Assembly (NCBI GenBank): GCA_948567375.1
Contig: OX419755.1
Span: 62,686,944-62,750,943 of the forward strand
Length of the DNA stretch: 64,000 nucleotides
From: Lunularia cruciata
Taxonomy: Eukaryota > Streptophyta > Marchantiopsida > Lunulariales > Lunulariaceae
Direction: 5' to 3'
The translations under genes were made by a program, and so were the position numbers. Below, piece by piece: positions 1 through 64,000 of the stretch. Numbering within the stretch: the first letter of the stretch is position 1; each line of letters opens with the position of its first letter. Under the pieces are notes generated by a model. The model searched no databases, was not told the origin of the DNA, and saw only the letters and a program-made list of their open reading frames with translations.

Positions 1-3000
1 AAATGGACATAAAGATGGTAATCATTGAAATGAGAATTGGCTACGAAAAAAGCTGGCCCAAGACGGCCACTCTTATTGCCCCACGTTTTATTGCAAAGTG
101 TCTTGGTGTAAGGTTTTGGGTACCATTAACTCTAATTGCCAAGTTTGGAGTACTGTACCGTAAGTCCATCTCTGCCATATACATATTAACGAGATTTAAC
201 GACGAGACTTTCTAGACATCTCTTCTCATGAGTGAGTCATGGCAATGAGATTCAATCATTAACAGTCCATTTGGACACGGTACGAAATTCCCAAATTTTC
301 GTCATGACATAGTCTACCATATACGGCAGATAGTCAAAATCAAAGAAAGACTTCCGAGTCGACAACAAAAACTGTAGATGGGCACGCAAGTACGGTAGTC
401 AGCAAATTGAACAAATCCTACATCCCTAAGTGACTCGAGAGGTCCGGTTTGCTACGACTAAAGGTAAAGGCGAGAGTAAAGATCTGACAGGAACTTCATG
501 CGACAAGTAAACATCCGACCTTTTCGGAATTGACGGGCATGGAGCCCCAGATTGGACATCTGACGGGCGCAAGGTGGATGGGATCAGATCGAGGGACGAA
601 AATATGTAACGTGGCAGGAAACTGGAGTGGGCTTCCTGCACAACAGTCCTCAAGCTGTGCTCTGGCGCTTGGCTGTTGCCTTCCTTGAGCGGATCGACGG
701 TGATGGGAGAGTATGTTTGATGGCAAGATAACAACCACGATTTTAATCGGATTCTGTCGCACGATCCTCGGTACCTACTAACGTGGCCACTTGAAATCCA
801 TGTGATCCTCCACCCGATATATCCATGGTTGTATTAGTGCAGCTTTACCACTCATAAATGGCGGGGAGATTTCTTTTACACAGTCCAGTTCATCCGGTGC
901 AGAACTTGGACCGAGATCAATCGGATGATGTCGGTCGACGCGACCGCGTGATTTCCCTGGTTTAGTTTTGCACTTTCCGGCTCAGTTGACAGATCATGGG
1001 CAGAGTTCCTGTACAGAGTACCTGCCTCTTACCTCGAGGCCATCCTTACCTTGGTACGTACTGAAGAATGTTCTTTCGCCTGTTCATCTGGCTTGGCCTC
1101 TTCTGCGCTTCTGTACCCGTTTCCCGGAGCGACCATACCAAGGTTACTTCCAGCCTAGCACTCTGGTTCGCTGAGCCTAAAACCCGTGCAGTACTCATCC
1201 ACTTAACTGTGGTTGCAAAGCTAAAATTCGAATCTCCCGTGAGGAATGTTCTCCAGGAGAGTCGCTGGTTTTGCACCCGTTTCCCGAAACCGTGATGTAG
1301 GCTACTGTATCTCGATGGAGACATACTGTTATCCAGATGTATTCAAAGCCTTAGCCAATACGTATCCTAGTCACGTGAGACACACCGTGCGGAGAGACGA
1401 CGTTCTCAAGCCACAGACGACGTCTGTAGCTGTCGCCTACTCGTGGTTGCTTTAGAGGTCGCTTGTTTCTTCCATTCTAGCTGGAGTGAAGAAGGTATAG
1501 GATTGTATCCGGCTTGTAAGGTTTCTTAGTGAGTTGTATATTCACCAATCCTATCGTTGTACTTACAGATGTTCTCCTTTTTGATAAAGCTGCTGTAAAA
1601 TAAAAAGGGATTAAGTCTCATTTTGGATGTAGAAGATATACCAGTTCAAATTCTGTATAGATAATCTTCCAAAGACAGAGAGTGAAAAGCAAAATGAGAC
1701 GTTTTCCTCGTGCGCCTTTCGCCTGGCCTAGCCTTTCTTTGAGCGTTTTAATTTTGGTCTAGCCCTCTCTTTTACCATCACAAATTTGAAATCCTGGTCA
1801 AGATAGTCCATAAAGTATAAGTATATAAATTTTTGTGTACAGCAGTATTTTATTCACTTTATTTTTCAATATATAATTGTTTTTATTAATATAGTGCTAG
1901 TGTTTCAAGGTAGAAATGAATTTGAAAGAACCTCATCAAAAAAATAAAGATCTTTTCATATGCACCTACTGCATATGAAAAGATGGTGCATTCCTTTCTA
2001 GATCTGTCTTGGACAGATAACTTTTAGTTCTCTTGTGATGAGTATTGCTTTCATCAAAATTATGAATTGCTTTTGATGAATATTTGATCTTCTACAAAAT
2101 TTAAACTGTAATGGCGTAAGAGTTTTTCATATACATATTGAAATTAGTAATTGGGTTCAGCATTCATACATCGATCATTTCATTACCAAGATAAAGGAAA
2201 TGTAGATTCCATCTGTTATATATTAGAGCAAGAATTCTTAATAAATTATGAAGTTCCAATTTTTGAAGTAGAAAAAGTTAAGTATGCTCTAATGCAAAGT
2301 ATAATTGATGGACTTATATGAATCATTTTCTAAGTCAAATCAATTCTGTCAAGAAAAGTATATAATCTATCCGTATGATTGAAAACCTTTCCGAAGTTTC
2401 TGAATGTTGCTAAAGCGCACATACACTTTATATTTATATTTATATATTTATACACTTTATTTAGAAGGAGCTTCAACTAACATAACATGGAAATCTACTT
2501 CTGGGAAAAAGAAGAAACTACCATCAAGTAAAGGAATCACAATTTCATGTTTTATGAATGTAAAGGTATTCTCTCTCTCACTGTGAAAATGTTTCTTCTA
2601 TAAAATCTCAACTCTTGCATGAAGTTCTACACTATCTTAAGAAAACATCAACAAATATAAACAACAATCTCCACTAAAATTTGATGCAAATACTTTTAAA
2701 ATTCTCCTTTTTTCCTCCTATAAAATCACCACTCTTATATTATGATTACAATAAATGATAAAATCTTGCCATTGTACACCTTGCAAATTAAGTATACAAA
2801 CATATTATAACAACCAAGATATATAACAAAGTTATGTATTTTACACAAATGAAAGATTAAATAAATAAGAAAGAGTAACTTTCAAAGTTTTTTGAAGATT
2901 TATATTGAAGTTTATTTAATTTTATTAATCTTATTGAAATATTACTCTCATCCAACTATCTATCAATAACAATAGTAATGATAAACTATTTGTTGCCTCA

Positions 3001-6000
3001 AAAGAAGTCATTCTTTCTATTTTCTTGATGTAAACAGGTATGAGAAATAAAAGTATCATAGTTGATGAAAATAAAAAAGCATATATATTAATTATTTTTA
3101 GATACCTCCCACATATGAAAATAAAATTAAGGTAATCATTTCACAAACATCTTGAAGTAATTATATAAAATCATCATTCATTTTTTTTAACAATTACTTT
3201 TTTATAGGAGTAAAATTGATATTAATATTATTAAACCACAAACAAAGTAGAAAAGCAAGAAATGAGAGTTTTAGAAAATATTTCACCAAAATACTTCAAA
3301 GCTCTTTATTGGGTTTTATAATCATCAATGAAGAACTTTGAATCCCTCAAATACTATCAGTATTATTCCAATACTGATTAACTCTTGAGTAAATTCTACT
3401 CCTAAAAATAAATTTATCCCAAGAAAATTTCAACTAAACTGCATTGGATCAATATTATAAGGTATTATAATTCACTAGTCTACCACGTGTACTTTATACA
3501 CAAGGGCATTTCAAATTTAGGCTTTTGGAACACCCGCAGGAATCCGTAAATGAGTTTTTGGGTAGAGTGTAAAATTTACAGAGAAATAGTGTAAATGCCC
3601 GTAGGGAATGGGAAGTTGAAAATACAAACCGTAAATTTTATTGGTCCAGTACAATCCAGTGATATAAAATTAAAATCTATCCACCTTTATTTTATTATAA
3701 AATTTTCAAACCCTAACATATAAGGGAACCATTCAATTTTCAACCAAACTCTAATTAAGAATGTCCATGAAATATTTTACGGACTTCACACCTCTTCCTT
3801 GCAAATCTGGAATTTGAAACCCTTCATGAAGAGAAAGTGGGCTTAACTCCATTTGACCTCATTTGTCATACTCTTGTACGGCTTTCTATCCTTCATGTGT
3901 TCTGTGTGGTCGCCTGTTGAAGAGAAAGTGGAAAGCTTCCAGCCGCATTTCATCTGGCTAGCAAGTTTACGTTATCCGAGAAATATCAATCGTGACACTT
4001 GCGGCACTTGCTGGCAGAAATCCGTGCGCAGCAAAGGTATACACCCTCACAAAATCCGTAACGGTTCGTTCGCCAGAACACTTCAGGGAACAAATTTCCG
4101 GTCATAACTCTGATATTTTGTGCCGCTAAGGATGACCAAAACCGGAAATGAAATCTCTCTCTATATATATAGAGGTGACTGTTAACTACTTGACATGTTA
4201 TGTTTCGGAAAGGTTGAAAGACTCGGTATGAAAGACTTTCTAATTGATTGATATAAGATAAATTATTTTATTCCAATTAATCAAACTTGTCCAGATTAAT
4301 TGTCTAAACTTGTAAGATTTGTCCAAATTACAAACTGTTTCCAAGTGTGAGAAGTGCTCTAAATAAGCAAAGTGAGTGACATTGCAAGGTGAAGTTTTTT
4401 CCATACTTCAAACTACTATGTAAGTATAGTTGCGACATTACAAAATTTTGTCTAAAGTACGAACTCTTTATCAAGGGTAAGAAATGTACCACGTATGTTA
4501 AATGACACCAAGTTAATTCTAGTTCTAGGGAGTATGCATAATTTTCTTTTCTTATTGGACCTTCAAATATCTATTTGAACTATACACATTATCTTTATGA
4601 ACCAATTTCAGAAGTGGCTAGCCATTATACATGACCATGTATCACGAAGGGAGAAGGCAACCAACATATCTATTGTCGCTTGGAGATAACAACCAAAATC
4701 ACACGCCTTTAGAATATTATTCCTCTTCCAAGTAGGACTTTATTATAGTGTTGAAGTAGTGAATTTTATCCAAAATTTTAATTGAGAGACCACTCCACCA
4801 TTAGCCATGGTAGTGAAAACTTGTCAAGGAGACTTTCAAAAACAAGCATTTTGTTCTATTAAATGTGGTTATGATAACAAGAGTTATTATAAGAAAAGAG
4901 TCACCCGCATGAAGATAAATAGATATGATTACTATTTTAGAACGCACTTACACCTTGAGAATATTGGACAGGCAAAGATAGATCGCGACCCTATAGAACC
5001 AAATGGAGGGTAGAGAGAGGATAGAAAAATCGAAACTTTTACTTTGACATGTTTTAGAGACCGATTAAAATCTGGCTTAAATCCACCAAACTTTCAATGG
5101 TAATCGTTGATTTACGACATCTCCTTATTTATTTCCCTTGGATATTATTAACTACTTATAGTGGATTTTACGTTCTAGGCGAGTTACGTAAGCACTCGTA
5201 AAAGTAGACCTTGAAGTATAAAGAAGAATTTGTGATATTTGAATGTGGTTACAAAAGGATACAGAAAAATGAGGACAAAAGCCGTTTGAAACGTTCATAT
5301 ATTTATCCAGAACTCATTGAGATCCAGAACTCATTAAATACACATGATATGTAATGAAAACGAGATAACGAACACCCTATCGAATTAAAACATAAGTAAA
5401 TATAACCTGGAAGCAATGTAACAACACCCATATCCTAGTTGCGTATATCAGATAAACAGAAACATGACACCTGCATATATAGAGAAAGAAAATAGAATGA
5501 AAATCTAAGTAAACTGTTACAATAGTATAGTGAGTAGGACTCCAAACGACTTTTCTAAACTTCACATAAGTGGCCAAAGTGGTGATTTGAATATGGAAAG
5601 CTAAATGATTGAACGCTTTCCAATTTTAGTAATAATCAATGTATTTTTTGTATAAACTAATAACATGCGGCTCAAAATGCTAATATTATGTTATGTTAGT
5701 TATACCAGAATTTAATATATTCTTTGAACAATGAATATTAAGCTGAATTACCAAAAAGTTTCAAAATTTTGATGAAAATGATTCAGTAAATTGTAAATCA
5801 TATTAATACATCCTAGTGTACTATATGTAGTAGATTTTTGTATATAAATATATAAATTTATATAAATATAAATAAAATAACATCTCTACACTCCAAAATA
5901 GTTCCATAACAAAATTTACAAAACCATTATACATTTAAAAAAGTGCTTAAAAGTCTTAAATGAAGCACATTTTGGAAAAGCTAAATAGGAATCGAAATTG

Positions 6001-6242
6001 GAAAATTTTGGAAAAAGTGTGAAGAAATCTTAAGTAGATCGTCAGTTATTTTTGTAAAAAATTAATAATTTATGTATCATGTACATATACATGTTTTGAT
6101 ATCCTATATATACATCTTGATATGTCAATCTTGATGCGAAAAATTTCAATGTGTATCACGAATGTATACATGTTTTGATAACCTCTATAAATCTTCATAT
6201 GTCAATTTTAATGCGAAAGAATTAATCTATCCTTATAATATG

Positions 6243-6245
<3 letters not shown>

Positions 6246-6283
<38 letters not shown>
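6246..6283. repeat. (TA)n microsatellite
   Basis: About 19 uninterrupted TA dinucleotides in AT-rich DNA. Seen directly. Confidence 0.95.
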
Positions 6284-6288
<5 letters not shown>

Positions 6289-7265
6289 AACAAATATATA
6301 TAAAATAAAAGATGATCTTTATATATTGATCTACCTTTATAATGATGCTACTTATTTGACAATGAGTTTATAAGATACCTTAAGATACAAAGGACATTAT
6401 TCCTATCAAATACATGTATACAGCACGTCATTTCGCAGATAAAAGACTGTTATGATTTACGATTATATTCCAACAGATAACCCAAGCTATTACAACTAAA
6501 GTTGTCGACTGGTTGTGTAATAGTGACTTTCACGTAAATAATAATCAATGGTCACAATGAAGGGGGAGATCCTTCGGCTAGAAGAGCGTTGGTGGTTTGT
6601 GAAAGAGCGGATGTGTGAAGTCAATATATTTTTTTCAGCATAAATTATCCTTTTGTGACATCTGTCATAGGGAGTTTTAGTAGATGAATGTGAAAGAGTT
6701 ATATGCCAAATTCTTTTTTAAACAAGAAATCTGTTGAGAATTCTTCACTTGGCCTCACTTTCTTCTTAATTAAATCAAGTTATTCAGATCTCATGCAGGC
6801 TGGCTACGGGTATATAAAGTATTCTTGAAGTAAAGTAAATTTGAGTGTAGACTCGGAATGTTCTCTCCTCATTTTGTGTCGATTTTAAACATATGATGTG
6901 GAAGTCTTCTTGAAAATGTGTGGATTAATTTTAAAAGTGGATTTTCGTTATGGTGCTCCGTGAGCAAATCCGCCACCATTTTCCTCGAGTCCTTATCTTC
7001 TTATTGTACTATATAAGCAAACTTGTTTGTTGAAGTGAAGGAAAAGAAGAAGGCATTAAGACACAAAGTTAGATAGTTTTGCTCCTCACTATGGTACTGC
7101 TTAAGAGAAAAACTAGTTGGTTTCTGTGTCGATAGCCCTCTTCTTTAGTCCACCCAAACTGAACTCAGTACCTATTGCTTCTACTCCAAAACTAAACTAT
7201 GTTTTAATAATATAAAGTATATAGATGACTTATAGATGACAAAGTATATAGATACAAAGTATATA

Positions 7266-7266
<1 letters not shown>

Positions 7267-7296
<30 letters not shown>

Positions 7297-7298
7297 AT
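7267..7298. repeat. (AAAT)n microsatellite
   Basis: Eight AAAT units in a row, some 220 bases upstream of the UPF0426 gene start. Seen directly. Confidence 0.95.
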
Positions 7299-7517
7299 AT
7301 ATATAAAATAGAATAGAAATATAAAAATCAAATCTTCAAACAAGCAGCGAGAGAGAGAAAGTAGAATGAATGAGAGGTAGAATCGTAAAGGAACGCTCCC
7401 TCCGCTCACCCCTTCGTGGCATGAAACTTCGAGAGACAGGAGGACGGACGAGCACAGAGCATCAACATCAAAAACCGAGCAGAGCGCGACGCGGAGGGAG
7501 GAGCACAAGGTTTGACT

Positions 7518-8430
7518 ATGGCGCTGCTCGTGACTCCGTCGGTATGTATGTGACTGTGTTTGAATCGAATTGGTTCGTCTCTCCTTGTTAAATACGTTTT
7601 CTTACTTTGTTGTCGATTTCTATGGTGGATTGAATTGGCTCGTCCCCTCATCTATCTTTGAGTAAGCTGCAATTGGAGTGGTTTTGTATCAGCATGAGAT
7701 ACTGGTCCACACTAGGGGCAGAGTTGCGAAGAATTCGTCTAGTGATTGTGCAGAAGTTCGGAATCGCACAATGTCCAGTAGTTGAAGTGCCAGAATTTGG
7801 AAGAGATTTCAAGGAAATCATAAGGATACGAAGGTGCTGTGTAAGTCAATTTGCTCTCTTTGGAACGGATGACCTGATGTGAGGCACTTGTTGCTTATGT
7901 TTTCTTTTTCTTTTTCTTCTTCGCAAATATAGATATGCACACCTGGTTTACGACGTGGAGCTTGTTCGCTTTCGAAGGTGTCGTCTTCCAGAGTTGCTCC
8001 TGCTGTTAGGTGCAGGAGAACTTTTAAAGTTCAAGCATTTTTTGACGTTCAAAATGATCCTATTGTGAAAGAGGTCCTTAAGGTGCGTACTGTTAGTGGA
8101 CTTATTGCATGTATAAATTTAATGGAGACGTTATCATCCTTACCGCGCGGCATGATAAATTTTACTCTATGTGCTCTTTTCGTTCACTGAAGATTACCTG
8201 AGAGTGTTGCACTTTAAACCAATTTTTTGAGTTAACGAACAAGGCAAGAGGTTATGCAGGAACCCGTTGCTTTTCTCGGGGGTGTGTTTGCGGGATTGCT
8301 TAGGTTGGACCTGAATGAAGATCCATTGAGAGAATGGGTTGCCAAAACTGCTGAAGCTGCAGGTATCAAGGCCGAGGAGCCAGAGTCTGACTCAACAGAG
8401 GATGCTCCTAACGAAATTGCAATTGAGTGA
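7518..8430 (+). CDS. UPF0426-family chloroplast protein (spliced, 3 exons)
   Basis: Exons 7518-7541, 7933-8082 and 8260-8430 join in phase 0 with GT-AG introns of 391 and 177 nt; the second exon follows a long pyrimidine tract ending in ATATAG. The product is 114 residues. Residues 1 to about 40 look like a chloroplast transit peptide: basic, Ser/Thr/Ala-rich, few acidic residues, ending near RRTFKVQAFF. The mature part has the family pattern NDPIVKEVLKEPVAF, then GGVFAGLLRLDLNEDPLREW, then an acidic tail ending in IAIE. This matches what I remember of the Arabidopsis UPF0426 protein (At1g28150), a plastid protein of unknown biochemical role. The start is the only ATG that puts a transit-like peptide in frame with exon 2. 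Nothing is missing relative to the family. The final nine codons and 3' flank are repeated downstream (8589-8747). Family assignment rests on remembered similarity; the splice structure is seen directly. Confidence 0.88.
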
Positions 8431-8747
8431 CATCCAGCCTCCATTGAATTCCGGTCGTGGAAATTGTAAAATCTGTCTTTAAAGCAACAAGAGCGAGTAA
8501 AATTCTTTGCTGCAAGCGCTCCTTGGCACACTTCACCTCACCTGGTGGATATAAAGTCATCAGACTAATTTTCTAGGACTCGCATAATGATGCTCCTAAC
8601 GAAATTGCAATTGAGTGAAATCCAGCCTCCATAGAATTCCCATTGTGGAAATTGTAAAATCAGTCCTTAAAGCAACAAGAGCGTGTAAAACTGTTTGCTG
8701 CAAACGTTCCTTGGCACGCTTCATCTCGCCCGGTGGATATAAAGTCT
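8401..8747 (+). repeat. Tandem duplication of the UPF0426 gene 3' end
   Basis: About 160 bp at 8401-8560, the last nine codons, stop and 3' flank of the UPF0426 gene, recurs at 8589-8747, an offset of 188 bp. Identity by eye is close to 90 percent. The second copy keeps the codons for DAPNEIAIE and a stop but has no upstream exon, so it lies in the 3' UTR or just beyond it. The copies differ by scattered substitutions, so the duplication is not recent. Confidence 0.9.
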
Positions 8748-11435
8748 TGGGTGGAGAGATTTTAGCTTCTGAAGATCTCATACTTCTATACTCCCCTCAT
8801 TGCCTTTCAACCAGATTAGTACATGTTCTCAACTATTCTTTTCTTTCGTCAGTTATATTTGCTTCTTCACTTCTATGTATGGCTTGTTTTTGCATTCCAA
8901 CACCTATGGCACTAGGTACTGTTAAGGTGGAGTTTTTTTTTTTTTTGGATGTTCCTGGTAAGGAGCTTGATCTCTATGTGGTTTCCAAATGATGAAAGAA
9001 GGAGACTGCAATCTCGATCTTTTTACCTGAAAAACTTTATTGCTCTTTAGACTGCGAATTGCCTCTACATCAGTAAGATTCCCTCAGATTGCACTTTTGT
9101 TGTGGAGCTGGGAACCCTGGCTCTACATTTCGTTGCTCGATGTAAGCTTCTGTCGAGAAAGAATCCATTCAATTCAGATGAAGCTGCCCTACAAAGAATT
9201 CTGGTTATCTTCTAGATTTCTGAGAGTGGTGCTCGAGTTTTCCCTGTAATCAGAGACATGAGATGTGTTAAGTTAGAATTGAATGGCCTTTTTATTCTTC
9301 TAGAAGAATGATATGAATTTGAGTATTGTGTAGACTGCATTGTAAGAAATCTACTGGACTACAATTACTCGGGGAACGGAGAAGCAGGACGGGGATTTGA
9401 GTTGAATCCCCGGGTTTCACTGACGTTGCAGCCCAAACACTCTCATGGGTTGGAAGTACGTATGATAGTTGTCAGGTCTCTGCGTAAGCGTGCAAGTTTC
9501 CATTCCTATCCTACATTACTATGCTATGTGAGACACTGGACGAACCCGTGGATTCAGCACATACTTTCGTCTGAAATTGCGACCCAAACTCTCATGATCT
9601 GAAAGTTGTCAGGTCCCTCATGTTTTTGCGTGCAACCTTTCGTGTTCGCTCTCAGGAACTCCGATAGACCTTTGCTTAGATTTGCAAAGAGATATGTCAA
9701 ATGCCTGTTAAGTCACACATCAGAGTAATTTAGGCCAGTGGACTTATTAAGCTTGAATGCTTAAGCAGGGTCCGGACAACCCTCAATTCATGAGTGTTTA
9801 GGCTGCAGTCAAATACCAAAACCCGGGATTCAACACATATTCACACTAAATATCTCCGATTTGTCCCCTCAAGATTGCGTCCAGAGTACTGTATACCCAT
9901 CCGATCAGAAAACCTCACTTACTGAGCAGGACTGATCTAGTTCACAGTGCGCAAACACCATGGATGACAGTTAGGTCTCTGCCACAGTTGAGTTTGCTCG
10001 AATCAAAACCGGACTGAACTAAATCCGATTCCTTCAATCTTGAAACGTAAACCAAAACTACAGTTAGAAATGTGGAGCAGACCTCTAGTCAAACCAAACC
10101 TGTTAAACCCCCTAGGTCTTTGGGAAATCAAACCCGGAAAGAACCAAAACAGAACTTAGAAAAACCAAATGAAAGTGGACCGACGTTGAACTCGTCAAAA
10201 TTACAATCCACTACGAAATTATAACCTGTGAAACTCAAAGATCCGGTTCAGTAAAAGCCAAGTGCAGCTCCGTTCCGGCTCCAAGACTGCACTTAACGAG
10301 GTTCTGCAGTTCTCTAATCAATTCAGAAATGCAACTTCGAGAATCGACTGCAATTATCCGGAGTCAACTGCAGTTTGGACAAGTGCAGTTTTTAGTTATG
10401 TTTGCAATGATTGAGAGCAGGGATATTATGATTGTTATAATTGTGATCAATCTAAGTTAAAATATGAAATAAAAGAATCAAAACATAATCTCTGTAAGTG
10501 CAATTAAATCTAAAAGTATAAATTGTTAAGTGCCTGTAAAGCTGTCTGCAGTGAGCACGTTCTCGGGGTCAATTACCCTTATGAAGAGTGCATTCCTTTG
10601 CACTTAACGCTGGTTTTTTTTGTTTTGTTCCAGCAAAACTCATTGCAGTTACTGAGAGTGGACTGCACAGTTGACCTGAACCGCAACGAAAATGCAAAAT
10701 TGCCTTCATCATAAACCAAACTTACATGAAACTATAAGTAAACGCAATCTGATGGGAACCCAAATCGCCAACCCGCCTCATATCAAGTCAAACCAAAACC
10801 GATCTAAACCGACTTTTTCAGTTCTGATGGAAATCCAAATTGGGCCGAGACCTAAGGACAGTGGAGGACAACAATATTCACAGGTGTACTTCCCCAGCTC
10901 TCAGGACATATGGTTTTGTCTGAGTCGGTAAGAGGATTGTTTAGTGCTTCTCTGATAGCAAGTCCCAAGTTTTAGAAATCATACAGGTTATGGTTAGTAA
11001 CAATGCCCATCGTGTTCTAATAGTCATATACTTATATAATAGATTGAGAATTCGGCTTAGCCCCTAAACTACAAAATAGTGGTCTTTAGCAGCAATGGAA
11101 TCGAAACATTCAAAATCCAAAAAGTCACCAAAATCCGGCATTTAACAGAACACGCATGTTGCTAAAAATTGAACATTTTCAATGCATTGCATCCAGATCC
11201 CATCCTCAAGAATATCTCCGCACTCGAATTGCTGGTGATCTGATAGGTACTCGAATTGCTTGTGATGTAATATGTATGTTGGTCATCTACAATGATCATA
11301 GATAATGTATGTAATTATGTAATTATAAGGATCGTAGATCATCTATGCACGGACGCAACAAATAGTCTTGCTCTGAAGTTTATTTTGTTCATGACATTAC
11401 CTGTTTTGATTCGACAAAATGCTTACCAAATTGCT

Positions 11436-11672
11436 AGGTCTTATTCTTGAAAGGTCGTGGCGTGCCACATTACCTCCTTGTGAGTGTCTTAAACAACCTA
11501 TGTTAGGTAACTGTTACCGAATAAAGACTTCCATCAACAAATGAAAAGAAATTTGAGACTATGACCATGTTGTTGAACAACTTCCATCAGCAAATACAAA
11601 AGAAATTTGACTTTGAGCACAGTTTTGAGCCTTTGTTGTTAATTACTGCATTGTTTTGCTCAAAGAGTGCAA
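11436..11672 (+). repeat. Dispersed repeat, copy 1 (partner at 32835-33005)
   Basis: This block shares its order of motifs with 32835-33005 in the same orientation: GCCACATTAC, CCTTGTG, a GTGTCTT then ACAACCTATG run, TTCCATCA, AAAAGAAATTTGA, GAGCCTTTG and ATTTTGCTC. Copy 1 contains an internal duplication of the TTCCATCA to AAATTTGA stretch. It lies 1.7 kb upstream of the plus-strand Helitron remnant; copy 2 lies next to the minus-strand one. It may be a non-coding part of that Helitron family. Confidence 0.65.
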
Positions 11673-12720
11673 ATTTAGCTCAAATTTTCAATTTTGCTTG
11701 GGACAATATAATCAAATTTTCTCTTATGCTGCTCGTATGAAACAAGTGTTTTGACTGTTAGTTAAACTTTGATACCATATCTTGCACGGAAGAAGCAAAG
11801 TAGCAATGGTTGAAATGATAGATGAGGTATGCAATTATGTCAATTGGTTTCATGATACAATAAAGATAAATTGTTAAAAAGTTTTACTTTTTACTTTGAA
11901 TAGTGGAATAAAATCATAAGGGGCAATAGAATAGGGGCTTGTGTATAGTAGTTTCTACTTATGAATGTTAGATTTAATTTAATTTTTATTTATAGATCAT
12001 GTAGGAAAAATTGACTTGGAATTTGTTTTGACTTTTGAGCTTATAAGATTTGCTGATATTCCGTGATTGACTCCAAACCTATTCATCAAAGGTTGAACCT
12101 TGATCACATTTGCAGCAAGGTGTAAAATATTAGTAGTGAGGTCTACACCTTAATACACTTTGATCATTATTAAGATCATATCCACTATCAAACCAAAACA
12201 CCAACAAAGTTCAGAGTGTGTAGACAAGCATCAATGCTCCAATGCTTAGCACAATTTGCACCTATTGTCATGTGCCACTCCACCACTTTTTCACAACAAT
12301 AGATACTTTCTACCATAGAGTGCCTCAATCTCTAGGCAATACATTCTTGATAGAACACCTTACTAGCCCAAGGAAAAACGTACCACTACCAAAAAAAGAG
12401 AGAAAGAGATAATAGAAAACAAAGATTAACAATGCTTTATCATATCTCTTACTCACTTCACTCAATAGGAATTAACCATAATCAATAGGAAAAGCGGTCT
12501 CAAGCAATACCATCAAGGTCCCTTGCATGAGGATAACCTTTTCAATTTCTAAACTATTTTTGCTTGAGATCCAATACTACCAATTAGAAGCAACAAAGAG
12601 TCATACTCAGAAACTTGAAAAGTCCCTTTGTCTTGAAGCACAAAAAATAATTTGTCAAATGTGTTGGAAGGAGAGAATCCTTGTTGACATTCACCATCAC
12701 CTTTCTTCACATTTGATCAT

Positions 12721-12760
12721 ATCCACTTCCCACTGATTTTATCCACTTCCCACTGATTTT
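12721..12760. repeat. 20-bp tandem duplication
   Basis: Two exact, adjacent copies of a 20-bp unit starting ATCCACTTCC. Confidence 0.95.
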
Positions 12761-13406
12761 GCAACATAAAAAATACTCCTTTACAAAGTAACAAGGTGAT
12801 GTATGTTGGAGTGCCCAAAAAATGATGAAAAAATAGTCTTTATTAAGATTTAATTCTTTGAATCAACTGTTAGGAGCTCAGCTAGACCGTTAAATTGATC
12901 CTATACAAATTTTTTTGGATTTCAATTGGTGAGACAAAAAACCAATTATGCTTGCAACTCATGTTGCAAGCAGAATTAAAATTAAAATTGAATTAAAATT
13001 GGCATGGTCTTCTTTTGACATGAAGTTTGCTACCTCCACTCTTGATAAGCTTAGCAAGCTTGATGTTTGAAGCTAAATTTCTCTTTGAATAGCTTATAGC
13101 CCATTTGTGCTCTACCGAGGTAGTGTTTTTGAGAAATTATGATCAGCCTCCAAAGAACACAAACTATGTTTGGCTATGGAGATGTGAATATTTCTCCACC
13201 AACCAATTCTATTGAATTTTTGCCAATAGGGTAGATCAACTTGCAATACTTGCTACAATAGACCAAGCCAGTTGATATTAAATTAGATTATGTTGATATT
13301 AAATCGGCTTATGCTTTGCAAGAAGAACCATGCACCTTATAATAGAAACTAGATACTTTCTAGAATGAAATTTTTTTCTACAAATCAAAAACTTGAAACC
13401 CAATAG

Positions 13407-15718
13407 ATGATAGAAACAACATGTGAGCACTACAACCATCTTAGGCAAGAGCATAACACTATGCAAAAAAATGAGGAAATTATGCAAACTAATAGAATTA
13501 CAAGTATTGTAGAAACCACAAGTGAACATTGTAATAGGCTCAGGCAAGATCATTATACTAATCCAAGAAATGAGGAGAAGCTGCACCATTCTCAACCTTC
13601 TACTACTTGTAGTGCCATTACCTCAAATTGACAAAGAGAACTTCAATGTTCAACAAAATTTTCTTGCCATGCTCTTCCTTGGAGAGTGTGAAGAAATTAG
13701 GCAATTTGATAGACTTGCACATACTATAGAGGAGAGAGCATCCAAATTGTGGAAAGAGAATATAGATATTTCATAAAATTTTATCCTTGTTGCACATTGT
13801 GAGTTTGATGGAAGTGAACATGGGTTTAGGCATGTCTTAGGTTCTATAACTATAGCTTGTACTAATTGTAGAGCTCTCTATTTTAATGAAAAAAAAGTAA
13901 GTGTATTGTTGTGTGGCCAATCTGAATTTACTTTGTGTTGTAAGCAAGGTAAGGTTACTCATCCTTCATTTCTAGCACCACCTAAGCTTCTTCATAAGCT
14001 TTTTGTTAACAATGAAGCACATGCAAAAGAGTTTTGTGCACACATCCTTGCATACAATAATGCATTTGCTTTTGATTGTCCTTTGATGAAAATATTGATA
14101 CAAATATGTTACAAGGAGGAAATTCCCAAATTTGTGGTGAGCTTTATCATAGAATAGGAATGTTCTTCCAAGTGATGTGCAAATAACTAAGTTTGCACAA
14201 CTTTACATCAATCATCCTCAAACTGAACTTTTAGAGTGCATGATAAATTTCAAGGAATTAAACAGAAATAAAATGCAATCATTGCAAGCAATGTTAGATA
14301 TGTATAACCCATATGCTCACTTATTTCAAAATACATATCAGTGCATGCAAAGCAACAATGCAATACAAGTAAGCATTTGCCTTATTAACAATAATCAAAT
14401 TGAATTGCATCACTATAATGCACCAACTATTGATGAAGTTGATGCAATTATAGATGGAGGAGATGGCAAAGAAGAAGTTACATATGATATTGTTTTAAAA
14501 TCTACTGATTGTTATCTTCAATGTGTATTTATCTGCATACCGCAATGCATCATTGCATTATGTTATGTTATTTTAATATAGCCGCCAAGGATGGAATAAA
14601 AATATTTCTCTAAATAGCTTTGAAGGGAACGGAGATGGCTTTGTCTAGCAAAACATTGATGTTATAGATGGTAGACAAGGTTCTAAACATGTTACAATGT
14701 TGCAATATTTTGCACATTTATTGCAACATTATAGTACTGAATGTCTATTCTACAAGCTAGAGGACATTTGCAGAAATTTATTATTGATACTTATGCATGT
14801 ATTGAACAAAATCTATTGAAATATATCCATGATAACCAATCAAAACTTTATTGTTAGCTAGACAATGGACTTCATGATGCATTGCTTGTTGGTGACCATA
14901 CCATAAGATGTGAAGTTGGATAGAGTGATTTTTCCTTCATCCTTTCAAGGGAGTGAACTTACCATGTCTCAATTTTACAAAAATGCAATAGCTTTGGTGT
15001 GTAAGTTTTGTAAATAAGATCTGTTTATTACATTTATATGTTATCCAAAGTGGAAATAAATTTTAGATGCACTCCTTCCAAGAGAAGTCTGAAAGGATTT
15101 TCTAGAATTAGTAGGTCAAGTATTTCATTTGAAACTTTATAAGCTTCTAGAAGATATTAAAAACAAAATTCTTGGTAAAGTTGTAAGAAACATTTGGGTC
15201 TTGAATTTAAAAAAGAGGACTATCTCATGCTCATATGTTATGAATTCTAGATGAAGCTTCTAAGATGCACACACATGAGGATTACAATTCAATAGGATTT
15301 ACTTAGATTCCTAATCCAAGATGTTATCTCAGAGCATATGAGGTGGTGAAATTGTGCTTGGTCCACAGTCAATGTGAAAATGAAAATTCAAATGATTTGT
15401 GTATGAAAGAAAGAAAATAGAGGAAAAGATATCCATGTGATTTTATTAATGAAACATGATGTAATGAGAATAAGATCACTTCTCTACATAAGGTGAAATA
15501 TCCATGGATTGAAAGGCAAAGTTATTGATAACAAGTGGATTGTGCACCACAATGTCTATTTGGCTACAAAATATAATTCTCACATCAATGTGGAAGTCAA
15601 TAATCTATCTACAAAAACTCTGTATATATACATATTACATTTTAGTTCTTGGAATATATTACAGATTTTCTGTTTTGAGAACTATAGTTTATATTGCTTG
15701 AGTGTCCAACTTCTCTAG
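13407..15718 (+). mobile_element. Helitron remnant, Rep/helicase-like N-terminal region
   Basis: Scattered plus-strand frames match the conserved order of Helitron replication-initiator proteins. 13906-14150 has CCKQGKV, LLHKLF and AYNNAFAF. It is followed by GELYHRIG near 14140. 14177-14580 has FAQLYI, LDMYNPYAHLFQ and APTIDEVDAII. Near 15170-15230 is GKVVRNIWVLNLKKR, and 15509-15620 has VIDNKWIVHHNVYLATKYN and INVEVNN. In intact Helitrons this region lies between the zinc-finger N-terminus and the HUH nuclease and Pif1 helicase domains, which I do not find here. Several in-frame stops and frame changes separate the blocks, for example after 13776, 14157 and 14581, so it is a dead fragment. 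The N-terminal part has two 33-residue tandem repeats (ETT.EH.N.LRQ.H). Termini were not identified. Confidence 0.85.
13411..13620 (+). repeat. 99-bp coding tandem repeat in Helitron N-terminus
   Basis: Two units offset by 99 bp (33 codons), beginning at TAGAAACAAC and TAGAAACCAC. They encode related peptides with the pattern ETT-EH-N-LRQ-H-T and NEE. The offset is a multiple of three, so the duplication kept the frame. Confidence 0.75.
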
Positions 15719-16059
15719 ATTTGTTCGATGTATATGGAATGAGTCTTCCCTTATGATTGCATAGAATTTATTGAAGCTTTGAGTAGCATGAAATCAATTG
15801 TATCTTTTTTTTCCATATTAGCTGTCACAACACACTTTTTCTTTTTGTCTCATTTTATCTCATTTCTACTTGTTTATTACTGTTTTAGACAACAAATGCA
15901 GTCTTAGGATAGTACTAAGTAGGAAATCTATATATAGTACTTAGGCCTGATGTTTACTATGATCATTTGGTGCTTTCTTTCTTTGCATTAAATGAGGCAT
16001 TACCATCAGACTATCAAGTTTGTGTACATGTATGTGGTTGCTCTTTGTATGAATGTCTC
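15719..16059. other. Short AT-rich interval, no gene
   Basis: No coding signal seen between the Helitron remnant and the left LTR of the first chromovirus copy; it may still belong to the Helitron. Confidence 0.5.
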
Positions 16060-16472
16060 TGTAAAAGACCCTAACCGAGGAGAGAAATAGGAGAATAGAA
16101 GCTCACATTGGGACCCTTGAATGAAGGTAAACTCCAAATGCCTAGCATGAGCTTTGGCTCTTGTATTTATAGGGATCATACAAGGCCCCTTGAGAAGCTT
16201 CTCAAGAAGCTTCCTTGAGCAGCTTTCTTGGAGTGCAAGTCAAGTTAATTGGGAAGCTTCTCAAGAAGCTTCCTTCTAGAAGTTGCTTACTTGGCATGCA
16301 AGCTAAGCTAGTTGGAACCTTCTAGAAGCTACTTACTTGAGGTGCAAGCTAGGCTAGCCGGGAATTTTTCCAAGAAGTTTCCTAAATACTTTTGGAATAT
16401 TCTAGGCTAATTTGTCTTATTTGCTACTTTGTTAGCCCTACTAACTTTGTCGCTAAACTTCATATTGTTACA
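16060..16472 (-). repeat. LTR of chromovirus copy A (3' LTR)
   Basis: Bounded by TG...CA; contains the AAGCTTCTCAAGAAGCTTCC repeats also present in the three other LTRs. Position downstream of integrase on the minus strand makes it the 3' LTR. Confidence 0.92.
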
Positions 16473-19400
16473 TATTCCTCCACCACTAGTTGGTGACGCC
16501 CTTGTTGCCATTGAAGGTTCAAACTCTTGGATGGCCATCCATGCATTTAGGAGGTGAGAAAGAGATTCCCATGTGGTATCATGAAAGGGATACCCTTTCC
16601 AAAAGTTCTTGTACTCCGTATGTTGTTGGTGTCCTTGTTGAATGTGGCGACGTGCAAGGATACAATCAACTTTGTACTCCTCATGGCCATTGATAGGAAT
16701 GGGAGGAGGAGGAGGTTGGACACGAGAGGAAAAAGAAGATGGGTTAGGAACAAAGGGTTTCAACTTGGAAATGTGAAAGACAAGGTGGATGCGCATATGA
16801 CAAGGTAGGGCAAGTCAATAAGCAACAAGTGAGATGATTTGGGTGACCTCAAAGGGTCCTATCCAATTAGGGGTGAGTTTACAAACTTGGGTATCAAGTG
16901 GGAGGGGTAGGTTACCAAAGGATAACATGACTTTATCACCAACTTCAAAGGTGAGATCACAATGATGGTGGTCTACATATTGTTTTTGACAATTTTGAGC
17001 AACAAGGAGGTGAGATTTGGCTTGTTGGAGAGATTGGGATATGGTGGTCAAGAAGGTTGAAGTATGAGGGACCTGAGATGGAGGAGGAGCAAGAAGAGAA
17101 TCTAGAACAAGCGGATCTTGGCCAAAATTGAGAAAGAAGGGAGAAAATCCAATGCTTGCCTATTTGGAATTATTGTAGGCAAATTCTGCAACTGCAAGAC
17201 ATTCATCCCAATTGGTATGGTGGACATTGATGAAGGCACATAGCATATCCTCCAAAGTACAATTTGCACGTTCGGTTTGTCTATCAATTTGAGGGTGATG
17301 GGCTATGGACAAAGCAAGCTTGGTGCCAAGTATTTGGAAGAGTACCAAAACTTCCTAGTGAATCAAGGATCACGGGTGGAGATGAGTACACATGGCATCC
17401 CATGATGCTTGAAGACATTGTCAAAGTAGTTTTGTGCTAAGGTTGGAGCATCCATGGTATCAAAGGTTGATGCCACGTGGATTTGCTTATTGAGCTTATC
17501 CACAAACACCACGATTGGTGTGTGTCTTTGCTTTGTTTGGGGCAAGGATGTGATGAGATCCAAGCTCATGTGTTCCCATCAAGTGGATGGAATGGGGAGT
17601 GGTTGGAGGAGTCCACTTGGCTTCTGGTTGATGGCCTTGTTACGTTGGCAGCTCTCACACAATCAAACAAACTCTCAAACATCTCGTGTCATATTGGGAC
17701 ACCACCATTGGCGTTGGGGGGTACCCAAGGTCTTGTCCTCACCCATGTGCTTAGCTATTGGTAAATCATGGGCTTCTTGAAGGCATACAAGTTGGAGATC
17801 ACTTTTGGCTGGAATATAGATCCGATCCTTGTGGAATAGAAGACCTTCCTTGAAGGAGAAAGTGTTATACTCCTTGTCACATGTTGTAAGACAACCATGT
17901 ACCATTTGGAAGAAGGGATCTTGTTGTAGAGCTGACCAAAACTCATTTTGGGCCTTAGAGTTAATTGACATCATCGTAATTGCTATCGTGATGAGAGGAA
18001 GAGACTTCAAATCAGGTCACCGTGATAGAGCATCAAGGATTACATAGAACAGACCTGGTTTGTACTCAAGTTTGATGTCAAACAATTGGAGTTGTTCCTC
18101 TTATTGATGATGTAGACTCTTCATGTGTTCCAAGTGTAAGGTCTGCAACAATGGTTTTTGATCATTTTGCATGATCACTTGTTTCCCCAAGAGATAATGC
18201 CTCCATAATTTGGTGGCATATACTATGCAAGTTGTTCTTGGTCTTAAGTAGAGTAATTTCTTTCAGCTGTATTTTGTCGGCAAGACACAATGGCAATGAG
18301 ATGTAGTCCATTTGGGAATTCCTGTTGCAACACGGCTCCAATTGCAAAGTTAGAAGCATCAAAATCAACCACATAGGGTAGTTGAGGATCATACAATTGA
18401 AGGATGGGTCTTGAAGATACCATATGTTTCAACTTCTTGAATGCTTCTTTGTGCTTGGTGGTCCATTAGAAGCTTGAGTTCTTCCCCAAGAGATCAATCA
18501 ATGGTGTAGCCACATGAGCATAATAATGAATGAATCGTTGGTAAAAATTGGCCAATCCATTAAATGCCCATACTTTTGTAGCATCCTTCGGAGTACGCCA
18601 ATCAATAATGGTCTTGATTTTCTCCTCTTCCATCTTGATCCCCTCTGATTAGATCTTGTGACCCAAGAAGGTAACTTCCTTTTGCCAAAAAGCACACTTT
18701 GACTTCTTGCAGTAAAATTTCCATTCTCGTAGTCATCTTAGGACTTCTTGCACGTGATTCACGTGTTTTGCCTCTATCTTGCTATAGATTAAGATATCAT
18801 CCAAGAATAACACCACATACCGATCCAATAGTCCATCCAACACCCGGTGCATTTGATCCATGAAGACTATTGGAGCATTAGTGAGCCCAAAAGGTAGAAC
18901 TCTCCACTCAAAATGCATATACCTTGTGCAAAAGGTAATCTTTTGCACATCTTCCCTATCAATGGAGATTCGCCAATAGCCATTGCAAAGATCCAGTTTG
19001 GAAAAGTATCATGGTCCACTCAATTGATCAAGCAAGTAATCAATCCAAGGCAAGGGATATGCATTATTCACTATTTGTTTATTGAAACCACGATAATCAA
19101 TACATAAACAAAGTCCCCCATCCTTCTTTGGAATGAATAGTATTGGTACTCCCCAAGTAGAGGTACTATGTTGTATGAAGTCCTTCTCCAACAACTCCGT
19201 AAGTGTTGTTCACAACTCCTCCAACTCCTTTGGTGAGAGCCTATAGATTGGTCTACTCACTGGAGTACTCCCTAGCAATAACTCAATCTTGAAGGGCATA
19301 CCACAATCGGAGGGTAATCCATACGATAGATCATCTGGAAACACATCTGCAAACTCTTGAACTATCTAATCAACCCTTGCTTGATGAGACTCTCGGCTCT

Positions 19401-21316
19401 CCTCAGATTGTCCTTGTGCAATCGGCTTGATCCACACTACAAAAAAAAAACTATCTTCCTCCAAAGCTTACTCTATGGCTGCTTTACTAACAAACTTCCT
19501 ATCTAGGGACTCACCTCTCTTCAAAGCTTGCTCCATGATTGCCTTCCTTGCAAACTTCCCGTCTTGGGGCTCCTTTCTCTTCAAGGCATGCTCCATGGCT
19601 ACCTTCTCAACCAACTTCCTATCCTAGGATTGACTATTCTTAGGTGTCTTACTCAGAGGTGCCAGACAACCTAATCAGAAATTCCTACCTTGGTGTTGTA
19701 CTTGAATTTGTCATTGGGTCCAATCAAATTGAACCTTATGACGTTCAAGCCAAGGTAGTCCTGGAATGACATCATAGTGTAGAGGTGCCACTATAAACCT
19801 CATACACTCCAAGAATTTGGAGTGTATGAGGTTTATAGTGGCACCTCTAGTAGTGGTTTATACCTCTACTCCTTTCCAATCTTAAAAGTAACAAGATGTG
19901 AGGTACGGAATGCAGAACCCTATCTACCATCCGCCATCATCAATCTACTTCCAATCACTGGCTTGATAGGAATACCCAATTCCTTTGCTACTTGCATAGA
20001 CATGCAATTCTCTAAACTTCCAAAATCAATCAAAATCCTACAACCCCAATTAGATACCGTACCTTGCAAGTGAAGCAAACTTGCATAGGTCAAGCCTTTA
20101 ATCCCATTGGAACTAATCAAGCTCCCAATAGACGGCTCAAAATCTCCTACTGGGATTCCTTGTTTCCTTGATCATTCGGTTCCACAAACTCCATCTAGGC
20201 AACTTGTTGAGATCACTCATTCTTGAGTGTACATTCAACAATGCAATATCCAACTTGGAAACAAAAAAAAAAACCTCCATTTTGTTGCAATCTTTCTCTA
20301 TTCGCTGTACCAGGTGGTCTTTGTTGGATAACATCAATCTCAATTGGTATCGATTCCTCCACCCGTGCGTAGTGTACTGGTAGGCTTTGTGTACGTCAAA
20401 GTCAAGACCAAGTTGTCGTAACCAAGGAATCAAAGCGCTTAGCCAATTACATGGCTTCTTCTACATTTTATGGTTCCCACATGGTCACATCCAATTTGGT
20501 TTGTGCCTTCAATCCCTGCACAAATCAATCCAGAACTTCACCTTCTTGTATATCTGGAATTTACATGATGATGTTTTGAAATTGTATGATGTAGCTCCTT
20601 ACAAAGCCAATCTATTTCAACTCCGCCAATTTATCTCGTGCAGCTTAGGTGACATTTATAGTTTAAAATCAACCAAGTATTGCATCCTTAAATTTTGCCC
20701 ATGTCAAAATTGGTGCAACAATCTATCGTTCAACTCGCTCTACTCGGAATTGCCACCAAAGTTTTGCCACACCATCTAATTAGCTAGAAGCCAAGAGAAA
20801 CTATTTCCGTTCATCTTGAAGGTTAGTGGCTTCAAACTAACATTTGCAATCAAACACAAAATTCTCCACTATTCCTAGAAGATTTTTGCCTTCAAAAACC
20901 TTGGGTTTTGGAAATGCGATCTTCTCCATCTCAAACTAGTGCTCTCTCTATATGTTCTTGTTGTTGCTGCTCTTGTTCATCCAACAATCGAGTAAAGTGC
21001 TCAATTTGTTGCTGCATCACAAGGATAACATCTAGTGTTGCCGCCATAACTACTAATCTATCCCACTACTCTCAATTATCTAATTGATTAACACATAGAT
21101 GCAACACATCCACCGGTCTCCATAAGTTAAACCGGAAGTATCAAGGGTTCCTCAAACAAGGTGATCATATGCAAAAAATCTTGCCAAAAATGCAAGGTGA
21201 TGAATTGAGTGAAACAATGCTTGGGTAATATCTAGACATGAAAATCCCAATTAATTGGGGGAAGTAGATTTTGTGGTCCATAAATTCCATCCATCACATT
21301 CCTACTCTGATACCAA

Positions 21317-21728
21317 TGTAAAAGACCGTGACCAAAGAGAAAAATAGAAGAATGGAAGCTCACATTGGGACCCTTGAATGAGTGTAAACTCCAAATGCCT
21401 AGCATGAGCTTCGGCTCCTGTATTTATAGGGATCATACAAGGCTCTTGAGAAGCTTCTCAAGAAGCTTCCTTGAGCAGCTTTCTTGGAGTGCAAGCCAAG
21501 TTGATTAGGAAGCTTCTCAAGAAGCTTCCTTCTAGAAGTTGCTTACTTGGCATGCAAACTAAGCTAGTTGGAATCTTTTAGAAGCTACTTACTTGAGGTG
21601 CAAGCTAGGCTAGCCGGGAAGTTTCCCAAGAAGCTTCCTAAATACTTTTGGAATATTCTAGGCTAATTTGTCTTATTTGCTACTTTGTTAGCCCTACTAA
21701 CTTTGTCGCTAAACTCCATATTGTTACA
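21317..21728 (-). repeat. LTR of chromovirus copy A (5' LTR)
   Basis: Partner of 16060-16472, directly adjoining the primer-binding site (CTCTGATACCAA on the plus strand). A TATTTATAGG stretch near 21420 is shared by all four LTRs. Confidence 0.92.
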
Positions 21729-22449
21729 ATCTGCCTACTTGGTCACTTAGTCATGAGGAATCATGGTGTAGAGGTGTAAGCTTTGGAGTGAAAAATCATT
21801 TGCATAGAACTAGAAGGAGGACCGCTAAGTGCTCTACATAGGCCAAGAACAACATTGTAATGGACTTTTACAAGCCTAGATATTGTTAAGTACCAAAAAT
21901 TGGGAGATTAAGTAGTAGGAATTATTCTATTCTCTTGTAAAGTAGTGCATTCCAAGAAGTGTAGTACATAATGTTACAGTTGTAGATGATAAAGAGATAG
22001 GACCCTAGGGAAATCTAATTCCAATTTAGTTTGCACATTCCCATCTACTAGTCGTGAGATCCTTTGAGGTCTATATATCTTGTACAACCTAATGTTTGTA
22101 ATTGTTGTGTAGACTGTAGATCTAGAAGGGTTAGTAAAATAATAAGCAAGAATTTGGTCAGGCTAATTGGAGTGTAAAGAATTCCAAGGCAAAGTGAGCT
22201 TTGTTGTGAGTGACCCATCACCTCGAACAATCCTCTAGATTATAGTTATAGTGAAATGAATGTTTACATTTCTATAGTATGCCAATAGGGGTGAGACTAC
22301 ACTCTTTTGGGAATGACTTTGCCTAAGAGGTTAAATAAAACATAATAGATTATCAATATTGTGACAATTTTGCCTTATTTTTGTCATATCCAACTTGTTT
22401 CCTTGTAGTTTTGGTTGGTTCTTGCACAATATTATAAATTTGAATGACA
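21729..22449. other. Interval between fossils, no gene recognised
   Basis: AT-rich sequence between chromovirus copy A and the older gag-protease fossil. I see no coding motif or repeat end that assigns it; it may be the leader or LTR of the older element. Confidence 0.45.
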
Positions 22450-24736
22450 CTAGGTCATTACATTTTTAGGCGCTGCTACCAAGGATATGCTCATTGGAGT
22501 GCCTAAAAACTAGGACCTATTGGGCAATGAATGTCATCAAGGAAAAAAGTACGAAGGTGGATTCACATCCCTCATGAACAAAGATTTCTTCTAAGGAATA
22601 ATAGAAGAGAAGTCAAAGAGTGTGTTGCATGTGAAAGAAAAACTCAATATACAATTGATCCTCTTGAGCAAAAAAGAGTGAGTGATATTGAGCTCACCTT
22701 ATGACATCAATCATTGGACTAGGGAGAATTTGGGATGAAGAACATCACAAGATATATAATTACAATGCCTTTAATTGCAATATGACTTCAATTGACTAAC
22801 AAAGATATGACGCCTTGTTATTGAGAGAGTCGGCTATGAAACAAGAAGTCATAAAAAATAAGTATCCTATCATTTTTCCTCCTAAATAGCAAAAGAAGGA
22901 AAGATCTTATCTTGCAATCTTGGTGGAATTTTATGTTGCTAAGCTTGCACCAACTATAGGTTATGACAATACAAGTCACACTAGGTCAAAATCAAAAAAG
23001 AATAGTTCACCATTGTCAACAACCAAAGGATATGACAAAGAAAGGTTTCCACAATTGGTTCTTGCACACAACCTATTCAACCATTCAAATGGCAGACCAA
23101 AGTCTAGTCAACAGTGACCTTTGTTAGCCATGGCCATCATGTACCTTTCAGTCAAAAGAACTATAAAAAATTCAAGAGAGAAGATGAAGAAGAAGATCTG
23201 GATACTTTCTTTAGAGAATTTGAGGCCAATCACCAACCAAAAAGACAACAATGTTGGTTGCTTGAAGATATTTCCAAGGTTATTACAAAAGAAGACCCAT
23301 AATTGGTGTATACATGTTAGCCAAGACCTCCAAAATATAGTAGATTAGCCAATGATTTCTATAGAGTTTATAACTAGATTTTATAAATTATGAAGCCAAT
23401 GTGTTTGCCACACTCAAGAGCTTAGAACAAAGATGAAAGGAGAAGTTGAGAGACTATATTGAAAATTTTAGAGTCTTCTAAGTAGGATACCAACTCAAGG
23501 TACCACCTTAGGATACTTGGATGCTCAAGCTGTACCATGGTTCTTGGGGGTTACAAATAGAACTTCACATCTTTGTCAAGGAATGTGAGCATGATACATT
23601 GGAAAAGGTGATGAAGTTGGTTAGATTGTACAAATCTGCCAAATTGAATCACTTGGGAAGGATAATACGTGGCCATATCAAAAAGAAAAAAAATAAAGTA
23701 TTCAAAAAAAGTGCACAATCATCTTCAATAGACTTTAGGTGAGTCTTCTTTGTTAGAATCCTCATCATCCAAAGATAAGAAGGAACATCATAAAGATCAA
23801 AAGGGACACCATTGTCTGCAATCAAGACCACCTCCAAGGACTCTATGTAGTTGGAATCAAAGTTGGAGGAACTTATCAAGGATTTTGTGACTTCAAAGTC
23901 CAACTAGGTAGAAGGAACTCATTAATGATTTTGCAACTTCAAAGTCAAACTAGTTGGAGAGAAAAACACAAACCACCTTCATATACCCGACCTAACATCT
24001 AATGTACAATGTGTGGAAAAATTGGACATGCCAACACAAAATGTATGAGTAATTGTCTACCTCTTTAGTCCACCAAGTGGAGTAGACTCCTACATGAGAC
24101 GAACAAACATCCTATTGGGTCAAAAGAAGAAGACCAAGTGTTAGCGATGTAGACTATTACCCCAAATTCTGTGCTCTCATAGGCCTTCCCAAATCCCCAG
24201 TTTGTATCAAGAGAACACCCCATAAAAAAGGGCCATCCCATAGGGCATTTCCACCAAGACAAACTGCCATCCTTGGGATGTGTTACAATTGCAAAGGGTA
24301 AGGACATTGGACCTCCAACTATCTCAAGCTTTGCAAACCAATACCCTACATTCTATTGTATAGAAACTACAAAGGTCAAGGGCATGTGCAAGCCAATTGC
24401 CCACAATTGCCAATGCCAAAAGCTCTAGTAAGGTATGTAAATATACTACCAAAATCTAACAAAGATGCAAAATTTCATCATGTTTCTTTTGAAGAACCTC
24501 AAGAGGGAGAACCACCACTCTCCAATGATAAAAGATGGCCAAACATGGAGGTGAAAATTGTAGATACATGTTCAAGAAAGAAGGGATCAAGCAATTGAAC
24601 CTCGTCCAAGATAAGTAGCTCACCTATGCCAAAAAGGAAGAGAAGTTGACCTAAGAAAAACTTTCCACATTGGATTCAAATTTTTCGAATAAGATCAAAC
24701 AAATGGAAGAAAAAAAGTGACAAGAACCACCCTGGA
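22450..24736 (+). mobile_element. Older Ty3/gypsy-type gag fossil, left part
   Basis: Plus-strand fragments resemble retroelement gag. They include a charged segment around 22.9-23.7 kb and two zinc-knuckle-like stretches at about 24.28-24.41 kb (CYNCKG and then YRNYKGQGHVQANC, CCHC-type spacing). The element is badly broken, with many breaks. It stops exactly at the left LTR of copy B and its protease-like continuation resumes on the far side (30368 on), so copy B inserted into it. It is therefore older than copy B. LTRs of this element were not found. Confidence 0.7.
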
Positions 24737-25159
24737 TGTAAAAGACGGAAACCAAGGAGAGAAATAGGAGAATGGAAACTCACATTGGGACACTTGAATG
24801 AGTGAAAACTCCAAATGCCTAGCATGAGCTTTGGCTTTGGTATTTATAGGTAGCATACAAGACCCTTGAAGCTTCTCAAGAAGCTTCCTTGAGCCGCTTT
24901 CTTGGAGTGCAAGCCAAGTTAACTAGGAAGCTTCTCAAGAAGCTTCCTTCTAGAAGCCGCCTACTTGGCGTGCAAGCTAAGCTAGTTAGAAACTTCTAGA
25001 AGCTTCCTTCTAGAAGCTACCTGCTTAGGGTGCAAGTTAACTAGTTGGGAAGCTTCCCAAGAAGCTTCTTAGATGCTTCTAGAATATTCTATGCTATTTT
25101 GTCTTATTCTCTACTTTGTAAGCCCGATTAACTTCGTTGCTAAACTCCATATTGTTACA
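24737..25159 (-). repeat. LTR of chromovirus copy B (3' LTR)
   Basis: TG...CA bounded, preceded on the minus strand by a purine-rich tract (GGCGGGGGAA). Carries one extra 14-bp AGCTTCC-type unit compared with its partner. Confidence 0.93.
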
Positions 25160-28100
25160 TATTCCCCCGCCGCTAGTTGGTGACGTCCTTGTCGCCAGTG
25201 AAGCTTCAAATTCCTTGATGGCCATTTGTGCATTTTGGAGGTGGGAAAGAGGTTCCCATGTGGCATCGTGAAGGGGATACCCTTTCCAAAGGACCTTGTA
25301 CTCCGTATGTTGGCGACGGCCTCGTTGAATAGGACGACGCGCAAGGATACGATCAACTTCGTACTCCTCATGATCATTGATAGGGATAGGCAGAGGAGGA
25401 GGTTGGACTTGAGAGGAAAAGGAAGAGGGGTTAGGAACAAAGGGTTTCAACTTGGAAACATGAAAGACAGGATGGATATGCATGTGACAAGGCAAGGCAA
25501 GTCCATAAGCAACAGGAGAGACAATGTGGGTGATATCAAAGGGTCCTATCCAATTAGGAGCAAGTTTACGAACTTGGGTATCAAGTGGGAGAGGGAGGTT
25601 ACTAGAGGATAGCATGACTTTATTGCCAACTTCAAAGGTGAGATCACGACGATGGTGATCCGCATATTGTTTTTGGCGATTCTGAGCAACAAGGAGGTGA
25701 GACTTGGCTTGTTGGAGAGATTGGGATATAGTGGTCAAGAATGTGGAAGTATGAGGAACCTGAGAGGGAGGGGGAGCAAGAAGAGAATCTGGAACAAGCG
25801 GATCTTGGCCAAAATTGAGAAAGAAGAGAGAAAATCCGGTGCTTGCCTGTTTGGAATTGTTGTAGGCAAATTCTGCAACTGCAAGACATTCATCCCAGTT
25901 GGTATGGTGGACATTGACAAAGGCCCGCAACATATCCTCCAATGTACGATTGGCACGTTTGGTTTGTCCATCAGTTTGAGGATGATAGGCCATGGACAAA
26001 GCAAGCTTGGTGCCGAGTATCTGGAAGAGTGCTTGCCAAAAATTTCCTGTAATTTGAGGATCACGGTCGGAGATGAGTACACGTGGCATCCCATGATGCT
26101 TGAAGACATTGTCGAAGTAGATTTGCGCTAAGGTTGGAGCATCCACGGTATCACAGGTTGGTGCCAAGTGGATTTGCTTACTAAGCTTATCTACAAACAC
26201 CACGATTGCGGTGTGTTCTTGTTTTGTCTTTGGCAAGGATGTGATGAGATCCAAGCTCACATGCTCCCAACGAGCGGATGGAATGGCCAATGGTTGAAGG
26301 AGTCCACTCGGCTTCTGGTTGCTGGCCTTGTTCCGTTGGCAACTCTCACATGATTGGACAAAGTCTCGAACATCTTGTGTCATGTTAGGCCACCACCATT
26401 GGCGTTGGAGGGTGCCCAAGGTCTTGTCTACTCCCATGTGACCAACTATTGGTAAATCATGTGCTTCTTGAATGCGCACAAGTCAAAGATCACCTTTGGC
26501 TGGAACATAGATTTGGTCTGCATGGAATAAAAGGCCTTCCTTGAAGGAGAAGGTGTTGTACTCCTTGTCGCATGCTGTTAGATGACCGTGTACCATTTGG
26601 AAGAAGGGATCTCGTTGTAGAGCTAATTGAAACTCATTATGAACCTTAGGGTCAATGGACATCGTTGTAATTGCCGCCGTGATGAGAGGAAGAGCCTTAA
26701 AATCAGGTCGTCGTGATAGAGCATCAGGGATGACATGGAACCGACCTGGTTTGTACTCAAGTTTGATGTCAAACAATTGGAGTTGCTCTTCCCATCAATG
26801 ATGCCGACTCTTTATGTGCTCCAAGTGTAAGGTCTGCAACAATGGCTTGTGATCAGTTTGCATGATCACTTGTTTCCCCAAGAGATAATGCCTCCATACC
26901 TTGGTGGCATATACCATTGCAAGTTGTTCACGATCTCGAGCAGAGTAATTTCTTTCAGCTGTACTTAGTCGGCAAGACACAAAGGCAATAGGATGTAGTG
27001 CATCTGGAAATTCTTGTTGTAACACAACTCCAATTGCAAAGTTAAAAGCATCAAAATCAACCACACAAGGTAGTTGAGGATCATATGGTTGGAGAATGGG
27101 TCTTGAAGACACCATATGCTTTAACTTCTGGAATGCTTCTTCATGCTTGGTGGTCCACTGGAAGCTCGAGTTCTTTCCCAAGAGGTCAATCAATGGTGCA
27201 GCCACGTGAGCATAATAGTGGATGAACCATTGGTAAAAACTGGCCAATCCATTGAATGCTCATACTTCTGTAGCATCCTTTGGGGTAGGCCAATCAGTAA
27301 TGGCATTGATATTCTCTTCTTCCATCTTGATCCCCTCAGATGAGATCTTATGACCCAAGAAGGTAACCTCTTTCTGCCAAAAAGCACACTTTGACTTCTT
27401 GTAGTAAAATTTCCACTGTCATAGTCATCTTAGGACTTCTCGCACATGATTCATGTGTTTTGCCTCTGTCCTACTATAGGTTAAGATATCATCTAAGAAC
27501 ACCACCACAGACCGATCCAATAGTCACTCCAACACCCAATGCGTCTGATCCATGAAGACTGCTGGAGCATTAGTGAGTCCGAAAGATAGAACTCTCCACT
27601 CAAAATGTCTATACCTTGTGCAAAAAGCAGTCTTTTGCACGTCCTCGCCTTCAATAGGAATTTGCCAATAGCTGCTACAAAGATCCAGCTTGGAAAAGTA
27701 GCGTGCTCCACTTAGTTGATCAAGCATGTCATCAATCCGAGGCAAGGGATATGCATTCTTCACGGTTTGCTTATTGAGTCCACGGTAATCAATACAGAAA
27801 CAAAGTCCTCCATCCTTCTTTGGAACAAATAGTTCCGGTGCTCCCCAAGGAGAGGTATTATGTCATATGAAATCCTTCTCCAACAACTCTGTAAGTGTTG
27901 TTCGCAACTCCTCCAACTCCTTTGGTGAGAGCCAATAGATTGGTCTACTCACTGGAGTACTCCCTGGCAATAACTTGATCTTGAAGGGCATACCTCAATT
28001 GGAGTGTAATCCCTTTGGCAGATCATCCAAAAACACATCTGCAAACTCCTGAACTATCCGATCAACCATTGCTTGATGCGGCACTTGGCCCTCCTCAGAT

Positions 28101-29958
28101 TGTTCTTGTGCAATCGGCTTGATCCACACCGCGAATACAGACTTATCTTCCTCCAAAGCTTGCTCTATGGCTGCTTCATTAACAAACTTCCCTTCTAGGG
28201 ACTCATCTCTCTTCCAAGCTTGCTCCATGGTTGCCTTCCTGGCAAATTTCCCATCTTGGGACTCATCTCCCTTCCAGATTTGCTCTATGGCTACCTTCTC
28301 GACAAACTTCCCATCTTGGGATTGACTATTCTTAGGTGTCTTACTCAGAGGTGCCAGACAACCTAATCAGAAATTCCTACCTTGGTGTTGTACTTGAATT
28401 TGGTGTCGGGTCCAATCAAATTGAACCTTATGACATTCAAGCCAAGGTAGACCCAAAATAATATCATAGTGTAGAGGTGCCACTACAAACCTCATACACT
28501 CCAAATACTCCTTCCCAATCTTGAAGGTAACAGGATGCAAGGTGCAGAATGCAGAACCCTTTCTACCATCCGCCATCATCAAACTACTTCCAATCACTGG
28601 CTTGATAGGAATACCCAATTCCTTTGCTACTTGCATAGACATGCAATTCTTTGAACTTCCAGAATCAACCAAAATTCTACAACCCCGATTAGATATCATA
28701 CCTTGCAAGTGAAGCAAACTTGCATAGGTCGAGCCTTCAATCCCATTGGAACTAATCAAGCTCCTAGTAGGTGGCTCGAAATCTCCTACTGGGATTCCTT
28801 GTTTCCCGGATCATTTCGCTCCACAACCTCCACTTTAGAGCAACTTGTCGAGGTCGTCTATTCTTGAGTGGACATTCAACAATGCGATGCTCCAACTGGC
28901 GACAATAAAAACAACCTCCATTTTGTCGTAATCTTTCTCTATCTGTTGTGCCAAGTGGTCTTCGTTGGATAACATCAATCTCCATTGGTATTGGTTCTTC
29001 CACTCGTGGTACTGGTAGGCTTTGTGTAGGTCAAGGTCGAGACCAAGTTGTCGCAACCAAGGAATCAAAACGCTCAGCCAATTGCATGGCTTCTTCTACG
29101 TTCTGTGGCTTCCTCATGGTCACCTCCAATTTGGTTCGTGACTTCAATCCTCGCACAAATTGATCTAGAACTTCACCTTCTTGGATATCTGGAATTTGCA
29201 TGATGATGTTCTGAAATTGTATGATGTAGCTTCTCATTGAGCCAATCTGCCACAACTCTGCCAATTTATCTTGTGCGGCTCGGGTGGCATTTATAGTTTG
29301 AAATCGACCAAGTATTGCATCCTTGAATTCTGCCCATGTCAAAATCGGTATAACAATTTGTTGTTCAGCTCTTTCTACTCGGAATCGCCACCAAAGTTTT
29401 GCCACGCCATCTAATTGGCTAGAAGCCAAGAGAATTTATTTCTGCTCGTCTTGAAGATTGGTGGCTTCAAAGTAACGTTCGCAGTCAAACACAAAATTCT
29501 CCACTATGCTTGGAAGATTCTTGCCTTCAAACACCTTGGGTTTCGGAAATTAAATGCGATCTTCTCCATCTCGAACTGGCGCTCTGTCTATCTGTTCTCG
29601 TCATTGCTGGTCTCGTTCATCCAACAATCGAGTAAGATGCTCGATTTGTTGTTGCATTGTAAGGATAACATCCGGTATTGCCGCCATCGCTACTACTCTA
29701 TTCCACTACTCTCAATTTATCTAATTGATTAACACATAGATACAACATGTCCACCGTTCTCCATAAGTTACAACTGGAAGTATCAAGGGTTCCTCTTACA
29801 CGGTGATCATATGTAGAAAATCCTGCCCAAAGCGCAAGGTGATGAATTGTATGAAACGATGCTTTGGTAATATCTGGACATGAAAGTCCCAATGGTTTGG
29901 CGGAAGTGGATTAGGTGGTCCATAAATTCCATCCATCCCATTCCTGCTCTGATACCAA

Positions 29959-30367
29959 TGTAAAAGACCAAAACCGAGGAGAGAAATAGGAGAATGGAAA
30001 CTCACATTGGGACACTTGAATGAGGGAAAACTCTGAATGCCTAGCATGAGATTCAGCTTTGGTATTTATAGGTAGCATACAAGACCCTTGAAGCTTCTCA
30101 AGAAGCTTCCTTGAGCCGCTTTCTTGGAGTGCAAGCCAAGTTAACTAGGAAGCTTCTCAAGAAGCTTCCTTCTAGAAGCCACCTACTTGGCGTGCAAGCT
30201 AAGCTAGTTAGAAGCTTCTAGAAGCTACCTGCTTAGGGCGCAAGTTAACTAGTTGGGAAGCTTCCCAAGAAGCTTCTTAGATGCTTCTAGAATATTCTAT
30301 GCTATTTTGTCTTATTCTCTACTTCGTAAGCTTGACTAACTTTGTCACTAAACTCCATATTGTTACA
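29959..30367 (-). repeat. LTR of chromovirus copy B (5' LTR)
   Basis: Partner of 24737-25159; abuts the primer-binding site at about 29945-29958. Confidence 0.93.
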
Positions 30368-31400
30368 CTAGAGAAGACAAAAGGAGAAGAAAACTGGCTA
30401 TCGTCTATCCACCAAACATACACCAAGAAGTTCAAGCTCTAATAGAAGAGGAAATATTGAAGGTACATCCAATGGATACATTGGTCACTATAGGATTGTC
30501 TCATCCTCCAAAAATTATTTTACTTTAGTGTGAGTTGAGTGCTAGATCACCAAAGGAAAACCAAGCAACGTGGCCAAAGTTGCCACCTCCAAACCATGCT
30601 ACTACATCATTGGTCCTACAAATAATTCAACAACTTAACAAAGCCCCAAACCATAGAGCATCTTAGGAGCCTACAAAGTGCTGAGCGTATGACACTCCCA
30701 CTTCCAAAGAGCCTCCCCAAAAAGAAGTTACAAATGGTGGTTTCATTGTTGGGAATCACATAATATGACATACTTGCAAATTTGGGATCTTGCAAAGTTG
30801 GTATAACCTTCAAGCAATTGTGGTAAGATAACAAGTTGTACAAGAAACAACTAGTGCTTGTTCTCAAGCGTATATAGACTACATAAAAAGTTAATCTCCC
30901 TATTATTATAGAATTGATCTTGAAGACCTAAGATTACCACAAGTAGAGGTAGAAATCAATAGATACATCATCCCATCAATTCACCTTGACTTAGGCTTTG
31001 TGGTAAATGTCATGATAAAGCATATGGCTCTTAACCTGGGATACACCAATTTTAAGCCTATGCCCCAAATTGTTGAGGTTTGTAGACCAAACAAGACGTT
31101 GACCACTTGGTATGCTAACCAAGGTGCCTATTATGATTGGTGGAGTGATGTTTCACTTGGACTACATTGTTTTTCATTTGGTATCCAAAACATGTCACCC
31201 AGTACTTATTGGGAGACCATGGTTGTATGCGACTCACAAGGAGATTTATTGGCACAAGCACACATTGAACTTCCAAAATATGGAATCATAGGATTCACAA
31301 CCAATAATGGTATGTTGGAAGAAGATTCCACACTTAGGTGAGAAGCTATCCTTTGAAGAAGAGAAAGAATAATTAGACAAAGATGATGACTCCTCCTTGT
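30368..31400 (+). mobile_element. Older Ty3/gypsy-type fossil, right part (protease-like region)
   Basis: Continuation of the plus-strand element interrupted by copy B. A stretch near 30.75-30.85 kb resembles the segment just before the retropepsin in Ty3/gypsy polyproteins. 31000-31340 resembles a degenerate retropepsin-like domain, ending in a STYWETMVV segment where family members have a glycine-rich ALLGRPWL-type motif. Badly broken. No reverse transcriptase or LTR was recognised further right. Confidence 0.6.
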
Positions 31401-31692
31401 TAGATGATGATGTCATTAACTACCTTGAGTGCTACAAAATTGAAGATGAAATAGAGGGGAGTGATCACCCAAATGTTTGAAGGATAATTTTGCATTCCTA
31501 AGAGTGAGTCAAGTAAGATGTGGAAGGAGTAGTCAATCTAGATAATTATCAAGATGTGGAAATTGCAATCAGATTTCCAAGTTTGTAAGTCCATAGGAAT
31601 ATAAAGCCTATGCCTTGTTATCCACTAAGTACCAAAATGTTAAATGACACAAAAATACAACAAGTACATGTAACGAATGGAGATTGGTACCG

Positions 31693-31752
31693 TTGTATGA
31701 TATCTATCATCATTTGATCATGGATCATGGATAGATGATAGATATCATACAA
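31693..31752. repeat. Perfect 19-bp inverted repeat (hairpin)
   Basis: Arms 31693-31711 (TTGTATGATATCTATCATC) and 31734-31752 are exact reverse complements, separated by 22 bases that themselves contain the near-palindrome TGATCATGGATCATGG. It could form a cruciform or RNA hairpin. Function unknown; it may be the centre of a small fold-back transposon. Confidence 0.9.
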
Positions 31753-32141
31753 GGTAAGCTACACCTTAGATGGATGGGATTGTATGGGTACATATGATCT
31801 ACAAAAGTGGTTTGATATAGTTATCTAACCTAGATGGTAATGTTTTTTCATCAAAGTAAATAGCTAGTGAGTTTGTATATATCATTGTGAAATAAAGCAC
31901 TGGCATTGTGACTTATTAGCTGATGTTCAAGACAAAAAACTCCACTTATATGTAATTAGTCTATTGCATGTCTTCTGGACATCATGAAAGGAAACACTCT
32001 GTTTGTCTGCTAGAACACTAGGATCAGATTGTTGTATGTCACTATCTATTTGCACAAACACTACAATCCGATTGTTGCTAAGAAGCATATTTGGATGCTA
32101 CTAAGGATCATGCTGGAATCCAAGTCTACAATAGATATAGA

Positions 32142-32840
32142 CTAGTAGGACATGCATCCTGCAAACACACCACATAATTCACTTTTCTTACAAAGATTAT
32201 AGGAAACTAGAGAAATATCATGGTGCATAGTCCACTTCTTATCAATAACCTTACCTTTTAGGTCAATGTAATCATGGATTTGCCAGCATTTGTAGAGAGG
32301 ATATCCATTCTCATTACATTGCATTTTGTTAATAAACCAAGTGGATATCTTTTTCTACATTTCTTTCTTCTATATAGGTGTATTTGGATTTTCATTGCCA
32401 TATGGACCATGAATAAAACACATTTTCCCTATCTCATATGCTTCAAGATAACATATTGGATTAGGAATCTCAACAAACACCATGGAATTGTAATCCTTAG
32501 GAGTGTGCATCTTGGAAGCTTCATTTGGAATCAATAACATGTAAGCATGGGTAACCTTCTTTTCCAAATTCAAGAATCCAAATCTTTGTTACAACTTTAC
32601 CAAGATTTTTTTTGTTTACATCCTCTAGAAGCTCATAAAGTTTAAAATAAAACATTTGACTTACTAAAGGTGGATGATCCTTCGTGACTTGTAATGGGAG
32701 GAGTGCATATGCAATTTCTTTCCATATTGGATTACATGTAAATATAATAAAAAGATCTGGTTTACCAAACTTACATACCAAAGCCATTACATCTTGGTAA
32801 AGTTGAGAGACATGGCTTGTTCACCATCCTTATCCTTGAA
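32142..32840 (-). mobile_element. Helitron remnant, Rep region fragment
   Basis: Minus-strand frames match the same Helitron region as the 13.4-15.7 kb remnant. 32521-32787 has FGKPDLFIIFTCNP, ALLPLQVTKDHPPLVSQMF, LYELLEDV and LGKVVTKIWILEFGK. 32370-32573 has HTPKDYNSMVFVEIPNP and GKMCFIHGPYG. 32142-32324 has NENGYPLYK and GKVIDKKW.MHH. These follow one another in the order of the intact protein with frame changes between them. HUH nuclease and Pif1 helicase domains are absent. It is clearly the same family as the plus-strand copy but in opposite orientation. Confidence 0.85.
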
Positions 32841-33005
32841 AGCCTTGTGCATGCCACATTACATCCTTGTGGGTGTCTTGCACAACCTATGGTAGATAAT
32901 TGTTAAAAATGAACTAGTTCCATCATCAAATAAAAAAGAAATTTGAGCCTTTGAGTGCCTTGTTGAGCCTTTGGTGTTAAATAGTCCACTATTTTGCTCG
33001 AAGGA
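32835..33005 (+). repeat. Dispersed repeat, copy 2 (partner at 11436-11672)
   Basis: See partner. Here it lies between the Helitron fragment and the right arm of the fold-back unit and is shorter by one internal duplication. Confidence 0.65.
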
Positions 33006-33185
33006 TCTCTAGTCGAATTTTAGTGTTCCTGCATAGACAGTGACATACAAAAATCGGATTCTGGTGTTCTGGCAGAGAGACAGTGTTTCCTTTCATGGTG
33101 ACTGGAGGACATGCAATAGAGTAGTTACATATAAGTAGGGTTCGGTGTCCTGAACATCAGCAGACAGGTCACAATGCCAGTGCTT

Positions 33186-33920
33186 GAAACAGAATATCAG
33201 TTAAGGAACTTTTGGTTCGCAAATAAGGTGACAAACTTCTTGCACTTGGGAAACATGCTGCTTGCTTGTGGAGATAACAGACAAGTAAACTTAAGGTGCA
33301 AAGAAAAACTGGACACGTTTAGCTTTGGTATAGTTTCATATTTCTGTCCAGATCTGTTTCCTAGGCAAAACGGGCCGAGAAAGTCGTGCAAGTTCTTATG
33401 CATAAATGAACGAGATACGTCGTGTGGCATTCAAGGCAGCATGAACCTCACAGTGCGCAAGCCTAAAGTCTGTTGAAGATTTCAACCTTCGTTCAAACCA
33501 CGTAATGGTCAACCCACTTACCATGTATAGGGTCATATCTTTCCGTCTACGACAGCTTTCTCAGCCAGCCAGATTTAACACGCCCAGCGTCTCCAACGCC
33601 AAATATCGAATTCCTTTGGTCGGCGTAAATGTTTAAAACTCGAGTCAATAGCAGCCCCACCACAGTGGACAAAAAGTATGTGTAACTAGTTTCAGGATCT
33701 GCACAGCTTAAGGTCAAGCAGACCTTTTGAGCAGCCTTTAAGCACTTGCAGGAGTTGAACTCTCACAATTGTGGGAGTTGAAGATGTTCCCTTCCCCTAC
33801 ACCTGGAGTTTATAATATTACACGAGACAGGTCCATTTCCATTCAGACCATCTACCACCCTCAGCCTTTGCCAAACTCCTAACAGCTTATTTGTTCTCCT
33901 TTCTCGGGCCAAAATGTTGT
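33186..33920. other. Region downstream of NSE2, likely 3' UTR and spacer
   Basis: No coding signal supported. It lies between the fold-back unit and the NSE2 stop codon; the part next to 33921 is presumably NSE2 3' UTR on the minus strand. Confidence 0.5.
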
Positions 33921-36900
33921 CTAGTAATTATCCTGTGTCTCCGTTTCTGCATAATCCGTGAAGTCTGCCACTTGGACATTTTGAGTTTCTTGTTTCTCTT
34001 TAAGGCGGAGCTCTTGTATGCCCATTTTCAAGGCTGGATCGCAACCAAAATTTGCGGCAACCAGCGGCTTTGGGCATCCTGATTCACAGAGCACGCACAC
34101 CGAAAGTGAGTAATCAAGTGGACGGGTCGAAGAGACAACTCGAAGAAGTCAGAAACGAAATAACCACATATGCTGTACACTATTAACTCCATGAGCACTC
34201 ACAAAGGTTAGCAACCACAACTGGTTAGCAAGCACAAGTTTTTATTTTCTTCATTTCATGACAAAGCTACCCACAATAAGGAGATAAACACTTGACCCAA
34301 GTGGAGTAGATCAACTACCGGGGATTGCACATTTGCACTTCTTGCGGGGATGATCTCTGTTGTGCCTTGTGATGTACTCCATCACAGCCGTCTTCTCATA
34401 AATGTGTTCACAATCCTTACTGGGACACACGCACAAATGATGAGCTGAAAAAGTACAAACACCTGGTTTCCTGAACGGGAATATCTCATCTATGACCCTT
34501 TTCAGTTCCAAAAAGGCTAAATTTTGCGAGGCCTCACCTGCGCACAGGATCTTCAAGTTGCGTGACGGGCTTGCCACTAAGGGGGCAATTGGTGTTCTTC
34601 ACCCCATATTGTGTAGTTAGCATGACTATTTCCTCCTGCTCTTGGCCAGGAGCTGCTTCTCCTGCATGGTGAACATTCTGTTCCAGAGAGTTCCAGTTAC
34701 TAAATCATTGACATTCTCGGACCTAATTATATTTTGCGATTCACGTACCTGAGTCCCGGCAACTCCAGTCTTATTAGGTTTCCCTTCTAGTTCTATTCGT
34801 ACTTCAATGCTGCCCATGTTAGGACTACCCTGTCCTATGAAGCAGGCTAGGAGAAAAAAACAATGTGCAGAAAATGTAAACTACAACAAGAGAGAGACAA
34901 ACATGTGCATTTTGAGCAATGGGAGCAGAAGTCGATAGAAGAACGGGGGTCCAGAACCCACTTAGTAGAGAACATGCATATAGAATTGATGAAATGCAAG
35001 CATGGAGGGATGCAAATTGAATCGAAGGTAATCTAACCAAGAAAATAAACAGCGTAAGATAAGCAGCGGAATTGGTGGCATATTGTTTTATGGTATGCAA
35101 AACTCGGTATGAGAACTACGTTTCACACTCACGTGACTGGACTGAGAGGACATGACTCCGTTACTGTAACTGATATTTGACTTTCGTACAGCCGGAAGTG
35201 ACATGGCCTCGAGTGAAGACTTGAGAAATAGAATATGTGCACTTGCAGACGAGGGTAAGTGCGAGCAAGTGGAACTGCTAGAATAAGCGATTACGCAGAA
35301 AGTGAGAAGAACATGTTAGCGGGAGAGACAGACAGGATAACAAAGCCCTGTTTATAGTTCTGTCCTATGGAGAGGCTTAGGAGGAAATTAAAACCCACGA
35401 GCGTGTGTGTAGGAGCTGGGATATAGGTATATGAGAGCAGAAGCCGTTCTGGGAACGGGTGATCCAGAACTGATTAAATGCAAATGATCGATAACCAAGA
35501 CGCACTTTATGCACAATGCTAGAATAGTGATAAATCCATAAAGTAGAATGCATCGAATGTAACCTAAGCAAAGGCATAATTGCAACAAATTGAGAATAAC
35601 ATATATCTAAAGGACTAGTAAACAACTTGAAATCAATAATAGCTTGCAAACGAATGCGAGAAATATAAAACGTTATGTAATTGACTACCAGTAAGCAGTA
35701 CGTGAACAATGAAAATTAAAACGTAGGCTGGAGTCGGGTAGGAACACTGTAGACACGGGAGGTCGAACCATGAATCAGGCAAAGATCGAAGGAAAAATAA
35801 TAGGGAGGGAATTAGCTGGGGAATGGAGGAGTGGAACAATGCGAGAGCTTATGGATGGTGTTGCTGCGAGACATATCGAAGTGTAACAGGGTAATGAGAG
35901 CGAAGCGAAAGAGGACAGGATATGAAGTATATCGCAACAAGCGCTATGGACACTTGAGTTCTGAGACACTAAACAGCATAGGGAAGCAGAAGGCGGCCAT
36001 ACTAAACCTCCACAAAAACACATGCGACTTCATCAGTGCCTCGCGCAGTGCCGAAGTAGCTGAGCAAGTGTCAGTACCCCTCGTACCGAGTTTCTGCTCG
36101 AAAACTCATGAGCGCCAAGGCACTGCGTAGGAGCTGGGATAATGTATACTTGGGGCATGCTTTATGTCAAATGAGTCCTTCAACATAAGGACAGAATAGA
36201 AGTAGCCGAACCATAAGAAGTCTGCCATCATTGGTGGCATGTACTTAACATTTTGCCACCATACCAGATGCCGTTAAGGGCAAACTGAGAACCATTAAGC
36301 ATATCAGCGAGGCTGTGGTCCTGATTGCCAGCTTGCTTCATTTTAAGACCAAAAGCAGTATAGAAACTTACCCATACAGCTTGGTTGAACTGTTCGTAAC
36401 ACGGATGAGCACGGGGGTCAAAGGGTGTAGCCGCTTGACACTGATTTGCGACTTGGGTCAGCAGTCCCTCGAAGTCTGTCGGCTGTATATCACATTGCAA
36501 ATTCAGGGTTAAAAAATGAGGAAATGACAGAATCTATGTTAAAAAGATGTAGACTTGATAATGTAAGCCATATCTAAAGAAAGCGTTACAGAGACGGTCA
36601 CTCACCTCAGTCCCTGCCGTAAAGTTGGTGCTCAAAGATGTGAGAGCTAAGCAGTGATGGTCAAGATCATTGGTGCACTCCACAACCTCCAGCAATGCCT
36701 TTCGGATTTCTTCTACCTTTGCAAATAATAATTGAAGCAGAGAAGTGTGAGAATATAATCATACCATGGCCAAGCTCAAGTAATCCTGTTCACTACCGAT
36801 TCAGACTGGCTTAATATTCCATAGAGGTTCTAGTGACAGCGAAGAAATGATGAAGATCTATCTTGTCCAAGTGCGATTTACTGAAGAGGTAAATTTCTTC

Positions 36901-37360
36901 TTCTTGACTTTTACATTTCGCATTTGGGACAGATGAAAGAGCACCGTGTGGTTTATTTGCTGGGTACCTCTTGTACATCAGATAGTCTCACGATAAAATC
37001 AGGTGGTTTCATTCATTTCCTCGATGACTAAGAGACCAAAGGTAGATTGCATTAGTATCTGCCCTGAAGAGAAGTGTAGCCTGTCTTACAGAGTGGGAGT
37101 CGCGTTCCTTCTCCAAATCTTCTGCCACCATCTTGAACAGAATGCAGTGAGAATAGATGTCCTGCCAGAGCCAACAGTAAACACCGACAAGCACGTTCAT
37201 CTCGAGACTTTACAATTCAGTGCAGAATCTCTCAAATTACAGGGCACTACGGTACAAAGTTAAGTTTCCTTAATGAGGTGGAACGTACAGATTGAAGACT
37301 ACGGGCTGTCCCCTCCAAATTGCGCACTGCTGACCGAATTCTCTCCGTGGCTCCTGCCAT
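33921..37360 (-). CDS. MMS21: E3 SUMO-protein ligase NSE2/MMS21 (spliced, 7 coding exons)
   Basis: Coding exons on the minus strand: 37360-37289, 37161-37090, 36716-36606, 36482-36372, 34677-34538, 34419-34319 and 34078-33921. All introns are GT-AG, and phases close to 255 codons (254 residues), near the roughly 250 of the Arabidopsis protein. NSE2 is the SUMO E3 subunit of the SMC5/6 complex in the nucleus, acting in DNA repair and cell-cycle control. Residues 1-122 form the helical part that binds SMC5 (LEKE, ALLEVVE). 122-139 has the WNVHHAGE and EEIVM signature. The SP-RING spans about 150-206, with NCPLSGKPVTQLEDPV, then DCEHIYEK (Cys172, His174), then CAIPGC (Cys199, Cys204) as zinc ligands. 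The acidic tail has CDPALKMGIQE and ADFTDY. Cys204 depends on the last intron: without splicing, the frame ends one codon after CAIPG. The start has a good context (A at -3, G at +4). The 1.7-kb intron 36371-34678 holds no recognised gene. A second ORF precedes it on the same exon. Confidence 0.93.
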
Positions 37361-37387
37361 TCTCTTGCTGATAGACTCAAATTGTCT

Positions 37388-37696
37388 TCAACGTTTTCGA
37401 GCTCTCTTGATCTCGATGTCAATATTTAGACACATTCGTTCCCTGCGAATGAAAGAGAAACACACCTTGAGAGAAAAACACATACCGTAAGAATGGATGG
37501 AAGAATAATCTACTCTCTTGACTCCAGAACCCGTGGGTCTTTCTCTAAAGACTTCAGTAAGTCCCTTGGATGATGATAATAATGAGAAAATCCATCAATC
37601 AAGAAGAAGGTAAGCAAGGGGTCTGAGAAAGCAGACAGAATGCAGCAGTCCCCAAGCAAGTACTAACCTGAAGGGTGGTTCGTACTCAGCTGTCAT
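37388..37696 (-). CDS. Spliced 44-codon upstream ORF on the NSE2 transcript
   Basis: Minus-strand pieces 37696-37668 (29 nt), 37564-37514 (51 nt) and 37442-37388 (55 nt) join through GT-AG introns into one ORF of 44 residues plus stop. It starts MTAEYEPPFR, continues with DLLKSLEKDPRVLE, and ends in the basic KRARKR. The two splice phases (2 and 2) close exactly, and the last acceptor follows a strong pyrimidine tract (TTTCTCTTTCATTCGCAG). The third piece runs on without interruption into the first NSE2 coding exon; its TGA lies 27 nt before the NSE2 ATG. I do not recognise the peptide. It is charged, probably helical, with no signal peptide or membrane segment. It could be a separate microprotein on a dicistronic mRNA, or a leader ORF that controls NSE2 translation. 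An N-terminal extension of NSE2 is unlikely because of the in-frame stop. Splicing is inferred, not shown. Confidence 0.55.
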
Positions 37697-38249
37697 AGTA
37701 ATCAATTCCCATCAATTCCCCAGAACAACGATCCTCCCCGCAGCTGGTAGATCCTTGAGAAACACTCAAATGAAAAATCCATGTTCAGATTCACGGAGCT
37801 GCTCTCATTCAGTCTTCTCGTGAGTTGTTCAAAATGCCGACAAATCGAATGATGTCTGTTTGGTTCAGGGCACAGAGCGAGCAACTAGAGAATGGCGGGA
37901 GTATTCCGACCGGATATAGCCGGTGCATAATAAGAACACGTCGCAGGAATGGGCAGGGTGAGGAAGCATGGATGTTACATGGGGGCGCACCTTGTCACCC
38001 TCAACTTCCTTTCCAACTCGATCAAGCATGTGCAACGACTCTGGTGGATGAACATGCTGCTGACTTGACATCCATCCATTAAGGGCAGAGAGCATAGAGA
38101 ATCATCTTTAGTCTCCACGGAAAGGGATTTAGTTAGTGCATTTAAGCGGAAATGCCTTGCTCGGAATCGGCCATGAACCTCATAGCATAGACAGTGGGCT
38201 ATTTCGGAAGGTATACATCTGATTATTGTGAACGGTAGGAAGAGAAAAC

Positions 38250-38344
38250 GGGGCTTATCCCCATTTTACCTCACGTGCTTATCCTTTTACCGCTTGATGG
38301 GTCTTCGCATCCTTCTTGTTATCCTACGCGTCACCTTTATCCTA
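38250..38344 (+). repeat. Dispersed repeat pair, copy 1
   Basis: Shares with 43227-43330 a head GGGGCTTA-CCCC, then TTACC, GCTTGATGGG, TCTTC-CATCCTTC, TCCTACGCG and CACCTTT-like blocks in the same order, roughly 70-75 percent identical by eye. No coding potential; an old short interspersed repeat of unknown class. Confidence 0.75.
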
Positions 38345-39512
38345 TCGAAAGAGGAAAGAGATGGTGAGAAATGGATGCCACCAGGACACGTAGATTCCAG
38401 ATCAGCCAAACATCCCTAACACGTGGGTACGCCATGTAGGTCTGATACATCCAATGCTAACATGACTAGCCTCGATGGAGTTCCGACATACCATATCCTC
38501 CAGCCTCAGTTATGTAGCGCCAGCCCATTACAGTTTTTTGTCCTATCTGAGCCCATGGACATCCCATCCTGTAACCTATTCACCCATTTCCGCGCCTGGT
38601 AGGTAATACACGCAGATGTGGATGGCATAAATCCTTCTTCGGTCTCTCTTGAACGCGGAAGCAAATCTGCCAGAGAATATGTGCATGCGCCGTGTGATTT
38701 TCTTGTGGTAGAACGGGAAGTCCAGGGTTGATCGACACAATACGGGAGGAAGATGCAGTTAAAGCAGCAGGACATCAACATGCAATGTTGAGCTGAGCTG
38801 GGCTTTCGTAACAACATTTTTACTGGTCCGTAACCGGGAGTAGAGAAGGGTGCAGAAGGACCAACCACGCTCAAGCAAACCTTGTCTTGTGGGTAGATAA
38901 TTCTCCCGGCTTCTCCACAGTTGTTACTAAGAAATCTGGGAATGTTAGGCTCGTGCCAAGCATATATATGTGTGAGCCGGAAAATATTAGTGTAGTAGAT
39001 CCAAATCTTTGGCAAAGCACTATTTCTTGCTAGAGATTGGAATAGGACGTGCGGAAACTGTACGATTGCTGGACATCTTTTTTGTGTCCTTACTACTTCT
39101 ACATCGGCGTATAACTAGTAGAGGTGAGCAATTATATCATCGGCTTCGATAAGCTCTCACGTGCTACTTCTATCCTCTTTTTGATGGGCTACATGCAGAA
39201 AGAACCACGGTTTCCTGAGCTGTTTCTGGAGGATTATATGACTGGTGTTTGTTCAGCACTAGATTTACGTTACGATGCCCCTGTACGCTATTCATGAACA
39301 GGAATTGACTGCACGAATCATTTTGGCTGCATACGTGAATGAAGGAAGGTAAATGCTGGTCTATCTTATACAGTAGCGATATGCGGGATTGGCTGGTGTC
39401 ATGCTTCACTCTGTCGACTCACAGTGTAAATAACACATACATCAATTATACATTTCCTCAAGTTGTAACCACAATTTAGCGTCGTGAAAGGGCAGTATGG
39501 TCACCTCTCAAG

Positions 39513-39708
39513 CCATGACTCTAGATAATTTTGTCGACCGAGGACTTGTCCATAGGAGTTTTTAATCAGACCTGTATCCAGCCTTACTGGTAGCCCGAGG
39601 CTTAGTCATCCATGACTCTAGATAATTTTGTCCACCGAGGACTTGTCCATAGGAGTTTTGAATCAGACCTGTATCCAGCCTTACTGGTACCCCAAGGCTT
39701 AGTCATCC
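39513..39708. repeat. 97-bp tandem duplication
   Basis: Two adjacent copies, 39513-39609 and 39610 to about 39708, each starting CCATGACTCTAGATAATTTT and ending near GGCTTAGTCAT. Only a handful of mismatches separate them, so the duplication is fairly young. Confidence 0.95.
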
Positions 39709-41588
39709 GTGGTTTTCCTCTCCAGTCACTCACATTGCAGATGAGCAACTAATCTACTTGTTGTCTACTTAGTTCTAATTACTTTGTGGATGAGAACTTG
39801 ATATAATATCGGTCCCAGTTTTGATCACGATCAGGGGTTTTCTATGGACCTCTGAGTAATGAGGGTGAGAATTGTGGTTCACCGAATTTCGGAGACCCAA
39901 CTGCAAACAACGATCTCCCTGACTCGACAGAAGCTAGTGTTTGTCAAGGACCCAGTCCTAACATTTCTCAAATAGGTCTCTAAACAAAACCGGAGTAGGT
40001 CTGAGAATGGAATGAGGTAACATTTCCTGAAAGACAGACAGACAGGCACTCAGTCAGTCCATACACTGGAACAGTACGAAGGAATGTGTCCTGAAGCATC
40101 TTCACCGAGCATAATCTACCTGTAAACTTCACGAGCTCCGTGCTCCTTAGACAGTGAAAAGTTGGCATGTGTCCTGGTACAACAATTGCTTGGCCTTTTG
40201 TGCCTGCTCTTTGATTTATCGTGCAGATATGTTCTTCCTATCAATTAAATCTCAGGCATGAACGAAGAAAACCTGACATCCGAACTCGCTCCAGAAATGT
40301 TACATTGTTTCGTGGGACACCACTCACGGATTGGCAACACGTCATGAAATGCGAACTCTTGGCTAATCTGTCATTACCTGCTGTCACCACGAGCGTTATC
40401 CGTGGCCGACTATTTCGATATTTGCATTAGAATCTTGTTCTCAAGGAGGAGATTTGGCGAATTAACATTGCTACTTGCATTGACCTGTACACAAAACTAC
40501 TGCTACTATCCTCCATTCATCTGTGTAAATACAAATTTACCGGTGTGTGGTGTATTCCCTTTGAGAGAATACGCAGCAGTAGAATACAGCAAAAGTTCTT
40601 CCAGTTCAACGAGTGGGAACCGAACAAGTGTACAAGGCTACATACCAGAACAGGTCTGGTATGTGAATGAGCAGTACTAAGCATGATATGCAGAAGTGTA
40701 CTGATCAAGTGGAATGCAAGGCATAATTACGTCACTCGTTTGTATCACGAAAACAGCCAGTGCAGCCAGCCATTGTTAGGGAAGTTCTTCATTGATAGTT
40801 TCTGTCACGTCGAAAGCGTGATGAGGAGGCCTTGAAATTCTGCTCTTTGATTGAACAGTGATCCAAAGAAAGGTTATCATGTCGTGCTTTGGACACTTGG
40901 CGAATGTGTATGTGCATGCTCGTTGGGGATAGAAGTGGCTTGACTTGCAGCTTGTGGAAGTTTGTTCTGCAGATCTATAGGACTTGTTCTATAGAGCATG
41001 CATGATAAGCATGAGCATTGTTGACCCACAAGTTTCGTACTGCCTATCCCCATGTAACTCATTGATTGTTCGAATGTGTCATGCTTTTGTAATGCAGTCG
41101 CAGTAGGTGACCCGATCAGGTCACCCTTCTGGTTCCAACAGCACTGTAGTCAGAGTCCTGGGGCTGGCAACAATTCAATGTCACACTAACCACACCACAG
41201 TGTAAAGTGTGGACGCATCATGTTGCGCAAACTTGCTATTTGGGTAACGACATCCACTTTAGCAGCAGTACCTCGTAGCATCACTCCCTCTCCAGTGCAA
41301 CTGTTCCCACGGGGACTTTCCCAAAAATCTCTGGCTCTGCTATTGAACAACTTCTTACTTTGTGGAACTTTTGTGGACCAGGCATGCGTTCGTTCGATCG
41401 TTCGTATGTACATTGGCATGAAGGCAATCCATAGGTCGATGACAACAATCAAGATTGTCCTCCACCCAACTCAGCTGGTCTAAAACAGAAGATGATCATT
41501 CACATCGTTACGGTGCGTGTACCTTGCAATACAGCAGCAATCAGCACCAATGATGTAGCAATCGACCATCGATTACATGACTTGAGTA

Positions 41589-41742
41589 CTACTTCATCCC
41601 CTTCGCCTTTTTCCACTCATCAGTAGCTGCTGCAGTCTGGGCGAACGCGGGGAAGAAGCCTCTGCTGTGATGCTCATATTGCTTGATGATTTCCATCCGC
41701 TTATTGTCGTGCCAGACTTGGACATCATACCAACGCTTAATG
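41589..41742 (-). CDS. Possible terminal exon of a small unrecognised protein
   Basis: On the minus strand, from an AAG acceptor-like site at about 41743 to a TAG at 41591-41589, the frame reads RWYDVQVWHDNKRM, then EIIKQYEHHSRGFF, then PAFAQTAAATDEWKKAKGMK. The composition (many W, Y, K, E, few rare or stop-adjacent codons) looks like real protein, resembling tails of small mitochondrial-type subunits, but I cannot name the family. A TGA lies in frame just upstream, so it must be spliced to an earlier exon if real. A candidate upstream exon with a good acceptor begins at about 41982 (EVITTNVSAYPQRYD), but I could not link the two with confidence. Confidence 0.35.
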
Positions 41743-43226
41743 TTTGTGAATCAGAGCTTCAGTGCGATGTAAAGATACACTCAGCTTATCAATGTGCATG
41801 ATGATATGATATTTTTCAGAAAGGATCTTAACCATCCAGTGAACGGTTATAGCCCTCTTTACTGAGTCCTCGTGAAATACAGGGAACGTCTATTTACTCT
41901 TGAAAATTGCCTGGAGCAATTGGACTTGTACCAAGTGTCGTATCTCTGTGGATATGCCGAAACATTCGTGGTTATGACCTCCTGAAACGAAATAATGATA
42001 AACACACGTAAATTGGATGACAAAGAGGCTGGTTGTGGACTCTTTTGAATAACTTCAGTTTGGAAGTCGACAGCAGGACAACGATGATTCCATAAAGTCA
42101 GTATCATCTTTGTACAGATTTTGAAAGGTTCAGCTTTCGTCCGAATGCCTATTGCCACTACTATACAAGGACTCATGAATTTTAATTTCGCATCATTAGA
42201 CAAAATCATACTTGGTAAAGAAGGCCTACGTTAGTTCAAGACTTAATGATGGGCAAGTACACTAAGACGTATTGGACTCTCGTTATGATAGAAATCAGAC
42301 AAATACCTTGTGTATGAAGGTAGACAGATTTCTATTTGAGTAACGAACCAATAGACGTTTGTAGGTGTAGATTCAATAATAAGTCCTTCCGTTTAGGTCT
42401 TAGCAATTTAGGTGAGTTACGCTGATCCATATCTGATATGTTATCCAAGGACATTGTTTCCTTCCTTTCTTATCCAGTATGTATGCCTGATGCAAAGTGA
42501 AACAAGAGAAACAATTCAGCTCATGAGTGACACGGGGAGATATTGGGACAAATGGGCAAGATAAGATTTTCGGTTTCCTTTTACAACCAATATTTACAAT
42601 TAATATTTTACATAACGGTGTGGTTACCCAACTTTATAATCTAAATCATTTTGACTTATAATAACTATTAAATCAGGTGATATAATTTTTTCTCTTGAAT
42701 CCCACTAGATCTGTAAATCACCTCCTCAGCTCTAATATATAGTTAGAGAAAATATGAGTCATACAACTGATTTATATCTTACTTAGGTTGAGTTATTAGA
42801 AGTATGGTAGAAACTCAAGTGTACATTTCGGGATAATACGTCTCTAATTCTAGCATTGAAGAGGGTAGTTTGAGTTCAAGAATCGTCACTTTTTAGGACT
42901 TGAAGAGATCATCTTGAGTAGTTGTGTAAGACAACTAGTAAAACTTGGCCCAAGTTTGACCAAGTTAAACGATACATTATCTAGTGTGTCATAACCTTGA
43001 TATATCCGTAAACCTCCACTTGATGATACCTTGGACCATGAATCTATGTGTCTATTGTGTGTGTGGCAAAGAGAAAGAAACTATATTAGCAATTTGGTTG
43101 ATTATTGCATATGAATAAGGATTTATAGTAGAACAGAAAAGAACATAAATTGAGAATCTCCAATGGAGCTGGATGAAGTTGGACCATTGCAAATTCTATC
43201 TAGGAAGAAGCAAATTCTATCTAACA

Positions 43227-43330
43227 TGGGGCTTAGCCCCATGTTACCTTTTTTGTCTCTCCCTTGTACGGGCTTGATGGGGTCTTCCCATCCTTCGTTT
43301 TTCCTACGCGGTCGCCTTTTTTTCTCTAGG
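43227..43330 (+). repeat. Dispersed repeat pair, copy 2
   Basis: Partner of 38250-38344; begins with the small palindrome GGGGCTTAGCCCC. Confidence 0.75.
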
Positions 43331-44425
43331 AAGAAGTAGTTTATTAAGTACATGGTCGGTGCCAGACACAAGCCATCCCTCTTGATCCTTCAGTGTGACA
43401 CTCATATATTCTTTCACCTGAAACGAACATTGACATTGCGCAACATGTGGCAACACGGTCCAAATAATTTTGATTCTGAATCATCCAACCAGTTTCTTTC
43501 AAAACTCAAACATTTGACAGCACAGGGGCATGAACATGTGGGAACCTATGAGATATCCCAGTTGGCAGAGATTCTTCCCTCGACAATTCACTCACATTAA
43601 GACAATGATTGTGGTAGAGACAAAAAGCATTCACCATGGACCATGAAGTGAATGGATGAAGAGCGGAAGATCCACTATCTTGAAGCAAACAAACTACTAG
43701 AGAAACCAACGACTATATTTTGTCCCCATTCAGTCAGCAAAACTTCGTCGAAAGAGCAAAGGCTCTGTCAGGCCAAATCGCAACAAAGTCATACCAAATC
43801 TACACTACAAATATAGTTGTGATATCATGGTGGAGGAGTGGAATGTACATAATCTGGGGAAATATGAGCTTCCAGACAATGAAGCAGATGGACTTATCGC
43901 AAATCGAAAAGAACCTCTCGGGCAGGTGAAATATCCCACCAGAATGTCTGAAGTGTTGAATCATGGTCTCATCAGAATCTATTCACTGCAAGGCGGAGTG
44001 GGAAGGAAGGCACACCTTGTCTCGGAACGGAAGTCATGGGTCTGAGAAAGTTCCTACGCTGCAGTATATTGTGGGTAAAATTTCCACCGCATGACACGGA
44101 AGAGTAAGGCAAATGTACACGCTCAGCAGCAGCGGCAGCTTGACAGGAATGGAAGTAAGTAACATGGCTTGCAGTAGAAGTGAATGATCAAAGCTTTGCG
44201 GTCCGATTAAAGTAGTGTATGAAAACAAATTCTGATGATGATAGATACTGATTGCGAGCAGGGTCTTTAAGGTTGGCGATAAGCTCGAGCTTGGAAGACT
44301 GTTGGAAAATCAAGACTTGGGATGGCAGGACGACAGGAATGGAACTTTCTACTGTAGCAGTTGGAGAAAGAGGAAGAGTGCCAACTTTTCTGTATCTAAT
44401 GTGATCGAAATTCGAGGCCTCACAC

Positions 44426-44459
44426 GATCTGTTTGTTGATAACAGTCAACAAACAGATC
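44426..44459. repeat. Perfect 14-bp inverted repeat (hairpin)
   Basis: GATCTGTTTGTTGA and its exact reverse complement are separated by six bases (TAACAG). A compact stem-loop with no T-run after it. Function unknown. Confidence 0.9.
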
Positions 44460-47400
44460 CTAACAGTTAGTCCAGAAGAGGAAGAAAAAGACTGATTCTT
44501 GCTCCGTCCGGACAGGAAGGAGGAAGTTTAAGTTGGGAAGGAAAGAAGGGACCCTAGGTCATAACTTTCTTCCTCCTGCACAGACGGGATGAGTACTGTA
44601 CCACCACACATACATAGCCTCACCGTTCAGCAATAGAGTGGATGACATTTGTTAGCCAAATGAACAATAATACTTACTTGTACAGTACTACTACAGCTTG
44701 CAGTAGAAGTGCCCTAACTCGGTTTCTCCCAGTATCTCCTCGCAGACTGACATCGAACAGACTGTAGAGGAAAAGGGCATCTTTCCACTCCACTGTTTAA
44801 ACCTAACAAAACAAATTCCTTCCACTAATACTTCGTACTACTACTACTACTACCATTACTATTACGTCTACAGTTGATAAATGACCCTGATTGATCGAAC
44901 GAAGGTCATGCGGAAAGGATATTTTGGCATTTCGTTTCGGCGGTTCATTACACTGCAGCCCTGAACTGATCTGAACTGCAGGCAATACCTTACGTCCTCC
45001 ATGAAATACTGTACTTCAGACACACAGAAGGAGGAGGAGAGCTGAATTAGAAAGAAGTCGATCGGGCAAACAAACTCCATGACATCAGCGGAGGACGATA
45101 AACGTTCGAGCGCGGAGCTATAATCTCGCCACTTCCAAACAGACGTCATCGGGAGGACCTTTTCCTCCACGTAAGACTAAGCATTGATGATGGCGCTATC
45201 GAGCGTTCGTCATGCCCGACGGAGCCCGTAGCCGCCGGAGAAGTCGAAGAGAGAGCAATACCTATACCATTCAGATACCGGATAACATGTACGAATTAAG
45301 TACGTACAGTTTATCGGGTAGATAAATGTACGCCTAGGGCTGCTACAAGATCTAGGGGGTAGATTCCTAAACATCACGTAGAGGAGGATTCTAAGTAACC
45401 GGGGTTAAGACTCAGCGCATGTGCGCAGCACTAAGGATTGGGAGAGAGAGAATTGACCAAGTTTGACCGAGCGTAGGAGGAGGGGGAGGAGTTAACATCA
45501 TGCACCATCGACATCATAAATGCTATGACCATGGGGGACATGCGGGACCCAATCCCTCAGCGAGGCCTCCGTTCGGCCGCATGCCACCGTGGGGGACATG
45601 TGGGTCCCGTGATGTCAGCAAAAGCAGGGACCGAGCCCAACGTCCAGATCATGCAGGGCCGTTGTTACGGGAAGACGACGGCCGTCGAACGGCGGCCGGC
45701 CCCTACCTCGAGAACGTAAGGACTGGAGAGAAAGGCTCTCATGTCCTTCTCCCGGTCCACGTGCACTCTACTCTTGGCAAGAAGTGGGTCTGCCCAATCT
45801 CACCACGCCACCTGACATTTCCTTACGGCGCTGTATGTTCCTTTGTGGCCTCCTCTTGTCGTCACTTTGTGTAACGTGGTAAGGATGCGGTGGCGGTGGC
45901 AAATGATACTTTTGGTTGGCAAAAGTAGGAGCCGACGCCAGTACAGTAATATTAGAAGAGAGAGAGAAGGAGAGAGAGGATGACACCCTTACGTTAACGC
46001 CTCTCCTCCCGGTAGGTCGAATGATCCACCTTAAAATCATGAACGAAGTAAGGCTGGTGCTTTCGTCTTTATTTTATTCGCTCCTTGATTTGATAAATGT
46101 GTGGGGGTCTTTGTTTTCAATGAAGGAAGGAACGAATGTTTTCCTTCTGGCATTTATACGAATTTGATACTCCGTCACACCATCACTTTCTCGATCTATT
46201 CTATCTACTTCCTCCACGTTCTCTTGCAAGCAGATGGATGCTGAGGTGCAAAGCACAAAATCTACCTGTGGATGTGGTTGGTTACCTTCGGTTGCTGAAT
46301 GGAGGAGAGGGGACTTTTCGATCATCCAAACGTCGCTCTGCCGAGCAGCACCGATAATTGAATTGCTCTACACCCCTTTCTTTTCGTTTTTAATGCCCAA
46401 GGCATCAGTCGTGTGAGAAAGACTTTGCAACTCCTTCCTTCCTGGAAACTCCTTCTCCACTCCTTTGATTGATTATTTGGTTCGACATAAAGCAGCCACC
46501 ATGGTATGGGTTCACTGGTGTGTTTACACAAGCACCAGTGTTTAAATTCATGTCGACTGGCTGGCTGACTCGCTCTCTTTTACCTTTACACAACATATAA
46601 ACCTGCTCGATCAAAGATTCTAGTGTGTATGTCGGAGGAATAAGCTTTACTGTGGACAGTGAGTTGTAAGCGAAGTCGTAGGAAGATTATGGCCGTTTAT
46701 GCCTCCATTTATTTCTTGTATATGCTCAGTTCATCATAAATTGTACTTCGTGTTGAATAGTGGGTCTGTCCATGAATCACAAACGGAGTTAAGGACTTCC
46801 GAATTCATCAAGACAATACCATCGTGGATAGGACAATACCATCATGGATAATTTCCGGAATAGGAAAGAGTAGCAACCAGAGAATGGAAATGATGTGGAT
46901 TAGCATGTGGTAAGGAACGTACTTTCAGCATTTTGTTCGAAGGCTGAGAAACATGTTATCACTGTAGGTAGGTCACGATGGTAATACCGATCGACTCATT
47001 CGAAAGCTCCGATTCTGTATAGAAATGATTACAAGGAAGGGAGGATTAGATCCTCTATTGACCATTATCTTTATCGATCGTGTGTGTAAAGGGGAAGGAG
47101 AAGTCCTCACTTCACTTTTTCTAAACCAGTTGAGAGTCACTATCCTAATCCAGACTACCACTGTATTTGCCTCAAGACATCATGAGTGGAACGTGAATGG
47201 TGACCTTGGGAGAAATTCCCACACTTATTAGTCTAGGGAGTTCAAAAGCTGGGCCGGTCGGATAAGCAACGATATGCTTATCCAGTAAATCACGGTGCCG
47301 GGAAGAGAAGTTCTTCATGCCTGTTGGGGAAGAAAAAGAAGTGAGAGGAAAAGGTACCACACGAGAGTCAGTGATCAACATTCAGGTGTACAATCAAAGC

Positions 47401-50400
47401 GCCTGAGCATCTGATCTCCGAGGGTTAAGAGGACTAAGATCTTGTGTGCTTATTCACGTAATCATAAGCAGGATTTTCGGCCACAACGAGTTGGCCACCT
47501 GTTTCGCTGGAAAAGTATAAAATCTACTGAAACATAGAAAGAAGAGGATCGGGGCTATGCGAGTGGTTTGCAATTATTTAGGTATTCCATGGTATTACCA
47601 GTTCTCTTGTAATTTCTGAAGATGAAAATTTTCAACTTGATGTCCCCGCAACTGCTTCCCTCGCATTTATGTTCCAATTAAGTGCAGCTTATCTTCTAAT
47701 ATTTTTGGAAGCGGACACCATGTTTGCGTGACAAAGCCTGCTCTCTTTTGCAACCTCACGTAAATCCACGTTTAAGGGCTCATGAAGATTTTGAGACTTT
47801 GAAATGACGTGTGTGGTAAGGCAGCAGACAATTGATCGAAAGCACCACCTTGACTATTTGCAGGATGGGATTGGTGACCAAAGCAAATGTCACCACCGTC
47901 TATCTCCTGCTGTTGTTTTCACGAGTAGGTTCAAGCAGCAGCAATTATTTTTGAATGAATCACAAGGACTGGAAGGTCGTCTTGTACTTTAGCTCGAGTG
48001 GGTAAGCGCTGCTACAACGGCAGACTCAAAAAGTTACGGGAATCTATTTACCTTTCAGATACAGCATCAACATTGCCATCCTTCCACAAAAGCTACTGTA
48101 GGTTGCTTTATCTTACACGCACTACCGCATTAGGTTGCGTTTATCTCCTGCGAGCACGCGGATGTGCATAAGAAAATTTTCTCTTGACAGTTACAAAGAT
48201 TCGATCTACTGGTATACCTCTGCTCCGCTCCACCAGCGCTGGAGTATGTTTTTGGCCTCTACTTGGAGAAGAAAAGGCTATGAAATTTTAATTCTCCTGC
48301 ATGCCACACCATTCCATTCCAAGACATCTTTTAAAAGATATCATAGTGTTCTTACCAAATTCATTTCAACATCAGTTATAGACGTGAAATGCTTCACAAT
48401 CATGACTCTGGAATTTCTTTTTAGTATTCGTAAACCCAAACACCAGACGTCACGTTGGTCGCCCAATCCATCTCCCTGCATAGATTTACTATCTTCCATA
48501 TTGATAATACTTCAATATCCTCCTTTCTCCCTTCATTGCTCGTGTCATGGGAATTTTAATCTCCCGTGAGATGTGGGTCTCTCTTTCTCTAGAGAGTTAT
48601 GTATGTCTGAATAACGCTGATCTATTTTGCTCTACGTCCTCTGCTCTTCGTTCTATTTATATATGTACGATGCAGAGAGAATACGCCGAGTAGATAAACG
48701 AGAAAGGAAATCTCTCGAATGGAGAAGCAGCCATGTTCATGCAGATGACGGGCCAGTCAACAGCAGTGGGAGAGTGACGAGATCCTCCTTCCTTGGGAGA
48801 AGCAAAGGGTTGGGGAGGGTTAATTTCATTGCCAGGAACGGGAAGGACCCACTGGGCTTGGCCGGTCACCAAGCATGCAGCAGAATGCTCGAGATTACAC
48901 TGAACTAGTAGATGTCCTTTGACCAAAAGAAGTTGGTTGCGGGATTTCAACCTTTAATACTACTGGGCGGTTAAAGTAGATTTCCAAAGCATGAGGTAGA
49001 AGCTGGATGTATTCAAGGAGTCATAAATTCAAAGAAATCAGAAGACAGTCATTGAAGACTTAATGCTGATAAAAAAAGGGAATTGAGAAACAAAAGAAGT
49101 CTTTGCTCAGGTTGGGGGCTCCTTTATAATGATTATCCCATTAGGACAACTTTTCGAGCCATTAATACACCGAGAATGAATACCACATACAGTACATAAT
49201 ACTGTAGTTGTATGGAGTGAAAGAGAAACCACAGACAGAAAGACCGACCGGATGACTCGATTGAGCAATGCCACCACCACTTCAAAGATTCTTTCTAACG
49301 AGGGATTGATTCCCTACCGTTCCACCGCATTATCAACCGACCTCAGGTATGGGCTACCCTTACCAAGTTTACATGAAACCCAGCGAGCGAGCCAGCTGCT
49401 ACTAATACTACTGTACCGTACTTCAACGTACAGTTTACTTTTATAGGCCACTTTGCGCTTTGAACCGAGTAGTACCGAGCAATTCTTCCCAAGGCAGTGT
49501 CTTCATGATATCATCGAAAGTTTGGAAAAGTTTGGATGAAGGAGCATCGATGGAAGGAAGGGACGAAGCCTTGATTTAGCTGGAGCTTGGCAGTGCACAT
49601 TCTGTATAGATATACAACAACTATTTGGCAAACAGCGATATAGTACGATAGCAGAAGTGGTAGTAATGCTGTTCCTCTGTTCGTTAGTAATGTAGAAGAA
49701 ACGCGACACACATAGGATAACATAAGTAACGTAGATAGAATGAATGAAGGTCAGACGTCGATTTCTTACTGAGCTCATTTATGTACAGTAGGATATATTT
49801 TGAAATGGAGATGGACGTTGATCTATTTCAGTATCAGTCAGTCAGGCAGTCAGGTTGGTAGGCAGGCAGGCAGTCGCTCTTTCTTTCTCTCTCTCTTGGA
49901 CAAATAAACTGGAAAGAGTCAATTGAACTGCTTCGAGCCCAAACTGCGCCCGCGAGCCTGCTCTCTCGAGGTTCGCTTGCTGGTGAGAAAGAGAAAAGAT
50001 CAAAAAGTGTTGGAGGATGAGGAGGTGTAGACGATGTACAGGATAAGTCTGGATATCTGTACGCGAGACAGGGAAGTCAAAGCGTAGAATGTAACAGTGA
50101 GATTCTTAAAGATCTTCCATTCCCCTAGACGACGGGAGATAAAGAGAGCTCGAGTAACAGCGAGGGAGGGAGAGAGAGAGCTGAGATGGCTAGCCCTCCA
50201 GGTGTAAGCTCTAATCGCCCGGATAACTCTCGCACAGTGATCGTTTGGAATGAGTGATGCTCGTCCGTTCCGCGAGTCATAACATCTCTCCATCCAGTCC
50301 AGCCCATCCTTGTCCATCCAGTCCGATCGCATTCATGGTTCCACTTCTACTACAATTCTACGACTGCTAGAAGAATTAATGTTATTTTAATGATAGAGAG

Positions 50401-52753
50401 ACTGAGCCTGATACTGCTACTAATCCTACTGCCAGTGCTGTAGAAGTAGTACTACTACTATCAACAATCTATAAGAACACCAAATGTAGGGTCGGGTTGC
50501 CCACGGTACCACTGGCTGGCTAACTTAAGTCTCTGAGCTGCAGAATTTCTTCTCGTAAATGGTGCAATGATTTCTTATCTTCAGTACAGGAGATCCTTTT
50601 CCCGACTTAAGCCTCCTACTTATTGAAGTTTTGAACAGTTTCACTTGGCCTTCTTTTCTCCCAGTCCGTATACTTACAGCAGTAGCAGCAGCCGACTCTT
50701 CCATTACAGTGCTATCTGATTTGCAGCAAGTAATTGTAGATGAACGTTCTCACACGCTCTAAAATTAAATTATGACCCGAACTATTCTAACGACAATGAC
50801 CACTGCAGCAGCAGCACTGCTTGTCACATGCTTCACTTGGTTGCGCAATAGAGCTGAACTGAGAGCAGCCAGCCAGCCAGCCAGCCGACTACTGTACGTA
50901 TCACTTGCCACCATGCACTCAAATCACATATGACTCAAACAAACGTTTCATATCGACGGACACCGGTTCAGGAGGCCCGTAGTGGAGAGAAGAGAATTTT
51001 CACGCAATTTGTTTCAGGCACTGGATCGACAGAAGTGATGTGAGAGAGTGTGGCCAACTGATTTCACTGAAACTTGTTATTCTGCTCCTGATGGATGGGT
51101 AGCAGTCAACCGCGCAAGTTTAGGGTCGTTAGCATGTTAAGGTAATAAATATGAGCATCTTCACTCTCTTACCTTTAAGGGACATTTCGGACCACTTCTA
51201 TCCCATTAAGGTAGAAGAATTCGACGGATTAATGTGTCCCTCATAGTCGTAATGGTCCGTTCGTACGTTCGCTCGCGTGAGAGGATTGAGGGTTTACTTA
51301 TTTCTCTCACGAGGCGCAAAACAACAAACAACCAACACCGAGAAAGAAGAAGATCAGAGTTATGGTGAGAGTTATGGTAGAGACTTCATTCTTTTTGTCC
51401 GTCCAGGTCTAATTTGCGCTTTTATTATCGGATGTTCTAGAGATACATATGTCTGTGCCAACATCGATGGTAGCTTCGAACCTTCAGACTTTATTCATTA
51501 CAGACAGCCCACATGAAGGAAGAGTGCAAGCGGAAGACCCAACATCAGCACCTGGCTTCTATAAGCTGGGACGCCACAGAAACAACCGGACAGATGTACA
51601 CGATAATGCAAAAGACGGAGCTCGGTACACATATGCAAGCTCACGTAACGCATAAGCGAATCTGGGTAAGTATATTAACGAATCGATGTGGGCTGAAGTG
51701 AAGCTCGAAATAGAGAATCATTGGTAGAAATGTACAGATGTACATGCACAAATTACCATGCTCACTCATCCTGATCACAAGATTCGGTACAGCAATGCTA
51801 TCGATGTCAGTGCTGCAAGTCTTAGCAGACATTACTCAGACGTGTAGAAGTCCAGTTCCCAAATCACAGAAAACGATCCGTGAATTCAAATAGAATAGCC
51901 AGGGATCGGATACACAACATAGAGAGAAGAATTCTACAAGCATTGAATAAGTGAATGAATGGATAGGAATACCAGACTCAAATGATTTGAAGATTCCAAA
52001 TGACTCATTTACAGTTTGCTTATAGATACAGCCTTCAACTCGATTCTTGCCTTGAAAACTGCAGATCTGCATTAGGTCTAATGAAAAGAATGTGATGTAA
52101 ACACAAGAGCCCTATAAGGGGTTTTTCACAGGTGGGTCTAATCTGTTCTTCTCAAATTGCTACTCCCTGATCTGTAAAGCCCTTCAAAAGAGTGACTGTT
52201 CTACTTACAAGGAAATGCCGTATTGAAGGTGTTGTGAAGGGTTGAGCAAGGTCGAGAATGCGAGGTCGAAGGATAAAGGATTGATCGATACGTGGCCATG
52301 GGGATCGAGGAGAGGAGATCGAGGCTGCTAGATGGGGCGATCACTTGTTGCGCATGCCCATGAGGAGGTCACTCAAACCTCTGCAGTACTTTTTTCTAAG
52401 GCTGCTAGCTACGACTACAAGAATGTCGATTGATGATGTAACGTTGATGATGATTGATGATGATCTCAAGTGGGCTGGGTGGCGGGCTGGGTGGGCTGCT
52501 GATCATGGAGAGAGCATTTCTCATTACCCCCACGCACTGCACTGCACTGAACTGAACTGAACTAATTTCGGTCTGTCTGTCTACTTTCCGATTGATCTAA
52601 TCTTTGGAGGGTACATTAGTGTCATGCTTAGTAGCAAACCACTCTTAACTGTGTGTAGAGTGTACAAAGATAAGAGGGGGCTTGTTACAAAGCAAGGAGT
52701 CTTATTTTTCGTCGATATCTTGAAAAAGATGAGATTCTTCTTCATGCGGTCGG

Positions 52754-54410
52754 TCATTGCGATCCAGCAGACATGTCTTCGTCTGCATCGTCCTCAGAAG
52801 CGTTCTCCTCCTCATCCTCGCAAGAGTCAACGCCATGGGGTGCGTGACCATTGCCGAAAGCTCGGATGTGGTCCTTTAACGACCTTTTGTGCTTGAAGTC
52901 CGACCCACATATGCAAAACCAAAGTTTTCCACAATTCTTCTCGTGTGTCCTCCAATCGCCACGGACTGCGAAAGCTTTGTTGCACTTTCGGCACATGAAT
53001 GGTTTGATTCCGTGCTTTCTCTTGTAATGAGTTTGGAGCGTTCGGAAATCCTTCAGAGGCTTGGCCCGAGGGTGATCGATGTTGTTCCGGCAACCTTGCG
53101 CACAGCAGTAGCATGGCAATCGTAGCATTGCTGTGGGCTGAGTTCCTCGTAGGGACTCCGGTCCTTTCCGGTATTGTGAGCCATGTCCCCACATGTGCAT
53201 CTGTACAGACAGAAATGAAGAGAAATCATGAATCCATTTGCTCTCGAGACCATAATTAATGCCGACGACAGCGCCCATTGTCAATGCTAAACTCGCTCTA
53301 AGCCACTGTTCCTGTGCAAGTACCAATGAAGTATACAGCTTTAAATTCTCCAAGATGCTCCGACCAGCTGTTGCAATCTGTGGTGTTTAACGTAGCTAGC
53401 AGTAGAATACCATAACTATATCCAGATGTGGATTCAATAATTATAATATAAATCATTCTTCTCGTATGAAAACAACATGCACCCACGAGTTTGCATCTCT
53501 CAATTCTTGGAGTGCAATTAATAATCTATATTATCACTCTTTCGAGCTCGACGAGAATTCTTTCATACTACTGCTGGAACCAGTATTAACACAGCGAGAA
53601 GATAAGAGATCTGAGTGTGGGACTGACCTGCATGTTATTGTATCGGTTGAAAGTCTTGCTGCATACGGGGCAAGAAAACTGCGTGGGACCGACGAGTATC
53701 TGAGCAGGAGTGGGAATCCAATATTGGCCATCAGGCAGTCGTCCTCGAGCTCGGTTGAAGCGGTCCTTGTCCAGACCGCCCATGGGACTCTCGTAGTTGA
53801 GGCTACCCATCATTCCCTCGACCACGGAGCTTCGCAAGCTGCTCATCATTGAGCAATCAGAAGAGGATGGGGGTCCAATATGCAGCGCAACGGTGACATT
53901 CTCATCAGGTTCATTCTCGTCGACAGGGCCAGACGACGAGGCGCTAGGTAAGAGAATAGCTGTTCGGAGAGGGCCTGCTTCTTCCTGCTGCTGCTGCTGG
54001 TTCTGGTATTTCTGGTTCATGGCAGAGCTGGAGGAGTTGTTTGTGGGAGGGCTTAGACTCAGAAAGGGAAGGGCTTGAGCGTTCCTGGCTGGAGCAGGTG
54101 AAGGGCATCGCCGTTGGTGATTGTAGTGGGTCTGCGCAGTTTGGTAGAATTGACTGTGAGGACCACCGAAGATATTGTAATGGGATGCGGCTGAGGCCGG
54201 AGAATCGGCTCCTGAGGATGGGCCGGATACGCTGAAAGAAGTCCCAGCATTGTCCTCCGAAGTAAACGGGATGGCCACGGGTAATTGGGTCACAGGGGAA
54301 GCCAAGTGTGGTTTCAACCATTCACAGAAGGGGAGAGGGTGCGCTGTGATGGAACTCAGGGAACGGGGCACCGCCACCGAGCTACTCTGGGCGTGGTACC
54401 TTGAGCTCAT
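52754..54410 (-). CDS. WIP: WIP-family C2H2 zinc-finger transcription factor (2 exons)
   Basis: Exons 54410-53628 (783 nt) and 53200-52754 (447 nt) are joined in phase 0 by a 427-nt GT-AG intron; the product is 409 residues. WIP proteins (TT1, NTT and relatives) are nuclear transcription factors of plant development; the liverwort member is known to act in air-pore formation. N-terminal motifs typical of the family: FCEWLKPHL (28-36), ALPFLSLSP (113-121) and [11 protein letters not shown] (172-182), with a short Gln run at 138-142. The WIP domain begins [18 protein letters not shown] at 230. Zinc finger 1 has Cys247, Cys250, His263 and His267, and the intron cuts it after NMQ261. The second exon carries the other three finger-like modules ([64 protein letters not shown]). 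The acidic tail follows GNGHAPHG. The start is the first in-frame ATG and gives the usual N-terminal spacing. Nothing looks broken. Confidence 0.95.
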
Positions 54411-55640
54411 CGTGCTCAGAACCCCTCCTTCTTCCTCCCCTCGAGAGCCCACTTCGAATGTCGGTTTCGTTAGGAGCCCCAGATTGACTGACTGACTGAT
54501 CTTCCTTGAAAGATGATCGAGCAAACCAACAACCTGTGTCTTCTGTAGTAGCTGTTGATGAACTACTCAGATGTGTACTTTAATCCAGCGCGGATCTAGA
54601 TAGTACTCTAGCTTCGAGCTCAACTTGTAGTATCCTTGTTCCCCTCCAACTGAAAGACTACTAACCTGTCTGACTGCTTCTTCTTCTTCTTCTTCTTCTT
54701 CTTCTTCTTCTGCTTCTTCTTGAGCCTGGGTCAACAAGAACAACGAAGAACAACTTTCCACTTTGGGGAGTTTGAGCTTGGAGATAGAGCAGCTCGAGGT
54801 GATGATGTTGATGATGATAATGATGGTTTGTGATCGCTATTCAGAAACTCCGACTACCCGCCGAATCCAATGATCCATGACAACTGAGTCGACTGCGTAT
54901 AAACATTCTTGGAGAGCGTCAGAGACGGAAATTTCTCGAGCAACAATTCCAATGCTGCTATACTTTGATTGATACCTTTGCTTCCCTGTCTGTACACTTT
55001 TCTAAAGAAGAAATGCAGAAGCCAGTTAGATCAGTTCTTCAACTAAACAGACCCTTCACTTGCTTGCTTTTCTCCGAACGTTGCTCGCTCCCGTTGTGGC
55101 TGGCTGTACCAGCTAGAGACTGTTGTCTTGTTCTTGTTCTTCTTCACAGAAGCAGCCGTGTTCCAGTAGTACACTGTTATCGATCGATGTACACAGTAAA
55201 TGAGATTCTCTTGACGCGCGGCTGCCTAAGTTTCGTGCTAGGTCACCGAGTGACTGAGAGAGATGTTGAGTACATGACTGAGTGAGACAGACACATTTAA
55301 TTCGCGCACAAGAGCGAACGATCGGAAGATGGAATTCCTTCTTGCAGACACTAAGCTTAGAGAGAGCTCGACGACAACAACATGAGGCAGGCAGGTTGTA
55401 ATCACGAGTCGTAGTACATTCTAAGGGAAGTAGATGAGGAAGAAGTGAAGTGAGTAAAGTAAAATGGCCCCGTGGGCACTTAAGAGAGGGAATTCTAGAG
55501 TGAGAGAGAGAGTACCGTAGTAGCCAAGGTGTGAAAATGACAAGTTTGAAACCATATACCCACTGGAGAAGAGGAGAGAGAGAGGGGAAGAGCTGCAACT
55601 CAGTGAAGTGCTACTGCTGTTATGATGGATGGGGATAGAT
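54411..55640 (-). promoter_or_regulatory. WIP gene leader and proximal upstream region
   Basis: The minus-strand frame stays open for about 150 nt upstream of the WIP ATG but has no earlier ATG, so this is non-coding leader. A GAA/TTC run lies about 270 bases upstream and CT-rich patches around 55.5 kb, composition often seen in plant leaders and core promoters. The transcription start cannot be placed from sequence alone. Confidence 0.4.
54678..54710. repeat. (TTC)11 microsatellite upstream of WIP
   Basis: Eleven TTC units on the plus strand (GAA on the WIP sense strand). Confidence 0.95.
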
Positions 55641-58000
55641 ATCTATGTAGAAGTAGACGAAGAAGAAGAATCAGGGGGTCGGAACGGAGAGGACCCGCCC
55701 GGCCTGGGATCGGACTGGACCCGCGTTGTCAGGGAAGGGCAAGGAAGGAAATCCGCCGGCGAGAGAAAGAGCGAAATCCTTGGGTGAGAAATTAACAATT
55801 AATTTAAAAGACGTGCGCGCCACCTTTAAGAGGGCTGGCTGGCCCACCGGTAACCGTAATCGCTAAATATGTCGCCAAAATAGTAAGGATCAAGGTCCCC
55901 CCAAATATCCTGGACATCTGTTTCTCTCTCTGCGCCTTACGTAGCATACGGTCATATATTATGTCCTAGAAGAGGCTACGGTCCTCGAACAAGCTTTCCC
56001 ATACAAATATGAGCCGCGGCGGTGGGCTGTCCCTTTGCCTTTCACGTGCGCAGCCCGGCACTTGGGGCCGGAATTTAGTAGAACCTCAGGCGTGGCGACC
56101 GCCCATTGCCGGGCCTTCGGCATCATGCAACGGGAAGGGGGCAAGCAAAGTCTTCGTCAGGAGCCATCAGCCTCCGACCACCTCTGACATCCCGTAACTC
56201 TGCGAGTCAACCTCTAGTTAAGCTGCTATGTCGTTTCTGTAGTGGTAGACGAGTCGGGACGGCGGCAAGGCCAATCGATTGCGCGACGTCGCGCTGGAAA
56301 CACTTTCTTCTCTCGTGATCGTGAGGGTTTTAGGCGTGTTTATGAAGCCTTTTGTCATGCGTTGGATTTCGGACCTCTTACTCGTCCTCCTTCACCTCCG
56401 CGGTAGACCGCAAATTATGTTCGGCTGCTTTCCACGTGCTGCCTTCCAATTTGCTACCAATTGTTTCCCTCTCCTACATCGTGATACCCAACGAGCTCAA
56501 CTACGTCGCAAATGAAAGATACTACAGTCGTAATGCTCGGATATGGTGGTGCTATCAATTCTGCAGACCACAGTAGCAGCAAGGATCAGAGCGCCGCCGG
56601 CCGCTTTACAAATTTCATTTTGTGCCAGTTTTTGTAAGAGTACGTTCATTCGTAACTCTTTTATCAGGCAGAGAGAGAGTGAGAGAGAGTTAGATCTTCG
56701 TCTTATCCTCGAGATTCAAGCAGCGAGAGAGAGAAGAGAAGCATCCGTTTGCCACGGCCAGAGAGGGAGAGAGCCGGGGGGAGGTGGGGGATGGTCAAAG
56801 ACAGTACTACTGGTAGTACACAGGCAGATAAGCACACGCCGCAGGCGGGGGGGCATGCTGTCTTTTTAGGCTTCTTTCCCGACAGTCAGGAATCCCAGGC
56901 AAAGGCAAAGACTGCACTACTGCGCTACAGTACATACTATATTTTGTGCCCACCACACCCCCTAACAATAATAAGATGGGCTTTTTCCCTTTGATCCCTC
57001 TTCTCCTCGAGTCCTCGTAATACTTTTACTACTCCAGTACTCTACGGTCACCACCACCACCACCACTACTACTACTTAGAAGAGTGAGTGAGTGAGTGAG
57101 TACTACGACTACATGCAACAGACAACGGCGCAGAAAATCCAATAACTGTTCTTCTTGCCCTCCCTCCATCCTCTCCCCTGTACTGTACTGACTAATTTTT
57201 CGTTTCACAAATCGATGGTGTTGTCAGTATGGATTTGTTCTTCCTCGTACGGAGTATTATCTTAGCTTATGGGTCCTCGGGGCTCCAGGCTTGGCTTGAC
57301 CACCACGCTCGTTAACTGCCACACTTACTGAACATTCGAAAGCCGCTCTTCTGTTTCAAGTGAATGAATATGACACTGGAAGGAAATTCAATTTGGTATG
57401 TTTTGCTTCCTTGTAAGTTCCTTGTTCGTGGGCGTGCATGTGAGTCGAGGGTGAGACATGGCACAGGCCTAGTGGGATAGTTGCAAGACTTGACGTTAGT
57501 TCTACACATATCGATTGGGGAATCATGTCAGAAGCGAAGCAAGACTGCCTAAATTGGCGAGCTGGGGATGGTTTATCTCGTGGTTAAGATGCATTTGAAC
57601 CGTCGATCCCGTTGAGCTGGGACTCTCACGTCAAGCGTTGTTCTCGTCTCTGTCACACGTGCTTCCTGCCCAACTACTTTCTTTGGCAATCAACGGAAAA
57701 ACATCGAACGCAGCACCGTAGTCGACTTGCATCGCCCAGCAAGCAGAGCCGCAGCAGGCGGCAGAGATGGTTATTTGTACCACTAGACACGTCTACTGTT
57801 AACAGGAGTAATGTACCTACATATAAAGATGTTCTGATTACTGTTATATCTTGTCATCGGAACCCTTGGTTCCGAACAGAAGAAGGAAGAAGCTGCTCAG
57901 AGTTTTAGAATCATAATAATGAATCCCCTTGCAGAATGGAATTTGGGACTGTGGTCCTCCGGCTTTCAAGACAAGCAAGCAAGTACTCACACACACTTAA

Positions 58001-58032
58001 ACTCTCTCTCTTCTCTCTCTCTCTCTCTCTCG
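58001..58032. repeat. (CT)n tract
   Basis: Nearly pure CT run; one of several CT/GA tracts in this region. Confidence 0.85.
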
Positions 58033-59633
58033 CGCGCTCTGTGTTTGTAGAGGCTTCTGTCATTCCATAAGGCCAGGCCATGGATGCTTATTCTCCTCCT
58101 GCTACTGCTGCTGCAGCTACGGATGGTACAGAACTCAACTGATGAGCTGAACAGAGAACTGTCCACATTAAAATGGACCGATTTAACCAAAAACCCTATT
58201 TAGTATCCTTTGCAGCACCAAACGAGAGAGAAGAGAAGGTAGAGGAAAAGGGAGAGCGAGAGATATATCTTTCAATTATCCATATAATATACATCAAGCT
58301 ACTTCAGCGGCGCAACGACGACGAGGTTTACGACGTAAGAAGGATTGAGAGAGAGAAACAAGGGAGAGTAGGAGGAAAAGGATGAAGACGAAGGAAGGAT
58401 GAGGCACAATTTACCCACCGACCCAAGGAGCGGGAGGCAGGATCTCTCGTCATTGGGAGAATGGTGGGCAGCGCGAATGAGCGAGGGAAGTTTCTGGCCG
58501 GTACGCCTGGAGAAAGCGCGGCTAGGCACCTTGGTTGCCCGTCGATTCGTCATCTTTGACCGGCCATCGAACGGCATTTGCTGCATATCAAGGTTTGGAT
58601 GGCAGTCCCTGTTCCCTCTTATTTGGACAACATCTGACACAAACTGCCCTTCCCTGCCCCTGCCCCACTTCCCTCCTTAATCAACCTACCACCCCATTTG
58701 GTGCTCTTTAATTAAGTTCTCGCTCAGTCGTGCCTAATGGCGGGTCCCCCACCCAGACCTTCCAGTGTTCTTGGTCTTGTCTAATTTAGACCGGTTTATT
58801 GTTCTCTGCTTGCCTTGAGCTAGTAGTCTCAGCCTCCTAAAATAGCTGTCCCTCCAGTCAAACATGCTTCCGATGCTAATCATTATTGTTATCACTAATC
58901 TCCCTCACTATGGACCACCTCCACATGCACTATCTGTGAGAAGACAACGCGAGTGAGCGAGCGAGCTAGAAAAAGAGTTTGTCTGTCACGGGAGAAGATT
59001 CAGAAGAAGGCTATGGCTGCTACTATCACGCTGCTACTACTACTACTCCTCCTCCTACTACTACCACTACAACTCCTACTACTTATTACTGACTGCAGTG
59101 CACTTCTGTGCAATTCACTGCTGCCTGCGTGTGTGTGTGCGCGCGCGGGTCCACATTATGCTTTTTGCTGCAGGAGCTGCTCCTGACTGACTACTGACGG
59201 ACTGCCTGAATTACTTCTTCCTCCATAGACCTGTGAGGAAAAGGAGGAGCTCGTTGATCCCTTCACAATCCTGATGCCTAACTACTGAGCTCAGGGACCT
59301 CCACACACAGCGTCGCACTCATGAGACGACTTCTTAAACACATATAGTTGTAATGTATATTTTGCGTCAATTTATTCGCCCGTAGAATGATGGGTAAAGT
59401 GGAAAAAACGCAAATTGAGGCCGGAGAACGAAGGGACTCGAAGAATTCTGCACTTGGAGAGAAACAAGACAACCCGGGACCACCGATTTCTTTCATATGG
59501 AGGGAGGAAAGAGAGAGAAGGGATGGAGAGAGGGCGGGGCTATAAGACAATCATAGGGCTACCCAATATGAGTGAAGAGATTCGGATAAGAATGTCACTT
59601 CCACAACACACTCTCAGGCATCCATCCGGCCGG

Positions 59634-59657
59634 GCAGGCAGGCAGGCAGGCAGGCAG
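59634..59657. repeat. (GGCA)n tract
   Basis: Six or so GGCA units in the context CGGGCAGGCAGG. Confidence 0.85.
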
Positions 59658-59931
59658 TCAGTAATGCAGGCAGCAATGTACTCATCATACATATTGGTGG
59701 GCCAATTTCTTCTGCTCACTGCTGCTGCTGTTTGCTGCTACTACTACTACTACTAATGGTACCAGGTACAACAATGCACAGCAAAAGAAGACGAACACAA
59801 CGACGATAACGTACTGTATTAGTAGTATGAAAGCATCAGTCGTTGTATACAAGGACACTATGAGGAGAATACGAGTTCCCTACCAATGTACTTCTTACAG
59901 TAGTGGTTTGGATTGGATTGCAGTGAACTAA

Positions 59932-59955
59932 GTTGGGTTGGGTTGGGTTGGGTTG
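59932..59955. repeat. (TTGGG)n tract
   Basis: Four clean TTGGG pentamers. Not the plant telomere unit (TTTAGGG). Confidence 0.85.
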
Positions 59956-61449
59956 TGGTTGAGTTGACGTAGACCTCCCTCCACGTTATATGCTGCTTGC
60001 TGCTAAACAGTATCTTTGATGTTATACAGGAACAGTGCTGCTGTTATCGAGAAGAGGCGGTAGATAGACAGGAACTAACCAATGGAAGAATTGGGCGGAA
60101 TGAAGGGGTTTAGGGTGGGGGTAGTAGTCGTCAAGGATGACGAAAGCACACAGAACAGACGAGTCTACAACTGTAGTGTAATTAGAAATAGAATCTTGTC
60201 CCATGAGTTGACTCAACTTGGTGTTGCTGCTCTGACTCGAATAGTCCGGAGAATCGTTTCAGCATCGAGCTGTTGAAATTTTCTCCAGGGAAAGTGTAGC
60301 AAAGTGGCGACCACGATCGGGATACTTGGATCAGACAAGTTGACAGGTAAAAGCATGATCTCATGCGAAAATAATGAACATGCGTTCAAATCATACCACC
60401 AAGGACGAGAGAGACTGGCCCCCGACCGGACCGAGGAGAGGCGAGGCTTGGTAAGGGGAAGGAACAATTCAATCGAATCTTGATTGATTGACTGATCGAG
60501 TTCAGAGAATGACTCGTACAAGTATTATGTGGATAGATAGAGTATTCCCGGGCTCTTGGCGTTGCATAATTAGTTCCTAGATTCTACATGCTGGCACGTC
60601 AAAGACACTACGAGCGATCATGGTCCCGGGCGATAGAAGAGAAGAGAGAGGGGCCCCATCGCATGGGAAGCCAATACCTATCGGTGGCATCTAACATAAT
60701 TTGCAATAGGACAAGGCCCACGTGGTCTCCACAAGACTAATGTTGACGATCTAATCGTTCCCTTCCTCCATTTCACTGGCAAACGAAAGCTACTACGGTA
60801 CTCTTGCTTGCTAAGCTCCTCCTCAATCATCACCCCAATTCCCCTTTCAAACATCTTTCCCATCTTTCTCATGCCCAAAAGGTCCTCTCCAACAACGGCT
60901 CAGTTTGTTTCTTTTCTTCTCATCTCCCACTATACTTTGTGGTTGAATAAATAATACATGTTGTACGGTACCATTCCATTTCATACTCCATGCGACAGAG
61001 AGATTGCTTATCGCTTCCTTTGCCTCATCAACATAACATCATGAACAAGAAGCTGTAAAGATATTTCCAGGACAAATGATCGCCTTATTAAAAGTGCAAT
61101 TCACTCTGCAAAATGCTGCAATGCAATGCTGTACTCCGAGGCCAGAGAGGTAAAAGCGGACAGAAGCAGAAGCATCACCATCTACAGTATCTAGCTAGTC
61201 CAGTCCAGTCCAGTCCAGCCAAGCCAAATCTCTGAATTGTACATACAGTAGAATGATTCAAATCATATCGAACCGGACCTCACCTTACCTCATCGCTGAC
61301 ATCCTATTACTTCAGTTCGTATGTTGCGTGAAAGTTGTTAAAACCTTCGATAGCCATAATGAGTAATTAAGCATCCCTGCTTTTGCCCACATAAGCCCCA
61401 AAAACATCAATTTATAGAACGTTCCAATCCCCGGTCCAAATTCATCTCC

Positions 61450-61471
61450 ATCATCATCATCATCATCATCA
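61450..61471. repeat. (ATC)n microsatellite
   Basis: Seven to eight ATC units. Confidence 0.85.
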
Positions 61472-63462
61472 TACATAGACGCTGCAGAATCTCAGTGCCA
61501 GAGATAGATAAGCGTCAAGAAGAAAACGATTTCTTTCATCACTAACCGGGCCCTACGGTAACCCAACCAGATCCCTAAGTAACCCCAGTAACCCTTCCCC
61601 CTGTCCCCTTGATTTCCGACCAGCGTCGACAGCCCGGCCCCACCCTTCCGATCCCGCAATTGGCTTCGAGCACGCCCTCATTTACTCGTCGAATGCTGCC
61701 AAATTGGCGTCGTCCCCATACAGTACCCCACCTTTCGCTCATCATACTCTCACGACCGTGTTCTTATCTCGAGGTCCCCTACGTTTTCCACCGGATATAT
61801 TTGTCGGCCTCCCCTCCTCTCTCTAGAGTTTCTTCCATCAATGGACCGGACCACCCCCCATGTGGAGACATAACATCGTCCCGGCTTTTTCCAGTGGAAC
61901 AATTACCGGAGATTTATGACGACCCTGCTTTCCTCTTCTGGCCTACTCATGCCACGTAAATGAACGTCTGCAGGCGAAAATTCAACACCGTTTTTATGTC
62001 TTGTCGAACTGTCGCTCCCATCCTGTTTGCTAATCCGAATGAACATGAATTTCATCTGCATGTCATGTGTCACAGATACGTTTATCCACATTATGGGCAG
62101 GTGTTCATGTCCAAATCCTACTACAAATCATAGAAGCACAAGTTTGCTTCCCACGGATATTCTGACAGGTATGAAAGCACTAATCAGTTAGTGGGAAGTT
62201 TGTAAAATACAGTGAAGAGAAAGGCCAAACAACAACCCCACCACCTGAGATATAAGTGATAAAGACACCTTATTAGAGAAATATCAGGACAGTCAAGCAC
62301 TTTTGAGGAATGACCAGTTGAATTTCATACCTACAGATATAACATCCACATTCAGCAACCCTTACATTACATCTCCTTTAGTTGTCTTTAAATAATCTGG
62401 AATCTCGTCATCCCCATAGTGGAGTCATCGTTTATAAAACTAAGGTTTTTTTTTTTTTTTGGTCGGTTTTACCACATCTCGTTTTGAACTACCTGTTATC
62501 CAGTATTTTGAATGTAGTGGATGCATGTCAACCACCAAGATAAGCAACTAACCAGGTTCATTGTCTTCTTTTTTTTTACCATTGTGATAGGAGAGCCACC
62601 TGAAGGGTTTAGGGTGTGGTGTCCATCTGAAGGAGTTCTATCAACTTGAGTAATTTAAATTCGCAAAAAGGTCTCATGTATAATCGAACATAACCAACTT
62701 AAGGGTCACTTCAAAATTTACTTCATTCACATTTTTATAATATTTTAATAGAGTAATTCAACACACAGTTGATTAGTGCGACCAATTTATATTGCCAAAA
62801 TTTTCAGAACCCTCCTATATTTAGATGAAAATGAAAAAATGAATTGGTTATTGTAGTTTTGAAATATATTTTTATAAACATATGAAACATATAATACACT
62901 TTCTTTTTTTTTGCTTAAAAAGTGTAATCTTGCAGGATATCAAGGTCGATTAGTGTAACTTCCAAGACAAGGAATGGCATGATTGGCTTACTTACTTAGC
63001 ATAGCGAAGCATTATAAAATACTTTATAATTTTTTATGGGTGGTCACCACGTACTTACTTATATGCTTCTCGCGTAGAAGAGAGCATAAAAAGAATTTCA
63101 TCATGGTCTCTTTGAGGAAGGAAAGAATATTCCTTGCATTATAAATTGGTAAAAAATACATACAGTATTCGCTAAACCGCATGATCAACTCACATGCTTA
63201 ACATAATAAGGCATGATGGACGAATCGCATTAGACAAAAAGATGATCTAACAAGTCAACAACGATCATAGAAGAAGCTTGACCATCACGATATGACGTTT
63301 TCTACGTTGACAAAGGAAGAACATAGAAGTATATATTTTCAATATTCACCTTATATTTATCTATGTTAATCCACTGCTATTAGCGTATAATGACAACGGT
63401 TCCAACGATCAATGGGGATGGACCGAGCAACATGCGTTCATGGGCTTCCGCCACTTTGCAGA

Positions 63463-63510
63463 GCATTTGCATTTGCATTTGCATCTGCATCTGCATCTGC
63501 ATCTGCATTT
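63463..63510. repeat. Hexanucleotide GCATTT/GCATCT repeat, 8 units
   Basis: Three GCATTT, four GCATCT and one GCATTT unit in a row. The ordered block of variants suggests one T-to-C change spread by unit duplication. Confidence 0.95.
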
Positions 63511-63679
63511 GCCCGAATGGTTAAGTGCTGGTTGACAAGGACCGAGAGGAGACCTGCTTGGACGGTAGAAGGCAAGAAGAATCGTTCGAAGCCGGGGTTT
63601 GATAACTGCCCGTATAGCAAAAGTACGTAAATTTTAAATACAGAATTTCAAAATATTCTACAAAACTGCTTATAGGCTT

Positions 63680-63706
63680 TATATATATATATATATATAT
63701 ATATAT
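63680..63706. repeat. (AT)n microsatellite
   Basis: About 13 AT units. Confidence 0.95.
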
Positions 63707-64000
63707 GTTTTATAAGGTCAAAAATAAAATAAAATAGATTTCACAAACCGATATTTTGAAATATCTATAGTTAAGTATTTTCCTATTAAGCTCTAATATT
63801 GTTCAATTCGCTTCTCTAGAGATGATTAAGTCGGATCCTATATATATCAAAAGGTTGCAATAAAGAAATAAAAGAATTTTCTTGCTTAAAGAATTACCTT
63901 GAGAATTGTTTTTTTTTTGAGACTAAAGGATCTTCTTAATAAAGCTTTGTCGTAGAATTGGCTACTGTATTTATTTAATGCACCGTGCAGTATAAAATGT

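Follow-up and report, generated by a model that had tools for sequence, protein, structure and literature searches.

The NSE2/MMS21 gene and its surroundings

The window, that is, the whole 64,000-nt stretch of Lunularia cruciata DNA that was analysed, carries an NSE2/MMS21 gene on its minus strand, preceded by the features that are the subject of this analysis (Table 1). The gene was assigned to NSE2 because its predicted product has a zf-Nse/SP-RING domain (zf-Nse, PF11789, 44.1 bits at a cut-off of 27) together with full-length similarity to plant MMS21 proteins. Fourteen relatives were recovered, the nearest being the Marchantia paleacea protein, with 77% identity over 96%, and then that of Riccia fluitans, with 62% over 98%; the further ones came from Diphasiastrum, Sphagnum, Physcomitrium, and seed plants. 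The predicted N-terminus, MAGATERIRSA, fits that of the M. paleacea protein (MAAATERIRSA), which supports the ATG at 37360 as the start of NSE2. The context of this ATG, AAGAGA-ATG-GCA, is a strong start context.

Table 1. Positions of NSE2/MMS21 and of the observed and proposed features of its leader in the window
Feature	Position	Strand	Description
NSE2/MMS21	33921..37360	-	seven coding exons, 254 aa
NSE2 coding exons	37360-37289, 37161-37090, 36716-36606, 36482-36372, 34677-34538, 34419-34319, 34078-33921	-	
Spacer between upstream ORF and NSE2	37361..37387	-	27 nt, in the NSE2 frame, without in-frame stops
Upstream ORF, last piece	37388..37442	-	TGA at 37390-37388; further ATG at 37435 (15 codons)
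Proposed single leader intron	37443..37667	-	225 nt; donor CAG/GTTAGT, acceptor TTCATTCGCAG/GG
Claimed middle piece	37514..37564	-	51 nt, frame kept when skipped; doubtful exon
Upstream ORF, piece 1	37668..37696	-	29 nt, ATG at 37696, context ATTACT-ATG-ACA

The searches against the L. cruciata genome itself covered 566 Mb in 74 contigs. For NSE2 they returned eight matches, namely its own seven exons and one weak partial match elsewhere, and the gene looks single-copy on this basis. The weak match (C10:14134149-14134379) corresponds to residues 128-206, is 37% identical, contains three stops, and could be an SP-RING relative, either decayed or distant. Apart from the exons of the gene and this match, no NSE2 paralogue that might have brought its own leader was found in the genome.

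Other elements were also observed in the window, all of them on the minus strand. A Helitron_like_N fragment (32527-32820, E 3.4e-22) lies downstream of the 3' end of NSE2. Between 25100 and 27862 there are pieces of a retrotransposon, which we take to be of the Ty3/gypsy type, with the integrase zinc-binding domain, chromodomain, RNase H, and reverse transcriptase in separate frames. The open frames in the interval 52760-54566 belong to a C2H2 zinc-finger gene; the part 52760-53386 matches STOP2-like (E 3e-20) and BIRD-IDD (E 1.2e-12) zinc fingers, and 53592-54566 gave weak zinc-finger matches only. Upstream of NSE2, a 201-codon open stretch (38512-39114) showed no Pfam match and, by a rough hand estimate, is ordinary for a window of this length. 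The search against Rfam gave no match in the window at gathering thresholds.

The upstream reading frame and the predicted leader intron

A previous sequence-only reading of this DNA joined three pieces upstream of NSE2 into a spliced 44-codon ORF and proposed a dicistronic mRNA or a coding leader. When the pieces were rejoined, their GT-AG borders, their phases, and the length of the ORF from ATG to TGA were all reproduced, with introns of 103 and 71 nt; the reported distance of 27 nt between the end of the TGA at 37388 and the NSE2 ATG was likewise confirmed. With its ATG and an in-frame stop both preceding the main ATG on one strand, the frame has the sequence layout of an upstream ORF (uORF). 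It shares the frame of NSE2, and its TGA is the sole in-frame stop from its start to the NSE2 ATG. Since the middle piece measures 51 nt, the ORF without it has 27 codons and keeps its start and stop. The same TGA closes ORFs of 44 or 15 codons in the two-intron form, of 27 or 15 codons in the one-intron form, and of 31 (from 37483) or 15 codons in the unspliced form, in which the ATG at 37696 opens 33 codons with a different stop. Six further ATGs are located in 38000-37697 and begin ORFs between 1 and 39 codons long; that from the ATG at 37712 extends over the beginning of the claimed 44-codon ORF.

Splice sites were scored with general plant site frequencies, as opposed to frequencies trained on the Lunularia genome. 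On this scale, the donor at 37667 (6.3) and the acceptor at 37443 (7.8) were the top sites of each kind within 37900-37361, and the acceptor score bears out the strong pyrimidine tract described earlier before 37442. The outer pair has a summed score of 14.05, which not one of 1000 shuffles and not one of 1000 window pieces taken from before random ATGs reached; thus, the leader intron is the best-supported new element at the locus. These scores make an intron between 37667 and 37443 probable in the NSE2 leader, and, given the strong intron signal, the upstream ORF likely lies inside a transcribed leader.

The inner sites that border the middle piece scored -0.2 (acceptor, exon start at 37564) and -1.8 (donor, 37513). 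Among the introns of NSE2 itself there are a donor of -2.3 and an acceptor of -0.4, and their pair sums range from about -0.7 to 6.7, so that the two claimed leader introns, with sums of about 6 each, score about level with the best of them. As sites this weak are found among the gene's own introns, there is room for a middle exon; we regard it as doubtful and estimate its chance at about one in four.

Chance occurrence and the search for relatives of the peptide

The frequency with which such chains arise was determined for GT-AG chains with up to two introns of 60-300 nt, at least 44 codons, and a stop no more than 60 nt from the main ATG. Bare chains of this length were common: dinucleotide shuffling produced them in 217 of 300 cases, and 224 of 300 real pieces of the window, each 400 nt long and taken from before a random ATG, contained one. 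The argument that matching phases are improbable by chance therefore fails for bare chains; counting the splice scores speaks in its favour (a total at least as high as observed in 1/300 shuffles and 0/300 window pieces), but this rarity is largely due to the strong outer splice pair. When the outer pair was fixed and the interior of the intron was shuffled, 229 of 2000 cases still gave 44 codons or more with inner sites no worse than those observed, and some read-through cassette was present in 1460 of 2000. When the two-intron leader was shuffled 2000 times, 110 of the shuffles held a uORF of at least 44 codons; for the one-intron leader, 466 of 2000 held one of at least 27 codons. The tight spacing between stop and start, which had been put forward as what re-initiation or a bicistronic message would show, proved to be common, as in 721 of 2000 shuffled leaders some uORF stopped no more than 27 nt before the main ATG.

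The search for relatives of the peptide, also proposed in the earlier reading, revealed no convincing one in the protein database, PDB, Pfam, or the L. cruciata genome; such searches are insensitive for a peptide as short as 44 residues. The protein search requires shared five-residue words, and the absence of homologues there is thus weak evidence. The best PDB match, an engineered repeat protein (E 0.0019), owed its score to the sum of four weak repeats, none of which had an independent E below 510, and was attributed to chance, as were the other six PDB matches listed (E 1.1 or worse). In the genome, the two matches of the peptide were both its own pieces, and the 408-base stretch that contains it matched itself only at E<=0.001. 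In the open-licence literature, At3g15150 was absent from the papers on uORFs and conserved-peptide uORFs (CPuORFs) among the matches listed. The codon usage of the peptide is ambiguous, if slightly coding-like, at 0.025 bits per codon. A set of 483 overlapping open stretches of non-coding sequence had a mean of -0.18 (sd 0.15), and 41 of them reached the value of the peptide; windows of NSE2 scored at least 0.19 by this measure, which was trained on NSE2 itself.

The NSE2 protein of Riccia fluitans (P0003), in which about 118 extra or different residues replace the conserved start, was considered as a source of a related leader. This N-terminus may reflect a leader that was translated as protein, or a wrong gene model. 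A BLASTP comparison of the peptide with the Riccia protein gave a 3-residue match only. A tblastn search with the first 122 Riccia residues found nothing in the interval 37280-38500 at E<=10; the closest match lay at 38887-38831 (E 3.9). Sliding the degenerate codons of the Riccia sequence over 38600-37280 yielded at best 41 of 60 nt, which 26 of 40 shuffles equalled, and shifted-frame readings compared with the M. paleacea N-terminus were equalled by 9/60 and 25/60 shuffles. A shared “EER,” spotted by eye, was discarded.

Interpretation and comparison with known systems

With a probability of roughly 0.7, we interpret the 44-residue frame as an ordinary uORF located in a spliced leader of NSE2, one of several short upstream ORFs that most likely arose by chance. 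The frame is most likely ordinary since nothing in the data shows it to be a real peptide gene. This interpretation follows from the outer splice pair, which stands far above the shuffles, from the weak inner sites and the near-chance occurrence of the middle exon, from the frequency of uORFs of such sizes in shuffled leaders, and from the lack of a peptide relative in the searches, the six other ATGs, and the strong context of the NSE2 ATG. Several points run against it: the full scored chain is rare in the unconditioned nulls, the codon usage leans slightly toward coding, the two claimed introns score about level with the best of NSE2, 44 codons are at the long end of the shuffled distribution, and the homology searches have little sensitivity at this length. 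Whereas the anatomy and the chance rates were established directly, how the leader would be transcribed, spliced, and translated, and with what effect, is an inference. Some scanning ribosomes would translate the uORF, and NSE2 would be made by ribosomes that pass it by leaky scanning or resume after it. If transcribed and translated, the uORF may mildly reduce the output of NSE2, and the peptide itself is probably without function.

The other explanations attribute a role to the peptide, to its frame, or to neither. If the 44- or 27-residue peptide were under selection, it could exert sequence-dependent control over NSE2, e.g., by ribosome stalling near the TGA. The stop common to all splice forms tested, the codon usage, and the rarity of the full chain in the unconditioned nulls agree with such a CPuORF; however, no relative was detected in proteins, Pfam, or the own genome, with tools that would miss unannotated leaders, and known CPuORFs are rare, at under 1% of transcripts (PMC3426882). 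We regard this explanation as unlikely. We consider it equally improbable that neither piece is part of the mRNA and that NSE2 transcription begins downstream of 37442, leaving the upstream ORF intergenic: the sole TATA-like motif found in 38300-37361 is a candidate at 37918, whereas the strong donor-acceptor pair suggests a transcribed leader extending upstream of 37667. Alternative splicing to an in-frame acceptor before 37367 might also fuse the uORF to the main ORF and extend NSE2 at its N-terminus. The upstream ORF and NSE2 share a frame, both donors would join this acceptor in frame by hand arithmetic, and the acceptor scores -0.1, which is not below the claimed inner acceptor; fusion isoforms of this kind are known, as stated in part of PMC7106846, and 3 of the 14 NSE2 relatives (Riccia fluitans, P0006, and P0008) are N-terminally extended. 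However, these extensions are unlike the peptide in the alignment, that of Riccia also by direct tests, and the other 11 relatives begin no more than 8 alignment columns away from the start of NSE2 here; fusion appears a rather poor candidate.

The proposal of a dicistronic message or a coding leader stood in part. A spliced leader and an upstream ORF that reaches the first NSE2 coding exon are likely, whereas a functional peptide or second cistron gained no support, given the lack of a relative in the searches, the weak inner sites, the near-chance occurrence, and the other upstream ATGs. In the furthest-reaching reading, a liverwort bicistron or peptide-coding leader, a peptide of 44 residues with a basic tail would be encoded by spliced pieces, share an exon, the frame, and the mRNA of NSE2, and tune the output of NSE2, with a frame-keeping 17-codon cassette exon switching between the 44- and 27-residue forms; this we hold to be very unlikely. 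Hardly any weight falls on a true bicistron, in which ORF 1 would encode an independent small protein and NSE2, as ORF 2, would be reached by leaky scanning or re-initiation, as in CDC26-TTM3. The geometry fits, with a short ORF 1, 27-nt spacing, and a shared exon, but ORF 1 has no protein family or relative in the protein, PDB, Pfam, and own-genome searches. In addition, spacing fails to tell bicistrons from uORFs in green algae, according to a section of PMC11892635, and ORF 2 was rarely translated in 7 of 8 tested Arabidopsis readthrough bicistrons, as reported in an excerpt of PMC9768141.

Were the peptide real, it would tie a SUMO ligase of the SMC5/6 complex to control encoded in the leader, and this in an early lineage of land plants. 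The ordinary uORF that we prefer has a modest yield: the NSE2 gene model gains a predicted leader intron, and the locus provides a measured case of how readily GT-AG chains of this size arise.

Compared with known systems, the locus resembles CDC26-TTM3 of plants and algae and the green algal bicistrons in its short ORF 1, longer ORF 2, and small spacing, as far as these are described in the available text of PMC11892635. Unlike in the algal bicistrons, ORF 1 is here a predicted frame without a recognised family; it measures 132 nt without the stop, against a median of 291 nt for ORF 1 in A. protothecoides given in the same portion of that paper. The locus is similar to CPuORFs, some groups of which extend to bryophytes according to a passage of PMC9305500, in the length and place of the uORF; their peptides are conserved across species, and for this one a protein database search, insensitive at such a length, gave no match. 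With ordinary plant uORFs it has in common a short ORF in a predicted leader before a main ATG in good context, and at the sequence level it does not differ from them.
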